The position numbers and the translations under genes are program-made. From an uncultured Paracoccus sp. (lineage in GTDB: Bacteria > Pseudomonadota > Alphaproteobacteria > Rhodobacterales > Rhodobacteraceae): DNA of 64,000 nt. Below are positions 1-64,000 of this stretch, in pieces (position 1 is the first letter of the stretch; every line of letters starts with the position of its first letter). Location of the stretch: assembly GCF_937873615.1 (NCBI RefSeq), contig NZ_CALMYP010000012.1, positions 1 to 64,000 of the forward strand, read 5' to 3'. The notes under the pieces were generated by a model, which was not told the origin of the DNA, searched no databases, and was given only the letters and a program-made list of their open reading frames with translations.

Positions 1-895
<895 letters not shown>

Positions 896-896
<1 letters not shown>

Positions 897-1456
897 TATC
901 CGACCTCTTTCATAGCATTCTGAAGGGAAGCGAGCTTGGATTTGATCGAACTGTCGATCATCTGCGAGCCCAGCCTGACAATCATGCCGCCGATGAGGGT
1001 CTCATCGACGCGCGTATTCAGTTTGACCGTCTTGCCCGATTTCTCGGCCAGCGTGGCGGTCAGACGCTGTTTCTGTTCGTCGTTCAACGCAACCGCCGAC
1101 ACGACATCGGCGGTCACCTCGCCGCGTGCCTCGGCAATCAGTTCCTGCAGGCGCGACAGCAGTTGCGGCAGCGCGAACAGGCGGCGATTCTGCGCCATCA
1201 GCGCCAGCGTATTGGCAAGGGCGGCGGACAGGCCCATCTTTTTGGCAATGGCGGCGATCCCGTCCTGCTGCTGCTGGCGGCTGTAGAGCGGCGAGGCGAT
1301 CAGGCCGCGCAGATCGTCGCTATCCGCCAGTGCGGTGCCAAGCTCTGCGATCTGGTCGGAGAGCTGATCGATCCCCCCTGATTCCTTGACGACATCGAAC
1401 AGGGCCAGGGCATAGCGCCCGGCAATCGAGGCGGAAATCGAAGCGGAATTGGCCAC
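896..1456 (-). CDS. atpH: ATP synthase F1 subunit delta (OSCP homologue)
   Basis: Peripheral-stalk subunit that ties F1 to the membrane b subunits. The 186-residue protein starts [20 protein letters not shown], and the C-terminal part [20 protein letters not shown] is the family signature. I chose the GTG at 1456 because GGAAGG lies six bases upstream. The in-frame ATG at 1462 is directly adjacent to that purine tract and so is poorly placed, but annotation pipelines may prefer it (188 residues). It is the first gene of the atp operon visible here, and its stop overlaps the atpA start. Confidence 0.95.
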
Positions 1457-1832
1457 GGTCATCCTTCCGGTTAGCGCGTAACCCCGTCGTCTGGCCGTCC
1501 TCCTCGGGGCGGTCGAGCGCGGGGTGCAGCATGTCCTGAGGCCAGTCTTCACCGGCCCGTTATCTCGCGGAGGTCTCTAGCAATTGTTTTCCCCACCCGC
1601 AACCGCCTTGAGGCCGGTTCCGGCAGGGTTTTTGCGACATATGGGTGCCCGGACGCGACCGCCCGCCCCCGGACCCGGCGGCGGCTTGCGCAAAGCGGTC
1701 GGGCACAGAGGATTGGAACCGGACCGAAATCCCGGCCCGATCATTTGGTCGCAGCAATGATTGCAGGCGATTTCAGCCCACAGAAGGCGCAGATGGCCAG
1801 CACCTGCGACGGATTGCCCTGCCCCCGCCGGT
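1457..1832. other. Gene-free stretch between methyltransferase and atpH
   Basis: About 375 bases with no credible gene. Short open frames here have no ribosome site and no recognisable protein. The likely content is the promoter and 5' leader of the atp operon. A leader of roughly 110 bases would follow the promoter candidate at 1574-1602. I see no clear terminator for the upstream methyltransferase gene. Confidence 0.5.
1574..1602 (-). promoter_or_regulatory. Candidate promoter of the atp operon
   Basis: On the minus strand TTGCGG (1602-1597) and TAGAGA (1579-1574) are separated by 17 bases. The match to the alphaproteobacterial housekeeping consensus is moderate, but the position directly upstream of atpH suits an operon promoter. 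Assigned by pattern and spacing only. Confidence 0.35.
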
Positions 1833-2636
1833 TCAGTCCGGGTCGCGGTCCCTTGGGCTGCGCTGACCGATTCCATCGACGACCGGGCCCCGCGCCGGGC
1901 GCGGACGGGCGATTCCCTCCAGCACGTCCAGCGGGCTCGGCACCAGCACCCGCCGACCCGGCCCGACCGGCGCCGGCACCTGCTTGGAAAACTCGGCCCA
2001 GGTCACCCCGGCCACCAGCATCGAGGCGATCCGCCCCCCGACGCCTTCCCACCACATCGCGCTGCGCAGCCAGAAGCGCCGGTCCGAGGGCGGAATATAG
2101 ATCGCAGCGCCGCTGTGTTCGGTGACGAAACCCGCCGCCTCGGCCTGCCGTTCCAGCTGACCGGCGGTATAGCTGCGGCCGAAACCGAAAGGCGTGCTGT
2201 CGGTCCGCGCCCAAAGCCCGGCCCGGTTCGGCACCATCGCCACCATCCGCCCGCCGGGGCCGAGCACCCGCCAGGCCTCGGCCAGAAGTGCCGCCGGATG
2301 ATCCGAGGTCTCCAGCCCGTGCAGAATCACCAGCCGGTCGACGCTGCCTGTCTCCAGCGGCCAGGCGGTCTCGTCGCAGAGCAGGCTGTGATTGGCCATG
2401 CCGGCGGGCCAGGCCATGACGCCCTGCGGCCCCGGCATCAGCCCAATGACCCGCCGCGCCTGCGCCAGATAGGGCCGAAGCAGCGGCACCGCGAATCCGT
2501 AACCGGCCACGGTCATCCCGGTCGCCGCTTCGGCGGGCCAGTTCGCCAGCAGCCGCTCGCGCAGGATGCGCTGCGCCACCCGCCCGAGGGCGCGGGTATA
2601 ATAGAAGCGGCGCAGGTCGATAACGTCGTGATGCAT
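1833..2636 (-). CDS. Class I SAM-dependent methyltransferase
   Basis: A 267-residue protein starting [19 protein letters not shown]. The glycine-rich SAM-binding loop is degenerate ([11 protein letters not shown]). The later strand [11 protein letters not shown] and the segment [19 protein letters not shown] are typical of the Methyltransf_11 fold. The family occurs in Rhodobacteraceae, usually labelled only as methyltransferase, and its substrate is unknown. It is divergent from gloB, with 62 bases between the two starts. The weak first motif leaves it possible that SAM binding is altered. Confidence 0.85.
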
Positions 2637-2698
2637 GGGTCCGGGTTGCAGCGGCTGCCTTCCGCGTCCAGACTGCCCGCAAAAGACCGGAGGTTGCA

Positions 2699-3442
2699 AT
2701 GTCCCAGACCGAGATCGTCACCATTCGCTGCCTCAGGGACAATTACGCCTATCTGCTGCGCGCAAACGGCCTGACCGCGCTGTTCGACGCGCCCGAGGCG
2801 GCACCGATTCTGGATGCCCTCGCAGAACGCGGCTGGGGGCTGGATCAGATCTTTCTGACCCATCACCATGCCGATCACATCGACGGTGTGGCCGAACTGG
2901 TGGCGAATACCGGCGCCAAGATCGTCGGTGCCCAGGCGGACGCGCATCGCCTGCCGGCACTGGATGTCTCGGTTTCCCCCGGCGCGGCGACCGAAGCCGC
3001 CGGCCTGCCGGCACAGATCATCGACGTCTCAGGCCATACGGTCGGCCATATCGCGGTTCATGTCCCCGCCGCGCGGGCGGCCTTTACCGGCGACAGCCTG
3101 ATGGCGCTTGGCTGCGGCCGCATTTTCGAGGGCGATCCGGCGATGATGTGGGCAAGCCTTCAGCGCCTGAACGCCCTGCCTGCCGAAACGCTGATCTGTT
3201 CCGGCCATGATTACTGCGCCGGCAACGGTGCCTTTGCGTTAAGCGTCGATCCGGATAACGCCGCCCTCGCATCGCGCCTGCAGGCGGTGGCCTCATCCGC
3301 CCGCCCCTGCGCGCCGGCGACGCTGGCGGAGGAGCGCGAGACCAACCCCTTCCTGCGCGCCCCTGCCCTTGCCAGTGCCCTTGGCGTCCCGGATGCGGCC
3401 ACCGCCTTCGCGGAATTGCGCGCCATGAAGGATCGGTTCTGA
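2699..3442 (+). CDS. gloB: Hydroxyacylglutathione hydrolase (glyoxalase II)
   Basis: Hydrolyses S-lactoylglutathione to lactate and glutathione, the second step of methylglyoxal detoxification in the cytoplasm. The 247-residue length is normal for the family. The metallo-beta-lactamase motif [10 protein letters not shown] lies at residues 54-63. Further metal ligands are visible in SGHTVGH, FTGDSL and SGHDY. The C-terminal glyoxalase II domain with NPFLR follows. It stands alone, divergent from the methyltransferase gene. About 190 bases separate it from clpA. Confidence 0.96.
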
Positions 3443-3632
3443 ACCCTGTTCCCCTGCCTTGAAACCGGACGGAGGCACGCCCAAATTACCATCACTCACG
3501 AATGATTTCCTCGCCGGATCGCAGAATTGACTTGAAACGCGGCGAAATCCACCAATCCTTAATATGATGATGACAGTCTGTGCAGGTGGGCCTTCCGGTC
3601 CAAACCGCCGGACAGACTGACAGGAGACGCAA

Positions 3633-5954
3633 GTGCCTTCTTTTACAACCTCGCTGGAACAGGCCATCCACGCAGCGCTCGCGCTTGCCAATGAACGCCG
3701 GCACGAGCTTGCGACCCTTGAACACCTGCTGCTCGCCCTGCTGGACGAGCCCGATGCGGTGCGCGTCATGCGCGCCTGCAATGTCGATCTGGACGAGCTG
3801 CGCCAGAACCTCAACGATTTCATCGACGACGACCTGTCGACGCTGATCTCGGATGTGGACGGCTCGGAAGCCGTGCCCACGGCCGCCTTCCAGCGCGTGA
3901 TCCAGCGCGCGGCGATCCATGTCCAATCCTCGGGCCGGGCCGAGGTGACGGGGGCGAATGTGCTGGTCGCGATCTTCGCCGAACGCGAATCCCACGCCGC
4001 CTATTTCCTGCAGGAACTGGACATGACGCGCTATGACGCGGTGAATTTCATCGCCCATGGCGTCGCCAAGAACCCCGATTTCAACGAGGCCCGACCGGTC
4101 ACCGGATCCGATCCCCATGCCGAGGAACCGGCGGCCCCGCAAAGCCAGAAGGAAGAAACGGCGCTGGAAAAATACTGCGTCGATCTGAATGCCAAGGCGA
4201 TGGAAGGCGAGGTCGACCCGCTGATCGGCCGCGAGATGGAGGTCGAGCGCTGCATTCAGGTGCTCTGCCGCCGGCGCAAGAACAACCCGCTTCTGGTCGG
4301 CGATCCCGGCGTCGGCAAGACCGCCATCGCCGAAGGTCTTGCCAAGAAGATCGTCGAGGGCGAGACCCCGGATGTGCTGGCTGGCGCCACCATCTTTTCG
4401 CTCGACATGGGCTCGCTTCTGGCCGGCACCCGCTATCGCGGCGATTTCGAGGAACGCCTGAAAGCCGTGGTGAAGGAACTTGAAAACCACGAGGACGCGA
4501 TCCTGTTCATCGACGAGATCCATACCGTGATCGGCGCGGGCGCGACCTCGGGGGGCGCGATGGATGCCTCGAACCTGCTGAAACCGGCCCTTGCCGGGGG
4601 CAAGCTGCGCTGCATGGGCTCGACCACCTACAAGGAGTTCCGGCAGCATTTCGAGAAGGACCGCGCGCTCAGCCGCCGGTTCCAGAAGATCGACGTGAAC
4701 GAGCCTTCGGTCCCGGATTCGATCAAGATCCTCATGGGTCTGAAACCGCATTTCGAGGCCCATCACGAATTGCGCTACACCAATGACGCGATCAAGGCGG
4801 CGGTGGAACTGGCCAGCCGCTATATCAACGACCGCAAGCTGCCGGATTCGGCCATCGACGTGATCGACGAGGCCGGGGCGGCGCAGCATCTGGTCGCGGA
4901 ATCGAAGCGGCGCAAGACCATCTCTCCGAAGGAGATCGAGGCCGTGGTGGCCAAGATCGCCCGCATCCCGCCGAAGAATGTCTCGAAGGACGATGCCGAG
5001 TTGCTGCGCGATCTCGACCGCACGCTGAAACGCGTGGTCTTCGGTCAGGACGCGGCCATCGACGCGCTGACCTCGGCGATCAAGCTGGCCCGCGCCGGAT
5101 TGCGCGAACCCGAAAAGCCCATCGGCAATTACCTGTTCGCCGGCCCCACCGGCGTCGGCAAGACCGAGGTCGCCAAGCAACTGGCGGATTCGCTGGGGGT
5201 GGAGCTGCTGCGCTTCGACATGTCGGAATACATGGAAAAGCACGCGGTTTCGCGCCTGATCGGCGCGCCGCCCGGCTATGTCGGCTTCGACCAGGGCGGG
5301 CTTCTGACCGATGGCGTCGACCAGAACCCGCATTGCGTGCTGCTGCTGGACGAGATCGAGAAGGCGCATCCCGATGTCTACAACATCCTTCTGCAGGTCA
5401 TGGATCACGGCAAGCTGACCGACCATAACGGCCGCACCACCGATTTCCGCAACGTGGTCCTGATCATGACCTCGAATGCGGGGGCGTCGGATCTGGCCAA
5501 GGCCGCCATCGGTTTCGGCCGCGACCGGCGCGAGGGCGAGGATACCGAGGCGATCGAGAAGACCTTCACCCCGGAATTCCGCAACCGTCTGGACGCGGTA
5601 ATCAGTTTCGCACCGCTCTCGCCCGAGGTGATCGTGCAGGTGGTCGAGAAGTTCATCCTGCAGCTTGAGGCGCAGCTGATCGACCGCAATGTCCATATCG
5701 AACTGACCGACGAAGCGGCGCATTGGCTGGCCGGCAAAGGTTACGACGACAAGATGGGCGCCCGCCCGCTTGGCCGCGTGATCCAGGAGACCATCAAGAA
5801 GCCGCTGGCCGAGGAACTGCTGTTCGGCCGCCTGACCAAGGGCGGCGTGGTCAAGGTTCGGATCGAGGACGACAAGCCCGCCTTCGACATCACCGGCCCC
5901 GAAGCCCCGCGCATCGGCGGCAGGTCGAAACCGCCTCTGCTGACTGCGGACTGA
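3633..5954 (+). CDS. clpA: ATP-dependent Clp protease ATPase subunit ClpA
   Basis: AAA+ unfoldase that feeds substrates into ClpP. The 773 residues show a Clp N-domain (about 1-145), a first AAA domain with Walker A GDPGVGKT at 223-230, and a second with GPTGVGKT near 506. There is no ClpB-type middle domain. The loop IGF near residue 627 is the expected ClpP-docking tripeptide. Translation starts at GTG (3633) with GGAG about eight bases upstream. No clpS adaptor gene precedes it here, although clpS commonly sits next to clpA in alphaproteobacteria. Confidence 0.97.
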
Positions 5955-5975
5955 GCGCAAGCTGGGGCGTGGCCG

Positions 5976-6566
5976 CTAGTCACCAATCGGTGTTGCGGGG
6001 GCTTTCGGCGCGATATCCGGCATATCGGCCGCCCCGCCGGGCGGTATGTCGGGATCGAAAAGGTCCTCGATGAACAGGCTCAGCAGTTGGTGGCGGTTGG
6101 CAACGCCCGCCTTGCGATAGACCGCCGCCGTCTGCGCCTTCACCGTGCCTTCCGAGGTGCCGCGCAGCCCGGCGATCTCGGCCACGCTCAACCCCTTGAT
6201 CGCAAACAGCGCCACGTCGCTTTCCGCCGGCGACAGGCCCCAGTCGGAAAAGCGCTGCTCGACATGGTCCATGAAGGCGCTCTGGGCGCGATGCAGCCGC
6301 GCCTCGGCCTCGCGGCGGCGGCGCAGTGACAGGACCAGCATCCGCGCGCCCAGCCCGATCCCGGCGATCAGCCCCAAAGCCGCGCCGATCTCCAGATATT
6401 CCTGATATTGCCAGGCCAGCGGCTCGTAATAGATGCCCATGACCGACAGCAGCATGTCGCTGACGAGATACAGACAGCAGACCACCTGCAAGGCCAGAAT
6501 GGCCAGCAGCGGCAGATGCCGAAACCAGGCGGTTCGCGCCGCCCGGCGTTTATCAGTCGTCGTCAT
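5976..6566 (-). CDS. Membrane-anchored LuxR-type helix-turn-helix regulator
   Basis: A 196-residue protein starting MTTTDKRRAARTAW. Two hydrophobic helices (about residues 16-36 and 52-76) are followed by a basic linker and a LuxR/GerE DNA-binding domain. That domain runs from LSPAESDVALFAIKGLS through TVKAQTAAVYRKAGV. There is no response-regulator receiver or autoinducer domain, so any signal is probably sensed at the membrane. Its start lies inside the last codons of the preceding acidic-protein gene (14-base overlap), which suggests coupled translation. A role in controlling the two upstream secreted proteins is an inference from context. The target genes are unknown. Confidence 0.85.
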   Translation of the reverse strand: MTTTDKRRAARTAWFRHLPLLAILALQVVCCLYLVSDMLLSVMGIYYEPLAWQYQEYLEIGAALGLIAGIGLGARMLVLSLRRRREAEARLHRAQSAFMDHVEQRFSDWGLSPAESDVALFAIKGLSVAEIAGLRGTSEGTVKAQTAAVYRKAGVANRHQLLSLFIEDLFDPDIPPGGAADMPDIAPKAPATPIGD

Positions 6567-7053
6567 CACTGTCGTCGCTGTCGCTGTCGTCGCTATCGCG
6601 GTCGTCGCGGTCGTTGTCACTATCGTCGTCGCCATCTCCGTCGTCGCGATCGTCATCATCGCTGTCGTCATCATCGTCGCTGCTGCCGGAGCTTTCGCCA
6701 CCTGAACCGCTGCCAGAACCGCTGCCGCTCGATCCGCTGCGCGAAGCGTTGTCGCTGTCGGACCCGCCGTCAGAGCGGCTGCCACCCTCTCGGCGGAGGA
6801 GGTCGCGCAGCAATTCTCCGCTGCGCGGATCGACGACGATTTCCCGGCGCATATCGCCCCGCCGCGCGCTGATGATGACCTTGCCCAGCAACGAGCGGCG
6901 CACCTGAATCTGCCTGTATCCCTGGGCCTGCAATTGCGACGCCACCTGCCCGGCCACATCGCGCGTCTGGGCAAGCCCGCTGAACGGCACGACCGCCAGC
7001 ATCAGGCTCAGGATCAGCCGCCGCAACATGATCGACATGGTCCGATACAACAT
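6553..7053 (-). CDS. Secreted PepSY-like protein with Ser/Asp-rich acidic tail (paralogue B)
   Basis: A 166-residue protein with an N-terminal signal peptide ending at PFSGLAQ. A small PepSY-like domain of about 60 residues follows (LQAQGYRQIQVRR ... REIVVDPRSGELLRDLL). After that comes a Gly/Ser run and a tail made almost entirely of Asp, Ser, Gly and Arg. I chose the ATG at 7053 because AAGGGG lies about 11 bases upstream. ATG codons at 7038 and 7029 are alternatives that keep the signal peptide. The domain is clearly related to that of the upstream gene at 7165-7704. Calcium binding or a polyanion role for the tail is a guess. I do not know a characterised homologue. Confidence 0.8.
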   Translation of the reverse strand: MLYRTMSIMLRRLILSLMLAVVPFSGLAQTRDVAGQVASQLQAQGYRQIQVRRSLLGKVIISARRGDMRREIVVDPRSGELLRDLLRREGGSRSDGGSDSDNASRSGSSGSGSGSGSGGESSGSSDDDDDSDDDDRDDGDGDDDSDNDRDDRDSDDSDSDDSDDDD

Positions 7054-7129
7054 CACACCGGCAACCCCTTGAAAGAACCGAAGGCGGGCGCGGTCGCACC
7101 GCCCCACCCCGTTCTGCCGCAAGAGCAGT

Positions 7130-7156
7130 ACTGCGGCAAGAAATCCCTGCCGCAGT
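7130..7156 (-). repeat. Inverted repeat between the two acidic-protein genes
   Basis: A perfect nine-base stem (ACTGCGGCA / TGCCGCAGT) with a nine-base loop lies in the gap after the 7165-7704 gene on the minus strand. No T-run follows, so it is not a standard intrinsic terminator. It could be an mRNA-stabilising hairpin or a partial transcription block between the two genes. Confidence 0.5.
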
Positions 7157-7164
7157 GCCGTTCA

Positions 7165-7704
7165 TCAGTCGTCGTCACCATCGTCATCGCTGTCGTCGTC
7201 ATCGCTGTCGTCACCGTCGCTGTCGCCGTCACGACCGTCATTATCATCATCGTTGCCATCGTCACTGTCATCGTCACGATCATTGGCGCCGTCGTCACGA
7301 TCATCGCCATCGTCGCGGTCATCGCGGTCCCGGTCACCATCGTCCCGGTCATCGCTGTCCCGGTCGTCGCTGCCATCGCGACCGTCATCACCGTCATCGT
7401 CGCGGTCACGCGGGTCATTGCGATCATCCGCGGCATCGGCGCGGTCATCGGCCCGCTTGCCACCCGAAATCGTCTCGCTCTCGCTCTTGACCACTTCGCC
7501 GGTCGCGAGGTCATAGGTGATCTCGACCTTCTGATCCCCGCGCCAGGCTTCGACCTCCATCTGGCCGTCATCGCGGCTGATCTCGATATCGGTAAAGCCC
7601 TGATCGGTCAGCGAGCGTGTGACCCGCTCGTCATTGCTCTGCGCCTGCGCGGCACCAAAGCTCAGCATCAAGGCGGTGGCGGCCAATCCGAATGTCATAC
7701 GCAT
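7165..7704 (-). CDS. Secreted PepSY-like protein with Asp/Arg-rich acidic tail (paralogue A)
   Basis: A 179-residue protein with a clear signal peptide (MRMTFGLAATALML...AQAQ, cut near residue 22). A PepSY-like domain follows (about 23-82: LTDQGFTDIEISR ... KVEITYDLATGEVVKSE). The last ~97 residues are more than half Asp, interspersed with Arg, Gly, Ser and Asn. AAGGGA lies eight bases before the ATG at 7704. It is first in a same-strand set with its paralogue at 6553-7053 and the LuxR-type gene at 5976-6566. The tail suggests cation binding or an unstructured periplasmic polyanion, but no function is established. Confidence 0.85.
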   Translation of the reverse strand: MRMTFGLAATALMLSFGAAQAQSNDERVTRSLTDQGFTDIEISRDDGQMEVEAWRGDQKVEITYDLATGEVVKSESETISGGKRADDRADAADDRNDPRDRDDDGDDGRDGSDDRDSDDRDDGDRDRDDRDDGDDRDDGANDRDDDSDDGNDDDNDGRDGDSDGDDSDDDDSDDDGDDD

Positions 7705-7860
7705 GTCAGTCCCTTTCTGTCCGTCGCCGGCAAGCCCCGGCGCCCGATCAGCCTGCGCTTTCCCTCGGCTGCCGGCCATTCGCCCAAGGGCCTAAAATCC
7801 GGCTATAAACGAAAGTTTATCCCGCCCACCGCCCGGTCTGGCGGCCCTGACCGGGACATG

Positions 7861-7888
7861 CAAAAAGGCCCGGCATCGCTGCCGGGCC
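7861..7888 (-). terminator. Intrinsic terminator of the zeta-subunit gene
   Basis: On the minus strand the stem GGCCCGGCA / TGCCGGGCC (nine pairs, four-base loop) is followed directly by TTTTTG. It lies about 25 bases after the stop codon of the gene at 7913-8227. Confidence 0.9.
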
Positions 7889-7912
7889 CCGCAATCTCGA
7901 TCAGACGTCGCT

Positions 7913-8227
7913 TCAGCTTTCGTCGATCAATTGCTGGCGGGCGACATCGACCAGTTCGGCCATCTTGGCGCGAATCGTGGCCTCGTCGGCCTTGCCGTCC
8001 AGGTCCGCTGCCAGCTTGCGATACACATCCTCGTCGCCCGGCTCGTCGAAATCGCTGCTGACCACGGTCAGCGCATAGGCCTTGGCCTCCTCGCCGCTCT
8101 TGCCAAGCAGCTCTGCCGCCCATTCGCCCAGCAGGCGGTTGCGGCGGGCCTCGGCCTTGAACTGCAGATCGGCGTCGCGGGCGAATTTCGCCTCGTAAGA
8201 GCGTTCACGGTCGTCAAAGGTGGTCAT
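7913..8227 (-). CDS. F1F0-ATPase inhibitor subunit zeta (DUF1476 family)
   Basis: A 104-residue, highly charged alpha-helical protein starting MTTFDDRERSYEAKFARD. This is the DUF1476 family, whose Paracoccus denitrificans member is the zeta subunit that blocks ATP hydrolysis by the F1 motor. The inhibitory N-terminal segment with its basic and acidic residues is present. AAGGAGA precedes the ATG. It has its own promoter and terminator and lies about 6.5 kb from atpHA. It is therefore expressed separately from the enzyme it is expected to bind. Confidence 0.92.
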   Translation of the reverse strand: MTTFDDRERSYEAKFARDADLQFKAEARRNRLLGEWAAELLGKSGEEAKAYALTVVSSDFDEPGDEDVYRKLAADLDGKADEATIRAKMAELVDVARQQLIDES

Positions 8228-8253
8228 TCAGGTCTCCTTAAACTTCATCCCCA

Positions 8254-8282
8254 CATATGCCCATAGCGCCGTTATATCACAA
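8254..8282 (-). promoter_or_regulatory. Promoter of the zeta-subunit gene
   Basis: TTGTGA (8282-8277) and CATATG (8259-8254) on the minus strand are 17 bases apart. They lie about 27 bases upstream of the zeta start codon, which leaves a short leader containing AAGGAGA. Spacing and position fit a sigma-70-type promoter. Confidence 0.6.
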
Positions 8283-8311
8283 GCCTGTATCACGCATTCC
8301 GGTCCGAACTA

Positions 8312-8339
8312 TTGCCGCGCCGCCGCTTTGCGCCTATAG
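8312..8339 (+). promoter_or_regulatory. Candidate promoter of purC-purS
   Basis: TTGCCG (8312-8317) and CTATAG (8334-8339) with a 16-base spacer lie about 45 bases before the purC ATG. Pattern match only. Confidence 0.45.
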
Positions 8340-8383
8340 CCGGGACCAGACCCCCTGCACCCCCCGAAAGGACGGCGGAACCC

Positions 8384-9148
8384 ATGGCACCCCGGCGCAA
8401 GAAGATCTACGAAGGCAAGGCCAAGATCCTTTACGAAGGCACCGAGCCCGGCACCCTCATCCAGTATTTCAAGGATGACGCCACCGCCTTCAACGCGCAG
8501 AAGAAAGCCACCATCGAAGGCAAGGGCGTGCTGAACAACCGCCTGAGCGAGTTCTTCATGAACGGGCTGACCAATATCGGCGTGCCCAATCACTTCATCC
8601 GCCGCATCAACATGCGCGAGCAGCTGATCCGCCAGGTCGAGATCATCCCGCTGGAAGTGATCGTGCGCAATTTCGCCGCAGGCTCGCTGTCAAAGCGCCT
8701 CGGGCTGGAGGAAGGCACCCAACTGCCCCGCCCCATCGTCGAATATTCCTTCAAGAATGACGAGTTGGGCGATCCGATGGTCTCCGAGGAATATATCATC
8801 GCCTTCGGCTGGGCCGCCCAGCAGGATCTCGACGACATCGTCTCGCTGGCTTTGCGCGTGAACGACTTCCTGTCCGGCGTGTTCTTCGGCGTCGGCATCA
8901 AGCTGGTGGATTTCAAGATCGAGATCGGCCGCATCTGGGACGGCGATTTCATGCGCCTGATCGTCGCCGACGAGATCAGCCCGGACAGCTGCCGCCTCTG
9001 GGACGTGAAGACCGGCCAGAAGCTCGACAAGGACGTGTTCCGCCGCGATCTCGGCAGCCTGACCGACGCCTATACCGAGGTCGCCCGCCGCCTTGGCCTG
9101 ATGCCGGCCAATGCCACGCCGATGAACAAGCCCACGCTGATCAACTGA
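8384..9148 (+). CDS. purC: Phosphoribosylaminoimidazole-succinocarboxamide synthase (SAICAR synthetase)
   Basis: Joins aspartate to CAIR using ATP in de novo purine synthesis. The 254-residue protein begins [19 protein letters not shown], the classic PurC opening. The motif [14 protein letters not shown] is visible, and the signature region [10 protein letters not shown] ... [16 protein letters not shown] is intact. GAAAGGACGG precedes the chosen ATG. An upstream in-frame extension has no family similarity. purS follows after ten bases. Confidence 0.98.
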
Positions 9149-9158
9149 GGACCGCCCG

Positions 9159-9398
9159 ATGAAAGCCCGCGTCACCATCATGCTGAAAGACGGCGTCCTC
9201 GATCCCCAGGGCGAGGCCATCCGCCACGCCCTGACCGGCCTCGGCCACAAGGGCGTGGGTGGCGTCCGCCAGGGCAAGGTGATCGAGCTGGACCTTACGG
9301 CCACCGACCCCGCCGAGGCCGAAACCGAGGTCAAGCGCATGTGCGAGACCCTGCTGGCCAATACCGTGATCGAAAAATACGCGGTCGAGATCGTCTGA
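9159..9398 (+). CDS. purS: Phosphoribosylformylglycinamidine synthase subunit PurS
   Basis: Small subunit of the three-part FGAM synthase (PurS, PurQ, PurL), which it helps assemble. The 79-residue protein MKARVTIMLKDGVLDPQG has the expected length and the conserved QGKVIEL segment. It is co-transcribed with purC. The glutaminase subunit gene purQ, which usually follows purS, is absent. The next gene is an RTX protein on the other strand. Confidence 0.97.
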   Translation: MKARVTIMLKDGVLDPQGEAIRHALTGLGHKGVGGVRQGKVIELDLTATDPAEAETEVKRMCETLLANTVIEKYAVEIV

Positions 9399-9548
9399 AC
9401 GGAAGCCCCGCACCGGGGCGCGCCGATCTCTGCCGCACGGCCCCGCCCGAGATTCGGCGGCTGACTTCACACGGCTTGCTTGATCTTCCGTCAGCGACGA
9501 TCCTCGCCGCGAGCGCGGCAATGAAGACCTGTCCCAAAGGTTGCACAG

Positions 9549-9577
9549 GACAAAACTGCAGACCGGCTCCGCAGTTT
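9549..9577 (-). terminator. Secondary hairpin with T-run downstream of the RTX gene
   Basis: On the minus strand AAACTGC / GCAGTTT (seven pairs) encloses an 11-base loop and is followed by TTGTCC. The short stem and T-run make it a weak back-up terminator candidate. Confidence 0.35.
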
Positions 9578-9697
9578 CATTGATGGAGCCTGCAACGGAA
9601 GATGGCCCTGCCTTTTGTCAATAAAACCAAGGCATTCTGACAGGTTGTTGATGTCTTGCCGCGATAGCGCGATGTCATTCGCGCCAGGCAACCCGAT

Positions 9698-9737
9698 ACC
9701 AAAAACAAATGGCCGGAAGGCGACAAACCCTCCGGCC
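9698..9737 (-). terminator. Intrinsic terminator of the RTX gene
   Basis: On the minus strand TGGCCGGAGGG pairs, with one G-T-type mismatch, with CCTTCCGGCCA. The stem is followed by TTTGTTTTTGG. It begins 16 bases after the RTX stop codon. Confidence 0.85.
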
Positions 9738-9753
9738 AAATTGGATTCAGGCC

Positions 9754-10641
9754 TTACAGCAGGAAATTGTCTGCATGAAGCTCTGATGTTTGAACGCCAA
9801 TGAGCGTGATGCTCGATCCGCCGCCCGTGGTGATAAAGTTGATAACGACATCGCCACCGCTATTGGCGATGGTGCCATCGGCGATCAGGTCGGTCATCTG
9901 ACCTTCCAGACCGAGCGCCGACAGGTCGATGACATCGCCGTCGTAACCGTCTTCGAAATTGTAGACGACGTCGTGACCATGCCCGGAAATGAAGCCGAAG
10001 GTGTCATGGCTGCCGTCGCCGCCATAAAGCTCATCATCCCCGGTGCCGCCCCAAAGCTCGTCCGTACCTGAGCCGGCATAGAGCGTATCCTCTCCGTCGC
10101 CGCCGAAAATCACGTCGTCGCCACTGCCGCCGCCAAGCAGGTCATGCCCGTTATAGCCGTACATCTCATCATTGCCGTCCTGGCCCCAGAGGCTGTCATT
10201 CCCGGTGCCTGCGCCGATCAGGTCATCTCCGCCACCGCCGACGATAATGTCAGTGCCGGTGCCGCCCCAGATGGTGTCCATCCCTTCGCCGCCGAGCAGG
10301 TAGTCGTTATCCGCACCACCGCCCAGAAGATCGTTGCCATTGCCTCCGCTGAGCGTGTCGGCGCCGGTGCCACCCCAAAGGGAATCGTTGCCCTCACCGC
10401 CCTCAAGCGAATCATCGCCCGCGCCGCCGCCGAGGTTGTCATCGCCAGTGCCACCCCAGAGAGAATCGTCCCCCATGTCGCCCGCGCCGGCCCAGATCAT
10501 GTCATCGCCGGCATTGCCGAACATCCGGTCGGCACCTTCGTAACCGATGATCGTGTCGTTGCCAGGAAGACCGGCAATCAGGTCGTCAAGCTCGGTGCCA
10601 AGAATCTCATCATTTTCGTTTGTTCCGTAAAGGGTCGCCAT
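9754..10641 (-). CDS. RTX calcium-binding repeat protein (hemolysin-type repeats)
   Basis: A 295-residue protein starting MATLYGTNENDEILG with AGGAGA upstream of the ATG. Residues ~8-215 are about 20 glycine/aspartate nonapeptides of the GGxGxDxLx type, which form calcium-filled parallel beta-rolls outside the cell. Several carry an unusual SLWGGTGDD variant. The C-terminal part (FEDGYDGDVIDLSALGL ... ADNFLL) resembles the serralysin-type secretion domain recognised by type I exporters. There is no catalytic domain and no N-terminal signal peptide. No ABC exporter or outer-membrane channel gene is nearby, so an unlinked type I system would be needed. Function unknown. Confidence 0.9.
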   Translation of the reverse strand: MATLYGTNENDEILGTELDDLIAGLPGNDTIIGYEGADRMFGNAGDDMIWAGAGDMGDDSLWGGTGDDNLGGGAGDDSLEGGEGNDSLWGGTGADTLSGGNGNDLLGGGADNDYLLGGEGMDTIWGGTGTDIIVGGGGDDLIGAGTGNDSLWGQDGNDEMYGYNGHDLLGGGSGDDVIFGGDGEDTLYAGSGTDELWGGTGDDELYGGDGSHDTFGFISGHGHDVVYNFEDGYDGDVIDLSALGLEGQMTDLIADGTIANSGGDVVINFITTGGGSSITLIGVQTSELHADNFLL

Positions 10642-10888
10642 TTCAAATCTCCTGCCGAATCTTATCACAACGGAACGTTAACACAGTATGAATATAAATC
10701 TATTGCGGATTGCCGCGCCTGAGAAATTAGAAAATCCGCATTGAAAATATGGATAAATCGCTGAGCGACGCACAGATGGCCGGACCTTCATTTCTTGAAG
10801 CGCCTCGCCTCAGTTCGAAACTGCCCCCCATTCTCCTGCCAGTCCAAGGATGGAGGGTTGGCTATCCATAGTCTTGCGGCCTATGGCA

Positions 10889-11934
10889 TTATCCGGACAT
10901 CATCCGCGCGACCCGCCGGTCCATGACGCGCCGCCAAAGTGGCGGCACCATCGCCATCGCCCCCATCACTGGCAGCGACCAGGGCAGCATCGGGCGGGCG
11001 TCCTCCCCCTCCAGCCGCAGCGAGGGATAGGGTCGGGACGGATGGGCATGGTGGTCGGAATGGCGCGGCGCGTTGACCATGGCCAACGAGGACAGCGGAT
11101 GGGGCGCGTCCCAGCTGTGGCGCGGGCCGACCGGCTCGGCCCGGCCATTCCTGATCTGCCGGCGCAGCCCGTAATGCTGGACATAATCCGACAGCATCAA
11201 CTGCATCTGCGCGTAAAGACACAGCAGCAGGTAATCGAGCCCCGCCCGCAGCCCGAACACCGCCAGCACCAGCACCAGACACAGCAGCCCGCCACCGATC
11301 CAGACCGCATAGGGATCGAGCCTGCCCGAACGGCTGATCCGCCGCCGCTCGGCCTCTCGGCCGGCGCGGAAGGAACCGATCCAGGCGCGCGGGAAGAAAT
11401 GCCAGAAGCTTTCGCCGAAGCGGGCCGAGTTCGGATCGGCATCGGTGGCGACATGGATGTGGTGAACCAGCCGATGGGCGCTGACATGGTGGCCGAACAG
11501 CAGGCTGACATAGACCCCCGCGCCCAGCCGGAACAGCAGGCGGCTGCCGCGATGGATCAGCTCATGCGCGCAGGAATTCGAGACCTGCCCGAACCACATG
11601 CCGGTGCCCAGAAACAGCGCCACGCGCTCAGCGCCGGTCAGACCGTCGCCGGCAAAGCCGCGCAGGGCCGAGATCAGCAGCACCAGATGGCAGATGGCCA
11701 GCAGCGCCAGCAGCGCATCTGCACCGGGAAAGCGCCGGCCTTCCTCGGCATCGCCGAAGCCGCGGGCGATGATCGTATCGGCCAGGGGCGATGCCAGCGC
11801 CATCCACAGGAACCCGACCCAGAGCGGCCAGCCGCCCGAGGCCCCGCCCCGGATCAGCAGCAATGCCGGGGCAAGCGCGACAAAGCCGAAAGCCGCGACC
11901 GGCGGGACCAGACCCCAGGCCGCCCGCGAGCTCA

Positions 11935-11935
<1 letters not shown>
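10889..11935 (-). CDS. AlkB-family membrane di-iron alkane/fatty-acyl monooxygenase
   Basis: A 348-residue integral membrane protein with several hydrophobic helices. Its histidine boxes are those of the alkane hydroxylase branch of the fatty-acid desaturase superfamily: HELIHR, then AHRLVHHIHVATDADPNSAR and GESFW, then APRHSDHHAHP. The second box lacks the glutamate and glycine of the classical EHxxGHH form. I chose the ATG at 11935, which forms a TGATG overlap with the ftsY stop. A GTG three bases upstream is possible. No rubredoxin or rubredoxin reductase gene is close. The substrate cannot be told from sequence. Confidence 0.85.
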
Positions 11936-13116
<1,181 letters not shown>

Positions 13117-13172
13117 GGGGACCTCTTTCGCTTGGCCGCGAACCTAAGGCCTCGGGGCGCAAAGGGAAAGGC

Positions 13173-13409
13173 TCAGAACGCCTTGAAGGTCATCGTGGTC
13201 AGGGTGCGCTGGATACCTTCGATGTCGAAGAGGTTCTCGTTCAGCCAATGCCCGGCATCGGCATCCTCGGGCACATAGACCTTGGCCAGCAGGTCGTAAT
13301 CGCCCGAGGTCGAGTAAAGCTCGGACACGACCTCGCGGTCATAGATGGCGTCGGCGACGGCATAGGTCCGGCCGGGGGCGCAGCGGAGTTGCACGAAGAC
13401 GGGGCGCAT
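13173..13409 (-). CDS. Stand-alone Lrp/AsnC ligand-binding (RAM) domain protein
   Basis: A 78-residue protein, MRPVFVQLRCAPGRTYAVAD, that corresponds to the C-terminal effector-binding domain of Lrp/AsnC regulators with no DNA-binding helix-turn-helix. AAGGAAAGG precedes the ATG at 13409. Such small RAM proteins assemble into rings and can bind amino acids. Some act by mixing with full-length Lrp proteins. It lies between the MATE exporter gene and ftsY on the same strand. No full-length Lrp gene is in the window. Confidence 0.88.
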   Translation of the reverse strand: MRPVFVQLRCAPGRTYAVADAIYDREVVSELYSTSGDYDLLAKVYVPEDADAGHWLNENLFDIEGIQRTLTTMTFKAF

Positions 13410-13440
13410 GATCAGCCTTTCCTTGGGTTCGGGCGAAAGA

Positions 13441-14817
13441 TTAGCCCGCCGCGCGCGCCCGGGTCCAGTCCCCGCGCGCAAGCCCGGCATAGAAGCGGCG
13501 CAGCATCAGCACGGCGGCGACGCAAAGCCCGATCAGCAGCCCGGCCCAAAGACCGGCCGGCCCCATTCCCAGCGGGAAGGCCAGCAGATACCCCGCCGGC
13601 AGGCCGATGGCCCAATAACTGATCCCCGCCAGCCACATCGGCACCCGCGTATCCTGCACCCCGCGCAACAGGCCAAGCGCCTGCACCTGCAGCGCATCGG
13701 CCAGCTGGAACAGCGCCGCCCAGAACATCAGCACCGTGGCCAGCGACAGGATCGCGGCGGAATCGGGATTGGCCGGGTCGAGATAGAGCGACACCAGCGG
13801 CCCCGGCAGCGCGATGAACAGCAGGCTGGTCAGCACGCCGAATCCGGTTGCGATCCAGATCACCACCTTCGCGGCATCGCGCATCATCGCCCCGTCGCCA
13901 CGCCCCTGCGCCTGCCCGGCCCGGATGGTCGCGGCATTGGAAATGCCAAGCTGGAACATGAAGGTGATCGAGGCGATCTGCAGCGCGATCCCATGCGCCG
14001 CCAGCGCCACGGTGCCGAACCAGCCCATCATGATATTGCTGCCGACGAACATGCCGATCTCGGCCACCAGCGTCAGCCCGACCGGCAGGCCGAGGCGCAG
14101 GATGGCACGGAAGGCCGGCCAGTCGGGGCGCCAGAACCGCTTCATCAGCGCGATGGGCCGGGTCTGCGGCAGCCACAGCGCATAGGCCACGATCGCCGCC
14201 AGCGTCAGCCCCTGCGTGGTGACCGAGGCGATGGCCGCCCCCCTGACCCCCAGTTCGGGCGCGCCGAAATGGCCGAAGATCAGCGCATAGTTCAGCACGA
14301 TGTTCAGCGGCAGCCCGGCCAGCGTGATCCAGAGCACGACCTGCGTCCGCTCCATCGAGGCGAGGTAGGAATTCAGCACCATCGCCCAGAGCGTCAGCCC
14401 CGCGCCCCAGCCGGCGATGCGCAGGTAATCCTGCGACAGCTGCGCCACGATCTCCTGCTGACCGAGCGCCAGCAGCACCGGCTTCGAGAACCAGAACAGC
14501 GGCATGATCAGCCCGGCATGGATCGTCGACAGCCACAGCGCCATGCGGGTGGCGCGGCGGATCTCGGTCCGGTCGTCGCGGGCATGGGCGGCGGCCAGAA
14601 GTCCCAGCACGCCGATGCCGAACCCCGCGCCCAGCATCATCAGGATGAACAGGAACGAGGTCGCCAGCACAAGCGCCGCCAGCGCATCGACACCGTACCA
14701 GCCGACCATCACCGTATCGCTGATGCCGATGGCCATACGCGCCAGATGCCCGCCGACAAGCGGCAGGCCAAGCGACAGCGTCGCAATGACATGAGGGCGG
14801 TAACGCGCGAAATCCAT
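13441..14817 (-). CDS. MATE family multidrug/Na+ antiporter
   Basis: A 458-residue polytopic membrane protein with about 12 hydrophobic helices in two pseudo-repeats. The N-terminal repeat has LPLVGGHLARMAIGISDTVMVG and the second has LRLGLPVGLTLVAEIGMFVGS, both typical of NorM/MdtK-like MATE exporters. These expel cationic drugs in exchange for Na+ or H+. It is followed by the small Lrp-type gene after about 30 bases and preceded by the amidase gene. Substrate specificity cannot be read from sequence. Confidence 0.93.
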   Translation of the reverse strand: MDFARYRPHVIATLSLGLPLVGGHLARMAIGISDTVMVGWYGVDALAALVLATSFLFILMMLGAGFGIGVLGLLAAAHARDDRTEIRRATRMALWLSTIHAGLIMPLFWFSKPVLLALGQQEIVAQLSQDYLRIAGWGAGLTLWAMVLNSYLASMERTQVVLWITLAGLPLNIVLNYALIFGHFGAPELGVRGAAIASVTTQGLTLAAIVAYALWLPQTRPIALMKRFWRPDWPAFRAILRLGLPVGLTLVAEIGMFVGSNIMMGWFGTVALAAHGIALQIASITFMFQLGISNAATIRAGQAQGRGDGAMMRDAAKVVIWIATGFGVLTSLLFIALPGPLVSLYLDPANPDSAAILSLATVLMFWAALFQLADALQVQALGLLRGVQDTRVPMWLAGISYWAIGLPAGYLLAFPLGMGPAGLWAGLLIGLCVAAVLMLRRFYAGLARGDWTRARAAG

Positions 14818-14857
14818 CAGCAGCGATTATCGACTGCCCGAGGATTGGGCAAGAGGG

Positions 14858-15508
14858 TCAGCCGACCGGGTGGAAGACAGTTGCGGCGGCGGCAGCGATT
14901 CGCCGGTCCGCCTCCTCCTCGGGGCCGGTGGCGCCGGGTCGGAAGCGCAGGCGGAAGGCGGCCAACCGGGCCTCGGGATCGGCCTCGGGATAGCCGATCC
15001 GGGTCAGGCTGTCGGCAAGGGCCACGTCCTCGCCGGCATTTTCCGGATGCAGCGCCAGCCCCTGCCGCGCCAGCCGCGCCCAGTCGAAGCGCGGGCCGGG
15101 GTCGATCTTGCGGCCCGGGGCCATGTCGGAATGGCCGATCACGCCCTCAGGGCCGATCTGCCAGCGGGCCATGATCGCGGGCAACAACGCCTCCAGCGCA
15201 TCCATCTGGGCGGCGGCGAAGGGGCGGTCGCCGGGATTGACCAGCTCTATCCCGATGGAACGGGAGTTCACGTCCTCCTGCCCCTGCCACGCCCCGGCAC
15301 CGGCATGCCAGGCGCGCCGATCCTCGGGGACCAGGGGTTCGGTCTCGCCATCCTCATGGATCAGCCAATGGGCCGAGACCTCGGCCTCTGGATCGCAAAG
15401 ACGGGCGCGGGCCGACGGGCCGTCCTCCATACCGGTGTAATGGATGACGATCAGCGACGGGCGCGCGCCGCCGCGCCGGTCGCCGTGATTGGGGGAGGGG
15501 TGGGTCAT
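14858..15508 (-). CDS. N-acetylmuramoyl-L-alanine amidase (AmpD-like)
   Basis: A 216-residue zinc amidase starting MTHPSPNHGDRRGG. Amidase_2 features are visible: IVIHYTGM with the first zinc histidine, VSAHWLIHEDG with the catalytic region, and VIGHSDMAPGRKIDPGPRFDW with the last ligands. The C-terminal ~60 residues (LALADSLTRIGYPEADP ...) form the small peptidoglycan-binding-type domain. It cleaves muropeptides during cell-wall recycling. No signal peptide is seen, which fits a cytoplasmic AmpD role. The ribosome site before the chosen ATG is poor. Confidence 0.92.
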   Translation of the reverse strand: MTHPSPNHGDRRGGARPSLIVIHYTGMEDGPSARARLCDPEAEVSAHWLIHEDGETEPLVPEDRRAWHAGAGAWQGQEDVNSRSIGIELVNPGDRPFAAAQMDALEALLPAIMARWQIGPEGVIGHSDMAPGRKIDPGPRFDWARLARQGLALHPENAGEDVALADSLTRIGYPEADPEARLAAFRLRFRPGATGPEEEADRRIAAAAATVFHPVG

Positions 15509-15557
15509 TCCGGCCCGCAACCCGGCATCGACGCCGGGCGGCAGCCCATCGACAGAA

Positions 15558-16244
15558 TCACCGGCGTTCGGCCATATAATAGGTCGGGTCCCAGCCGCAG
15601 ACAAAGCCGTCCCCGTCCGGGTCCATACCCATCGGATCCTGCTGCGGTCCGCCCGAGGTGAGGAACATCAGTTGCGCCGCCTCGGCATTGGGATAGCGGG
15701 CGCAGGCATGAGCCGCCGTCGCCTCGCTGCCGCCGGCGCGGCTATAGACCTCGGTTCCCGGCAACTGGCTTTGGCTCGCGGCATAGCGGGCAAGCGCATC
15801 GGTCTCGGTCTTGACCGGGGCGGGTGCTGGCTGCGCGGCAGCGGGGGCCGCAGCGGTCGCGGTCGCAGCCGGGACGGGTGCCGCAGAAGCCATGCTCTGG
15901 CTCAGGGTCGCCGTATTCGAGGGCAGCATCTGCCCGGTATCCGGGTCGTAATAGCCACCGCCGGTGGGGGCGCGGCCCGTCGCCGTGGCCGTGGTCGATG
16001 ACACACGCTGATAGGCCGTCGGGCTTTTGATTTCTTCAGGCGCGGGGGCGTCGAATGGCCGCTTCTTCGGTACGGTCTGCGGAACCGCGCCCTGCCCGGT
16101 CAGCGCCATTTCGCGAGATGCGCGATATTCGTCATAGGGCCGGTCGCTGCCGAAGCGATAGCGCGGGTCCAGCACCTGTCCGGTGCCATCCGCGCAAGCC
16201 GAAAGACCCGCAATGCAAGCCAGTCCCAAAAGCACTTTCTTCAT
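15558..16244 (-). CDS. Lipoprotein with C-terminal calcium-binding (Excalibur-like) motif
   Basis: A 228-residue protein with a lipoprotein signal MKKVLLGLACIAGLSAC; the lipobox LSAC puts the acylated cysteine at residue 17. The middle is low-complexity Ala/Pro/Thr. The C-terminal ~50 residues end in MDPDGDGFVCGWDPTYY, an Asp-rich EF-hand-like loop followed by Cys-Gly. AGGAGG stands before the ATG at 16244. It begins 23 bases after gatA and is probably co-transcribed with it. Function unknown; cell-surface anchoring is likely. Confidence 0.85.
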   Translation of the reverse strand: MKKVLLGLACIAGLSACADGTGQVLDPRYRFGSDRPYDEYRASREMALTGQGAVPQTVPKKRPFDAPAPEEIKSPTAYQRVSSTTATATGRAPTGGGYYDPDTGQMLPSNTATLSQSMASAAPVPAATATAAAPAAAQPAPAPVKTETDALARYAASQSQLPGTEVYSRAGGSEATAAHACARYPNAEAAQLMFLTSGGPQQDPMGMDPDGDGFVCGWDPTYYMAERR

Positions 16245-16267
16245 CGCGCGTCCTCCTGCATTCGTTA

Positions 16268-17749
16268 TTACCACCATTGTTCCGGTTTTGCGCCAAAACC
16301 GGCGGCCCGTTCAAGGGCATAAGCGTGATTCAGCAGATCGCCCTCTTCGAAAGGCCGGCCGATCAGTTGCAGCCCGAGCGGCAGCCCCTGCCCGTCCAGC
16401 CCGACGGGGACCGAGATCCCGGGCAGTCCGGCCAGGTTCACCGTCACCGTGAACACGTCCAGCAGATACATCTCGACCGGGTCCTTGTCGGCCATGTCGC
16501 CCAGCCCGAAGGCCGCCGAGGGCGTGGCCGGGGTCAGGATCGCATCCACGCCCGAGGCGTAGGCCTGATCGAAATCGCGCTTGATCAGCGCGCGCACCTT
16601 GCGGGCGCGGTTGTAATAGGCGTCATAGAAGCCCGCCGACAGCACATAGGTGCCGATCATCAACCGGCGCTGCACTTCCGGGCCGAAACCCTCGGCGCGG
16701 GTCTTTTCATACATCTCAACAATGCCATCGCCCTGCCCCAGCTTGGCGCGGCGGCCATAGCGCACCCCGTCATAGCGGGCGAGGTTCGAGGACGCCTCGG
16801 CAGGCGCAATGACATAATAGGCCGGCAGCGCGTATTTCGTATGCGGCAGCGAGATATCGACGATCTCGGCCCCGGCATCGCGCAGCATGTCGGCGCCCTG
16901 TTTCCACAGCGCGTCGATCTCGGCGGGCATGCCCTCCATGCGGTATTCGCGCGGAATGCCGATCTTCTTGCCGCGAATATCGCCGGTCAGCGCCGCCTCG
17001 AAATCCGGCACCGGGATCTCGGCACTGGTCGAATCCTTCGGATCGACCGAGGCCATGGCGCCCAGCATGATCGCCGCGTCGCGCACCGTCTTGGTCATCG
17101 GCCCGGCCTGATCGAGGCTGGAGGCGAAGGCGATGGTGCCCCAGCGGCTGACCCGCCCATAGGTCGGCTTCAGCCCCACGGTCCCGGTAAAGGCCGCTGG
17201 CTGGCGGATCGAGCCGCCGGTATCGGTGCCGGTCGCCGCCAGACACAGATCGGCGGCCACCGCAGCGGCGGAACCGCCCGAGGATCCGCCGGGCGTCAGC
17301 TGCCTGTCGCCCAGCTTCCACGGGTTCACGGCATTGCCATAGGTGCTGGTCTCGTTCGAGGAGCCCATGGCGAATTCGTCCATGTTCAACTTGCCCAGCA
17401 TCACCGCGCCCGCATCCCAGAGGTTCTGGGTCACGGTCGATTCGTATTCGGGCCGGAACCCGTCGAGGATCCGGCTGGCGGCCTGCGTGGCCACGCCGCG
17501 CGTCGCGAACAGATCCTTGATCCCGAGGGGGATCCCGGTCATCGCGGCACCGTCGCCGGCCTTGATGCGATGATCGGCAGCCTTGGCCATCTCTCGCGCC
17601 AGTTCGGGGGTCTTGTGCACGAAGGCGTTCAGCGCCCCCGCCCCCTCGATGGCGGTCAGGCAGGCATCGGTCAGTTCCACCGAGGACAGCTTGCCGGCGC
17701 GCATCGCGTCGCGGGCCTCGGCAATGGTCAGGGAGTTCAGATCGCTCAT
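16268..17749 (-). CDS. gatA: Asp-tRNA(Asn)/Glu-tRNA(Gln) amidotransferase subunit A
   Basis: Glutaminase subunit of the GatCAB complex, which converts mischarged Glu-tRNA(Gln) or Asp-tRNA(Asn) to the amide form. The 493 residues contain the amidase Ser-cisSer-Lys triad: Lys78 in GIKDLF, Ser155 in [10 protein letters not shown] and the nucleophile Ser179 in [10 protein letters not shown]. The start overlaps the gatC stop by four bases. gatB is not in the window. Confidence 0.98.
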
Positions 17750-18033
17750 TCCACCACCTTCGGCACGGCAAAGAAGCCTTCGCGCGCATCTGGCGCATTG
17801 GCGAGGATCTTTTCGGGATAACCGCCATCGGTGACGACATCCTCGCGACGTTTCAGGCGCATGGGCGTGACGCCGGTCATCGACTCGACCCCTTCGACAT
17901 CGACCTCGTTCAGCTGCTCCATGAAATGCAGGATATTGTTCAGCTCTCCGGCGAGCGCGGGAAGATGTTCCTCCTCGACCGCGATCCGGGCCAGATGGGC
18001 GACCTTGCGCGCCTCGTCTTCGGTGATCGACAT
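17746..18033 (-). CDS. gatC: Asp-tRNA(Asn)/Glu-tRNA(Gln) amidotransferase subunit C
   Basis: A 95-residue stabilising subunit of GatCAB, beginning [21 protein letters not shown] and containing [20 protein letters not shown] and the C-terminal [19 protein letters not shown], all family-typical. It precedes gatA with an ATGA overlap and lies 66 bases downstream of the metallo-hydrolase gene on the same strand. Confidence 0.98.
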
Positions 18034-18099
18034 GGATGCTCCTTTAACCTTGCGGCGGGTTTAGCCGCGCCGGCCCGGCGCTGCAAGCGGGCCGCGCCT

Positions 18100-18789
18100 T
18101 CAGGGCGTGAACGGCACCATCACCTCGGCCTCGATCAGCTTCGCCCCGAGATCGCGCAGCGGCGAGACATCGAGTTCGAGAAGCGGGAAGGTCCGGTAAT
18201 GCGAGCAGATGATCGTGTCGAAATCGAACCAGCGTTTCGCCGCATAGGCCGCCCGCGCCGGATCCATGGTGAAATGGCCGCCGACGCTGAGAATACCGAT
18301 ATCGGGCCGGTGCAGATCGCCCATCCATTCCATGTCGGCCATGATGTCGGTATCGCCCGAGAAATAGATCACGCGACCCTCGCCCGCGATCATGTAACCG
18401 GATTCGCGCCCGGCATAGACCGGCGCGCCGTCCGACCCCGAAAAGGCCGAGGAATGGCAGGCAGCGACCATCGTCACCCTGGCACCGCCCAGATCGACCG
18501 TGCCCCCCTTGTTGAAGCCGATGGTCGCGACGCCCTGGCTGCTTTCCCAATATTGCATCAGGTCGTAGATGCCGACGATGGGAATCCCCAGTTCCTTCGA
18601 CAGGGCCACGGCATCGCTGCTGTGATCGGAATGGCCGTGGGTGATCAGGATATGGGTGGCCCCCGCCAGTGCCTCGGCCCGCTTTTCGGCGGGGAATGAC
18701 GGGTTTCCGGTCAGCCACGGGTCGATGAGGATCGCCGCATTCTCGATTTCCAGCCGCCAGCTACCATGACCGAGCCAAGTCAGACGCAT
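18100..18789 (-). CDS. UPF0173-type metal-dependent hydrolase
   Basis: A 229-residue metallo-beta-lactamase-fold protein starting MRLTWLGHGSWRLEIE. It shows ITHGHSDHSSDAV, FSGDTDI and a late SHYRTFP histidine. The match is to the UPF0173 (YtkL-like) family, whose natural substrate is not established. GGGAGAG lies upstream of the ATG at 18789. It heads the minus-strand run towards gatC and gatA, though a shared transcript is not proven. Confidence 0.9.
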   Translation of the reverse strand: MRLTWLGHGSWRLEIENAAILIDPWLTGNPSFPAEKRAEALAGATHILITHGHSDHSSDAVALSKELGIPIVGIYDLMQYWESSQGVATIGFNKGGTVDLGGARVTMVAACHSSAFSGSDGAPVYAGRESGYMIAGEGRVIYFSGDTDIMADMEWMGDLHRPDIGILSVGGHFTMDPARAAYAAKRWFDFDTIICSHYRTFPLLELDVSPLRDLGAKLIEAEVMVPFTP

Positions 18790-18877
18790 CGCACTCTCCC
18801 ATCCTGATCTCACCTATATCGAGAGACTACGTTGGCCTCCCCCAAAAGGACAGCCTGAACCGATTCAGCCAAAAAAT

Positions 18878-18915
18878 GTTAACCGATTTTTAATCAACTT
18901 ATAGTTGAGTTAACC
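18878..18915. promoter_or_regulatory. AT-rich repeat cluster upstream of the Hint gene
   Basis: Two copies of GTTAACC (18878-18884 and 18909-18915) flank an inverted repeat TCAAC-TTATA-GTTGA (18894-18908). TGTTAA (18877) and TATAGT (18900) are 17 bases apart and could be a promoter overlapping an operator. The arrangement is suggestive only. Confidence 0.35.
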
Positions 18916-18945
18916 ATCTTTGACCGATGGGGGCGGAAACCGGAC

Positions 18946-20046
18946 ATGGCATATCTGATCAAGACCTACACCTTTTCTAGCCCCGTTCCAGTCGCGTCCA
19001 ACCACCCCTTCGCCGGGCAAGCCAACATCTCGTTCAGCGAGGCGCAGGAAGAGATCATATATCTCGACGACAGAGACAATAAATTTGTTCCGGTAGACGT
19101 GAACACCGGCAGGGACCAAAAGCTGCTCAAGGAAACCGAGATAGGCGGCGTCACCCTGCCCGAAGGCACGATGCTCACCTACAGGTCAAATTTGGTGACC
19201 ATGATCATCGACCCGCAAACAGGCTATCGCTATCTTGTGATGTTTCCCCAACAGGCCGGAACCGCCGTATCTAATATGACAGAGATCGGCGACAGAACGA
19301 CGGTCATGGTCATTCCGGAAACACCCGATACACCGGAATTCGACCCAAGCCGCACCTACAATTATCATACGGCCCCGCAGAAGCTAGAGATCGTCGTGCA
19401 GCCCGCCGCGATCCCGCCCAATTACCTCAGCGGGATGTGTTTCGCGGCCGGCACGCTGATCGAAACCGCGAATGGGTCGCGCCCGGTCGAAACGCTGCGC
19501 CTGGGCGATCTGATCCTGACCCGCGATCATGGGCTGCGTCCGCTCAGTTGGATCGGCGGGCGGAAGGTTTCGGCGCGGCTGCTGGACGTGGCCCCGAACC
19601 TGCGCCCGGTTACGATCCGCAAGGGCGCGCTCGGTCCCGGCCTGCCGGCGCAGGATCTGGTGCTGTCGCCGCAGCATCGGGTGCTGATGACCTCGACCAT
19701 TGCCGAGCGAATCGCCGGAACTTCCGAGACCCTGATCGCGGTGAAGCATCTGTGCGGAATGCCGGGAATCGCGGCCAGCCCGACGCCGAAGGGCATCGAC
19801 TATCATCACCTGCTTTTCGACCGGCACGAGCTGGTCCTGTCCAACGGTTGCTGGACCGAATCGCTGTTCACCGGGCCGCAGGCGATGCGCAGCATGGGAC
19901 CATCCGCCCGGCGCGAGATCGCCCTGCTGTTCCCGCAGCTTCTCGCCGGAACCGGCTTCGCCCCGGCACGCCCCTTCCTGTCTGGCCGCGACGGGCGCGA
20001 ACTGGCCCGGCGCCATCTGAAGAACGCAAAGCCGCTTCTGGTCTGA
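18946..20046 (+). CDS. Hint-domain (Hedgehog/intein-type, Hint_2) protein
   Basis: A 366-residue protein. Residues 1-160 form a domain I do not recognise, with no signal peptide. From Cys-Phe-Ala-Ala-Gly-Thr near residue 164 it matches the Hint_2 family common in Rhodobacteraceae: CFAAGTLIETANG, DLILTRDHGLRPLSWIGG, LSPQHRVLM, then HHLLFDRHELVLSNG. Hint domains can cleave themselves at the N-terminal Cys. Here the domain is followed by ~70 residues and lacks the terminal Asn of inteins. The first ~480 bases look less GC-rich than the rest. It is flanked by genes on the opposite strand. Function unknown. Confidence 0.85.
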   Translation: MAYLIKTYTFSSPVPVASNHPFAGQANISFSEAQEEIIYLDDRDNKFVPVDVNTGRDQKLLKETEIGGVTLPEGTMLTYRSNLVTMIIDPQTGYRYLVMFPQQAGTAVSNMTEIGDRTTVMVIPETPDTPEFDPSRTYNYHTAPQKLEIVVQPAAIPPNYLSGMCFAAGTLIETANGSRPVETLRLGDLILTRDHGLRPLSWIGGRKVSARLLDVAPNLRPVTIRKGALGPGLPAQDLVLSPQHRVLMTSTIAERIAGTSETLIAVKHLCGMPGIAASPTPKGIDYHHLLFDRHELVLSNGCWTESLFTGPQAMRSMGPSARREIALLFPQLLAGTGFAPARPFLSGRDGRELARRHLKNAKPLLV

Positions 20047-20058
20047 GCGCGCAGCCGC

Positions 20059-20928
20059 TCAGCGCCGGATCACCACCAGCGTCGACCAGTCGCCGATATC
20101 GTCGCGCCGCTCCAGATCGAAACTGGCGGCCTCATAGGCGGCGATGACCTGATCCGCCTGCGTGGTCAGCAGGCCCGACAGGATCGCGCGACCGGCCGGG
20201 GCGACATGGCGGGCCATGTCCGGGGCAAGGTCGATCAGCGGCTGTTTCAGGATATTGGCGAAGACCAGATCGAAGGGTGCTGCATCGTCCAGCATCGGGT
20301 GATCGAAACCCACGGCCTCGATACATTCGACGCGGCCATCCAGCCCGTTGGCGATCACATTCGCCGCCGCCACATCGACCGCCACCGGGTCGATATCCGA
20401 GGCCAGGATCGTGCCCGGCCAGACCCGCGCCGCCGCCATCGCCAGAACCGCCGTGCCGCAGCCGATATCGGCCACGCGATGCGGCTGCCAGCCCGCGCCG
20501 ACCAAGCGGTCGAGCGCTTCCAGACAGCCCTTGGTGGTGCCGTGATGGCCGGTGCCGAAAGCCATGGCGGCCTCGATCAGCAGCGGCTCGACCCCGGCGG
20601 GCAGCTTGTCGGCATCGTGGCTGCCATAGACGAAGAAGCGCCCGGCCTCGACCGGGGTCAACTCGCGCCGGACATGGGCGACCCAGTCGACCTCAGGCAA
20701 TTCGCTGATGACAAAGGGCTGCGCGCCCTGGGCGGCGGCCAGAAGCGTCAGGCCGATCTCGTCGGGGGCCTCGGTGAAATAGATGCCGACCTCCCAGCGG
20801 TCGGAGCCGTCCTCGATCTCGAAGACGCCGGACCCGACCGGCTCGGGCGTCAGTTCGTCACAAAGCTCGGCCAGCCTGTCGGCAGCCTCGCGTCCGGAAA
20901 CCTGGCTCAGTGCGGTCCATGTCGGCAT
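20059..20928 (-). CDS. prmA: Ribosomal protein L11 methyltransferase
   Basis: Trimethylates ribosomal protein L11 on lysines using SAM. The 289 residues have an N-terminal substrate-recognition domain and the methyltransferase domain with FGTGHHGTTKGCLE, VADIGCGTAVLAMAA and FANILKQPLIDLAP. The last is the catalytic NxxxxP region. Its ATG overlaps the msrA stop (TGATG), so the two are coupled. Confidence 0.95.
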   Translation of the reverse strand: MPTWTALSQVSGREAADRLAELCDELTPEPVGSGVFEIEDGSDRWEVGIYFTEAPDEIGLTLLAAAQGAQPFVISELPEVDWVAHVRRELTPVEAGRFFVYGSHDADKLPAGVEPLLIEAAMAFGTGHHGTTKGCLEALDRLVGAGWQPHRVADIGCGTAVLAMAAARVWPGTILASDIDPVAVDVAAANVIANGLDGRVECIEAVGFDHPMLDDAAPFDLVFANILKQPLIDLAPDMARHVAPAGRAILSGLLTTQADQVIAAYEAASFDLERRDDIGDWSTLVVIRR

Positions 20929-21509
20929 CAGGGCAACTCATGTCCTTCGGGCATCGAGGCTTCGACGCCGGTGCCACGCATATTGCAATAGCCGTCGGGA
21001 ACCTTGTGCAGATATTGCTGGTGATCCTCTTCCCGGGCCGGATAGAACGGCCCCGCCGGCAGGATCTGGGTGGTGATCCGGCCCTTGCCGGCAACGGCAA
21101 GGCGGTTGCCGTAATCGACCTTCGAGGCCTCGGCCTGCGCCATCTGCGTATCGCTGTGGCACATGATCATCGAGCGATACTGGTCGCCCACGTCATTGTG
21201 CTGGCGGTTGCCCTGGGTCGGATCGTGATTGTCCCAGAACAGTTTCAGCAGATGCTCATAGCTGATCCGGGCCGGGTCGAAGGCGATATGGACGACCTCG
21301 GCATGGCCGGTACCACCCTGACAGACCTGACGATAGCTCGGGTCGGGAACGGTCCCGCCGGCGAAGCCGACCTGGGTCATCCAGACGCCGTCCTGTTCCC
21401 AGAACAGGCGCTCCACCCCCCAATAGCAGCCCATGCCGAAGGTCGCCTGCTCGAATCCCTTGGGGATCGGGGCATCCATCGGGCGGTTGAAGATCGCGTG
21501 ATTGGCCAT
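20928..21509 (-). CDS. msrA: Peptide-methionine (S)-S-oxide reductase MsrA
   Basis: Repairs methionine sulfoxide in oxidised proteins. The 193 residues contain the catalytic motif GCYWG with Cys28 (GCFWG in most homologues). Also present are VGFAGG, the GHAEVV segment, and a C-terminal Cys in YCNMRG that can act as resolving residue. It is first in a pair with prmA. Confidence 0.97.
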   Translation of the reverse strand: MANHAIFNRPMDAPIPKGFEQATFGMGCYWGVERLFWEQDGVWMTQVGFAGGTVPDPSYRQVCQGGTGHAEVVHIAFDPARISYEHLLKLFWDNHDPTQGNRQHNDVGDQYRSMIMCHSDTQMAQAEASKVDYGNRLAVAGKGRITTQILPAGPFYPAREEDHQQYLHKVPDGYCNMRGTGVEASMPEGHELP

Positions 21510-21644
21510 CGTCTCACCTCTTGTCCTAATGCCGGTCGCGCCTGACAGCCCCGAAAGTTCAGGCCGGGCGCCGGCGTGCTTCCCCGTTCATTAAGGTATT
21601 CGCGGCGTCATTGACCAGAGGCAGGGCGCATTCGGGCGTCAGGC

Positions 21645-21683
21645 AAAGAAAAACCCCGGCCGCATCACTGCTGGACCGGGGTT
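21645..21683 (-). terminator. Intrinsic terminator of the DUF1127 gene
   Basis: On the minus strand AACCCCGG / CCGGGGTT (eight pairs, 16-base loop) is followed by TTTCTTT. It lies about 30 bases after the stop of the small gene at 21711-21902. Confidence 0.8.
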
Positions 21684-21710
21684 CGGTTCGGGCGCGCGGT
21701 GGCGCCGCGG

Positions 21711-21902
21711 TTACACACTCTGGCTCACCACGGCGTCGATATCCGCACGGCAGAGGCCGATATCGTCCAGCTCGCGCTCGGACAGGCGCTCCAGCTCGGC
21801 GCGGGTTTCGCGGCGATGCTGCCAGCTGCGCAGGGCTTCGGCAATACGGGCCAGCGGGCCTTGGGCGGCGACGGGGGCGTGGTTCAGGGTCATCATGGTC
21901 AT
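21711..21902 (-). CDS. DUF1127 small protein
   Basis: A 63-residue basic protein with the DUF1127 core SWQHRRETRAELERLSERELDDIGLCRADI. Members in Agrobacterium and Rhodobacter bind RNA or affect stress, phosphate and small-RNA physiology, but no single role is general. AGTGAGGA precedes the ATG at 21902. It has its own AT-rich upstream region and its own terminator, so it is probably an independent unit. Confidence 0.92.
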   Translation of the reverse strand: MTMMTLNHAPVAAQGPLARIAEALRSWQHRRETRAELERLSERELDDIGLCRADIDAVVSQSV

Positions 21903-22101
21903 CGGAGTATCCTCACTTCCTTCTGCGCCAGGATCGGCGCGTTTCGTCAGTGATCCAAAGATAGGGCCATGCTGCATCTGCAACCAGCCCCGAACGACGC
22001 AAAGCCGCTATGCAGAAACCAGATAAGTGTTAGACTTAACAGTGTTTTTTATCACAGAAATGTGAGTGGAACTGTAATATTTCGCCGTATTCCGTGACCG
22101 C

Positions 22102-22122
22102 TAACGCTGCAACGCAGCGTTA
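22102..22122 (-). repeat. Perfect hairpin overlapping the rsmE stop codon
   Basis: TAACGCTGC and GCAGCGTTA form nine perfect pairs around a three-base loop. The rsmE stop codon (22122-22120) is part of the stem. No T-run follows on the minus strand. Confidence 0.5.
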
Positions 22123-22836
22123 CCAGTCGCCCAAATGCGCCTGAAACAGCGTCAGGGCCGCCACGGCAGCCGTATCGGCCCGCAGGATGCGCGGGCCGAG
22201 GCTGATCGGCGAAACGAACGTAGCGTCACGAAGCCGTTTCTGTTCGGCGGGCGAAAATCCGCCTTCCGGCCCGATCAGCACCGCCCATTTGCCCCGAGCG
22301 AGCCCCGACAGCGCATCCGCCGGCCCGACCCGCGATTCGTCGGCCCAGAGAATCCGGCGCGTCTGGTCCCAGCTGTCCAGCAGCCGGGCCAGCGGCACCA
22401 GATCGGCCACTTCGGGCACAAAGGTGCCGCCGCATTGCTCGGCGGCCTCGACGGCATGGGCCTGCAGGCGGTCCTGGCGGATACGCTCGGAATTGGTGAA
22501 ATCGGTCTGCACCGGCAGGATGCGGGCGGCCCCCATCTCAGCCGCCTTCTCGACGATGAAATCGGTGCGCGCCTTCTTGATCGGCGCGAAGATCAGCCAG
22601 AGATCCGGCGGATCGCGCTGCGGCGCCACCTGTGCGATGGCCCGCAACTCTCCGCCGCGTTTGGAGGCGGCCAGCAGTTCCGCATCCCAGGCCCCGTCCC
22701 GGCCATTGAAGACCTGGATCACCGCGCCCGGTTTCAGCCGCATCACCCCGGAAAGGTAATGCGCCTGATCCGCGCCCAGAGGGACGGCTTGCCCCGGGGC
22801 AAGCGGGTGATCTATGAACAGCCTGACTTTCGACAT
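22120..22836 (-). CDS. rsmE: 16S rRNA (uracil(1498)-N(3))-methyltransferase
   Basis: SPOUT-class enzyme that methylates U1498 in helix 44 of 16S rRNA. The 238 residues show the N-terminal PUA-like part (HYLSGVMRLKPGAVIQVFNG) and the knotted SAM site with VLIGPEGGFSPAE and LGPRILRADTAAVAAL. TAGGAA precedes its ATG. Its start codon is only 11 bases from that of ubiA on the other strand. Confidence 0.97.
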   Translation of the reverse strand: MSKVRLFIDHPLAPGQAVPLGADQAHYLSGVMRLKPGAVIQVFNGRDGAWDAELLAASKRGGELRAIAQVAPQRDPPDLWLIFAPIKKARTDFIVEKAAEMGAARILPVQTDFTNSERIRQDRLQAHAVEAAEQCGGTFVPEVADLVPLARLLDSWDQTRRILWADESRVGPADALSGLARGKWAVLIGPEGGFSPAEQKRLRDATFVSPISLGPRILRADTAAVAALTLFQAHLGDW

Positions 22837-22847
22837 GGGCCATTCCT

Positions 22848-23795
22848 ATGAAACCCGCCTTGCAAATACCAGATGCCGTGCGCGACGCGGTCAACGGAAA
22901 CTGGGTCGACAACGCGGCGCCGCCGCATTGGCGGCCCTGGCTGCGGCTGAGCCGGATCGACCGGCCGATCGGCACCTGGCTTTTACTGCTGCCCTGCTGG
23001 TGGGGGATCGGGCTGGCGATGATGGCGACCGGGCCACGCTGGTTCGACCTCTGGATCGGCATCGCCTGCGCGGTCGGCGCGGTGGCCATGCGCGGTGCCG
23101 GCTGCACCTGGAACGACATCACCGACCGCCATATCGACGGCTCGGTCGACCGCACGGCGAAACGGCCGATCCCTTCGGGGCAGGTCAGCGTTCGCGGGGC
23201 GGTGATCTGGATGGTGCTGCAGGCGCTGCTGGGGCTGGCCATGCTGCTGACGCTGGGGGGGGCGGCGATCTGGCTCGGCGTTCTCAGCCTGCTGCCGGTG
23301 GCCATCTATCCCTTCGCCAAGCGCTTCACCTGGTGGCCGCAGGTATTTCTGGGCATCGCCTTCAACTGGGGGGTGATGCTGGCCTATGCCGCCCATCGCG
23401 GCGGGCTGGATCTCGCGCCGATCATCGCCTGGCTGGGCGGGATCGCCTGGACGGTCTTTTACGACACCATCTATGCCCATCAGGATTACGAATTCGACGC
23501 GCTGATCGGGGTGAAATCGACGGCGCGCCTGTTCGGCGAGAACACAAAGACCTGGCTTCTGGCCTTTGGCGCGCTGACGCTGGTGCTGCTGGCGCTTGCC
23601 ATTGCCGCGACCGGGGCCGCAGGTTTCAGCTGGACACTGGCCATGATCGGGCTGGCAGGTTTCGCCGCACATCTGGTCTGGCAGCTTTACACGCTCGATC
23701 TGAACAGTTCCGACGTGCAGTTGATGCTGTTCCGGTCCAATCGCGACGCCGGGCTGATCATGGCCCTTTTCCTGATTCTTGCCGGGATCGTGTAG
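22848..23795 (+). CDS. ubiA: 4-hydroxybenzoate polyprenyltransferase
   Basis: Attaches the polyprenyl tail to 4-hydroxybenzoate in ubiquinone synthesis, in the inner membrane. The 315 residues have several hydrophobic helices. The two aspartate-rich motifs are present: NDITDRHID and YDTIYAHQDYEFDALIG. The ribosome site before the chosen ATG is weak because the upstream sequence is the start of the divergent rsmE. Confidence 0.96.
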   Translation: MKPALQIPDAVRDAVNGNWVDNAAPPHWRPWLRLSRIDRPIGTWLLLLPCWWGIGLAMMATGPRWFDLWIGIACAVGAVAMRGAGCTWNDITDRHIDGSVDRTAKRPIPSGQVSVRGAVIWMVLQALLGLAMLLTLGGAAIWLGVLSLLPVAIYPFAKRFTWWPQVFLGIAFNWGVMLAYAAHRGGLDLAPIIAWLGGIAWTVFYDTIYAHQDYEFDALIGVKSTARLFGENTKTWLLAFGALTLVLLALAIAATGAAGFSWTLAMIGLAGFAAHLVWQLYTLDLNSSDVQLMLFRSNRDAGLIMALFLILAGIV

Positions 23796-23840
23796 CGGGC
23801 CGCGATTTACAACCTGTTCCCATCCGACTAACTCAAGCCT

Positions 23841-25943
23841 ATGGACGAGTTGCAGAAATCCAGTGAGGCCCCCGAGGCCGCGAGGACCGGCGGGCGCATG
23901 GCCCGCCTGACCCTGACCGTCCTGACGCTTGTCGTGGCCGGTGCCGGCAGTTGGCTGGCGGCAACCCGCATCGCCGATGAGATCGAGGCGCAGAGCCTCG
24001 CCCAGGCCCGCGCCGCCCTGACCGGGGAGGAACTGCCCTGGGCGCGTATCTCGACCAACGGGCTGAACGTGCAGCTTTCCGGCACCGCCCCGGATGAGAT
24101 GGCCCGGTTCCGCGCGCTCAGCGCTGTCGGCAGCCGCATCGACGACCGCCGGATCGAGGATCGGATGGAGGTGGCGGAACGCGCCCTGCTCGACCCGCCG
24201 GATTTCTCGCTGGAACTGATGCGGCAAGGCCCGACCCTGTCGCTGATCGGCCTGCTGCCCGAGCGCACCGACCGCAAGGCCATGGCCGAACGTCTCTCAA
24301 AGGCCGGAACCGAGATCACCGACCTGACCGGAACCGCCGCCTTCCCGCCGCCCGAAAGCTGGCGACCGGCGCTGGATTTCGGGTTGCAGGCAGCCGAGGC
24401 GCTGGAGCAGGGCACGATCTCGGTCACGCCGGGTCTCGTGCAGATCACCGCCAATGCCGCCTCGCCCGAGGAAAAAGCGCAGATCGAGGCGGCGTTGTCT
24501 GCGGCGCAGCCCGAAGGCGTGAAGCTTGCGATGACGGTTTCCTCACCGCTGCCGATCATCGCACCCTATCGCCTGCGCCTGGTGCGCACAGATGGCGTCG
24601 CGCGCCTGGAAAACTGCGCCGCCGAGACCGCCCAGTCGCGCGAGCGTATCCTCGCCGCCGCCATTGCCGCCGGCGCCGATCCGGCATCGGACTGCATGCT
24701 TGGCATCGGCGCGCCCTCGGGCTGGGAGCGGGCGGTTCTGGCCGCCCTGGACGCGGCCGGTCAGGGCCGGATCGACATGATCGACGAGACCCTGCACCTG
24801 ACCCTGCCGGTCGAGATGGCGGATGACACCCTGACCGCCGTGCAAGCGGAACTCGACAGCACTCTGCCGGCCAATTTCAAGCTGGACCTCCAGCGGGCCG
24901 AAGCCGCGCCAGAGGAAGGCCCCGCCCGCTTCACCGCCGAGATCGGCACCACCCCGCCGGCCAGCATTGCCGGCGTCCTGCCCAATGCCACCATGCGCCA
25001 GACCGTGCAATCGCTGGCCCGCGCCCAGCTCGGCCCGGTAGAGGGAGAGCTGAAGCTCGACCCGGACATTCCGGACGACTGGCCGCTCCGGGTCATGGCC
25101 GGGCTTGACGCGATGGGGGCGCTCGACCGGGGCCGGCTGCTGGTCACGCCGCAGCGCATCGAGGTTTCGGGCGTCAGCGGCGATCCCTTCGCGACCGAAA
25201 AGGCGGTGACGGCGCTTGCCGTGCGGATTGGCGCCGGCGTCGATTACGCCATCGCCATCGCCTATGACCGCAGGCTCGACCCCGAGATCGAGCAGCCCGA
25301 TGGCACCACCTGCGTCGACCGGCTGAATACCGTCATGCTGGAATCGGAGATCGGTTTCGAACCCGGCGGCGCCCGTATTGCCGGCGATATCGCCCCGGTT
25401 CTGGACGACATGCGCCAGATCATGAAGAATTGCGCCGATTTCCGCATCGAGATCGGCGGACATACCGACGCCCAGGGCAGTGAGGCAACGAATATGGCGC
25501 TCTCGCTCGGCCGGGCCGAGGCGGTGCTGGACGCGTTGAACACCGCCGGTCTGCCCGTGCAGAACATGGTCGCCGCCGGTTATGGCGAGACCCGACCCAT
25601 CGCCGAGAACGACACCCAGGAGGGCCGCGACGCCAATCGCCGGATCGAGATGGTGCTGCTGTCGCCCGATCCGGTGCCGCTGCCTGAGCCAGAGGTGCAG
25701 CCGGTGACCGGCAGGACCCTTTCAGCCGAAGCTGCGACCGAGGCATTGATGGCCGCAGTCAACGCCGTTCCGCTGCAGGGCGACATCTTGCCCGAACCGC
25801 TTTTCGGCACCGAGGCGCTTGCCGCGCCGCCAAAGATCGAACCCGCCGCCGAGGTGCTGGTGGCCACCCCCGATACCCCGCGCCCGCCGGACCGGCCAGA
25901 TGCGCATCAGCCTGCGGATGCATCCGCCAAGGAGGCGCAATGA
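23841..25943 (+). CDS. Large OmpA-family envelope protein
   Basis: A 700-residue protein with one hydrophobic N-terminal segment (about residues 20-40) and a long periplasmic region containing BON-like repeats (ERALLDPPDF..., ASPEEKAQIEAALSA). A C-terminal OmpA domain runs from about 495 to 615 with IEIGGHTDAQGSEATNMALSLGRAEAV and GYGETRPIAENDTQEGRDANRRIE. That domain binds peptidoglycan non-covalently. A Pro/Ala-rich tail follows. Its stop overlaps the next gene (ATGA). It probably links the inner membrane to the cell wall. Exact role unknown. Confidence 0.88.
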   Translation: MDELQKSSEAPEAARTGGRMARLTLTVLTLVVAGAGSWLAATRIADEIEAQSLAQARAALTGEELPWARISTNGLNVQLSGTAPDEMARFRALSAVGSRIDDRRIEDRMEVAERALLDPPDFSLELMRQGPTLSLIGLLPERTDRKAMAERLSKAGTEITDLTGTAAFPPPESWRPALDFGLQAAEALEQGTISVTPGLVQITANAASPEEKAQIEAALSAAQPEGVKLAMTVSSPLPIIAPYRLRLVRTDGVARLENCAAETAQSRERILAAAIAAGADPASDCMLGIGAPSGWERAVLAALDAAGQGRIDMIDETLHLTLPVEMADDTLTAVQAELDSTLPANFKLDLQRAEAAPEEGPARFTAEIGTTPPASIAGVLPNATMRQTVQSLARAQLGPVEGELKLDPDIPDDWPLRVMAGLDAMGALDRGRLLVTPQRIEVSGVSGDPFATEKAVTALAVRIGAGVDYAIAIAYDRRLDPEIEQPDGTTCVDRLNTVMLESEIGFEPGGARIAGDIAPVLDDMRQIMKNCADFRIEIGGHTDAQGSEATNMALSLGRAEAVLDALNTAGLPVQNMVAAGYGETRPIAENDTQEGRDANRRIEMVLLSPDPVPLPEPEVQPVTGRTLSAEAATEALMAAVNAVPLQGDILPEPLFGTEALAAPPKIEPAAEVLVATPDTPRPPDRPDAHQPADASAKEAQ

Positions 25944-26266
25944 CTCGTGACGACCTCATTCTCGCCACCGCCCTGATCCTGTTCGCGGCCTTCGCGCTCG
26001 GCTGGATCTGCTGTTGGATCATCGGTCGGCTGACGCGGCCGGGCCGGGCCGAATTCGACCGCCACGACCGGCTTGCCGCCGATCTTCACGAGGCCGAATC
26101 CGCCCGCGATCAGGCCGTCGCCGAAGCCAAGGAGCGCGAGGCGGCGCTGCATGAACGGCTGGCCTTCGCCAGCAACGAACTGGCACAGGGCCGCGCTGCC
26201 CTGCAGGAAGCCGCGGTCGAGATCGAGGAGTTGCGCGACTATATCGACCGCCATGTGGTGAAATAA
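25940..26266 (+). CDS. Small membrane protein with coiled coil
   Basis: A 108-residue protein with one N-terminal membrane helix (about residues 6-30, LILATALILFAAFALGWICC). A long charged alpha-helix predicted to coil follows (ADLHEAESARDQAVAEAKERE ... EELRDYI). It overlaps the OmpA-family gene by four bases, so the two are translationally coupled and may act together in the envelope. I do not recognise a named family beyond hypothetical proteins of Rhodobacteraceae. Confidence 0.82.
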   Translation: MTRDDLILATALILFAAFALGWICCWIIGRLTRPGRAEFDRHDRLAADLHEAESARDQAVAEAKEREAALHERLAFASNELAQGRAALQEAAVEIEELRDYIDRHVVK

Positions 26267-26291
26267 CCGGCCCGATCCCTGCATATGAAAG

Positions 26292-26323
26292 ATCCGCGCC
26301 CAGCCCTGCCGCGCGCGGATTTG
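26292..26323. terminator. Likely bidirectional terminator between convergent genes
   Basis: ATCCGCGC and GCGCGGAT form eight pairs around a 13-base loop, followed on the plus strand by TTGTGTT and on the minus strand by CTTTCATAT. It sits between the coiled-coil gene and tyrB. T-runs are short, so efficiency is uncertain. Confidence 0.5.
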
Positions 26324-26351
26324 TGTTACGGCATCACCGTCTCGCCGGGGC

Positions 26352-27533
26352 TCAGACCCCGGCTTCGACGATGGCGCGGGCCAGAACCGGCACCGAATCC
26401 CTGTTCAGCCCGGCAATGTTCAGCCGCGAATCGCCGATCATGTAGATCGCCGCGTCTTGCTTCATCTTCGCCACCTGTTCCGGCGTCGCCCCGAGGCGCG
26501 AGAACATGCCGCGATGGCGGGCGATGAAATCGAACTTGTCGGTCCCGGTCAGATTGCGAAGCTCGTCCGCCAGCTGGTTGCGCAGGCTCAGCATGGACAG
26601 GCGCACCTCTTCCAGCTCGGTCTTCCAGTCGGTGTGCAACGCCGCGTCGCCGAGGATGGTCGAGACGATCCGCGCCCCGTGATCGGGCGGGAAGCTGTAA
26701 TTCTGGCGGTTCAGATAGGCCATCGCGCCCTGCGACATCTCGCGGGCGTGATTGTCGCCGGTCAGCGCCATCAGGATGCCGGTCCGTTCGCGATAGATGC
26801 CGAAATTCTTGGAACACGAGGCCGCGATCAGCACCTCGGGCAGGCGCATGGCGATCATCCGCGTGGCGGCGGCGTCTTCCAGAAGACCGTCGCCGAAACC
26901 CTGATAGGCAAGGTCGATCAGCGGCGTGGCACCGGTCTTTTCCAGCACCTCGGCAATGGCATCCCACTGTTCCGCCGTCGGGTTGGCGCCGGTCGGGTTG
27001 TGGCAGCAGCCATGCAGCAGCACCACATCGCCCTTTCTGGCGCGACCGATCCCCTCCAGCATCGCCTCGAAGGCGACGCCACGGGTGGCATTGTCGAAAT
27101 AGGGATACATCTCGTAAGCCTGACCCATGAAGTTCAGGATCGAGACATGGTTCGGCCAGGTCGGGTCCGAGACATGGATCACCGCATCCGGGTTGGCCAT
27201 GCGCACCAGTTCCAGCGCCTGCCGAATGGCCCCGGTGCCGCCGACCGTGCCGACCGAGGCAACGCGGCCGCCGGCCACATCGCCCAGCACCAGCGAGGTC
27301 ATCGCGGCGCGATATTCCTCGGTCCCGGCGAGGCTGGTATAGGCCTTGCTGTCCTGGCTCTCCCAGATCTTCTGCTCGGCCGCCTTGACCGCGCGCATGA
27401 CCGGCGTCAGCCCGGTCGGGTCCTTGTAGACACCGACCCCGAGGTCGATCTTGCCCTGCCGCGTATCGGCCTTGAATTCGCCCATCAGGGCCAGGATCTT
27501 GTCAGGGGCTTGCGGCTTGAGATTGCCCAGCAT
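26352..27533 (-). CDS. tyrB: Aromatic amino acid aminotransferase
   Basis: PLP-dependent transamination of tyrosine, phenylalanine and aspartate. The 393-residue protein starts MLGNLKPQAPDKILALMGEF, which agrees with the Paracoccus denitrificans aromatic aminotransferase as I remember it. The PLP lysine lies in SCSKNFGIYRERTG, and HGCCHNPTGANP is also family-typical. I chose the ATG at 27533, which overlaps the sseA stop (TGATG). Another ATG lies directly before it. Confidence 0.96.
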   Translation of the reverse strand: MLGNLKPQAPDKILALMGEFKADTRQGKIDLGVGVYKDPTGLTPVMRAVKAAEQKIWESQDSKAYTSLAGTEEYRAAMTSLVLGDVAGGRVASVGTVGGTGAIRQALELVRMANPDAVIHVSDPTWPNHVSILNFMGQAYEMYPYFDNATRGVAFEAMLEGIGRARKGDVVLLHGCCHNPTGANPTAEQWDAIAEVLEKTGATPLIDLAYQGFGDGLLEDAAATRMIAMRLPEVLIAASCSKNFGIYRERTGILMALTGDNHAREMSQGAMAYLNRQNYSFPPDHGARIVSTILGDAALHTDWKTELEEVRLSMLSLRNQLADELRNLTGTDKFDFIARHRGMFSRLGATPEQVAKMKQDAAIYMIGDSRLNIAGLNRDSVPVLARAIVEAGV

Positions 27534-28387
27534 CATGAGTCTCCGGTTGCGATCTTGCTGTCGGGATGTGCGCCCCATTCGGTCCAGGACCCGTCATAGA
27601 GCGCGTGGTTGCGATGCCCCAGCCGTTCCAGGGCAAGCGAAAGCGAGGCGGCGGTGATGCCCGACCCGCAGGTCGTGATCACCGGGCGCGTCATGTCGAC
27701 GAAGGCGGCGGAAAACAGCGCGCCGAGTTCCTCGGTCGGCTTCATGGTGCCGTCTTCGGCATAGAGACGGTCGAAGGGCAGGTTCTTCGCGCCCGGCATA
27801 TGACCGGCGCGCAAGCCTTCGCGCGGCTCGGGCGCTTCGCCGCGGAAACGCGGTGCGCCGCGCGCATCGACGATCTCATGGGTGCGCAGATGCGAGGCCT
27901 CGGCGATCTGGGCGCGGTCGCGCAGTAGCGCATCGTCGCGGCGCGGGGTCATCCGCGCCGGCGCATGGCGGGGGGCGGCGTCATCGACGGGCCGCGCCTC
28001 GGCCAGCCATTTGCCCAGCCCGCCATCCAGCACCGCGACATTGCTCATGCCCATCAGCCGGAAGGTCCACCAAGCGCGTGCCGCGCTGCGGGTCGCGGCC
28101 TGATCGTAGATCACCAGCTGATGCCCGTCGCCGATGCCCATGGCGCCGATCCGCTCGGCAAAGAAATCCTCGGGCGGGGCCATATGCGGCAGGTCGCTGT
28201 CGGGATCGGACAGGGCGTCGGTATCGAAGAAGATCGCGCCGGGAATGTGGCGGGCGGCATATTCGGCCCGCGCATCGCGCCCGGCGGCGGGCATGTGCCA
28301 ACTGGCATCGAGGATGCGGATATCCTTGTCCCCCAGCCGGGCGGCAAGCCATGCGGTCGATACCAGCGTCTTCGGATCGTCGATCAT
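27533..28387 (-). CDS. sseA: 3-mercaptopyruvate/thiosulfate sulfurtransferase (two rhodanese domains)
   Basis: A 284-residue tandem rhodanese. The N-terminal domain is inactive-type. The C-terminal domain has the persulfide cysteine Cys240 in CGSGITAA, which resembles the mercaptopyruvate sulfurtransferase loop CGSGVTA. It is coupled to tyrB by overlapping stop and start codons. The pairing suggests linked amino-acid transamination and sulfur transfer, since mercaptopyruvate comes from cysteine transamination. That link is inference. Confidence 0.93.
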   Translation of the reverse strand: MIDDPKTLVSTAWLAARLGDKDIRILDASWHMPAAGRDARAEYAARHIPGAIFFDTDALSDPDSDLPHMAPPEDFFAERIGAMGIGDGHQLVIYDQAATRSAARAWWTFRLMGMSNVAVLDGGLGKWLAEARPVDDAAPRHAPARMTPRRDDALLRDRAQIAEASHLRTHEIVDARGAPRFRGEAPEPREGLRAGHMPGAKNLPFDRLYAEDGTMKPTEELGALFSAAFVDMTRPVITTCGSGITAASLSLALERLGHRNHALYDGSWTEWGAHPDSKIATGDS

Positions 28388-28493
28388 GCGCGCCCCCTTC
28401 GCCAGCAGATCATGCGCCCCCCGATCTAGCCCCGACAGGGGCGCGGGGCAATGGAAATGCGCATGATTTCCTGCCCCCGTTGCCGCACGCGCC

Positions 28494-28922
28494 TCAATTG
28501 TCGCGCTGCATCAGGCGCACGTCGCGCAGCGCCTCGACCAGAAGCGCGGTCATCACCCCGATGTTCAGAAGCCCGTTCGCCGCCGCCAGCCCGCCCATCA
28601 GCCGCCATTCCTCGGGCAGCAGCACATCGCCGAATCCCAGCGTGGTAAAGCAGACGAGCGAGAAATAGACCGCATGTTCCAGATCCTCGAACAGGCCCAA
28701 CCCCCGGAAGGTCAGCGCCCAAAGCCAGACCCCCGCCGTCATGATTCCCAGCACCCAGAGAACGGCCACCATCATCACCGCCATGCGCTTGGCGTGATAG
28801 GGTTTCTGGGTCAGCCAGGGGCGGAAACGCTCGAAGGCGGCCTCCATCAGCGGAAAGGACAGACCCGCGATCAGCATCGTCCCCAGCATCACCGCCGAGC
28901 CGAGAATGATCTGATGCAGCAT
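28494..28922 (-). CDS. Two-TM potassium channel family protein
   Basis: A 142-residue membrane protein with helices near residues 5-25 and 47-70, a pore loop with the filter-like sequence TTLGFGD at 93-99, and a last helix near 105-130. TxGFGD is the selectivity-filter pattern of the ion_trans_2 K+ channel family. No cytoplasmic regulatory (RCK) domain is present. It stands alone between sseA and smpB. Confidence 0.88.
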   Translation of the reverse strand: MLHQIILGSAVMLGTMLIAGLSFPLMEAAFERFRPWLTQKPYHAKRMAVMMVAVLWVLGIMTAGVWLWALTFRGLGLFEDLEHAVYFSLVCFTTLGFGDVLLPEEWRLMGGLAAANGLLNIGVMTALLVEALRDVRLMQRDN

Positions 28923-29033
28923 CGCCTGACCTCGTGATTGGGATGTCCAGCATAGGCATCTCCAAATCCAAGCGAAAGACCGCAGGCCATCCGTCTTTAC
29001 TTCGCCGCCGCCCGCCCCTATCTCTGCCCGACC

Positions 29034-29510
29034 ATGGCCAAGAAAAACGACGATCCGAACTATAAAATCATCGCGGAGAACCGCCGGGCACGCTTCGATT
29101 ACGCCATCGAAAGCGATCTGGAGGTCGGCATCATGCTGACCGGGTCCGAGGTGAAGGCGCTGCGGACCGGTCAGGCCAATATCGCCGAAAGCTATGCCTC
29201 GATCGAGAATGGCGAATTATGGCTGATCAATGCCTATATCTCGACCTATCTTCAGGCCGGGGTCTTCGGGCATGAGGAACGCCGGCATCGCAAGCTGCTG
29301 GTGTCGAAGAAGGAACTGGCCCGGCTCTGGGCCTCGGTCGGGCGCGAGGGCATGACGCTGGTGCCGCTGGTGATGTATTTCAACCATCGCGGGCTGGTGA
29401 AGCTGAAGATCGGCGTGGCCAAGGGCAAGAAGCTGGCCGACAAGCGCGAGACCTCGGCCAAGCGCGACTGGAACCGCCAGAAGCAGCGGCTGCTGAAGCA
29501 GAACCTTTAG
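29034..29510 (+). CDS. smpB: SsrA-binding protein
   Basis: Binds tmRNA and brings it to stalled ribosomes in trans-translation. The 158 residues include [42 protein letters not shown] and the basic C-terminus [17 protein letters not shown], all conserved. It ends three bases before the convergent cbpM-like gene. The tmRNA gene itself is not in the window. Confidence 0.98.
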
Positions 29511-29513
29511 GCC

Positions 29514-29852
29514 TCAGTCCGGCCTGCGGATCTGACGGATGCGCAGGGTGACACGCTGGCGGGTCTCGTCGGGTTCCTCGGCAAGGGCCGACATCAGCGC
29601 CTGCATCTCGCCGCGCAGCCCGTGCATCTCGTCCAGCACCGACATCATCAGCGTCAGCGCATCGCCGTCCAGCCCGTAATCCTCGGTCAGGTTGCACAGC
29701 AATTGCACCCGGGCCCGGTCGATCTCGCGATAGCTGTCGCCGGCATCCGACACGACCGGCCGGACCACCTGCAGCGCGACATAGCGGGCCAGACGCGGCT
29801 CGGTCAGGTCTTCGATCAGGGCGATCAGTTCCTCGGCGGTATAGCGTGCCAT
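29514..29852 (-). CDS. cbpM: CbpM-like chaperone modulator
   Basis: A 112-residue protein, MARYTAEELIALIEDL, that has the MerR_2-like CbpM fold and lies three bases after a CbpA-type co-chaperone gene, as in other CbpA-CbpM pairs. CbpM in E. coli inhibits the J-domain of CbpA. The symbol is given on family resemblance and position. Sequence conservation in this family is low. Confidence 0.8.
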   Translation of the reverse strand: MARYTAEELIALIEDLTEPRLARYVALQVVRPVVSDAGDSYREIDRARVQLLCNLTEDYGLDGDALTLMMSVLDEMHGLRGEMQALMSALAEEPDETRQRVTLRIRQIRRPD

Positions 29853-29855
29853 GGC

Positions 29856-30815
29856 TCAGCCCCCCATTCCCTGACGCGGATCATAGCCGTGATCCTGCCG
29901 CCACTTTCCCATGAATTCGGCCAGATCGTCGTCGATTTCGGCCGGCATCACCACTTTCAGCTCGACATATTGATTGCCGCCCTTGATGCCCTTGCCCTTC
30001 AGGCGCAGCTTCTGGCCGGTCGTCGCCCCCTTGGGCAGGTTCATCGCCACCTTGCCGGTCAGCGTCGGCACCTCGACCCGCGCGCCCAGCACCGCCTCGT
30101 CCAGCGAGACCGGCAGGGTGATGGTCACGTCATTGCCGTCGCGCGACCAGTCGGGATGGGCGCCGACATGCAGGCTCAGATAGGCGTCGCCGCGCCCGCC
30201 CTCGCCATAGCCCTCGCCGCCCTTGCCGCGCAGCCGGATCACCTGACCGTCGGCAGCCCCCTCGGGGATCTTCACGTCCAGCGTATTGCCGTCGGGCAGC
30301 GTGATCCGCGTGGTGCCGCCCTTGGCGGCGGTCATGAAGTCGATATCGAGGTCATAGCGCAGGTCCTGCCCGCGCATGTCGAAGTTCTGACGGGTGCCGC
30401 CGCTGCGGCGGAAACCCTGAAACTCCTCGCCCCCGGCGAAATCGCGCGGGTCGAAGCCGCTACCGCCGCGCCGGTTGCCGAACAGATCCTCGAACACATC
30501 CGAATAATCGCCGTAACCGGCGCTCGATTGCTGCCGATAGGGGTTGCCGCCCTGTTCGGCGAAATCGCGGTAATAGCGCTGCTGCGGGCGTTCCTGGCCC
30601 TGGGCGTCGATCTCGCCGGCATCGAAGCGCGCCCGCTGCCCGGGATCCTTCAGCAGGTCATAGGCGACCGAGGCGGCCTTGAAGCGTTCGCCCGCCGCCG
30701 GGTCCGGGTTCAGGTCCGGGTGATCGGTCTTGGCGATCTTGCGATAGGCCTTCTTGATCTCGTCCTGGCTGGCTGTCTTCGACACGCCAAGCGCCTTGTA
30801 GGGGTCGTCCATCAC
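29856..30815 (-). CDS. cbpA: CbpA-type DnaJ co-chaperone
   Basis: A 319-residue Hsp40. It has an N-terminal J-domain (1-70) with HPD in KTDHPDLNPD, a Gly/Phe-poor linker rich in Arg and Gln, and the two C-terminal beta-sandwich domains (LRYDLDIDFMTAAKGG ... ). No cysteine-rich zinc finger is present, so it is a type B/CbpA protein rather than DnaJ. It should stimulate DnaK. It is followed by cbpM with almost no gap. Confidence 0.93.
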   Translation of the reverse strand: MMDDPYKALGVSKTASQDEIKKAYRKIAKTDHPDLNPDPAAGERFKAASVAYDLLKDPGQRARFDAGEIDAQGQERPQQRYYRDFAEQGGNPYRQQSSAGYGDYSDVFEDLFGNRRGGSGFDPRDFAGGEEFQGFRRSGGTRQNFDMRGQDLRYDLDIDFMTAAKGGTTRITLPDGNTLDVKIPEGAADGQVIRLRGKGGEGYGEGGRGDAYLSLHVGAHPDWSRDGNDVTITLPVSLDEAVLGARVEVPTLTGKVAMNLPKGATTGQKLRLKGKGIKGGNQYVELKVVMPAEIDDDLAEFMGKWRQDHGYDPRQGMGG

Positions 30816-30880
30816 CCTGCCCTCATCGTTTCGCGGTCAATGCCGGTCGCTGCACAGGTTTCAACGCGGCGCGCCCGGGT

Positions 30881-31444
30881 TCAAGCCCTGAAATGCGCCG
30901 CCAGCGGTTCCGGCACGGCGAAGTCCTGCAAGGCCCGCGCCCGCGCCATCGGCGACATCTTGCGCGCCGTCAGACGGACGATGCGGTCCATCTCCTCCTC
31001 GGTCTGGGTCGTGGAAAACGGGGCCATGTAGTGGCGCATGAAGGTGAAGACGGCGACATCCTCCAGCGCCTGCACCTCGTCGTCGCGCTTGATGCCGTCC
31101 TTGCGCAGCATCTTTTCGGCCCGGGCGGCGTCCTCCTCGGGATAGCCCACCTCGCGCATGATCGCACCGACGCGGGCGGCATGGCGGCGGCCCTGCTCGA
31201 CCCGCCATTGCAGATAGCCGGTGCGGCCCTCGGGGTAATCCTTGCGCGGCAGGGTCCAGCGTTCGACATGCTGGCCACGGCAGGCGATGCGCAGGGCTTC
31301 CGAGGCCTCGGGATACAGCTTTTCCTGCTCGGCGCTCATGCGCTGACCGTAAAGCAGTTCCACGGGTTGCCCGTTGTCGAGATTGGGATCGGCGGCATTG
31401 GCGGCGTCGATCCGGGCGAAGGCTTGGTCGAGTTTCTGTGTCAT
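30881..31444 (-). CDS. DUF4202 domain protein
   Basis: A 187-residue protein beginning MTQKLDQAFARIDAANAADPN, with conserved CRGQHVERWTLPRKDYPEGR, WRVEQGRRHAARVG and AVFTFMRHY. These histidine/arginine-rich motifs match the DUF4202 family, found in bacteria and fungi. The conserved residues suggest an HD-like metal-dependent enzyme, but no activity is known to me. The start is divergent from trpA across about 230 bases. Confidence 0.85.
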   Translation of the reverse strand: MTQKLDQAFARIDAANAADPNLDNGQPVELLYGQRMSAEQEKLYPEASEALRIACRGQHVERWTLPRKDYPEGRTGYLQWRVEQGRRHAARVGAIMREVGYPEEDAARAEKMLRKDGIKRDDEVQALEDVAVFTFMRHYMAPFSTTQTEEEMDRIVRLTARKMSPMARARALQDFAVPEPLAAHFRA

Positions 31445-31675
31445 GGCGCCATCTTGCCGCGCCGGCCTGGCCATGTCATGCCCAATTCATGCCGCGCGCT
31501 GCCGATATCGTCGCACCGACCGCGCCGCGCCGCAAAACTGACCACAAGACGGCACTTTCAGGCGCCGCGCGCGGTTGCGGCACTGGGGACCACCACATGT
31601 CAGGCCGCTGCCAATCCCTGCATTGATCCCGGCCCGCCCACGCGTTACCCCCAAACCACAGACGGGGAGACATGA

Positions 31676-32473
31676 ATGAGCCGAATCGACGCCACCTTCG
31701 CCCGGCTTCGCGCCGAGAACCGCAAGGCCTTCGTGGCCTATATCATGGCCGGCGATCCCGACCGCGAGACCTCGGCCCGGGTGCTGGCCGGTCTGCCCGG
31801 TGCCGGCGTGGATATTGTCGAGCTTGGCATTCCCTTCACCGACCCGATGGCCGATGGCCCGACCATCGAGGCCGCCGGCCACCGCGCCCTTGCCGCCGGT
31901 GGCAGCGTCACCCAGACGCTCGACATGGTGCGCGAATTCCGCAAGACCGATAACGAGACGCCCATTGTGCTGATGGGCTATTACAACCCGATCTATGCCC
32001 GCGCGGGCGGGGTCGAGCAATTTCTGACCGAGGCGGTCGAGGTGGGTGTTGACGGCATGATCGTCGTCGATCTGCCGCCCGAGGAAGATGCCGAACTGTG
32101 CCTGCCCGCACAGGCGGCGGGGCTGAACTTCATCCGGCTGGCCACACCCACGACCGATGACCGCCGCTTGCCGGCGGTGGTCGCGAATACCTCGGGCTTC
32201 GTCTATTATGTGGCCGTGACCGGCGTGACCGGCGGCGCGTCCGCCGATGCCGCGACCGTCGGCCCCGATGTCGCCCGCATCCGCAAGGCGGCAGGCCTGC
32301 CGGTCGTCGTGGGCTTCGGCATCTCGAGCCCCGACGCGGCCGAGGCCATTGCCGGCGTCGCCGACGGTGCGGTGGTGGGTTCGGCCATCGTCAAGCAGAT
32401 CGGCGCAGGCAAGCCGGTGGCCGAGGTGCTGGATTTCGTGCGCAGCCTCGCCGACGGCGCCCATCGGGGCTGA
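31676..32473 (+). CDS. trpA: Tryptophan synthase alpha subunit
   Basis: Splits indole-3-glycerol phosphate to indole and glyceraldehyde-3-phosphate and channels indole to TrpB. The 265 residues have the catalytic pair Glu49 ([11 protein letters not shown]) and Asp60 (PMADGPTIE), matching the numbering of the Salmonella enzyme. GVTG and GFGIS phosphate-binding segments are also present. GGGAGA precedes the start. trpB is not adjacent. A VOC-family gene follows after three bases. Confidence 0.98.
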
Positions 32474-32476
32474 ACC

Positions 32477-33058
32477 ATGGCCGGTCTCGAATTCGATCAT
32501 CTGGTCGTCGGTTGCACCGATCTGGGCGCGGGCGAGGTCTGGCTGTCGGGCCTGCTGGGCACAGCCCCCGAACCCGGCGGACGGCACGGCTTCATGGGCA
32601 CGCATAACCGGCTCTGGCGCATGGGCGTGCGCGAATATATCGAACTGATCGCCATCGACCCCGAAGCCGAGGCCCCGCCCTATCCGCGCTGGTTCGGACT
32701 CGACCGGTTCAACGGCGCGCCCCGGCTGGTCGCTTGGGTCTGCCGGATGCAGCCGCTGAAAGCGCCCGAGCACAGCCGGATCATGGAGGCCGCGCGCGGC
32801 GATCTGCGCTGGCGCATCTCCATCCCCGAAAGCGGGGTATCCGGCAGCGACGGGCTCGATCCCCTGCGCATCGACTGGGCGGGCGGCCCGCATCCCGCCG
32901 ATGCCATGCCCGATCACGGCTTCCGGCTGCTCGGGCTGGACCTGAGCCATCCGAAGCCGCCGAAACTGCAGATCGCCGATCCGCGCGTGAAGATCAAAAC
33001 CGGGGATATCGGGCTGAGGGCCCATATCTCGACCCCGCATGGCAAGGTCACGCTGTGA
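32477..33058 (+). CDS. Glyoxalase-like (VOC) domain protein
   Basis: A 193-residue protein with one VOC-type unit: EFDHLVVGCTDLGAGEVWLSGLLG, then HNRLWRMGVREYIELIAID, with a likely metal pair of histidine and glutamate. It matches Glyoxalase_3-like proteins of unknown substrate. It is separated from trpA by three bases and is probably co-transcribed with it, though no functional link to tryptophan synthesis is obvious. Confidence 0.85.
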   Translation: MAGLEFDHLVVGCTDLGAGEVWLSGLLGTAPEPGGRHGFMGTHNRLWRMGVREYIELIAIDPEAEAPPYPRWFGLDRFNGAPRLVAWVCRMQPLKAPEHSRIMEAARGDLRWRISIPESGVSGSDGLDPLRIDWAGGPHPADAMPDHGFRLLGLDLSHPKPPKLQIADPRVKIKTGDIGLRAHISTPHGKVTL

Positions 33059-33169
33059 TCCTGCAATGATCGTCAGGGCAGCATTGTCGTGACCCTCGGC
33101 TTGGCAATGGCGGCGATCCTGCTCGGCTATCCCTAGCGCAGCGCGGCAAATCCAGTTAGCATCCGCAGC

Positions 33170-33886
33170 ATGCTGGACGCCGTCCCCGCCCCCGCCCCGG
33201 AACTTCCCCGCCCGCGCAGCTTCTGGCGGCGTATTGTCGACCGCATGGCCGCCTTTATCGGCGCACGCCGTCCGGCGATCCCGCCCGAGAAATCGGTGGC
33301 CTTCACCATCGCGGTAATCGCACTTGGCGCCAAGCTGGCCAAGGCGGATGGCCGCGTCGACAAGGCCGAGGTCGCGGCCTTCCGGCGCGTCTTCACGATT
33401 CCCCGTTCCGAGGAAAAGAATGCCGGCCGGGTCTTCGATCTGGCCCGGCAGGATGTGGCCGGCTTTGACGCTTGGGCGCGGCGCATCGCGCGCATGTTCT
33501 CCCCCGGCGATCCGGTGCTGGAAAACGTCATCGAAGGCCTGATCATCGTCGCCACCGCAGATGGCGCCATGCATACCGCCGAACGCGACATGCTGGACGA
33601 GATCGCCGAAATCTTCGGCGTCCCGCAGGCGCGGCTGGCCACGATCATCGACCGCCACGACCCCGATGCGGCCTGCCCGCCCTGCAAGATCCTTGGCCTT
33701 TCGCCCGATGCCACGCTGGAAGAAGGCCGCCGCCGTTGGCGCGAGCTGATCCGCGAACATCACCCCGACCGCGCCATTGCCGCCGGCCTGCCGAAAGAGG
33801 CGATCCGCCTGGCCGAAACCCGCACCCGTGCCATCAACGACGCCTGGCAGCGCTTCCGCGCCACCCACGAGCCGCGCACGACCTGA
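33170..33886 (+). CDS. TerB-like plus J-domain protein (DjlA type)
   Basis: A 238-residue protein. An N-terminal ~45-residue Pro-rich part is followed by a TerB/DjlA-like helical domain (about 48-160: AVIALGAKLAKADGRVDKAEV, VATADGAMHTAERDMLDEIA). A C-terminal J-domain (about 168-232) carries the HPD in REHHPDRAI. The architecture is that of DjlA, but the N-terminal membrane helix of classical DjlA is not evident. It probably works with DnaK. Substrate unknown. Confidence 0.88.
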   Translation: MLDAVPAPAPELPRPRSFWRRIVDRMAAFIGARRPAIPPEKSVAFTIAVIALGAKLAKADGRVDKAEVAAFRRVFTIPRSEEKNAGRVFDLARQDVAGFDAWARRIARMFSPGDPVLENVIEGLIIVATADGAMHTAERDMLDEIAEIFGVPQARLATIIDRHDPDAACPPCKILGLSPDATLEEGRRRWRELIREHHPDRAIAAGLPKEAIRLAETRTRAINDAWQRFRATHEPRTT

Positions 33887-33948
33887 GCACGGGAACCGCA
33901 GCAGCGCTGCTGCCGTTTCCTTCACTGGTGACGAAAGGGATGCCCAAA

Positions 33949-34434
33949 ATGCTGATGAAATCACTTTCCGCCCTGCCTCTTGTCGCGCTCCTGGCCCTGC
34001 CGGTCGCGGCTCAGGACTGGCAGATGCCCCGCGACGAAGCGCCGCCAAGGGGCCAGCAGGACGAACCGCTCGGCGATCTCGGGGATGAGATCGACAATGC
34101 CATGAACCAGCTTTTCAACCGGTTGCAGCCGCATCTGAACGCGCTCGGCGACGAGTTGGCCAATACGATGAACGAATTCACCCCGGCGCTGAACGAAATC
34201 TCGGGCCTGATCGACGATATCGGCAATTACGAACGGCCCGAACGGCTGGAAAACGGCGATATCATCATCCGCCGCCGTGCCGATGCGCCCCCGCCCCCGC
34301 CGATGGGCGAATTGCAGCGCCTGCTGCCGGATCGCGACGGGGCCGAGACACCCGACACGCCTTGGGAGCCGCTCGATCCCTGGAACCGGCTCGACAAGGG
34401 CGAGAGCATGGATGTGCCGCAGACCGAATTGTGA
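33949..34434 (+). CDS. Small exported protein, hypothetical
   Basis: A 161-residue protein with a signal peptide (MLMKSLSALPLVALLALPVAAQ). An acidic, Pro-rich mature part follows, with a helical stretch DEIDNAMNQLFNRLQPHLNAL and the segment NGDIIIRRRADAPPPPP. AAAGGG lies nine bases upstream of the ATG at 33949. An ATG at 33940 is too close to that site, and one at 33955 is possible. Homologues are seen in Rhodobacteraceae without assigned function. It follows the TerB/J gene and ends at a strong bidirectional terminator. Confidence 0.8.
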   Translation: MLMKSLSALPLVALLALPVAAQDWQMPRDEAPPRGQQDEPLGDLGDEIDNAMNQLFNRLQPHLNALGDELANTMNEFTPALNEISGLIDDIGNYERPERLENGDIIIRRRADAPPPPPMGELQRLLPDRDGAETPDTPWEPLDPWNRLDKGESMDVPQTEL

Positions 34435-34455
34435 TCCGGCGGCTGTCGCCATGAG

Positions 34456-34484
34456 AAAAGGGGCGGTCGAACCGCCCCTTTTTT
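34456..34484. terminator. Bidirectional intrinsic terminator
   Basis: AAAAGGGGCGGT / ACCGCCCCTTTT forms a perfect 12-pair stem with a three-base loop, ending in T-runs on both strands. It lies between the convergent exported-protein gene and the universal stress protein gene. Confidence 0.93.
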
Positions 34485-34499
34485 GTTCTGAAGCTCGGC

Positions 34500-34925
34500 T
34501 CAGCGCAGAATCATCACGCTGATCGGCGAATGCCGCAACACCCTGTCGGCCTGACTGCCGATCAGGAAGGTGCGCATCTCGTCAGGCGAATGTGACGACA
34601 TGACGATCAACTCGGCACCCAGCTTCTCGGACATGTCCAGGATCGTCTCGGCGACATGGCCGTGGCCGACATGGGTGGTGACGCGATTATCGCCGGGCAG
34701 TTCGCGGGCAACCAGTTCCGTCAGGCTGGCCTTCATCCCGTTCAATGCCTGCTTCTCATAGCCCTTGGGCAGATAGCTGGCGACCCAGGCATTGCCGACA
34801 TCGTGAACGATGCCCAGCACATGCAGCTTGCCGCCCTCGTCCAGAAGCTGCTGGGCCACCGGGATGGCCTTTTGCCAACTGGCCTCGTGCTGAACGTCGA
34901 TGGGCAGAAGGATGGTCTTGTACAT
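34500..34925 (-). CDS. Universal stress protein (UspA family)
   Basis: A 141-residue USP-fold protein, MYKTILLPIDVQHEASWQKA. The ATP-binding-type motif appears as GHGHVAETIL ... ELIVMSSHSPDEMRTFLIGSQADRVLRHS, close to the G-x2-G-x9-G-S/T pattern. It follows the TRAP-TAXI permease gene by 16 bases and is probably co-transcribed with it. In Halomonas the TRAP-linked USP TeaD is known to adjust transporter activity, so a similar role is plausible here but not shown. Confidence 0.92.
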   Translation of the reverse strand: MYKTILLPIDVQHEASWQKAIPVAQQLLDEGGKLHVLGIVHDVGNAWVASYLPKGYEKQALNGMKASLTELVARELPGDNRVTTHVGHGHVAETILDMSEKLGAELIVMSSHSPDEMRTFLIGSQADRVLRHSPISVMILR

Positions 34926-34941
34926 GATCCTCTCCTTTCAC

Positions 34942-37794
34942 TCAGGCCGTCGCCGCCAGGCGGCGGTCGGGGCTGGCATCGCCGGGGCCGGCCCGGCGAC
35001 GCTGCATCCAGATGACCAGGGCCAGAAGCGCAAGGGCCGGGATATACATCCAGTATTTCGACGGCGCCGAAGCCGGCTGGCGAACCAGCAGGATCTTCTG
35101 ATCCCAGTCGAGGCCGGCGGCCTGTGCGGGGCTGTCGAAATTGACGTTGTCGATGACGACCTCGTCCCCGTTCTGGACCACCTCCAGCCCGAGCGCCGCC
35201 ATGCGGTCGGCACCCGTGGCACCTTCGGGCACGTTCATCTGGACCCGGAACTCGACCGGCTTGCCGACGTCGTCAAGCCCGGCGATGACCAGCCGGAAGG
35301 GCTGGCCGACCGTGGATTCGCCCAGAGCCTGCTCGATCTCGGTCGGCGGGCGGTCGTTCCAGGGCGGGGCCACCGTGTCCATCCAGAAGCCGGGACGGAA
35401 GATGGTGAAGGCCACCACCAGCAGGATCAGCGTTTCCACGATATTGCTGCGGGTCAGGAACCAGCCCTGCGTCGCCGCCGCGAACAGCAGCATGGCCACG
35501 GTCGCGGTGATGAAGACGAAGATGCCATGCACCCATCCCACATCGATCAGCAACAGATCGGTGTTGAAGATGAACAGGAAGGGCAGCGCCGCCGTCCTGA
35601 GGCTGTAGAAGAAGGCCACCACCCCGGTCTTGATCGGGTCCCCGCCCGAAACTGCGGCCGCCGCGAAGCTGGCCAGACCCACCGGCGGCGTCACATCGGC
35701 CATGATGCCGAAGTAGAACACGAACAGATGGACCGCGATCAGCGGCACGATCAGCCCGTTCTGCTGGCCGAGCGTGACGATGACCGGCGCCAGCAGCGCC
35801 GAGACGACGATATAGTTCGCCGTGGTCGGCAGGCCCATGCCCAGGATCAGCGACAGCACAGCCGTCAGGAACAGGATCGCCAGCAGGTTGCCGCCCGACA
35901 GCACCTCGACCACATCGGCCAGGGCCGAGCCGACGCCGGTCTGGCTGACCACGCCCACGATGATGCCGGCGGTCGCCGTGGCGATGCCGATGCCGATCAT
36001 GTTGCGCGCGCCCGCGATCATGCCGTCGACCAGATCGTTGACCCCGGCCCGGAAGCTGGAGGCCAGCGTGCTGTTGCCGTTGTAATCCTCGCCCCGCAGC
36101 ATCATCATCAGCGGACGCTGGGTCAGCAGGATGAAGATCATGAACGCGGTGGCCCAGAAGGCCGACAGGCCGGGCGACAGACGATCGACCATCAGCGCCC
36201 AGACCAGCACCACCACCGGCAGGATATAGTAAAGCCCCGAACGCACGGTCGGACCGGGCAAGGGCAGTTCCTTCACCTCGGCATTCGGGTCTTCGAGCTT
36301 CAGCGGCTCTTCCCGCGATCCGACCCAGAGCAGCGCCACATAGACCGCGACGAGCGCGCCGAAGATGACGTAATTGGCCGCCGCGCCAAAGGTCGGACGC
36401 ACCCAGCCCATGCCGTAGTAAAGCAGGATCGACAGCGCCGAGATCAGCATGATGCCGAAGACGAAGCCGACCAGCCGGCGCAGCCATGGCCCCGGCGTAT
36501 AGGCGCGCGGCAGGCCCTGCATACCGGCCTTCATCGCCTCAAGATGGACGATATAGACGAGCGCGATATAGGAGATCGTCGCCGGGATGAAGGCGTGCTT
36601 GACCACGTCGAAATAGGGGATACCCACATATTCGACCATCAGGAAGGCCGCAGCCCCCATGACCGGCGGCATGATCTGGCCGTTCACCGAAGACGCGACC
36701 TCGACCGCGCCGGCCTTCTCGGACGAGAAGCCCACCTTCTTCATCAGCGGGATGGTGAAGGTGCCGGTGGTGACCACATTGGCGATGGACGAGCCCGAGA
36801 TCAGCCCGGTCATGGCCGAACTGACAACGGCGGCCTTGGCCGGCCCGCCGCGCATGTGACCCATCAGCGAGAAGGCGACCTGGATGAAGTAATTGCCCGC
36901 CCCGGCCTTGTCCAGAAGCGCGCCGAACAGCACGAACAGGAAGACGAAGCTGGTCGAGACGCCAAGCGCGATGCCGAAGACGCCCTCGGTGGTGATCCAC
37001 TGGTGGTTGATTACTTCGGTCAGCGAATTGCCCTTATGGGCGATGATCTCGGGCATGAAGGGCCCGAGGAAGGTATAGACCAGGAAGACCGAGGCCACGA
37101 TCATCAGCGCCGGGCCAAGCGCGCGGCGCGTGACCTCCAACAGCAGCAGCAGGCCGATGACGCCGACCACCAGGTCCTGCGTGATCGGCGCGCCGATCCG
37201 GGTCGCGATATCGCGATAGTAGATATAGATATATAGTGCCGCGAAGACCGAGACGATGGCCATGGCCCATTCCCAGGGCGGCACGAAGTTCTTCGGGCTG
37301 CCCGCCAGAATGGCCGCGATCACGACGGCACCGATCAGCGCGATCCACCAGGCCGAACCCGCCGGCCCGCCATGGATGAACATCGCCGTCAGCACCAGCG
37401 GCACGGCCAGCGCCAGCCCAAGCTGGACCGGCGTGCGTTCCGCAGGATAGGCCAGATAGGCCAGGAACATCGCGAAGGCGAGGTGGACGGAACGCGTCTC
37501 GGTATCGTTGAGGATGCCGAATTCGAACATGAAGGGCAGCGGCGAGGCGATCCAGATCTGGAACAGCGACCAACAGAAGGCCACGATCAGGATGGTCTTG
37601 CCGACCCAGCCCGCCGGCGTCCGCGCGCCGGTATCGGAAGAGGCGACGAGTTCGTCCAGTTCGGACTGGCTCAACCCGCCGGCACCGGCTGCGGCATTTT
37701 CGATCGCCGCTGCCTCCATCTGGTGATGGCTATGCGTGCCAAGGCCGTCCCCGCCGGCCCCACGCTTTGGATCTTCGTCACTATTCATGTCCAA
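34942..37794 (-). CDS. TRAP-TAXI transporter fused permease (DctQ-DctM type)
   Basis: A 950-residue membrane protein that fuses the small (4-TM) and large (12-TM) TRAP permease parts. Residues ~65-220 are the N-terminal helices. The DctM core follows with SSAMTGLISGSSIANVVTTGTFTIPLMKK and GMGLPTTANYIVVSALLAP. The C-terminal ~120 residues contain a DUF3394-like, PDZ-resembling segment (GLEVVQNGDEVVIDNVNF) and a last membrane helix. It imports an organic acid or similar solute using an ion gradient, with the TAXI binding protein encoded upstream. Substrate unknown. The ATG at 37788 is an alternative start. Confidence 0.94.
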   Translation of the reverse strand: MDMNSDEDPKRGAGGDGLGTHSHHQMEAAAIENAAAGAGGLSQSELDELVASSDTGARTPAGWVGKTILIVAFCWSLFQIWIASPLPFMFEFGILNDTETRSVHLAFAMFLAYLAYPAERTPVQLGLALAVPLVLTAMFIHGGPAGSAWWIALIGAVVIAAILAGSPKNFVPPWEWAMAIVSVFAALYIYIYYRDIATRIGAPITQDLVVGVIGLLLLLEVTRRALGPALMIVASVFLVYTFLGPFMPEIIAHKGNSLTEVINHQWITTEGVFGIALGVSTSFVFLFVLFGALLDKAGAGNYFIQVAFSLMGHMRGGPAKAAVVSSAMTGLISGSSIANVVTTGTFTIPLMKKVGFSSEKAGAVEVASSVNGQIMPPVMGAAAFLMVEYVGIPYFDVVKHAFIPATISYIALVYIVHLEAMKAGMQGLPRAYTPGPWLRRLVGFVFGIMLISALSILLYYGMGWVRPTFGAAANYVIFGALVAVYVALLWVGSREEPLKLEDPNAEVKELPLPGPTVRSGLYYILPVVVLVWALMVDRLSPGLSAFWATAFMIFILLTQRPLMMMLRGEDYNGNSTLASSFRAGVNDLVDGMIAGARNMIGIGIATATAGIIVGVVSQTGVGSALADVVEVLSGGNLLAILFLTAVLSLILGMGLPTTANYIVVSALLAPVIVTLGQQNGLIVPLIAVHLFVFYFGIMADVTPPVGLASFAAAAVSGGDPIKTGVVAFFYSLRTAALPFLFIFNTDLLLIDVGWVHGIFVFITATVAMLLFAAATQGWFLTRSNIVETLILLVVAFTIFRPGFWMDTVAPPWNDRPPTEIEQALGESTVGQPFRLVIAGLDDVGKPVEFRVQMNVPEGATGADRMAALGLEVVQNGDEVVIDNVNFDSPAQAAGLDWDQKILLVRQPASAPSKYWMYIPALALLALVIWMQRRRAGPGDASPDRRLAATA

Positions 37795-37853
37795 ATCCCT
37801 GATACTGGCCGGTTTTGCCCGGCGTCACCTTGGTCTTTATTCTTAGACTGTCA

Positions 37854-37887
37854 TAAAAAAGCGGCCCCGCTGCAAGAGCGGAGCCGC
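37854..37887 (-). terminator. Hairpin with T-run between TAXI binding protein and permease genes
   Basis: On the minus strand GCGGCTCCGCT pairs with AGCGGGGCCGC (one G-T pair) and is followed by TTTTTTATG. It lies between the binding-protein stop and the permease start. Its likely effect is to lower permease expression relative to the binding protein. Confidence 0.8.
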
Positions 37888-37926
37888 AATTTCGCATTAT
37901 CAAGTCAGGACAGGCCCCGATTCAGA

Positions 37927-38898
37927 TCACTGAATCCAGCCCTGCTCCTTGTAATACTTCTCGGCGCCGGGATGCAGCGGGGCCGAGTTGCCTTCGCTGA
38001 CCATGGCTTCCGGGGTCAGGTTGGCGAAGGCCGGGTGCAGGCCCTTGAAGCGGTCGAAATTGTCGAAGACGGCTTTCACGACTTCATAGACGACATCGTC
38101 AGAGACATCGGCCGAGGTCACGAAGGTCGCCTTCACGCCGAAGGTGTTGGTGTCAGCGTCGGTGCCGGCATACATGCCGCCCGGGATGACCGCCTTGGCG
38201 TAATAGGGGTTTTCCTCGACCAGCTTGTCGATTTCCGGGCCTTCGACCGGCACCAGGTTGGCCTCGACCGTCGAGGTCGCTTCCTGGATCGAGCCGTTCG
38301 GGTGGCCGACGGTATAGACGATGGCATCGACCTTGTTGTCGCCGAGCGCCGCCGACTGTTCGGCCGGCTTCAGTTCCGAGGCGAGCGAGAAGTCACCCAT
38401 GGTCCAGCCCTTGGCATCCAGCACGACCTGCATGGTCGCCAGCTGGCCCGAGCCCGGGTTGCCGACGTTCACGCGCTTGCCCTTGAGGTCGTCGAAGCTG
38501 GCGATGCTGGCATCCTTGCGGGCGACGACGGTGAAAGGCTCCGGGTGGACCGAGAAGATCGCCCGTTCCTTGTCGAATTTCTTGTCGCCGGCGAATTCGT
38601 CCGAGGTGCCGTTATAGGCGTGATACTGGATGTCGGACTGGGCGACGCCCATGGTCATGTCGCCGGCCTTGATGGCGTTCACGTTGGCGACCGAGCCGCC
38701 GGTCGACGGCGCGGTGCACTTGATGCCGGTGGTGGCGGTGTCGCGGTTCACCAGACGGCAGATCGACTGGCCGACGACGTAATACACGCCGGTCTGACCG
38801 CCGGTGCCGATGGTGATGAAGGTTTCTTCCTGCGCGCTGGCGGCCCCGGCCACGGTCGCGAAGGCAAATGCCGCTGTTACGGTCTTTACGAAGTTCAT
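37927..38898 (-). CDS. TAXI-family TRAP transporter solute-binding protein
   Basis: A 323-residue periplasmic protein with a signal peptide ending GAASA (about residue 22). It then begins EETFITIGTGGQTGVYYVVGQSICRLVN, the TAXI hallmark (TGGxTGxYYxxG). Further on it has GKRVNVGNPGSGQLATMQVVL. It captures the substrate and hands it to the fused permease encoded downstream. Some family members bind glutamate or other small acids. Here the ligand is not predictable. An AT-rich upstream region holds the presumed promoter. Confidence 0.95.
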   Translation of the reverse strand: MNFVKTVTAAFAFATVAGAASAQEETFITIGTGGQTGVYYVVGQSICRLVNRDTATTGIKCTAPSTGGSVANVNAIKAGDMTMGVAQSDIQYHAYNGTSDEFAGDKKFDKERAIFSVHPEPFTVVARKDASIASFDDLKGKRVNVGNPGSGQLATMQVVLDAKGWTMGDFSLASELKPAEQSAALGDNKVDAIVYTVGHPNGSIQEATSTVEANLVPVEGPEIDKLVEENPYYAKAVIPGGMYAGTDADTNTFGVKATFVTSADVSDDVVYEVVKAVFDNFDRFKGLHPAFANLTPEAMVSEGNSAPLHPGAEKYYKEQGWIQ

Positions 38899-38951
38899 TC
38901 TGGTCTCCCCAGTTGGTTAGATGCTCAAGCGTCCGATATCTGCGCGAAAAG

Positions 38952-38968
38952 TGCAACAGTCGACTGCA
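38952..38968. promoter_or_regulatory. Palindrome upstream of the TAXI gene, possible operator
   Basis: CAGTCGACTG (38957-38966) is a perfect ten-base palindrome inside the longer near-symmetric TGCAACAGTCGACTGCA. It lies about 55 bases upstream of the TAXI start in an otherwise AT-rich leader. No regulator gene is adjacent, and chance occurrence cannot be excluded. Confidence 0.3.
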
Positions 38969-39100
38969 TTACCATGAATTTCTTAATTTTTTGCTGGAAT
39001 TATCTTGATTTATTGAGTTTTTATTGGCCGCCACGACACTCGATACAAACGAATCCCCATTTCCTGAGACAAGGTGACGTCAGGGCAGGTTCGCGGCTGC

Positions 39101-39553
39101 TCAAGCACCGTAAAGGGCTTTGGCGCGGGTCTCGAAGGCGCGGACGATGCGGCTCATGGCCTCGTCGAAGACCACACCGATCAGGCGGCCGAGAATGGCG
39201 TTCTTGAACTCGAAATCGACGAAGAAATCGACATTCGAGCCGCCCTCGGGCAGATCCTGGAAGGCCCAGCCGGAATGCAGATAGCGGAACGGGCCGTCGA
39301 GATAGTCGGTGTCGATCTTCAGCGTCTCGGGCCAGAGGGTGACGCGGCTGCCGAAACGCTCGCGGAAGACCTTGAAGGAGATCACCAGATCGGCTTCGAT
39401 CACCTCGCTGCCATCCGGTTGCGGCTGGCGCGCCCGGATCCGGGCCGCACTGTTCCAGGGCAGGAATTCGGGGTAGCGTTCGACATCGGCGACCAGATCG
39501 TACATCTGGCGGGCCGAGTAAGGCAGCTTGCGGGTTTCGGAGCGTTTCGGCAA
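39101..39553 (-). CDS. COQ10/RatA-like START-domain protein
   Basis: A 150-residue polyketide-cyclase/START-fold protein whose family (COQ10, bacterial RatA) binds ubiquinone-like lipids and aids respiration. Conserved parts are SETRKLPYSARQMYDLVADVERYPEFLPW and DFEFKNAILGRLIGVVFDEA. No ATG lies near the expected N-terminus. I chose the TTG at 39553, which gives the usual short M-P-x-x-S-E-T-R opening. A TTG at 39586 would add 11 residues. The old label 'toxin RatA' should not be read literally. Confidence 0.88.
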   Translation of the reverse strand: MPKRSETRKLPYSARQMYDLVADVERYPEFLPWNSAARIRARQPQPDGSEVIEADLVISFKVFRERFGSRVTLWPETLKIDTDYLDGPFRYLHSGWAFQDLPEGGSNVDFFVDFEFKNAILGRLIGVVFDEAMSRIVRAFETRAKALYGA

Positions 39554-39603
39554 ATCGGATCCGTCAGTGGCAGGGCGCGGCAGCAATAACCGAAGGTGGA
39601 AAG

Positions 39604-39789
39604 ATGAACAACCTGACTTGGCTGATCCGGGCCTCGCGTTGGGCGCGCAAACCGCCCAGCCGGAAGATGGTGATCCTGGTCTTCTCCATCCTCGCCGCCG
39701 GGCTGGTCATGCTGGGCCTTGAAAAGCTGGGGCTCTGGCCGGAATGGGCAACGATGGACAGACCCCGGGGTCCGCGCCTGCCGCGCTGA
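39604..39789 (+). CDS. Small single-TM membrane protein
   Basis: A 61-residue protein, MNNLTWLIRASRWARKPPSR, with a basic N-terminus and one membrane helix at about residues 23-41 (VILVFSILAAGLVMLGLEKL). AAGGTGGAAAG precedes the ATG. It is divergent from the COQ10-like gene. Similar short proteins occur in related bacteria without assigned function. Coding status rests on the good ribosome site and the clear membrane helix. Confidence 0.75.
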   Translation: MNNLTWLIRASRWARKPPSRKMVILVFSILAAGLVMLGLEKLGLWPEWATMDRPRGPRLPR

Positions 39790-39811
39790 TCGGTCGCGGC
39801 AGGCTTTCCGG

Positions 39812-40651
39812 TCAAAGCCCGGCTTCGGCGAAGCTGTTGCACGACGACAGGGTGCCGCCCTCGTATCCGCGCAGGAACCATTTCTGCCGGTCGGCCGAAG
39901 ACCCATGGGTGAACGCATCGGGCACCACCGCGCGGCCCGCGCTTTGCATCAGCGCATCGTCGCCCACGGCGGCGGCGGCGTTGATCGCCTCGGCAAGATC
40001 GTCCCGGTCGATCCGCAGATCCTGGGTCGAGCTACGCGCCCACATGCCGGCAAAGCAATCCGCCTGCAATTCGGTCAGCACCGAGAGGTAATTCGAATCC
40101 TCCTTGCTGGCGCTCTGGCGCATCTGGGTCACCTTGGGCAGGATGCCAAGCTGGTTCTGGACGTGATGGCCGACCTCATGGGCGATGACATAGGCGGCGG
40201 CCAGGTCGCCCCCGGCCCCCATCCGCTGCGACATCACCTTGAAGAAATCGGTGTCGAGATAGATCCTCTGATCCGCCGGGCAATAGAACGGCCCCATCTG
40301 CGCCGAGGCGCCGCCGCAGCCCGATTGCGTGACCCCGGAATAGAGCACCATCTGCGGTTCGCCATAGGCGCGGCCGGTCACCGCCGGCACCGCCTCGCCG
40401 AAGACGGTCTCGGTCTCGCGCAGGATCACGCCGGCGAAATCGCCCATCTGGCGGTCTTCCGCCGTCAACTCTCTGGGCTGGCCCGGGCTTTGGCCGGTCT
40501 CGCTGACCAGGGGCGAAATATCTATGCCGAAGAAATACCCGAAGGCCAGCACCGCCAGCATGCCGACCAGGCCGATGCTGCCCGCACCGCCCGATCCCAT
40601 CCTGCGCCGATCCTCGACATTGCGGCTGCCTTGCCGTCCGCGCCATTCCAT
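39812..40651 (-). CDS. YpfJ-type neutral zinc metallopeptidase
   Basis: A 279-residue protein, MEWRGRQGSRNVEDRRRM, with a membrane helix at about residues 28-46. Its catalytic region is YVIAHEVGHHVQNQLGI, where HEVGH is the zinc site. Downstream ELQADCFAGMWA provides the third ligand. This is the zinc_peptidase/YpfJ family. GGGAGTG stands before the chosen ATG at 40651. Longer in-frame starts lack family similarity. Substrate unknown. The active site is expected in the periplasm. Confidence 0.93.
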   Translation of the reverse strand: MEWRGRQGSRNVEDRRRMGSGGAGSIGLVGMLAVLAFGYFFGIDISPLVSETGQSPGQPRELTAEDRQMGDFAGVILRETETVFGEAVPAVTGRAYGEPQMVLYSGVTQSGCGGASAQMGPFYCPADQRIYLDTDFFKVMSQRMGAGGDLAAAYVIAHEVGHHVQNQLGILPKVTQMRQSASKEDSNYLSVLTELQADCFAGMWARSSTQDLRIDRDDLAEAINAAAAVGDDALMQSAGRAVVPDAFTHGSSADRQKWFLRGYEGGTLSSCNSFAEAGL

Positions 40652-40778
40652 CTGTTGCACTCCCGCAAAATACCCGCCCCGGACCATCGGCGCGGCGTTC
40701 GTAACGCCTGACAACCCTAGGCGGGCTTGACGGTTCCGGCAAGCCGGGCGAGACGGGGGTGCGAAAAGGGATTTTTCA

Positions 40779-41357
40779 ATGCTCAGACGGCTCTACGACT
40801 GGACCATGGACCTCGCTGCGCGCCCCTATGCGATGTGGGCGCTGTTTGCGGTGGCCTTCATCGAAAGCTCGTTCTTTCCGATTCCGCCGGATGTGCTGAT
40901 CATCCCGATGGTGCTGGCGAATCGCCCGGCCTGGCTGCGAATCGCGCTTGTGGCGACGCTGGGTTCGGTGCTGGGTGGGCTTTTCGGCTATTGGATCGGG
41001 GCCGCGCTGATGGACAGCGTAGGCCAGCATATACTTGCCGCCTATGGGAAAGAGGCCGATTACGCCGCCCTATCCGCACGTTTCGACGAATGGGGCGTCT
41101 GGGCGGTGCTGATCGCCGGGCTGACCCCCTTCCCCTTCAAGGTGATCACGATCTTTTCAGGCGCGGTGCACCTGAACCTCGTGGTCTTCGTCCTTGCCGC
41201 CATCGCCGCCCGGGCCACGCGCTTCTTCATCGTCGCCTGGCTGCTGTGGCGATACGGCGCACCGATCCGTGATTTCATCGAGAAGCGGCTTGGCCTTATC
41301 TTCACGCTGTTCCTTGTCGGCCTGATCGGCGGCTTCTATCTGGTGAAATACCTATGA
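40779..41357 (+). CDS. DedA/YqaA-type membrane protein
   Basis: A 192-residue membrane protein with about five hydrophobic helices. The family motifs are visible: FIESSFFPIPPDVLIIPM, ATLGSVLGGLFGYWIG and GLTPFPFKVITIFSGAVHLNL. DedA-superfamily proteins are linked to lipid scrambling and membrane potential. The YqaA branch is poorly characterised. It overlaps dsbB by four bases. Confidence 0.9.
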   Translation: MLRRLYDWTMDLAARPYAMWALFAVAFIESSFFPIPPDVLIIPMVLANRPAWLRIALVATLGSVLGGLFGYWIGAALMDSVGQHILAAYGKEADYAALSARFDEWGVWAVLIAGLTPFPFKVITIFSGAVHLNLVVFVLAAIAARATRFFIVAWLLWRYGAPIRDFIEKRLGLIFTLFLVGLIGGFYLVKYL

Positions 41358-41836
41358 CCACCCTGACCTCACGACAGCTTGCGATCCTGGCCGGTGCGGG
41401 ATCGGCAGGCATGCTGCTGGCGGCGCTGTTCTTTCAGTGGCTGGGCTATGCGCCCTGCGAGCTTTGCATCCTGCAACGCTGGCCGCATCTGGCCGCCGCC
41501 ATCATCGCCGCGCTGATCGCCTTCCACGACGCCCGGCTGCTGCGCTGGCTGGGTGCGATCGCGGCGGGTCTTGCCTGCGCCTTCGCCATCTATCACTCCG
41601 GGGTCGAGTTCGGCTGGTGGCAGGGGCCGGTGGCCTGCACCGGCGGTCTTGGCGATATCGGCGCCATGTCCACGCAGGACCTGATGGCGCGGCTGCAGAC
41701 CGCCCAGGTGGTGCGCTGCGATCAGCCGCAATGGTATTTCCTCGGCCTCAGCATGGCCGCCTGGAACGCCATCCTCTCGGCCATGCTGACGGGGATGTGG
41801 CTGCGCGCCGCATTTGGGCGCGGGATCGGCCGCTAG
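41354..41836 (+). CDS. dsbB: Disulfide bond formation protein DsbB
   Basis: A 160-residue, four-TM quinone oxidoreductase that reoxidises DsbA. The first redox pair is Cys35/Cys38 in APCELCILQRW. The second periplasmic pair is Cys95 (GPVACTGG) and Cys122 (VVRCDQPQW). Translation is coupled to the DedA-like gene through an ATGA overlap. dsbA is not in the window. Confidence 0.95.
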   Translation: MTTLTSRQLAILAGAGSAGMLLAALFFQWLGYAPCELCILQRWPHLAAAIIAALIAFHDARLLRWLGAIAAGLACAFAIYHSGVEFGWWQGPVACTGGLGDIGAMSTQDLMARLQTAQVVRCDQPQWYFLGLSMAAWNAILSAMLTGMWLRAAFGRGIGR

Positions 41837-41841
41837 CGGCG

Positions 41842-41870
41842 TTGCACCCAACCAAGTGCAGGTGCTATAC
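41842..41870 (+). promoter_or_regulatory. Promoter of gyrA
   Basis: TTGCAC (41842-41847) and CTATAC (41865-41870) with a 17-base spacer lie about 32 bases before the gyrA GTG. Good agreement with the housekeeping consensus and a short leader. Confidence 0.65.
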
Positions 41871-41901
41871 CACGCGGCAACAAGATATTGAGGCGTAAGA
41901 C

Positions 41902-44673
41902 GTGGCGGATACCCCCGAAGACGAGTTGGAAGTGGGCAATGGCATCGACGGCGATGACGGCGAGGCCCCGGCCCGCGAGGTCATGCATCACGACGGCCCG
42001 CAGATCGACATCACCAACGAAATGCGGTCGAGCTATCTCGACTATGCGATGTCGGTCATCGTCAGCCGGGCCATCCCGGATCTGCGCGACGGGCTGAAGC
42101 CGGTTCACCGCCGCATCCTCTATGCGATGCACGAGACCGGCAACACCCATGACAAGCCCTATCGCAAATCGGCACGGCCCGTCGGCGATGTCATGGGGAA
42201 ATATCACCCTCATGGCGATGCCGCGATCTACGACGCGCTCGTGCGGATGGCGCAGGGCTTTTCCATGTCGCTGCCGCTTCTGGATGGGCAGGGCAATTTC
42301 GGCTCCATGGATGGCGATCCGCCGGCGGCGATGCGTTACACCGAAGTGCGCATGGCCAAGCCCGCCGATTACATCCTGGCCGATATCGACAAGGACACGG
42401 TCGATTTTCAGGACAATTACGACGGCAAGGACCGCGAGCCCACGGTTCTGCCCTCGCGCTTCCCGAACATGCTGGTCAATGGCGCCGGCGGCATCGCCGT
42501 CGGCATGGCCACCAATATCCCGCCCCATAACCTGGGCGAGGTCGTCGATGCGACGCTGGCCCTGATCGAGAACCCGGACCTTTCGACCGAGCGCCTGATG
42601 GAGATCGTGCCCGGCCCCGACTTCCCGACCGGCGCCACGATCCTTGGCCGCTCGGGCATCCGCAAGGCATATCTGGAAGGCCGCGGCTCGATCATCATGC
42701 GGGCCAAGACCCGGATCGAGGAGATCCGCAAGGATCGCTTCGCCATCGTGATCGAGGAGATCCCCTATCAGGTCAACAAGGCCACGATGATCGAGAAGAT
42801 CGCCGAACTGGCCAAGGAAAAGCGGATCGAGGGCATCGCCCATGTCCAGGACGAATCCGACCGCCACGGGGTGCGCGTCGTCGTCGAGTTGAAACGCGAT
42901 GCGACGCCGGATGTGGTCTTGAACCAGCTGTTCCGCTTCACGCCGATGCAGACCACATTCGGGGCGAACATGCTGGCCCTGAACGGCGGCCGACCTGAAC
43001 AACTGACCCTGCGCGACTTCCTGACCTATTTCATCCAGTTCCGCGAGGAAGTGGTCGCCCGCCGCACCGCGTTCGAGCTGCGCAAGGCGCGCGAGCGCAG
43101 CCATATCCTCTGCGGTCTGGCGGTCGCGGTGTCGAACGTGGATGAGGTGGTGGAAACCATCCGTTCGTCGGCCGATGCCGCCGAGGCCCGCGAGCGCCTG
43201 ATGAGCCGCCGCTGGCCGGCGCATACGATCCTCGAATATCTCAAGCTGATCGACGATCCGCGCCACCCGGTCAACGACGATGGCACCTATAACCTGTCGG
43301 AAACCCAGGCCCGTGCGATCCTCGATCTGCGCTTGCAGCGCCTGACCCAGCTTGGCGTGCAGGAAATCACCGAGGAACTGAAATCGCTGGCCGATTCGAT
43401 CCGCGAATACCTGGCGATCCTCGGCTCGCGAGAGCGGATCATGGGCATCATCGCCGATGAGCTGACCGAGGTGAAAACCCTCTTTGCCGTGCCGCGTCGC
43501 ACCGAGATCGGCGAATGGTCCGGCGACATGGACGACGAGGACCTGATCGAGCGCGAGGACATGGTCGTGACCATCACCTCGGGCGGCTATATCAAGCGCA
43601 CCGCGCTTGCCGAATTCCGCGCCCAGAAGCGCGGCGGCAAGGGCCTGTCGGGCATGGCCACCAAGGAAGACGATGTCGTCACCACGCTTTTCGTGGCCAA
43701 TACCCATACCGAACTGCTGTTCTTCACCACCGGCGGCATGGTCTACCGGCTGAAGACCTGGCGGCTGCCGCTTGGCGGGCGCACGGCCCGGGGCAAGGCG
43801 CTTGTGAACATCCTGCCCATCGACGGCGGCACCTCGATCGCCGCACTTCTGCCGATGGATGCGCCGGAAACCGAATGGGACGATTATCAGGTCATCTTCG
43901 CCACCGATGGCGGCGAGGTGCGGCGCAACGCGCTGTCGGATTTCACCAATATCATGCGCAACGGCAAGATCGCCATGAAGCTGCCCGAAGGCACCAGCCT
44001 GATCGGCGTGCGCATGGCAACCGATGACGACGATGTCATGCTGGTCACCGCCAGGGGCCGCGCCATCCGCTTTGCCGCGACCGATATCCGCGTCTTCCAG
44101 AGCCGCGCCTCGACCGGGGTGCGCGGCATCCGGCTGGGGGCCGGCGACAGCGTCGTCAGCATGTCCGTCATCCGCCATTTCGAGGCCGACCCGGCCGAAC
44201 GCGCCGCCTATCTGAAGATGCGCCGCGCGGTTGCCGGCGCGCTCGATGACGGGGCCGAACCCGACGAGGACGAGGATGCCGTGGCCGAGGGCAGCATCAC
44301 CCAGGAACGCTATGCCGAAATGTCGGCGGCCGAGGACCTGATCCTGACCATTACCGCCAAGGGCTCGGGCAAGATCAGTTCCAGCTTCGATTATCCGCTG
44401 CGCGGGCGTGGCGGCCAGGGGGTCATGGCGATGGACAAGGCGCTGCGCGGCGGCCAGCTTGTCGCCTCGTTCCCGGTCGAGCCGGACGATCAGATCATGC
44501 TGGCGACCTCGACCGGGCAGTCGATCCGGGTGCCGGTGGACGGGATCAGCTTCCGCTCGCGCTCGGCCGGCGGGGTGCGGGTTTTCAACACCACCAATGG
44601 CGAAACTGTTGTTTCCGTTGCACGGATCGCGGATCAAGGCGAGGATGAGGGTGACGAATCCGCCGAATCCTGA
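41902..44673 (+). CDS. gyrA: DNA gyrase subunit A
   Basis: Breakage-reunion subunit of gyrase that introduces negative supercoils. The 923 residues have the catalytic tyrosine Tyr146 in AAMRYTEVR, the helix around [12 protein letters not shown] (residues 100-111), and the C-terminal DNA-wrapping domain with the GyrA box QKRGGKG. The N-terminus has an acidic ~30-residue extension. Translation starts at GTG with GAGGCG upstream. Position 107, equivalent to E. coli Ser83, is alanine. Confidence 0.98.
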
Positions 44674-44687
44674 CCGAGAGGACTGAC

Positions 44688-45764
44688 TTGGAGCAACAGA
44701 ATCAACTGCTGCGCGACAGGCTGCAGACCGGCTTTCTGGGCATCATCGCCTTCGCATTGCTGATGTTTCTGTTGGTTCAGGCCCGGTTCATCCTGATCTG
44801 CCTGGCCATTGCGATCATCATCTTCTCGCTGACCTCGGACGCCATCGGCGCCATCGCCCGCCAGCGGGTGCCGAACTGGCTGGCCACGGCGCTGGCTCTG
44901 CTGCTGATCGCGGGCGGCCTGCTCTGGGCCTCGACCACGGTGGTCAACCAGATCAACCAGGTGGTCACCACCTCGATCTCCTATGCCGAGCAGTTTCAGG
45001 CCGCCCTGCCCTCATTGCTGGAATGGATGGGCCCCGAGGCGCAGCAGACCGCCGAGACGGTGATCCGCACCATCAACCTGACCGGCTGGATGCGCAGCAT
45101 GGCCGGCAGCGTCGCCGGCAGCGCCTCGACGCTGCTGTCGGCGGCGGTGCTGATCATCCTTTTCGTCGGCTTCATGTTCGCCGAGCGGGTCTGGTTCCCG
45201 CTGAAGATCGACAGCCTGCTGAGCGGCGACAAGGTCGCCGCCGCCCATGTCCGCCAGATCATCGCCTCGATCATGCGACGGGTGAACCGCTATCTGGTCG
45301 TGAAAACGCTGGTCAGCGCCGCGACCGCGCTTTGTGTCTTCGGGATTTTCACCGCCGCCGGCCTGCCGCTGGCCGGGGCGATCTCCATGCTGACCTTCGC
45401 GCTGAACTTCCTGCCCTCGGTCGGCTCGATCATCGCCACCGCCATCGCCGTGGCCCTTGCCTATGTGCTGAGCGCCGATATCAGCACCACGCTGGCCATC
45501 GGTGCCGGCTGCACGGCGGTGCAATTCGCCATCGGCAATGTGCTGGACCCGATGCTGCTTGGTCAGACCCTGCGCCTGTCCAGCTTCGGCATCATCCTGT
45601 CGCTGGCCTTCTGGGGCGCGATCTGGGGCATTCCGGGCATGTTCCTGGCGGTGCCGATCATGGTCGCGATCATGATCGTCTGCGCCCATATCCCCTGGCT
45701 GCGCCCGGTCGCGGTCTTGCTGTCGCGCGAAGGCCACCCCGATGACGGGATGACCGACGACTGA
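44688..45764 (+). CDS. AI-2E family transporter
   Basis: A 358-residue membrane protein with about seven to eight helices. The family-typical region is FTAAGLPLAGAISMLTFALNFLPSVGSIIATAIAVALAY, followed by GNVLDPMLLGQTLRLSSFGI. The family was named for autoinducer-2 export (TqsA), but members also act as Na+/H+ or other exporters, so no substrate is claimed. The start is TTG at 44688 with GAGAGGAC upstream, 14 bases after gyrA. Confidence 0.92.
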   Translation: MEQQNQLLRDRLQTGFLGIIAFALLMFLLVQARFILICLAIAIIIFSLTSDAIGAIARQRVPNWLATALALLLIAGGLLWASTTVVNQINQVVTTSISYAEQFQAALPSLLEWMGPEAQQTAETVIRTINLTGWMRSMAGSVAGSASTLLSAAVLIILFVGFMFAERVWFPLKIDSLLSGDKVAAAHVRQIIASIMRRVNRYLVVKTLVSAATALCVFGIFTAAGLPLAGAISMLTFALNFLPSVGSIIATAIAVALAYVLSADISTTLAIGAGCTAVQFAIGNVLDPMLLGQTLRLSSFGIILSLAFWGAIWGIPGMFLAVPIMVAIMIVCAHIPWLRPVAVLLSREGHPDDGMTDD

Positions 45765-45773
45765 AACCGCCGA

Positions 45774-46403
45774 TCAATCGCGGAAATTCCGGCTTTCCTT
45801 GATCTGGTCCCAGGCCCAGACGACCTCGGCCAGCCGCTCCTCGTCGGAACGGTCGCCGCCATTCATGTCCGGGTGCAGCACCTTCACCAGCGATTTGTAC
45901 TGCTTGCGGATTTCGCCCTTGGTCCAGCCGTCGCGGGCCTCAAGGATATCCAGCGCCCGGCGCTCGGTCGGCGGCAGCTTGCGGCGCAGCGTCGCCTCGC
46001 GCACCGAGGGGTCGGTGCCATTGGCGCCCAGGATCTCCAGCGGGTCGTTGACGCCATGGCGCGCCCAGGCCTGTTCCTGCGCCGCCTTTCCGAACGGCTT
46101 GGTCGGGCGTTCCCAGACCGTCGCATTGTCCAGAAACTCCTGGAACTCCTCCTCGGACTGACCCTGGAAATAGTTCCAGTTCAGATTGTATTCGCGCACA
46201 TGGTCCTTGCAGAACCAGTAATAGTCATCCAGCGCCCGTGGCGATTTGGGCGCGCGATACTGGCCCGCCTCCTCGCAGCCCTCCTTGTCGCAGACGCGGG
46301 TGGAGGTCTCGAAGGCGCCGGTCATGCCCCGCCGGCCCTTGGAACGGCGCTTCTTGTCCGTCTTGGCTGAAAGATCGAATCCGAAAGGGTCGTCGTTACT
46401 CAT
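45774..46403 (-). CDS. J-domain protein
   Basis: A 209-residue protein with a C-terminal J-domain (about 148-205) bearing the HPD in VLHPDMNGGDRSDEERL. The N-terminal part has four cysteine/histidine residues in STRVCDKEGCEEAGQYRAP and WFCKDHV, a possible metal site. The architecture is common in alphaproteobacteria but uncharacterised. It is divergent from bolA, with 68 bases between starts, and converges on the AI-2E gene. Confidence 0.9.
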   Translation of the reverse strand: MSNDDPFGFDLSAKTDKKRRSKGRRGMTGAFETSTRVCDKEGCEEAGQYRAPKSPRALDDYYWFCKDHVREYNLNWNYFQGQSEEEFQEFLDNATVWERPTKPFGKAAQEQAWARHGVNDPLEILGANGTDPSVREATLRRKLPPTERRALDILEARDGWTKGEIRKQYKSLVKVLHPDMNGGDRSDEERLAEVVWAWDQIKESRNFRD

Positions 46404-46471
46404 ACCGATGCCTTGTTCTCGTCGGGGTCGACAGTCTAAGCTATTTGCGACCGGATGAAAGGGGGGCCGTG

Positions 46472-46717
46472 ATGATTGCCGAAGAGATGCGCGAAAGACT
46501 GCAGGCCCTGTCGCCCACCACGCTGGAGGTGATCGACGAATCCGAACAGCATCACGGCCATGCCGGCTGGCGCGAGGGCGGACAGACGCATTTCCGCATC
46601 CGCATCAACGCGCCGGAACTGGCCCCCCTCAGCCGGATCGAGCGTCACCGCCTGATTCACCGCACGCTTGGCGATATCGTGCCGCGCATCCACGCGCTTG
46701 CCATCGAGATCGTCTGA
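46472..46717 (+). CDS. bolA: BolA family protein
   Basis: An 81-residue protein starting MIAEEMRERLQALSPTTLEV. BolA features are EVIDESEQHHGHAGW and HFRIRINAPE, with the conserved histidine in RHRLIHRTLGDIV. AAAGGGGGG lies upstream of the ATG at 46472. A GTG directly before it is possible. BolA proteins pair with monothiol glutaredoxins in iron-sulfur handling and stress response. No glutaredoxin gene is adjacent. Confidence 0.93.
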   Translation: MIAEEMRERLQALSPTTLEVIDESEQHHGHAGWREGGQTHFRIRINAPELAPLSRIERHRLIHRTLGDIVPRIHALAIEIV

Positions 46718-46755
46718 CGAAATACCGGCTTCGCCCGGATTTCGCCGGACCCAAA

Positions 46756-46783
46756 ATGCAAAAAACCGGGCATCTGCCCGGTT
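46756..46783 (-). terminator. Intrinsic terminator of tRNA-Gly
   Basis: On the minus strand AACCGGGC / GCCCGGTT (eight pairs, four-base loop) runs into TTTTGCATTTT. It begins 16 bases after the tRNA 3' end. The same stem may also serve bolA on the plus strand, but there the T-run is absent. Confidence 0.85.
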
Positions 46784-46799
46784 CGTGCAAAAAAGAAAC

Positions 46800-46874
46800 T
46801 GGAGCGGGCGATGAGATTCGAACTCACGACCCTAACCTTGGCAAGGTTATGCTCTACCCCTGAGCTACGCCCGC
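46800..46874 (-). tRNA. tRNA-Gly (anticodon GCC)
   Basis: Read on the minus strand the 75 bases fold as a cloverleaf. The acceptor GCGGGCG pairs with CGCCCGC, the D arm is GCTC/GAGC, the anticodon stem TAACC/GGTTA holds the loop TTGCCAA (anticodon GCC), and the T arm GTGAG-TTCGAAT-CTCAT is regular. The discriminator is T and the CCA end is encoded. It is a single gene with its own promoter and terminator. Confidence 0.97.
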
Positions 46875-46915
46875 ATCCGTTTCTGGCCGGTGCCTCTTGG
46901 CCGCCGGTGAGGGGT

Positions 46916-46944
46916 GATTTAGGTCAGGCCGCTGGGGGGCGCAA
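46916..46944 (-). promoter_or_regulatory. Promoter candidate for tRNA-Gly
   Basis: TTGCGC (46944-46939) and TAAATC (46921-46916) on the minus strand have a 17-base spacer and lie about 42 bases upstream of the mature tRNA 5' end. Confidence 0.5.
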
Positions 46945-47099
46945 GCGGAAAAAACACCCTTCAGCGAAATTTTTTCGCACCGCGCCGCATTCGGCCAGCA
47001 GGGCCTGAACCACCGCCCTGCCCGGTTCGGCTGGACGCCCCTGCCCGCACGCGCTAAGCCTCGGCCAGCAATGCAGCCCGGCGATCAGGAGCCCCGCTT

Positions 47100-48251
47100 A
47101 TGGCCAAACGCCCGATCTTTCAGGACGTCACCGCAGACACACCGCGCCCCGCCCCGACAACGGCCGGCGGGCTGATCGACGCCGCCCCCAAGGGCGCGCG
47201 CCGCGCCATCCGCGCCTGGCTGATCGTGATCTTCGTCATGGTCGCGGCGATGATCGCGCTTGGCGGGGCCACCAGACTGACCGGATCGGGCCTGTCGATC
47301 ACCGAATGGAAGCTGGTCACCGGCACCCTGCCGCCGATGGACGAGGCCGCCTGGCAGGCCGAATTCGACGCCTATAAGCAGATCCCGCAATATGTTCAGG
47401 AAAACGCCGATATGGACCTGACCGGGTTCAAGCGGATCTACTGGTGGGAATGGTCGCACCGGCTGTTGGGCCGGCTGGTGGGGCTGGTCTGGGGGCTGGG
47501 CTTCCTGTTCTTCTGGGCGACGAAGCGGATCCCCACCGGCTGGGTGCCGCGCCTGCTGGGCCTCGGCGTCCTTGGCGGAATGCAGGGCGGCATCGGCTGG
47601 TGGATGGTCCATTCCGGCGTCGCCACCACGACGCTCACCTCGGTCGCCAGCTATCGGCTGGCCATTCACCTTGGCCTTGCCTTCGCGATTCTGGGGCTGA
47701 TCGCCTGGTACGCGATGCAGCTTTCCCGATCCGAGGCCGATCTGTTGCGCGCCCGCCGCGCCGGCGAGGCGAAGCTGTTTTCCATGTCCACCGGGCTGAT
47801 GCATCTGGCCTTTTGCCAGATCCTGATCGGCGCGCTTGTCGCCGGCATCGACGCGGGCCGGCAATATACCGGCTGGCCGACCATGGGCGGCGAATGGATC
47901 CCGGCGGCGATCTGGAACCCGGCGCTTGGCTGGCGCAACCTGTTCGAGAACCCGGCGCTCGTGCAATTCGTCCATCGCATGATCGGCTATCTTCTGGCGA
48001 TCTTCGCCGTCGTGGTCTGGATGCGCGCCCGGCGTTCGCCCCATGCGGTGACGCGCGGGGCCTTCACGGCCATGATCCTCGCCATGGCGCTGCAGATCGT
48101 GCTGGGCATCCTGAACGTGATCCACGCCGCGCCCCTGTCGCTGGCATTGCTGCACCAGCTTGGCGCGGTGCTGCTGTTCGTGCTGATCCTGCGGGCGCGC
48201 CACCATGCCCGCTATCCCTTTGAAACCTCGATTCGTGGAACGGTGAAATGA
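47100..48251 (+). CDS. ctaA: Heme A synthase (COX15/CtaA)
   Basis: Oxidises the methyl group of heme O to give heme A for aa3-type cytochrome oxidase. The 383-residue protein has about eight membrane helices. Conserved histidine regions appear in GGATRLTGSGLSITEWK, WEWSHRLLGRLVGL, LMHLAFCQILIGALVAGIDAG and FVHRMIGYLLAI. This is the alphaproteobacterial type 2 form without the Cys pair. It overlaps the M32 carboxypeptidase gene by four bases. Confidence 0.96.
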   Translation: MAKRPIFQDVTADTPRPAPTTAGGLIDAAPKGARRAIRAWLIVIFVMVAAMIALGGATRLTGSGLSITEWKLVTGTLPPMDEAAWQAEFDAYKQIPQYVQENADMDLTGFKRIYWWEWSHRLLGRLVGLVWGLGFLFFWATKRIPTGWVPRLLGLGVLGGMQGGIGWWMVHSGVATTTLTSVASYRLAIHLGLAFAILGLIAWYAMQLSRSEADLLRARRAGEAKLFSMSTGLMHLAFCQILIGALVAGIDAGRQYTGWPTMGGEWIPAAIWNPALGWRNLFENPALVQFVHRMIGYLLAIFAVVVWMRARRSPHAVTRGAFTAMILAMALQIVLGILNVIHAAPLSLALLHQLGAVLLFVLILRARHHARYPFETSIRGTVK

Positions 48252-49726
48252 GCGATTTCGACGCCCTGATGGACTTCCAGCGCACCACCGAGGCGCTGTC
48301 CTCGGTTTCCGAACGTCTCGGCTGGGACCAGGAAACCGTGATGCCGCGCGGCGCGACCGAGCAGCGGGCCGAGGAAATGGCCGCCATGGAGGCCGTGCTG
48401 CACGAGCGCCGCACCGATCCGCGCATCGGCGAATGGCTGGACGGGGCCGAGGCCGAGATCGAGGATGCCGAAGACGCCCGGATGCTGGAACTGATCGGGC
48501 GCGACTATCGCCGCCAGACCCGCATTCCGGCGCGGCTGGCGACGGAACTGGCGCGCGCCACCTCGCTGGCGCAGGGGATCTGGGCCGAGGCCCGCGCCAA
48601 TGAGGATGTCGCGGCCTTCCTGCCGACGCTGTCCGAGATCCTGATGCTCAAGCGCGAGGAAGCCGCCGCCATCGCCGATGGGGGCGACGCCTATGACGCG
48701 CTGCTGGACGATTACGAACCCGGCGCCACGGCGGCCTCGGTCGGGGCGATCTTCGCCGATCTGCGCCCGCGTCTGGTGCAATTGCGCGACGATGTCATGG
48801 GGGCCGACCACCAGCCCGCGCAGCTGAGCGGCCAGTTCCCGGCCGAGACGCAGCTGCGCCTGGCCCGGCAATGCGCCACCGCCTTCGGTTACGACTGGTC
48901 GCGCGGGCGCATGGATCTGGCCGTGCATCCGTTCAGTTCGGGCCGCTGGCAGGACAGCCGGATCACCACTCGCGTGGTCACGGCGGAACCCTTCAACTGC
49001 CTTTATTCCACCACCCACGAGGTCGGCCATTCGAATTACGAGCTCGGCATCGACAGCGATTACGCCTTCACCGCGCTTGGCCGCGGCGTCTCGCTTGGCG
49101 TGCACGAATCGCAATCGCGGATTTCCGAGAACCAGATCGGCCGTGGCCGCGCCTTCACCGGCTGGCTGTTCGACCGCATGTCGGACGCGTTCGACGGGCT
49201 GAACATCGACAATGCCGACGACTTCTATGCCAGCGTGAACCGCGTGGCAGCGGGCTATATCCGCACCGAATCCGACGAGGTGCAGTATAACCTGCACATC
49301 ATGATGCGCTTCGATCTGGAACGCGACCTGATCGCCGGCAAGCTGGATGCGACCGATCTGGAAGAGGCCTGGAATGCCCGCTTCCTTCGGGATTTCGGGG
49401 TGGCCGTGGACAAGCCCTCGAACGGGGTTCTGCAGGATGTGCACTGGTCGGTCGGGCTGTTCGGCTATTTCCCGACCTATGCGCTTGGCAATGTCTATGC
49501 CGGCTGCCTGAACCGGGCCATGCGCGCGGCGCTGCCCGATCTCGACGCCGCGCTGTCCGAGGGCGACGCCACCCCCGCCGTCGAATGGCTGCGCGAGAAT
49601 ATCCACCGCCATGGCAGCCTGATCGCGCCGGTGCCGCTGATCGAACAGGCCAGCGGCGGCCCGGTTTCGGCGGCACCGCTACTGGACTATCTGGAGGAGA
49701 AATTCGGGGCGATCTACGGGCTGTAA
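48248..49726 (+). CDS. M32 family metallocarboxypeptidase
   Basis: A 492-residue zinc carboxypeptidase. The metal site HEVGH lies in TTHEVGHSNYELGI. The second family motif is HESQSRISENQIGR, and SVGLFGYFPTYALGNVYAG is also typical of M32. The enzyme removes C-terminal residues from peptides in the cytoplasm. The ATGA overlap with ctaA suggests co-transcription. No functional link between the two is known to me. Confidence 0.96.
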   Translation: MSDFDALMDFQRTTEALSSVSERLGWDQETVMPRGATEQRAEEMAAMEAVLHERRTDPRIGEWLDGAEAEIEDAEDARMLELIGRDYRRQTRIPARLATELARATSLAQGIWAEARANEDVAAFLPTLSEILMLKREEAAAIADGGDAYDALLDDYEPGATAASVGAIFADLRPRLVQLRDDVMGADHQPAQLSGQFPAETQLRLARQCATAFGYDWSRGRMDLAVHPFSSGRWQDSRITTRVVTAEPFNCLYSTTHEVGHSNYELGIDSDYAFTALGRGVSLGVHESQSRISENQIGRGRAFTGWLFDRMSDAFDGLNIDNADDFYASVNRVAAGYIRTESDEVQYNLHIMMRFDLERDLIAGKLDATDLEEAWNARFLRDFGVAVDKPSNGVLQDVHWSVGLFGYFPTYALGNVYAGCLNRAMRAALPDLDAALSEGDATPAVEWLRENIHRHGSLIAPVPLIEQASGGPVSAAPLLDYLEEKFGAIYGL

Positions 49727-49750
49727 GGCGGACCGGGAAGGCGGGCCGCC

Positions 49751-50242
49751 TCAATCCGTGCGGTGCCCGCCCCATTGGCCCTGCGACAGCACCAGCGGCC
49801 GGCCCGGCGCGGTCTCGACCCTGAGCACGCGACCGATGACAAGCGTATGGTCGCCCGCGTCATGCGCGGCCTCCTGCGCGCAATCGAAACGGCTGAGCAC
49901 GCCCGGCACAAGCGCCACGCCCTCGGGCGTCAGATCATGCGCCAGCCCCTCGAACTGCGCCCCGCCACGGGTGAAGCGGTCGGCCAGATGCTTCTGGTCC
50001 TCGGCCAGGACATGGATGCTGAAGAAGGGCGCGCGGGCGAAGATATCGTGCCGGCGCGAGAACTTGCCCGGCGACCACAGCACCAGCGGCGGCGCCAGCG
50101 AGACCGAGGCGAAGCTGTTCGCGGTCATCCCCTGCGGCCCCCCGGGCGAGGCGATGGTGACCACGGTCACCCCGGTGGCGAAATTGCCGAGCGCATCGCG
50201 GAACTCTCGGGCATGGGCGTGATCGGGGATGAAGCCGGTCAT
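49751..50242 (-). CDS. Flavin reductase-like FMN-binding protein
   Basis: A 163-residue protein of the flavin reductase domain family, with [16 protein letters not shown] and [22 protein letters not shown], then [17 protein letters not shown]. Such proteins supply reduced FMN to partner monooxygenases or act on their own. No partner monooxygenase is adjacent. Its start overlaps the stop of the aldo/keto reductase gene (ATGA), so the two form an operon. Confidence 0.92.
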
Positions 50243-51138
50243 GGCACCTCGTGGCCGAGCGCCGCCTGATAAAGGATGAACCAGTCCTCGCGGTCCAGAT
50301 CGACCCGGAAGGCCTCGGACATCGCCGCGATCCGCGACAGCCTGTTGGTGCCGATGACCGGCATGATCCGGGCCGGATGGGCCAGCAGCCAGGCAATGGC
50401 AAGGGCGGCCATCTCGCAGCCCTTCGCCGCCGCCATGTCGCGCATGACCTCGACCAGTTCCGGCTGCGCACCGGCAAAGAGCGCGCCACCGGCCAGCGGC
50501 GACCAGGCCATCGGCGCCATGCCCTGACGCTGGATGAAGGAAAGCTCGCCATTGGCGAAGGGTTCGGGCGCGGCCAGCGAAATCTCGATCTGGTTGACGC
50601 GAAGACGCTGGCGCATGGCGTCCTGCAGCAGTTCCGTCTCGTCACGGTGGAAATTCGACACGCCGACCGCGCGGACCTTGCCCGATTCGACCAGATCGTC
50701 GAGCGCGCGCCCGGTCTCGCCCGCATCCATCATCGGATCGGGGCGATGGATCAGCAGCAGGTCGATCCGATCAATGCCGAGATCGCGCAGACTGGCATCG
50801 ACCGAGGCCGCGATATGGCGCGCCGAGGTGTCGTAATGCTTGACCCGCGCCGATCCATGTCGCCCCATCGGCGCGACGATCCCGCATTTGGTCACGATCT
50901 CGAACCGGTCGCGCAGCCCCGGCGCCGCTTTCAGCGCCGCGCCAAGCAGCGATTCGGCGGTATAGCCGCCATAGATATCGGCAAGATCGAGCGTGGTGAT
51001 CCCCTGCGCCAGACAGGCCTCCAGCTTGGCGCGGATATGGGCGGGGCCGGTATCGTCGTCATCGGCCACGCGCCACATGCCGTAAGCCATGCGGCTGAGC
51101 GTCACGCGATCGGCAATCTCGATACGCTCCATTTCCAT
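50239..51138 (-). CDS. Aldo/keto reductase (YdhF-like)
   Basis: A 299-residue NADPH-dependent reductase with a TIM-barrel fold. The catalytic tetrad is visible as Asp and Tyr in [13 protein letters not shown], Lys in IVTKCGI and His in LLIHRPDP. The phosphate-binding end [11 protein letters not shown] is also present. I chose the ATG at 51138, seven bases after GAAGGG. A GTG at 51156 and an ATG at 51132 are alternatives. Substrate unknown. Confidence 0.93.
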
Positions 51139-51251
51139 CGCCAGCCCTTCCGACACGGTCCCTGTTCAGGCCAAGCCATACGACGCGGGCGCGGGAATTG
51201 CCACGCCCCGGGGCGGCTTTTGCGCCGCTTTCGGGCCGTGGCGGGTGCGGT

Positions 51252-51812
51252 TCAATCGGCCATGCGGCGCAGATAGGTCCAGGTCGGCACCCGGGCATTG
51301 CGGGCGACCGACCAGCTTTCGGCATCGCCAAGATAGGCGAAACCGCAATTGGTCAGCACCCGGGCCGAGCCGGGATTGTCCTGAAAGACCTCGGCGAAAA
51401 GAGTGCGCGAGCCATGCGGATTGACCGCGACCAGGCCCGAGACCGCCTCGCTTGCGAAGCCGGTATTCCAGAAGCCGGCACCGACCCAGAAGCCCAGTTC
51501 GGACTGGTCGTCCTCCATCCGGGTAAGAGAGACCACGCCCAGCACCTCGCCCAGACCGTGGGCCGAGCCGTCGATGGCCCAGACATCCTCGCTGCGCTCG
51601 GGGTCCATGGCGCGGCTGACAAAGGCCTCGGCGGCGCCGGGCGGCAGCGGATGGGGGATGGCGCGCGTGCCCTCGGCCACACGGCGGTCGGCGGTGTAAT
51701 GCGCGATCAGCCCGACATCGGAACGGCGCAGCGGTCTCAGTTCCAGCCGCTCGGTCGCGATGACCGGCTGCTCATGCGCCAGATCGCCGGCAACTTGTGC
51801 GAGTGCTGTCAT
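51252..51812 (-). CDS. GNAT family N-acetyltransferase (RimJ/RimL-like)
   Basis: A 186-residue acetyltransferase, with the opening IATERLELRPLRRSDVGLIAHY, the beta-strand motif LGEVLGVVSLTRMEDDQSELGFWV and the acetyl-CoA site GFASEAVSGLVA. The C-terminal NPGSARVLTNCGFAYLGD is typical of RimJ/RimL-like enzymes that modify protein N-termini or small amines. It lies just downstream of rpmA on the same strand. A shared transcript is possible, with a 93-base gap. Confidence 0.92.
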   Translation of the reverse strand: MTALAQVAGDLAHEQPVIATERLELRPLRRSDVGLIAHYTADRRVAEGTRAIPHPLPPGAAEAFVSRAMDPERSEDVWAIDGSAHGLGEVLGVVSLTRMEDDQSELGFWVGAGFWNTGFASEAVSGLVAVNPHGSRTLFAEVFQDNPGSARVLTNCGFAYLGDAESWSVARNARVPTWTYLRRMAD

Positions 51813-51905
51813 GATCTCTCCTCCAACAGGGACGATACGCGCCCCAAAACGAGAAGGGGGACCGGCTTGCGCCGATCCCCCTGTCTGTGCCGGGTTTATA
51901 TCGGC

Positions 51906-52178
51906 TTACTGGGCGGCCTCTGCATTTGCTGGCATGACCGAAATATAGGTGCGGCCCTTGAGACCCTTCTTGAAGGTCACTTCGCCGTCGGTCAGCGCGA
52001 ACAGGGTATGATCGCGGCCCATGCCGACATTGGCGCCCGGCCACCAGGTGGTGCCGCGCTGACGCACGATGATATTGCCTGCGATGGCGGCCTGACCGCC
52101 GTAAAGTTTCACGCCAAGACGGCGACCGGCGGAGTCGCGACCGTTCCGGGACGAGCCGCCTGCTTTCTTGTGTGCCAT
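51906..52178 (-). CDS. rpmA: 50S ribosomal protein L27
   Basis: A 90-residue ribosomal protein with the flexible N-terminal arm [20 protein letters not shown], which reaches the peptidyl-transferase centre, and the core [23 protein letters not shown]. It follows rplU, the usual bacterial order, after about 90 bases. Confidence 0.99.
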
Positions 52179-52266
52179 GACTTAAAGTCCTCTTGTTCGA
52201 TAGGGTCAGATCGCTGACCCGAATGTTCCGTTCAACCGGCGCGCCCGTTGGTCACGCCCGGTCAGA

Positions 52267-52752
52267 TCATGCCTCGTCCGAAGCCTTCGCGGCCTTCTTG
52301 GCGCGGGCCGGCTTCTTCGCAGCGGGTTCGGCGGCATCGGCAGCTTCAGCCTTCGGCGCGGCTTTCTTCGCCTTCGCGGCCGGCTTGGCTTCGGTGGCGG
52401 CAGCGGCGCGGATGCCCAGAGCAGCCTTCACGCCCGACTTGTCGGCACCTTTTTCCAGCACCTCGGTCACGCGCAGCAGAGTCAGTTGCTGACGGTGGCC
52501 ACGGGTGCGCTGCGAGCTGTGCTTGCGGCGGCGCTTGACATAGCTGACGACCTTGTCGGCCTTGATCTGTTCGATCACTTCGGCCTGCACGGCGGCACCG
52601 GCAACCAGCGGCGCACCGACGGTCGAGCCGACCATCAGGATCTCGTTGAACTGCACCTTTTCGCCGGCATCGGCGGCCAGCTTCTCTACGCGCAGCACGT
52701 CGCCCGCCTGAACGCGGTACTGTTTGCCGCCTGTCTTGAGAACTGCGAACAT
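52267..52752 (-). CDS. rplU: 50S ribosomal protein L21 with C-terminal extension
   Basis: The first ~102 residues are normal L21 (MFAVLKTGGKQYRVQAGDVL ... YVKRRRKHSSQRTRGHRQ). They are followed by ~58 extra residues rich in Ala and Lys. The 161-residue total compares with about 103 in E. coli. AAGGAAAG precedes the ATG at 52752. It is the first gene of the rplU-rpmA unit and is driven by the promoter at 52900-52928. Confidence 0.98.
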   Translation of the reverse strand: MFAVLKTGGKQYRVQAGDVLRVEKLAADAGEKVQFNEILMVGSTVGAPLVAGAAVQAEVIEQIKADKVVSYVKRRRKHSSQRTRGHRQQLTLLRVTEVLEKGADKSGVKAALGIRAAAATEAKPAAKAKKAAPKAEAADAAEPAAKKPARAKKAAKASDEA

Positions 52753-52899
52753 CTGTCTTTCCTTCGTATCCCGCATCCTGCGGCCCCGGCAAAGCCGGCG
52801 TTTCGGGGAAAAATCCCCGCCTTCGGACGGCGCACCCCTGATGGGTGATGGTTCAAAAACATAGCACCGGCCAAGGGCGGATGCCCGGCCGGTCGCGGG

Positions 52900-52928
52900 C
52901 TTATGGCGGATTCGGGGGGCGAAGTCAA
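52900..52928 (-). promoter_or_regulatory. Promoter of rplU-rpmA
   Basis: TTGACT (52928-52923) and CATAAG (52905-52900) on the minus strand with a 17-base spacer. This is close to the alphaproteobacterial consensus and correctly oriented for rplU. Confidence 0.7.
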
Positions 52929-52994
52929 GCGAGGCGGGGCCGAAGCCGCTGCCATGACGGCGTTTCGACGAGCTTAGCACGCGCCCTGCCCGGC

Positions 52995-53022
52995 TTGAAA
53001 CCCCGCCCGCACCTGCTATCAG
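52995..53022 (+). promoter_or_regulatory. Candidate promoter of tkt
   Basis: TTGAAA (52995-53000) and TATCAG (53017-53022) with a 16-base spacer lie about 30 bases before the tkt ATG. Pattern match only. Confidence 0.45.
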
Positions 53023-53053
53023 GGGCACAGTGCTGCCACAAAGGACATTTCCG

Positions 53054-55072
53054 ATGGATTTCGAAGCCCTCCGCAAAGCCGATCCCGATCACTGGAACCT
53101 CGCCAGTTCGATCCGGGTTCTCGCCATGGACGCCGTCCAGGCCGCCAATTCCGGCCATCCCGGGATGCCGATGGGCATGGCCGATGTGGCCACGGTGCTG
53201 TTCACCAAACACCTGAAATTCGACGCCTCGGCACCGCACTGGTTCGACCGCGACCGCTTCATCCTGTCCGCCGGGCACGGCTCGATGCTGCTTTACGCGC
53301 TGCTCTACCTGACCGGCTACGAGGATATGACGCTGGATCAGCTGAAGAACTTCCGCCAGTCCGGCGCCAAGACCGCCGGTCACCCGGAATACGGCCATGC
53401 CGACGGGATCGAGACCACCACCGGCCCGCTGGGTCAGGGCATCGCCAATTCCGCCGGCTTCGCCATTGCCGAGGAAGCCGCCCGGGCCGAATTCGGCGCC
53501 GATATCTGCGATCACCGGACCTGGGTCATCGCCGGCGACGGCTGCCTGATGGAGGGCATCAGCCAGGAAGCCATCGCCCTTGCCGGTGCGCAGCGACTGG
53601 GCAAGCTGATCGTGCTCTGGGACAATAACAACATCACCATCGACGGCCGCGTCAGCATCGCCGACAAGACCGATCAGCACGAGCGTTTCGCGGCTTCGGG
53701 CTGGCGCGTCCTGTCCTGCGACGGTCACGACGCCGCCGATATCGACCGCGCGCTGAGCGAGGCGAAGAACTCCGACGGGCGTCCGACCCTAGTCGACTGC
53801 AAGACCATCATCGGCTTCGGCGCGCCGAAGAAGCAGGACACCGCCGGTGCCCATGGCTCGCCCCTCGGGGCCGAGGAAATCGCCGCCGCCCGCCATAATT
53901 ACGGCTGGGATCATGCCGAGTTCATCATCCCCGACGACATCCTGGCCGCATGGCGCAAGGCCGGTGCCCGCGGTGCCGAGGCCCGCGCCGCCTGGCAGAA
54001 GCGCGTCGATACCCTGCCCGCCGGTCAGCGCGACGAATTCGCCCGCCGCATCTCGCATGAAATCAGCCACAAGCTGGCGCCGGCCATTGTCGCGCTGAAG
54101 GAACAGGCGCTGTCCGCCAAGCCCAAGGTCGCGACCCGCAAGGCCTCGGAAATGGTGCTGGAGGTCATCAACCCCTTGCTGCCCGAAATGTTCGGCGGCT
54201 CGGCCGACCTGACCGGCTCGAACCTGACCAGGACCGCCGATCTGGGCGATTTCAACGCCGAGAACCGCGACGGCCGCTATATCCGCTATGGCATCCGCGA
54301 ACATGGCATGGCGGCGGCGATGAACGGCATCTTCCTGCATGGCGGCTTCCGCCCCTATGGCGGCACCTTCATGACCTTCACCGATTACGCCCGCGGCTCC
54401 ATGCGGCTGTCGGCGCTGATGGGGATCGGGCCGGTCTATGTCATGACCCACGATTCCATCGGTCTGGGCGAGGACGGCCCGACCCACCAGCCGGTCGAGC
54501 ATCTGGCCATCTGCCGGGCCACGCCGAACACGCTGACCATGCGCCCCTGCGACCTGATCGAGACGGCGGAAGCCTGGCAACTGGCGCTGGAAGCGACCGG
54601 CGCGCCCACGGTCATGGCGCTGTCGCGTCAGAACCTGCCGGTCCTGCGCGAAACCGCAACCGAGAACCTGTCGGCCAAGGGGGCCTATATCCTGCGCGAG
54701 GCCTCGGCCACGCCGCAGGTGATCCTGCTCGCCACCGGCTCCGAGGTCGAGATCGCGGTCAAGGCGCGCGAGGCGCTGGAAGCCGCAGGCATCGCCACCC
54801 GTGTGGTCTCGGTCCCCTGTATGGAACTGTTCCGCGCCCAGCCGGCCGAATACCGCCGCGAAGTGCTGCCGAAAGGCCCCGCGCGCATCGCCATCGAGGC
54901 CGGCATCCGCCAGGGCTGGGACTGGCTGCTTCTGGGCGAGGGCGGCACCGAGGACAAGGCCGCCTTCATCGGCATGGCCGGTTTCGGCGCCTCGGCCCCG
55001 GCGGAGGAGCTTTACAAGGAATTCGGCATCACCGCCGAAAACGTGGTCGAGACCGCGACGGGGCTTGTGTGA
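53054..55072 (+). CDS. tkt: Transketolase
   Basis: Thiamine-diphosphate enzyme of the pentose phosphate pathway that moves two-carbon units between sugar phosphates. The 672 residues contain [16 protein letters not shown], the TPP/Mg motif [13 protein letters not shown] ... [11 protein letters not shown], and [13 protein letters not shown]. The pyrimidine-domain region is [13 protein letters not shown] and [23 protein letters not shown] lies upstream of the ATG at 53054. It stands alone, divergent from rplU. Confidence 0.98.
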
Positions 55073-55107
55073 GGCCCCGCCTCGCACCCCCTCATGACAT
55101 GAACAAA

Positions 55108-55138
55108 GGGCCGCAGCACATTGATTTTGCTGCGGCCC
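55108..55138 (+). terminator. Strong hairpin downstream of tkt
   Basis: GGGCCGCAGCA and TGCTGCGGCCC form 11 perfect pairs around a nine-base loop, 35 bases after the tkt stop. No T-run follows on the plus strand, so it may act as a 3'-end stabiliser or a factor-assisted terminator. Confidence 0.55.
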
Positions 55139-55148
55139 CGGCCTGCCG

Positions 55149-56087
55149 ATGAGGCCTTTGCCCAAATCCTTCGGATTGTTCGGACGCGCCCGCGACGGTC
55201 GCGCCATGGCGCATGGCAACCAGCAGGCGCGCGGCATCGCCTTCCTGCTGCTGTCGGTCTTCATCTTCACGATGATGGATGCGACGGCGAAATATCTGGG
55301 CGAGTTCTATGCCCCCGCACAGGTGGTCTGGGCGCGCTATATGGGCAATTTCGTGGTGCTTGCGCTGTATTACCGGGGCAGGTTTCTGCCCAGCCTGCGC
55401 GCGCGTCAGCCGATGGCGCAGCTTGGCCGGGCGCTGTGCCAACTGGCCTCGGTCTCGCTGTTCTTCACCGCGATCCAGCATATCGGCATTGCCGAAGCGA
55501 CCGCGATCATGGACATGAACCCGGTGCTGATCACCCTTGGCGCGGCGCTGTTTCTGGGCGAGCCGGTGGGCTGGCGTCGCATCGCCGGCATCGTCGTGGC
55601 GATGATCGGGGCGATGATCATCATCCGGCCCGGCATGGGCGTGTTCGACCCCGCCGCCATCCTGCCGCTGATCGGCGCCTTCACCTATGCCGCCGGCGCG
55701 CTTCTGACCCGCGTGGTGCGCACGGATTCGCTGGCCACCTCTCTGGTCTGGACGGTGCTGGTCGGATTGATCGCCAGCAGCCTTGTGGTGCCGTTCTTCT
55801 GGCAGCCGATCGCGGTCGAACACCTCTGGGCATTCGCCCTGATCGGCATTTTCGGCGCCCTGTCGCAGGCGCTGCTGATCCATGCCTTCTCGCTGGCCGA
55901 GGCCGGGGTGATCGCCCCCTTCGGCTATACCGGGCTGCTCTGGGCCGCGCTGTGGGGCTGGATGTTCTGGGGCGTGCTACCGGATCGCTGGACGGTTCTG
56001 GGTGCCTGCATCATCGTGGCGGCAGGCCTTTATATCTGGTATCGCGAGACCCGAGTGGCCCGGAAGGAGCGCGCCGCGCATGGCTAA
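55149..56087 (+). CDS. DMT/EamA-family transporter
   Basis: A 312-residue membrane protein with ten hydrophobic helices in two EamA repeats. The first runs GIAFLLLSVFIFTMMDATAKYLG to GAMIIIRPG and the second starts FTYAAGALLTRVV. Members export metabolites or amino acids. No substrate can be assigned. The ribosome site is weak at both the ATG chosen here and the alternative at 55206. It overlaps the acyltransferase gene by eight bases. Confidence 0.9.
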   Translation: MRPLPKSFGLFGRARDGRAMAHGNQQARGIAFLLLSVFIFTMMDATAKYLGEFYAPAQVVWARYMGNFVVLALYYRGRFLPSLRARQPMAQLGRALCQLASVSLFFTAIQHIGIAEATAIMDMNPVLITLGAALFLGEPVGWRRIAGIVVAMIGAMIIIRPGMGVFDPAAILPLIGAFTYAAGALLTRVVRTDSLATSLVWTVLVGLIASSLVVPFFWQPIAVEHLWAFALIGIFGALSQALLIHAFSLAEAGVIAPFGYTGLLWAALWGWMFWGVLPDRWTVLGACIIVAAGLYIWYRETRVARKERAAHG

Positions 56088-56973
56088 GGCCAAGACAGAA
56101 GACGAGATGGTCTGGACCGACAAGCTGGCCAATGCCGCCTTTCTGGGCGTCATGGCGGTGGCCCGGCTTCTGCCCTATCGCCGCCGTATCCCGGTTGTGG
56201 GCTGGTTCTTCTCGCGCCTTCTCGGACCCATCGCCGGCTGGTCGCGCCGGGCGCGCGAGAATCTGACGCTCGCCATGCCCGAACTGTCGCCGTCTGAGCG
56301 CGCCCGCATTGCCCGCGAGGTGCTGGACAATGCCGGGCGCTCCATGGCCGAGATCTATTCGGGCGAGGAATTCACCGCCCGCATCCGCGACACCGACAGG
56401 CTGACCGGCCCCGGCCTTGCCGCACTGGAGGAAGCCGCCGCCAGCGACCGGCCCGTCATCCTCGCCTGCGCGCATTTCGGCAATTACGACGCCATGCGCG
56501 CGGCACTTTCTGCGCGCGGCTGGCCGGTCGGCGCGCTCTATCGGCCGATGAACAACCCGGCCTTCAACGCCCATTACATCCCCGCCATGCGCGCCATCGC
56601 CGAGCCGATCTTCCCGCGCGGCAGATCCGGCTTCGCCGCCATGCTGAAATTCCTGCGCGGCGGCGGGATGCTGGCGCTTGGCTTCGACCAGTTCGTCCAT
56701 GACGGCACCAAGCTGGATTTCTTCGGCCTGCCCTCGCGCACGGTGCTGACCCCGGCGGAGCTGACCCTGCGCTATGACGCGCTTCTGGTGCCGATCAACG
56801 GCATCCGCCAGCCCGATGGGCTGAGCTTCTCGGTCGAGGTCGGCCAGCCCATCGCCCACACCACCCCCGAGGAGATGATGCAGGCGCTGAATGCCGATCT
56901 GGAACGTCAGATCCGCGCCCGTCCGGGGCAGTGGTTCTGGGTCCACCGCCGCTGGAAGAAGCGCGACCGCTGA
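56080..56973 (+). CDS. LpxL/HtrB-like lysophospholipid/lipid A acyltransferase
   Basis: A 297-residue membrane-associated acyltransferase. The catalytic HX4D box is HFGNYD in VILACAHFGNYDAMRAALSARG. Following motifs are LYRPMNNPAFNAHY and RGGGMLALGFDQF, and the C-terminus WFWVHRRWKKRDR is typical of the LpxL/HtrB family. It probably adds a secondary acyl chain to lipid A or acts on a related lipid. The ATG at 56080 lies inside the last codons of the DMT transporter gene, with GGAAGGAG upstream. Confidence 0.92.
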   Translation: MAKAKTEDEMVWTDKLANAAFLGVMAVARLLPYRRRIPVVGWFFSRLLGPIAGWSRRARENLTLAMPELSPSERARIAREVLDNAGRSMAEIYSGEEFTARIRDTDRLTGPGLAALEEAAASDRPVILACAHFGNYDAMRAALSARGWPVGALYRPMNNPAFNAHYIPAMRAIAEPIFPRGRSGFAAMLKFLRGGGMLALGFDQFVHDGTKLDFFGLPSRTVLTPAELTLRYDALLVPINGIRQPDGLSFSVEVGQPIAHTTPEEMMQALNADLERQIRARPGQWFWVHRRWKKRDR

Positions 56974-57000
56974 CCGCCTTGGCGGCGCGGTCGAGAATAA

Positions 57001-58935
57001 TCAGGCCGCCCCGTCCGGCAGCGGATCCGCATCGGGCTGCGACCCTTCGCCCTCGCCCTTCCTGACCGCCTTTGCCTCGGCCCGGGCCTGTTCGCGTTGT
57101 TTGCCGGCCTCCTCAGCCTCGCGCCGGATGCGGTCGGCCAGTTCCGGCGGCATCAGCGAGACGATGCGCATCCCCGTCCGGCCGCTCAGTTCCTCGTCGC
57201 GACCGACGAAACGGGCCTTGCCGTCATGGACCACGGCCAGCGGAATCGCCCCCTCGCGGGCGGAATGCCAGTCATCCAGCGTATATTCCTCGGTCAGGCG
57301 GGTGGTGCGGAAGATCCAGCCATTGCCCAAGAGGTCCAGATATTGCGCCAGCGTGCGCCCGCCATTGACGCCGCGCCCGCCCAACTGGCTGGGCAAGGCG
57401 TGGCGGGCCTGTTCCTCCTTGACGCGGGCGATCTGCCAGATCGCGTCGCGACCGAATTCCGGCGCCAGGTCGGTCGCCACCAGGGTGTTATAGGCATCGT
57501 TGTCCGAGGCCGCGAAGATACTGGAAAAGGCCATGAACTCGACCCCGTTATCGGCGGTTTCCGACAGGATGTCGCCGTAATAGGTCGCCACCCCGGCGGC
57601 GCGCGCCGAACGCAGCTGCCCCCGGTTCGGATCGGTGACCAGCACATTTACCCCGGCATTGCCAAGCGCCTGCGCCAGCCCGGTCGAGAAGGTCGAGCCG
57701 CCGACGATGATCATCCCCGGCGTGCCGGCCGAGGTCAGGCCAAGCCGCGCCGCCAGCGGCTTCAGCGTGAAGCCGTGCAGCACCACCGTCACCAGCACCA
57801 GCACGAAGGCCAGGGGTTGCAGCACCGCGCCATCCGGCACCCCTTCGGCCACCAGTCGCTGCGCGAACAGGCCCGAGACCGCCAGCAGCACCACCCCGCG
57901 CGGCCCGGTGAAGGCCACCATCAGCCGCTCGTTCATCGGGATCGCGGTGCCCAGAAGCGAGATCAGCACCGTCAGCGGCCGCACCAGCAGCACCACCGAG
58001 AGGATGAACAGCAGCGCGCGCCAGTTCAGATGCTCCAGCGATTCCAGCCGCACATTCGCGGCCAGCAGGATGAAGACGCCGGACAGCAGCAGCGTCGTCG
58101 CCTGCTCCTTGAAGCGGTAGATCTCGGTGTAAGACGGCAGGTCCGCATTGGCGATGACCAGCCCCATCACCGTCACTGCCAGCAAGCCCGATTCATGCAG
58201 CACGGAATCGGACAGCGCAAAGACCGCCAGCACCAGCACGAAAAGCATCGGCACCTTCATGTATTCCGGCACCAGCGCGCGGCGGAAGGCCGCGACCACC
58301 ATCAGCGCGGCACCGTAACCCAGAAGGGCGGCGAAGACGATGCCCTTGCCGACAACCCAGATCGCATGGGTCGCCGTCAATTGCTGCTGGACGACCATGA
58401 CCACGACAAGCGCGCCCACGGCGACAAGCGCGCCGACCGCATCGTTGACGATGGCCTCCCATTGCAGAAGCTGGGCCGGGCGGTTGTGCAGCTTGGCGGC
58501 GCGCAGCAGCGGCGCGATCACGGTCGGGCCGGTCACGATCATGACCCCGCCGAAGACGACCGAGCTTTGCCAGCTGAGCCCGGCGATCCCATAAAGCGCC
58601 GCCGAAGACAGCAACCAGCCAAGCGGCGCGCCCAGCACCACCAGCCGCCGCACACCGGGGCCCGCATCCTCAAGCTGGCGGAAGTTCAGCGTCAGCCCGC
58701 CCTCGAACAGGATCACCGCCACGGCCAGCGAGATCATCGGCGCCACCAGCGGGCCGATATCGCGCGAGGGCACGAAGATCCCGGTCAGCGGCCCCAGGAT
58801 CAGCCCGGCCAGCAGCATCATGACGATGCCCGGCAGCCGGAACCGCCAGGCCAGCCATTGCGCGCCGACACCGACGACGCCCACAAGCGCAAATGCCTCA
58901 ACCGGGCTCAGCCCGCTTTCGGGGGTTACTGCCAT
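57001..58935 (-). CDS. CPA1-type cation/proton antiporter with TrkA-N domain
   Basis: A 644-residue membrane protein with about 12 helices. The transporter core has ILFEGGLTLNFRQL, MIVTGPTVIAPLLR and the ion-site motif WEAIVNDAVGALVAV. A C-terminal Rossmann TrkA-N domain (about 405-520) starts GMIIVGGSTFSTGLAQALGNAG. It also has a charged tail. It exchanges Na+ or K+ for protons, and the TrkA part may sense nucleotides. The 58935 ATG follows GAGGGAACAG. A longer in-frame start has no family support. Confidence 0.93.
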   Translation of the reverse strand: MAVTPESGLSPVEAFALVGVVGVGAQWLAWRFRLPGIVMMLLAGLILGPLTGIFVPSRDIGPLVAPMISLAVAVILFEGGLTLNFRQLEDAGPGVRRLVVLGAPLGWLLSSAALYGIAGLSWQSSVVFGGVMIVTGPTVIAPLLRAAKLHNRPAQLLQWEAIVNDAVGALVAVGALVVVMVVQQQLTATHAIWVVGKGIVFAALLGYGAALMVVAAFRRALVPEYMKVPMLFVLVLAVFALSDSVLHESGLLAVTVMGLVIANADLPSYTEIYRFKEQATTLLLSGVFILLAANVRLESLEHLNWRALLFILSVVLLVRPLTVLISLLGTAIPMNERLMVAFTGPRGVVLLAVSGLFAQRLVAEGVPDGAVLQPLAFVLVLVTVVLHGFTLKPLAARLGLTSAGTPGMIIVGGSTFSTGLAQALGNAGVNVLVTDPNRGQLRSARAAGVATYYGDILSETADNGVEFMAFSSIFAASDNDAYNTLVATDLAPEFGRDAIWQIARVKEEQARHALPSQLGGRGVNGGRTLAQYLDLLGNGWIFRTTRLTEEYTLDDWHSAREGAIPLAVVHDGKARFVGRDEELSGRTGMRIVSLMPPELADRIRREAEEAGKQREQARAEAKAVRKGEGEGSQPDADPLPDGAA

Positions 58936-59145
58936 GCCTGTTCCCTCGTTCAATCCACGCCAACAGATGCCGGCCTGATTCTGTTCCTCATCTGCCGCAA
59001 CGAAATGCGGCAATTTTTTGACAAGATTGACGAGTAACCGCGATTAAGCTAGGGCAATTCGCGTTCGCATCCGGCGGACGAACGAGGGGCGTGCAATGGC
59101 GTCCCATTTTTTCATCTGCGCCCGAGGCGCAGCGAATGGACGCAT

Positions 59146-61164
59146 ATGACCAGATTTTCTGACCTGAAGCTCGATCCGAAAGTTCTCAAGGCCGTGGCCG
59201 AAGCTGGCTATGACAGCCCGACCCCGATCCAGGCGGGCGCGATCCCGCCGGCGCTGGAAGGCCGCGACGTGCTGGGCATCGCCCAGACCGGGACCGGCAA
59301 GACCGCCAGCTTCACCCTGCCGATGATCACGCGGCTGTCGCGTGGCCGGGCCCGGGCGCGGATGCCGCGCTCGCTGGTCCTTTGCCCGACGCGGGAACTG
59401 GCGGCGCAGGTGGCGGAAAACTTCGACATCTATGCCAAGCATACCCGCCTGACCAAGGCGCTGCTGATCGGCGGGGTTTCCTTCGGCGAGCAGGACAAGC
59501 TGATCGACCGCGGCGTCGATGTGCTGATCGCCACGCCGGGCCGGCTGCTGGACCATTTCGAACGCGGCAAGCTGCTGCTGACCGGGGTCGAGGTGATGGT
59601 GGTCGATGAGGCCGACCGGATGCTCGACATGGGTTTCATCCCGGATATCGAGCGTATCTTCCAGCTGACCCCCTTCACCCGGCAGACGCTGTTCTTCTCG
59701 GCTACCATGGCCCCCGAGATCGAGCGCATCACCAATACCTTCCTGCACACGCCCGAACGTATCGAGGTCGCGCGTCAGGCCACCACCTCGGAAACCATCA
59801 CCCAGAAGCTGGTCGAGATCACGCCGACGCGGAAGGACCAGACCGCCAAGCAGAAGCGCGAATTGCTGCGCGCGCTGATCGAGGCCGAGGGCGAGGATCT
59901 GAAGAACGCGATCATCTTCTGCAACCGCAAGACCGAGGTCGATATCGTCGCCAAGTCGCTGAAGGCGCATGGCTTCGACGCCGCCCCGATCCATGGCGAT
60001 CTGGACCAGTCGCAGCGGATGCGCACGCTGGACGCGTTCCGCGACGGCTCGCTGCGTTTCCTCGTGGCCTCCGACGTGGCGGCACGCGGGCTCGATATTC
60101 CGGCGGTCAGCCATGTGTTCAACTTCGACCTGCCCTCTCATGCCGAGGATTACGTCCACCGCATCGGCCGCACCGGCCGCGCCGGGCGTCAGGGCACGGC
60201 CTATTCCATCGCCACACCGGCGGATGAAAAATACCTGTCGGGCATCGAGAATCTGGTGAAGCAATCCCTGCCCCGCGCCGAGGCGCCCGAAGGCTTCTCG
60301 CTCTCTGACAATGCCCGCAGCGCGCCGCGCGACAGCGGTCGCGGCAGCAGCCGGTCGCGTTCGCGCTCGCGCCGGGACGACCGCAAGGACGACCGCCGCG
60401 ACGAGGCGCCGGCAGCGCGCCAAGAGGCCCCCAAGGAAGAAGTCCGCAGCACATCGCGCGACGACCGCCGGCCTGAACCCCGCGACGAGCGTCGCGACAG
60501 CGCGCGCGGGGATCGCCGCAACGACCGCCGCGACGGTGGCCGTCAGGTGCAGGGCATGGGCGAACATGTGCCGGACTTCATGACCCAGAGCTTCGCCGAC
60601 GCGCTCGCCGCAACCGAAGCCACCATGCAGCAGAACGACGCTGCCGCTGCCGCCCGCGAGGTTGAGCAGAAACGGGCCGAGGAACGCCGCGCAGAGGAGA
60701 AGAAACAGGCCGAGGCCAGGCGCGAAGAAGAAGCCAAGGCCGCCGAAGCCGCCACCGGGGCCGATGCCACCACCGAGGCAGCGCCGGAAGCCGTCGAAGA
60801 GCCGAAGAAGCCTGCGCGTCGTCGCGCCCCGCGCAAGACCGCCGCGAAGGCCACCGAGGCGGAAGCCGCGCCGGCTGAGGCCGCGCCGGTCGAGGCCGAG
60901 GCAGCCCCGGCAGAGGAACCGAAGAAGCCTGCCCGCCGTCGCGCCCCGCGCAAGACCGCCGCGAAAGCCACCGAGGCGGAAGCCGCGCCGGCCGAGGCCG
61001 CGCCGGTCGAAGCCGAAGCAGCCCCGGCGGAAGAGCCGAAAAAACCCACCCGCCGCCGCGCCCCGCGCAAGACCGCCGCGAAAGCCACCGAGGCTGGCGA
61101 GGCCGCGCCTGTGGACGCCGCATCGGCAACCGGCACCGAATCGTCGGAACCCACGGAAGGTTGA
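59146..61164 (+). CDS. DEAD-box RNA helicase (RhlE-like) with repeated C-terminal tail
   Basis: A 672-residue helicase whose first ~370 residues hold all core motifs: Q-motif TPIQAGAIP, Walker A AQTGTGKT, VVDEADRMLDMGF (DEAD), FFSATMA and HRIGRTGRAGRQG. The remaining ~300 residues are an Arg/Asp-rich segment and then an Ala/Glu/Lys tail. That tail contains three copies of a 39-residue unit (EPKKPARRRAPRKTAAKATEA...). It should unwind RNA in ribosome assembly or decay. The basic-acidic tail probably drives RNA or partner binding. The lnt gene follows after seven bases. Confidence 0.95.
   Translation: MTRFSDLKLDPKVLKAVAEAGYDSPTPIQAGAIPPALEGRDVLGIAQTGTGKTASFTLPMITRLSRGRARARMPRSLVLCPTRELAAQVAENFDIYAKHTRLTKALLIGGVSFGEQDKLIDRGVDVLIATPGRLLDHFERGKLLLTGVEVMVVDEADRMLDMGFIPDIERIFQLTPFTRQTLFFSATMAPEIERITNTFLHTPERIEVARQATTSETITQKLVEITPTRKDQTAKQKRELLRALIEAEGEDLKNAIIFCNRKTEVDIVAKSLKAHGFDAAPIHGDLDQSQRMRTLDAFRDGSLRFLVASDVAARGLDIPAVSHVFNFDLPSHAEDYVHRIGRTGRAGRQGTAYSIATPADEKYLSGIENLVKQSLPRAEAPEGFSLSDNARSAPRDSGRGSSRSRSRSRRDDRKDDRRDEAPAARQEAPKEEVRSTSRDDRRPEPRDERRDSARGDRRNDRRDGGRQVQGMGEHVPDFMTQSFADALAATEATMQQNDAAAAAREVEQKRAEERRAEEKKQAEARREEEAKAAEAATGADATTEAAPEAVEEPKKPARRRAPRKTAAKATEAEAAPAEAAPVEAEAAPAEEPKKPARRRAPRKTAAKATEAEAAPAEAAPVEAEAAPAEEPKKPTRRRAPRKTAAKATEAGEAAPVDAASATGTESSEPTEG
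60797..61110 (+). repeat. Tandem 117-base repeat in the helicase tail
   Basis: Three successive units are offset by exactly 117 bases. The core CCGAAGAAGCCT begins at 60802 and 60919, with the variant CCGAAAAAACCC at 61036. Units one and two are nearly identical in protein and the third is cut short. The period is a multiple of three, so the reading frame is kept. Confidence 0.9.
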
Positions 61165-61171
61165 TCCGCCG

Positions 61172-62698
61172 ATGCCCCGCATGACGGCAGACGCACCCCG
61201 AAGCTGGGGGCGGGGCTGGCGGGGCGGCGTGCTCGACCTGCTGCTTGGCGCGGGCGTAGCCCTCGGTCAGGTGCCCTGGGGGCTCTGGCCGCTCAGCCTG
61301 CTGGCGCTGGCTATCGTCGTCTGGCGGGTCGCCCATGCAACGGGTCGGCGCGGCGCGACCTGGCGCGCATTGGCGGCGGGAACCGGCTATTTCGCCCTCG
61401 CGCTCAGCTGGATCGTCGAGCCCTTTCTGGTCGAGCCCGAGATCTATGGCTGGATGGCCCCTTTCGCGCTTCTCCTCATGGCGCTTGGCGGCGGTATTTT
61501 CTGGGCCATGCCGGGCTGGCTCGCCGGGCGCCTTGCCGACCCCGGCCCGAGGCGGGCCATGGCCTTCGGCGCCGGTCTGGTCCTGTCAGACTGGCTGCGC
61601 GGCTGGATCTTTACCGGCTTTCCCTGGGCGCAGCTTGGCCATATCTGGATCGACACGCCCGCCGCACAGGCCGCAGCCTTCATCGGCGCGACCGGCCTTT
61701 CGGCCCTGACCGTCAGCGCCGCCGCCCTGCCGCTGGCCTTCTGGTCGGGCCCCGCATTGCAGCCGCGCGGGGCATGGCCGGGGGCCGCGCTGTCGGCCCT
61801 GCTCGTGGCCACGTTCTGGGCCGGGGGGCTGTCGCGGCTCGATACGCCGGTCCAGTTGCGCGACATCACCCTGCGCCTCGTGCAGCCCAATGCCGAGCAG
61901 GCGCTGAAATGGGACCCGGAATGGGCGCAGGTCTTCTGGCAGCGGCTGTTGCAGGAAAGCGCAGCCCCGCCCGAAGGCCCCGCCCCCGATGCGGTGATCT
62001 GGCCCGAAACCGCCGTAAGCTTCCCGCTGGAGGTGGCCGGCGACGCCCTGCCGATCCTCAGCGAAGCCGCCAATGCCACGGTGCTGATGGGCATCCAGCG
62101 CAGCGACGGGCCGCGTTTCTATAACTCGCTGATCGAGGTCCGGCCCGGCGGCGCGGTGGCGCAGGTCTATGACAAGTTCCACCTCGTCCCCTTCGGCGAA
62201 TATATCCCCTGGGGCGATGCCATGGCCCGGATCGGCATCCGCGCCTTCGCGGCACAGCTTGGCAACGGCTATTCCGCCGGTCCCGGCCCGCACCTGATGA
62301 CGCCCGCAGGCCTGCCGCCCTTCCAGCCGCTGATCTGCTATGAGGCGATCTTCCCGCAGCATCTGCGCGCCGTCGAGGGTGCCGAATGGCTGCTGCAGGC
62401 GACCAATGACGCCTGGTTCGGCACCGTTTCTGGACCTTATCAGCATCTGGCGCAGGCGCGGCTGCGCGCCATCGAATCGGGTCTGCCAATGATGCGGGCC
62501 GCGAATACCGGGATCACCGCCGCCATCGACCCTTTGGGGCGCGTGACCGCCGAATTGCCGCTTGGCGTGGTGGGCCATATCGACGCCGCCCTGCCCGCGC
62601 CCCTGCCCCGGACGTGGTGGATGCGGCTTGGCCGCTGGCCCACGGTGCTGGCAGCCCTTGCCCTGCTGCTGGCAAGCCTGCGCCGCCGCCGGCGCTGA
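61172..62698 (+). CDS. lnt: Apolipoprotein N-acyltransferase
   Basis: Adds the third acyl chain to lipoproteins at the periplasmic face of the inner membrane. The 508 residues have six or so N-terminal helices and a nitrilase-fold domain. The triad is Glu279 (VIWPETAVSF), Lys335 (VYDKFHLVPFGEY) and Cys389 (LICYEAIFP). GGAAGG lies 11 bases before the ATG at 61172. A second ATG at 61181 is possible. It follows the helicase gene closely. The lipoprotein at 15558-16244 is a likely client. Confidence 0.97.
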   Translation: MPRMTADAPRSWGRGWRGGVLDLLLGAGVALGQVPWGLWPLSLLALAIVVWRVAHATGRRGATWRALAAGTGYFALALSWIVEPFLVEPEIYGWMAPFALLLMALGGGIFWAMPGWLAGRLADPGPRRAMAFGAGLVLSDWLRGWIFTGFPWAQLGHIWIDTPAAQAAAFIGATGLSALTVSAAALPLAFWSGPALQPRGAWPGAALSALLVATFWAGGLSRLDTPVQLRDITLRLVQPNAEQALKWDPEWAQVFWQRLLQESAAPPEGPAPDAVIWPETAVSFPLEVAGDALPILSEAANATVLMGIQRSDGPRFYNSLIEVRPGGAVAQVYDKFHLVPFGEYIPWGDAMARIGIRAFAAQLGNGYSAGPGPHLMTPAGLPPFQPLICYEAIFPQHLRAVEGAEWLLQATNDAWFGTVSGPYQHLAQARLRAIESGLPMMRAANTGITAAIDPLGRVTAELPLGVVGHIDAALPAPLPRTWWMRLGRWPTVLAALALLLASLRRRRR

Positions 62699-62714
62699 CC
62701 GCCATCTGCGCATG

Positions 62715-62738
62715 AAAAAACCGCGCCTTGGCGCGGTT
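62715..62738 (-). terminator. Intrinsic terminator of rpmG
   Basis: On the minus strand AACCGCGCC / GGCGCGGTT (nine pairs, two-base loop) is followed by TTTTCATG. It lies about 26 bases after the rpmG stop. On the plus strand the same stem follows lnt but lacks a T-run. Confidence 0.88.
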
Positions 62739-62764
62739 CATTCAACTCCGTCGGTTGGCAGATC

Positions 62765-62932
62765 TTACTTGATCTTGCCTTCCTTGTATTCGACATGCTT
62801 GCGCACAACCGGGTCGTATTTGTTGACCGTCATCTTTTCGGTCATGGTGCGGGCGTTTTTCTTGGTGACATAGAAATGCCCGGTCCCGGCCGTCGAGTTC
62901 AGACGGATCTTGATCGTCGTCGGCTTCGCCAT
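62765..62932 (-). CDS. rpmG: 50S ribosomal protein L33
   Basis: A 55-residue ribosomal protein, [20 protein letters not shown], continuing [14 protein letters not shown] and ending [10 protein letters not shown]. It is the cysteine-free (zinc-independent) form of L33. AGGAG precedes the ATG at a normal distance. It has a near-consensus promoter upstream and its own terminator. At 55 codons it is easily missed by length-filtered gene callers. Confidence 0.98.
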
Positions 62933-62992
62933 TGGTCTTAACTCCTGCTGCGGCGGCGCCCAAAGGCCACCGCGAAAATTCGTAGAAGCCGC

Positions 62993-63020
62993 CTTTTACC
63001 GTCGCAGCCTGCGTTGTCAA
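62993..63020 (-). promoter_or_regulatory. Promoter of rpmG
   Basis: A perfect TTGACA (63020-63015) and TAAAAG (62998-62993) on the minus strand with a 16-base spacer, about 60 bases upstream of the rpmG start. Confidence 0.6.
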
Positions 63021-63127
63021 CCGGAAAACAGTGCCCGGAACTGCCTTTCGCCCTCTGCGCTGAAGCGGATGACACGACTGTCCTTCTCGCGCCGCGCCCG
63101 TGCCCGGCATCATGGGGACGAATAGAA

Positions 63128-63496
63128 CACGCGGATGGCCTGTAAGCCGGATTCTGTCCAAGGGTTGCCCCTCTGGATGACCATTCCTCTGCGCACCGCA
63201 TTGCTGCGGGCGTCAAGCTGCCAACCCGGACCTTCTGGCGCAAGGCGGCGCTGCCGTTGCCGGCACGAGGTCCCTATTCGGCATTGCTCCCGGTGGGGCT
63301 TGCCATGCGGGGTCTGTTACCAGCCCCCCGGTGGGCTCTTACCCCACCGTTTCACCCTTGCCCGCGCAAGCGCAGGCGGTCTCTTCTCTGTTGCGCTTTC
63401 CCTGGGGTTGCCCCCGCCGGGCGTTACCCGGCACCGTTGCCTCATGGAGTCCGGACTTTCCTCGACTTTCGCCGCGGTCATCCGGCCATCCGCGTG
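63128..63496 (-). ncRNA. rnpB: RNase P RNA (bacterial type A)
   Basis: Catalytic RNA that trims the 5' ends of tRNA precursors. On the minus strand the 5' part has GAGGAAAGTCCGGACTCC, the universal CR I/P4 region. The 3' part ends ACAGAATCCGGCTTACAGG. The two ends CACGCGGATGGCC and GGCCATCCGCGTG pair as helix P1 and fix the boundaries. Internal GCCCGGCGGGGGCAACC and GGTAAGAGCCCACCGG match conserved RNase P elements. Length is about 369 bases. Confidence 0.96.
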
Positions 63497-63501
63497 AGCG
63501 C

Positions 63502-63530
63502 GATATGCGGGGTTTTGCCGCCCCGGTCAA
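63502..63530 (-). promoter_or_regulatory. Promoter of rnpB
   Basis: TTGACC (63530-63525) and CATATC (63507-63502) on the minus strand with a 17-base spacer. The predicted start, six to seven bases downstream, coincides with the P1-defined 5' end of the RNA at 63496, which supports both calls. Confidence 0.75.
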
Positions 63531-63653
63531 GAAGCCGCCGGCATCGGCGGGACCCCGCGCCCGACACACGCATATCCAGAAAATGCCGATTTGCACTTTA
63601 CCCTAGGGAAAACCGGGCCGACAAATGGAACATATTTGGAGGGGGAGAGGATT

Positions 63654-64000
63654 ATGACCGAGAAAACCAAATATCTCTATGACGGGATGCGACTGCCTTT
63701 CATCCTGCTGGTGACCTGTTTCGCGGCCTGGGGCATCGCCGCGAACATGACCGATCCGCTGGTCAAGGTGTTTTCCAAGATCTTCTCGATGTCGACGCTG
63801 CAGGCGTCCTTCGTGCAGTTTTCCTATTACGGCGCCTATTTCTGCCTGGCGCTGCCGGCGGCCTTCATCAACCGGCGGTTCTCCTACAAGACCGGGGTGC
63901 TGGTCGGGCTGGGTTGCGCCATTGTCGGGGCCTTCCTGTTCTACCCCGCCTCACAGGCGATGACCTTCGGCTTCTTCCTGATGGCGCTGTTCACGCTGGC
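63654..64000 (+). CDS. FucP-like sugar:H+ symporter (MFS), partial (3' end outside window)
   Basis: The first 115 codons of a major facilitator transporter, MTEKTKYLYDGMRLPFILLV. Helix 1 (FILLVTCFAAWGIAANMTDPLVKVFSKIF) carries the N-x3-DP-type motif of the L-fucose permease family. Helices 2 and 3 follow with FVQFSYYGAYFCLALPAAFI and the loop NRRFSYKTGVLVGLG. GGAGGGGGAGAGG precedes the ATG. Fucose itself is not certain, because family members also carry glucose, galactose and other sugars. Confidence 0.9.
   Translation, partial: MTEKTKYLYDGMRLPFILLVTCFAAWGIAANMTDPLVKVFSKIFSMSTLQASFVQFSYYGAYFCLALPAAFINRRFSYKTGVLVGLGCAIVGAFLFYPASQAMTFGFFLMALFTL

Follow-up and report, generated by a model that had tools for sequence, protein, structure and literature searches.

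Genome comparison indicates that three neighbouring genes of an uncultured Paracoccus sp., here called A, B and C, are a real conserved unit and more than a chance arrangement, since the same gene order recurs across the family Rhodobacteraceae. We propose, with moderate confidence, that this unit would be an autoregulated envelope operon acting as a sensor and buffer loop for a periplasmic divalent cation, probably Ca2+, in which PepSY or EF-hand proteins would gate a one-component membrane regulator; the proposal is built on sequence patterns and on analogy with described systems. How bacteria sense periplasmic calcium is poorly understood, and PepSY domains have no settled function; a unit with a single regulator, a single candidate operator and two small exported proteins offers a testable case.

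The window is the whole stretch of DNA analysed, 64,000 nucleotides in length (NCBI RefSeq assembly GCF_937873615.1, contig NZ_CALMYP010000012.1, positions 1 to 64,000). The three genes lie on its minus strand in the order A-B-C. Gene A (7704-7165) encodes 179 residues with a signal-peptide-like N-terminus, an acidic PepSY_2 domain and an Asp-rich tail (about 7168-7470). Gene B (7038-6553, with an alternative internal start possible at 7029) encodes 161 residues, again with a signal-peptide-like N-terminus, followed by a basic PepSY-type domain and an Asp/Ser/Gly tail (about 6556-6792). Gene C (6566-5976, 196 residues) encodes a LuxR-type one-component regulator with two membrane helices and a GerE helix-turn-helix (HTH) domain at about 6078-6236. 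Signal peptides and membrane helices of the three proteins were assigned by eye, and gene starts in relatives were set by script. The ATG of C (6564-6566) falls within the end of B, whose stop codon is at 6553-6555, and this overlap of 14 nt in different frames (6553-6566, minus strand) would possibly fit translational coupling; the three genes may also be co-transcribed. On the strand of A, some 200 bp upstream of it, lies the gene of ATPase inhibitor subunit zeta, and the unit is further flanked by a Clp-type ATPase gene and a SAICAR synthetase gene, both on the plus strand. At 9754-10641 of the minus strand, about 2 kb upstream of A, lies the gene of an RTX protein that carries nonapeptide repeats of the calcium-binding type (HemolysinCabind, E 6.5e-43).

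An earlier note made from the window alone had described A and B as neighbouring secreted paralogues with PepSY-like domains and Asp tails, and the profile comparisons and tail codons agree with this description, the signal peptides being judged by eye. Protein A scores 30.4 bits with Pfam PepSY_2 (E 3.9e-7; cut-off 24.3), the PepSY class being taken as PF13670/PF03413. The B protein of the window by itself gave no PepSY match in the Pfam scan. That the domains of A and B are related follows from the B alignment, in which 17 of 72 members reach E 0.01 or better with PepSY_2, and from an hhalign comparison of the B profile with the A profile (72 columns aligned, 98.8%, E 4.8e-17). The motifs DLATGEVV and DPRSGELL, which the note had placed at the same position of the two domains, do coincide in this comparison. 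A search by sequence for solved-structure relatives of B gave seven weak matches, the best at E 0.14, none of them a PepSY entry.

Past codon 80, 55 Asp codons are found in A and 32 in B of the window, with both GAC and GAT in use. Over the non-redundant loci, the median Asp content is 51% for the A tails and 37% for the B tails, and the tails vary in length and sequence between species. Asp and Glu together reach at least 25% in 66 of 67 A tails and in 73 of 90 B tails; the remaining 17 B tails fall below this level, so that an acidic tail is not universal in B. The folded domains of the window carry net charges of -9 (A) and +6 (B). No A domain is net positive (0/44), and the B domain is net positive in 59 of 72 cases and not in the other 13. 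An N-terminal twin-arginine-like motif was seen in 59/90 B and 1/67 A proteins.

The LuxR-type domain and the two transmembrane segments that the earlier note had read in C, on the same strand, are likewise recovered. The GerE/LuxR HTH scores 28.3 bits in Pfam against a cut-off of 23.5, and C carries two hydrophobic stretches that appear by eye as two membrane helices with a short loop between them. In and beside this loop, P49, W52 and E56 are invariant in the C alignment, and E59 nearly so. Neither an autoinducer-binding nor a receiver domain was found in C, the Pfam scan at E up to 1 giving HTH-type families only, and no solved-structure relative was found by sequence at 0.001. In its HTH region (residues 89-171 of the 197-residue translation), C also matches NF047608, the NCBIfam LIC13292 family transcriptional regulator, at E 3e-16, with 60 bits against a cut-off of 200 and the first 79 of the 166 profile positions unmatched; a literature search for LIC13292 gave no paper. 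The nearest named relative of the window C in the tree belongs to Paracoccus sp. UBA889 (71%).

The three genes travel together in related genomes, a point on which the earlier note had staked its idea of a unit. In a drawn sample of 110 genomes of the family, 66 have matches to the C profile and 48 to the B profile. Among the C matches of at least 200 bits, 43 of 45 have B directly upstream on the same strand; the two exceptions are a locus cut by a contig end (G019) and one where B is replaced by an EF-hand protein bearing an Asp tail (G062). Conversely, 73 of the 77 places matched by the B profile have a C within 3.5 kb downstream, and of the remaining four, two sit at contig starts. In G104, a B-like domain (C1:3420120-3420275) stands apart, some 11 kb away from the operon and without a C match next to it. 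A second set of loci, assembled from a scan of named genomes (80 loci), the 30 best matches listed and the window, was searched for the A and B domains; these loci were chosen by similarity to C and, in contrast to the drawn sample, neither they nor the counts made on them are random. Once L001, which is the window again, was dropped, the 110 loci were reduced by C similarity to 91 non-redundant ones, and 55 loci have 1.9 kb of sequence upstream. B is present in 90 of the 91, the exception (L076) being cut by a contig end, and A in 67.

In the genus of the window, C of the window type (at least 230 bits) occurs in 7 of 121 genomes and the unit is therefore rare there. The six other genomes all possess A, B and C. 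Five of them have the core palindrome described below, three with one exact site and two with an exact and a single-mismatch site before tandem units; the genus member G781 has the order B-C-A and lacks the core palindrome. The order B-C-A was noted at L032 and L200, where the palindrome is absent at up to one mismatch. Tandem double units were observed at L066, L197/L207 and L198/L208, and in G684 and G772 each tandem unit has its own palindrome, one exact and one with a mismatch.

The candidate operator of the unit is the palindrome ATAAACGAAAGTTTAT at 7805-7820, before gene A and with no strand assigned, a perfect ATAAAC-N4-GTTTAT which is the sole copy at up to one mismatch in the 3.86 Mb window genome. 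The extended candidate operator region (7755-7820, minus strand) would consist of the palindrome and two weaker TAAACC-type repeats that follow it in many relatives; the latter are poorly kept, and not clear, in the window. Of the 250-bp stretches that precede the first recognised gene (103, reduced to 86 non-redundant ones), 50 contain the dyad TAAA-N6-TTTA, against 0 expected from shuffles. At up to two mismatches, ATAAAC-N4-GTTTAT occurs at 47 of the 63 loci where A comes first and at 3 of the 23 where B does, against 0.32 of 86 for the shuffles. It is missing at this threshold from 16 of the 63 A-first loci. Within 1.9 kb upstream of C, the exact TAAAC-N4-GTTTA is present at 44 of 55 loci and the reversed pattern at none (0/55), and no copy of TAAAC-N4-GTTTA was found downstream (0/50 loci). 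Where A was not recognised, an exact core site stands upstream of B at 20 of 29 loci, near-copies included; of 16 further loci, taken because the site was missing near A, one (L094) carries it elsewhere upstream of C. The simplest reading is that C probably binds this palindrome and regulates its own operon. A simple sigma-70 pattern found no promoter after the palindrome (0/47 loci), and the only promoter-like match in the window falls inside gene A.

Wider regulons were searched for and rejected. Fourteen of the 20 exact ATAAAC-N4-GTTTAT sites in the 110 genomes are at an A-B-C operon, as compared by eye with the list of C and B matches, and the six others are no more than the 15 control sites would suggest. 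With up to one mismatch allowed, the shorter palindrome gave 4 sites in the window genome against 25 for its reversed control, and the three extra sites are not above chance.

In G062, the place of B directly before C is taken by a gene whose product begins like a signal peptide, contains an EF-hand motif and ends in an Asp tail; the N-terminal part of this protein has matches in 44 of 388 family genomes. At least four more EF-hand proteins beside a C were found among the matches listed (G199, G286, G152 and G312), each in the order EF-hand protein-B-C. Thus at least five of the 388 genomes searched have an EF-hand protein upstream of C, four as EF-B-C and one as EF-C. By the pattern PS00018, all five proteins show at least one EF-hand loop before the tail, and three show two; on its own, this pattern turns up in 5 of 78 A tails as well, and in none of 112 B tails. 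With the Pfam EF-hand families, one of the five is above the cut-off, two match below it and two do not match. The core palindrome is found at four of the five loci (three exact, one with a mismatch) and is missing at G286. The EF-hand profile gave a single match in the first 111 loci, window included, at L102, which is the same protein as at G312. Among 22 loci without a recognised A, seven have an acidic open reading frame upstream of B, one of EF-hand type; the others have none at the threshold used, two of them having no room upstream. Acidic, apparently secreted proteins occupy the A position upstream of B at L035, L058, L065, L090 and L093, and no Pfam family was found for those of L035 and L093. 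Judged from these loci, the EF-hand cases keep the Asp tail and usually the palindrome, the folded domain of the A position being swapped for a calcium-binding type. It is mainly this swap that leads us to prefer a divalent cation, and among these calcium, as the signal, and the unit with an EF-hand protein instead of a PepSY protein provides the natural comparison.

In the mechanism that we propose, C would be held in the inner membrane by its two helices with a short periplasmic loop, and its cytoplasmic HTH would bind ATAAAC-N4-GTTTAT upstream of A and control A, B and C. A and B would be exported, and their PepSY domains would be periplasmic ligand proteins for the membrane and loop region of C, with its invariant P49, W52 and E56. 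The Asp tails would bind divalent cations, most likely Ca2+, Mg2+ being possible. Since the B domain is basic, the B tail acidic and the C loop marked by its conserved residues, a charge switch is proposed: with no cation, the acidic tail of B would mask its own basic domain; in the presence of the cation, this domain would be freed and would bind the acidic loop of C. The output would be more or less A and B, so that the loop would both sense and buffer the cation. More tentatively, the unit might be a periplasmic calcium homeostat of a new design, with a LuxR-type one-component membrane regulator gated by interchangeable secreted calcium-binding proteins of PepSY-Asp-tail or EF-hand-Asp-tail type, a cation-driven switch between basic domain and acidic tail, and its own operon as main or sole target.

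This mechanism is strengthened by the B-C linkage, the placement of the palindrome, the EF-hand swap, the charges taken with the invariant loop, the PepSY proteins beside distant relatives of C and the precedents of DbfQ, LanP and UipA discussed below. It is weakened by the A-first loci devoid of the palindrome (16/63), by the small number of EF-hand variants, of which one in five exceeds the Pfam cut-off, by the EF-hand pattern in A tails, and by B tails that are not universally acidic and B domains that are not net positive (13/72). Also against it, the loop of C is short for a docking site, and the Asp tails could bind cationic peptides equally well.

This last point leads to a possible, if doubtful, alternative with the same circuit and another signal. 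The Asp tails would be a bait for cationic antimicrobial peptides or would report outer-membrane damage, and B would relay to C as DbfQ does to DbfS. Polyanionic tails would be expected to bind polycations, and the abstract of the DbfQ report describes a DbfQRS pathway activated by outer-membrane perturbation and membrane-damaging antimicrobials (PMC12714742); the EF-hand proteins at the A position are nevertheless more easily explained by a divalent cation. The earlier note had suggested an envelope sensing unit, perhaps for divalent cations or for cationic stress, and this is partly borne out. Its regulatory side has gained from the conserved upstream palindrome, and the EF-hand swap favours the first of its two putative signals.

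In the family, 14 of 16 loci of more distant C relatives have a PepSY_2 protein alongside (10 of 10 checked with Pfam were confirmed) and 12 of 16 a cytochrome b561, and in the genus of the window all seven distant copies are arranged as PepSY-b561-C. Among 18 loci from a search at class level, nine have a PepSY or B match upstream within flanks of 1.5 kb. Outside the family, a B-C pair with an Asp/His tail is present at L173, and B was found by profile at L172. Operons that join a short PepSY_2 protein to cytochrome b561 and a LuxR-type regulator with two helices are recurrent in Alphaproteobacteria (L111-L114, L116-L119, L123, L127-L129, L203-L206 and L209-L211), and a literature search found no paper on the PepSY-cytochrome b561 combination. 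These operons resemble A-B-C in having a homologous C and a PepSY protein upstream; they differ by a single short PepSY protein without Asp tail, by the b561 gene in between and by the palindrome, which is found among them at L123 only. No b561 gene was found at the 110 Asp-tail-type loci within the flanks examined. The two types stand mostly apart in the C tree, where many forks are weak or open. Two C relatives, L122 and L130 (G009 and G052), have no B, PepSY or EF-hand match upstream; the room at L130 is only 342 bp, and another small protein with a signal-like start precedes C at L122. On these comparisons, the window type seems to branch off within a family of PepSY-partnered regulators; it has no b561 in the flanks examined, bears Asp tails and has a candidate operator of its own.

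The b561 operons (all seven genus copies, 12 of the 16 family loci) also invite an explanation that we find improbable, namely that C senses a membrane redox partner, as its b561-adjacent relatives may, the acidic proteins being merely an output, as a buffer or surface coat. The residue C30 in the first membrane helix of C, a Cys in 47 of 51 members, would suit such a role, which is opposed by the lack of b561 in the examined flanks of the Asp-tail-type loci and by the presence of the palindrome at only one b561-type locus. Lanmodulin is an EF-hand protein, and the EF-hand swaps resemble it in a further, very unlikely explanation in which A and B would be LanPepSY-like binders serving a lanthanide-dependent methanol dehydrogenase. 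This link was rejected, as co-occurrence with PQQ methanol/ethanol dehydrogenases in the 110 genomes shows no association: the 32 matches over the cut-off of TIGR03075, a profile that does not separate lanthanide from calcium enzymes, are unassociated with either gene (odds ratio 0.86 for C at 200 bits or more and 0.84 for B, p 0.83 in both cases), and the window genome has no TIGR03075 match at E 1e-100. The precedent for lanthanide binding by a PepSY protein is LanP (LanPepSY) of Methylobacillus flagellatus, which binds Ln3+ and Ca2+, and UipA of Microbacterium binds uranium (reviews among PMC11845868, PMC12482762, PMC7768729, PMC8963506 and PMC12004947). Both have PepSY domains, as A does and B in related form, and the accessible text of these sources names acidic residues for LanP and a negatively charged face for UipA. 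Unlike A and B, each has two PepSY domains, with no Asp tail mentioned in that text, and A-B-C is without PQQ dehydrogenase association. Finally, it is hardly credible that the genes are mere neighbours with tails drifting as low-complexity sequence, an idea to which the variability of the tails lends itself and which is refuted as to linkage by the 43 of 45 C matches with B upstream, and further opposed by the palindrome and by the recurrence of the tail on unrelated N-terminal domains.

Taken together, our preferred reading of A-B-C as a cation sensor and buffer loop is best compared with the PepSY proteins encoded beside two-component systems, an established class according to PMC12714742, which itself treats the function of PepSY domains as unsettled. 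In Vibrio cholerae, DbfQ binds the sensory domain of DbfS directly and shifts DbfS towards phosphatase activity, and in Pseudomonas aeruginosa two PepSY proteins, PA2658 and PA2659, are encoded beside BqsS (PMC12714742). As far as that text describes them, DbfQ-DbfR-DbfS and PA2658/PA2659-BqsS share with A-B-C the position of small secreted PepSY proteins directly upstream of a membrane sensor, and P. aeruginosa shares the pair of PepSY genes; feedback on the own operon, reported there for the DbfQRS type, would hold for A-B-C by inference. The earlier note knew of no described system of this make-up. In our literature searches, we came across no account of a one-component LuxR-type membrane regulator that has PepSY proteins as partners, and no paper on aspartate-rich PepSY domain proteins; the gating of two-component sensors by PepSY proteins is nonetheless known in DbfQ-DbfS, within what that source sets out. 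A-B-C differs from DbfQRS in that C is at once the membrane protein and the LuxR-type DNA-binding regulator. Neither a histidine kinase nor a response regulator was found beside A-B, C having only the HTH in Pfam and the nearest other genes being those of the Clp-type ATPase, ATPase inhibitor subunit zeta and SAICAR synthetase. The Asp tails of its PepSY proteins, and the replacement of A by an EF-hand protein, are further features that set it apart from the DbfQRS type. By analogy, A-B-C would work like DbfQ-DbfS; lacking kinase and response regulator, it is not a member of the DbfQRS-type modules. The unit suggests that PepSY proteins partner one-component membrane regulators besides histidine kinases.
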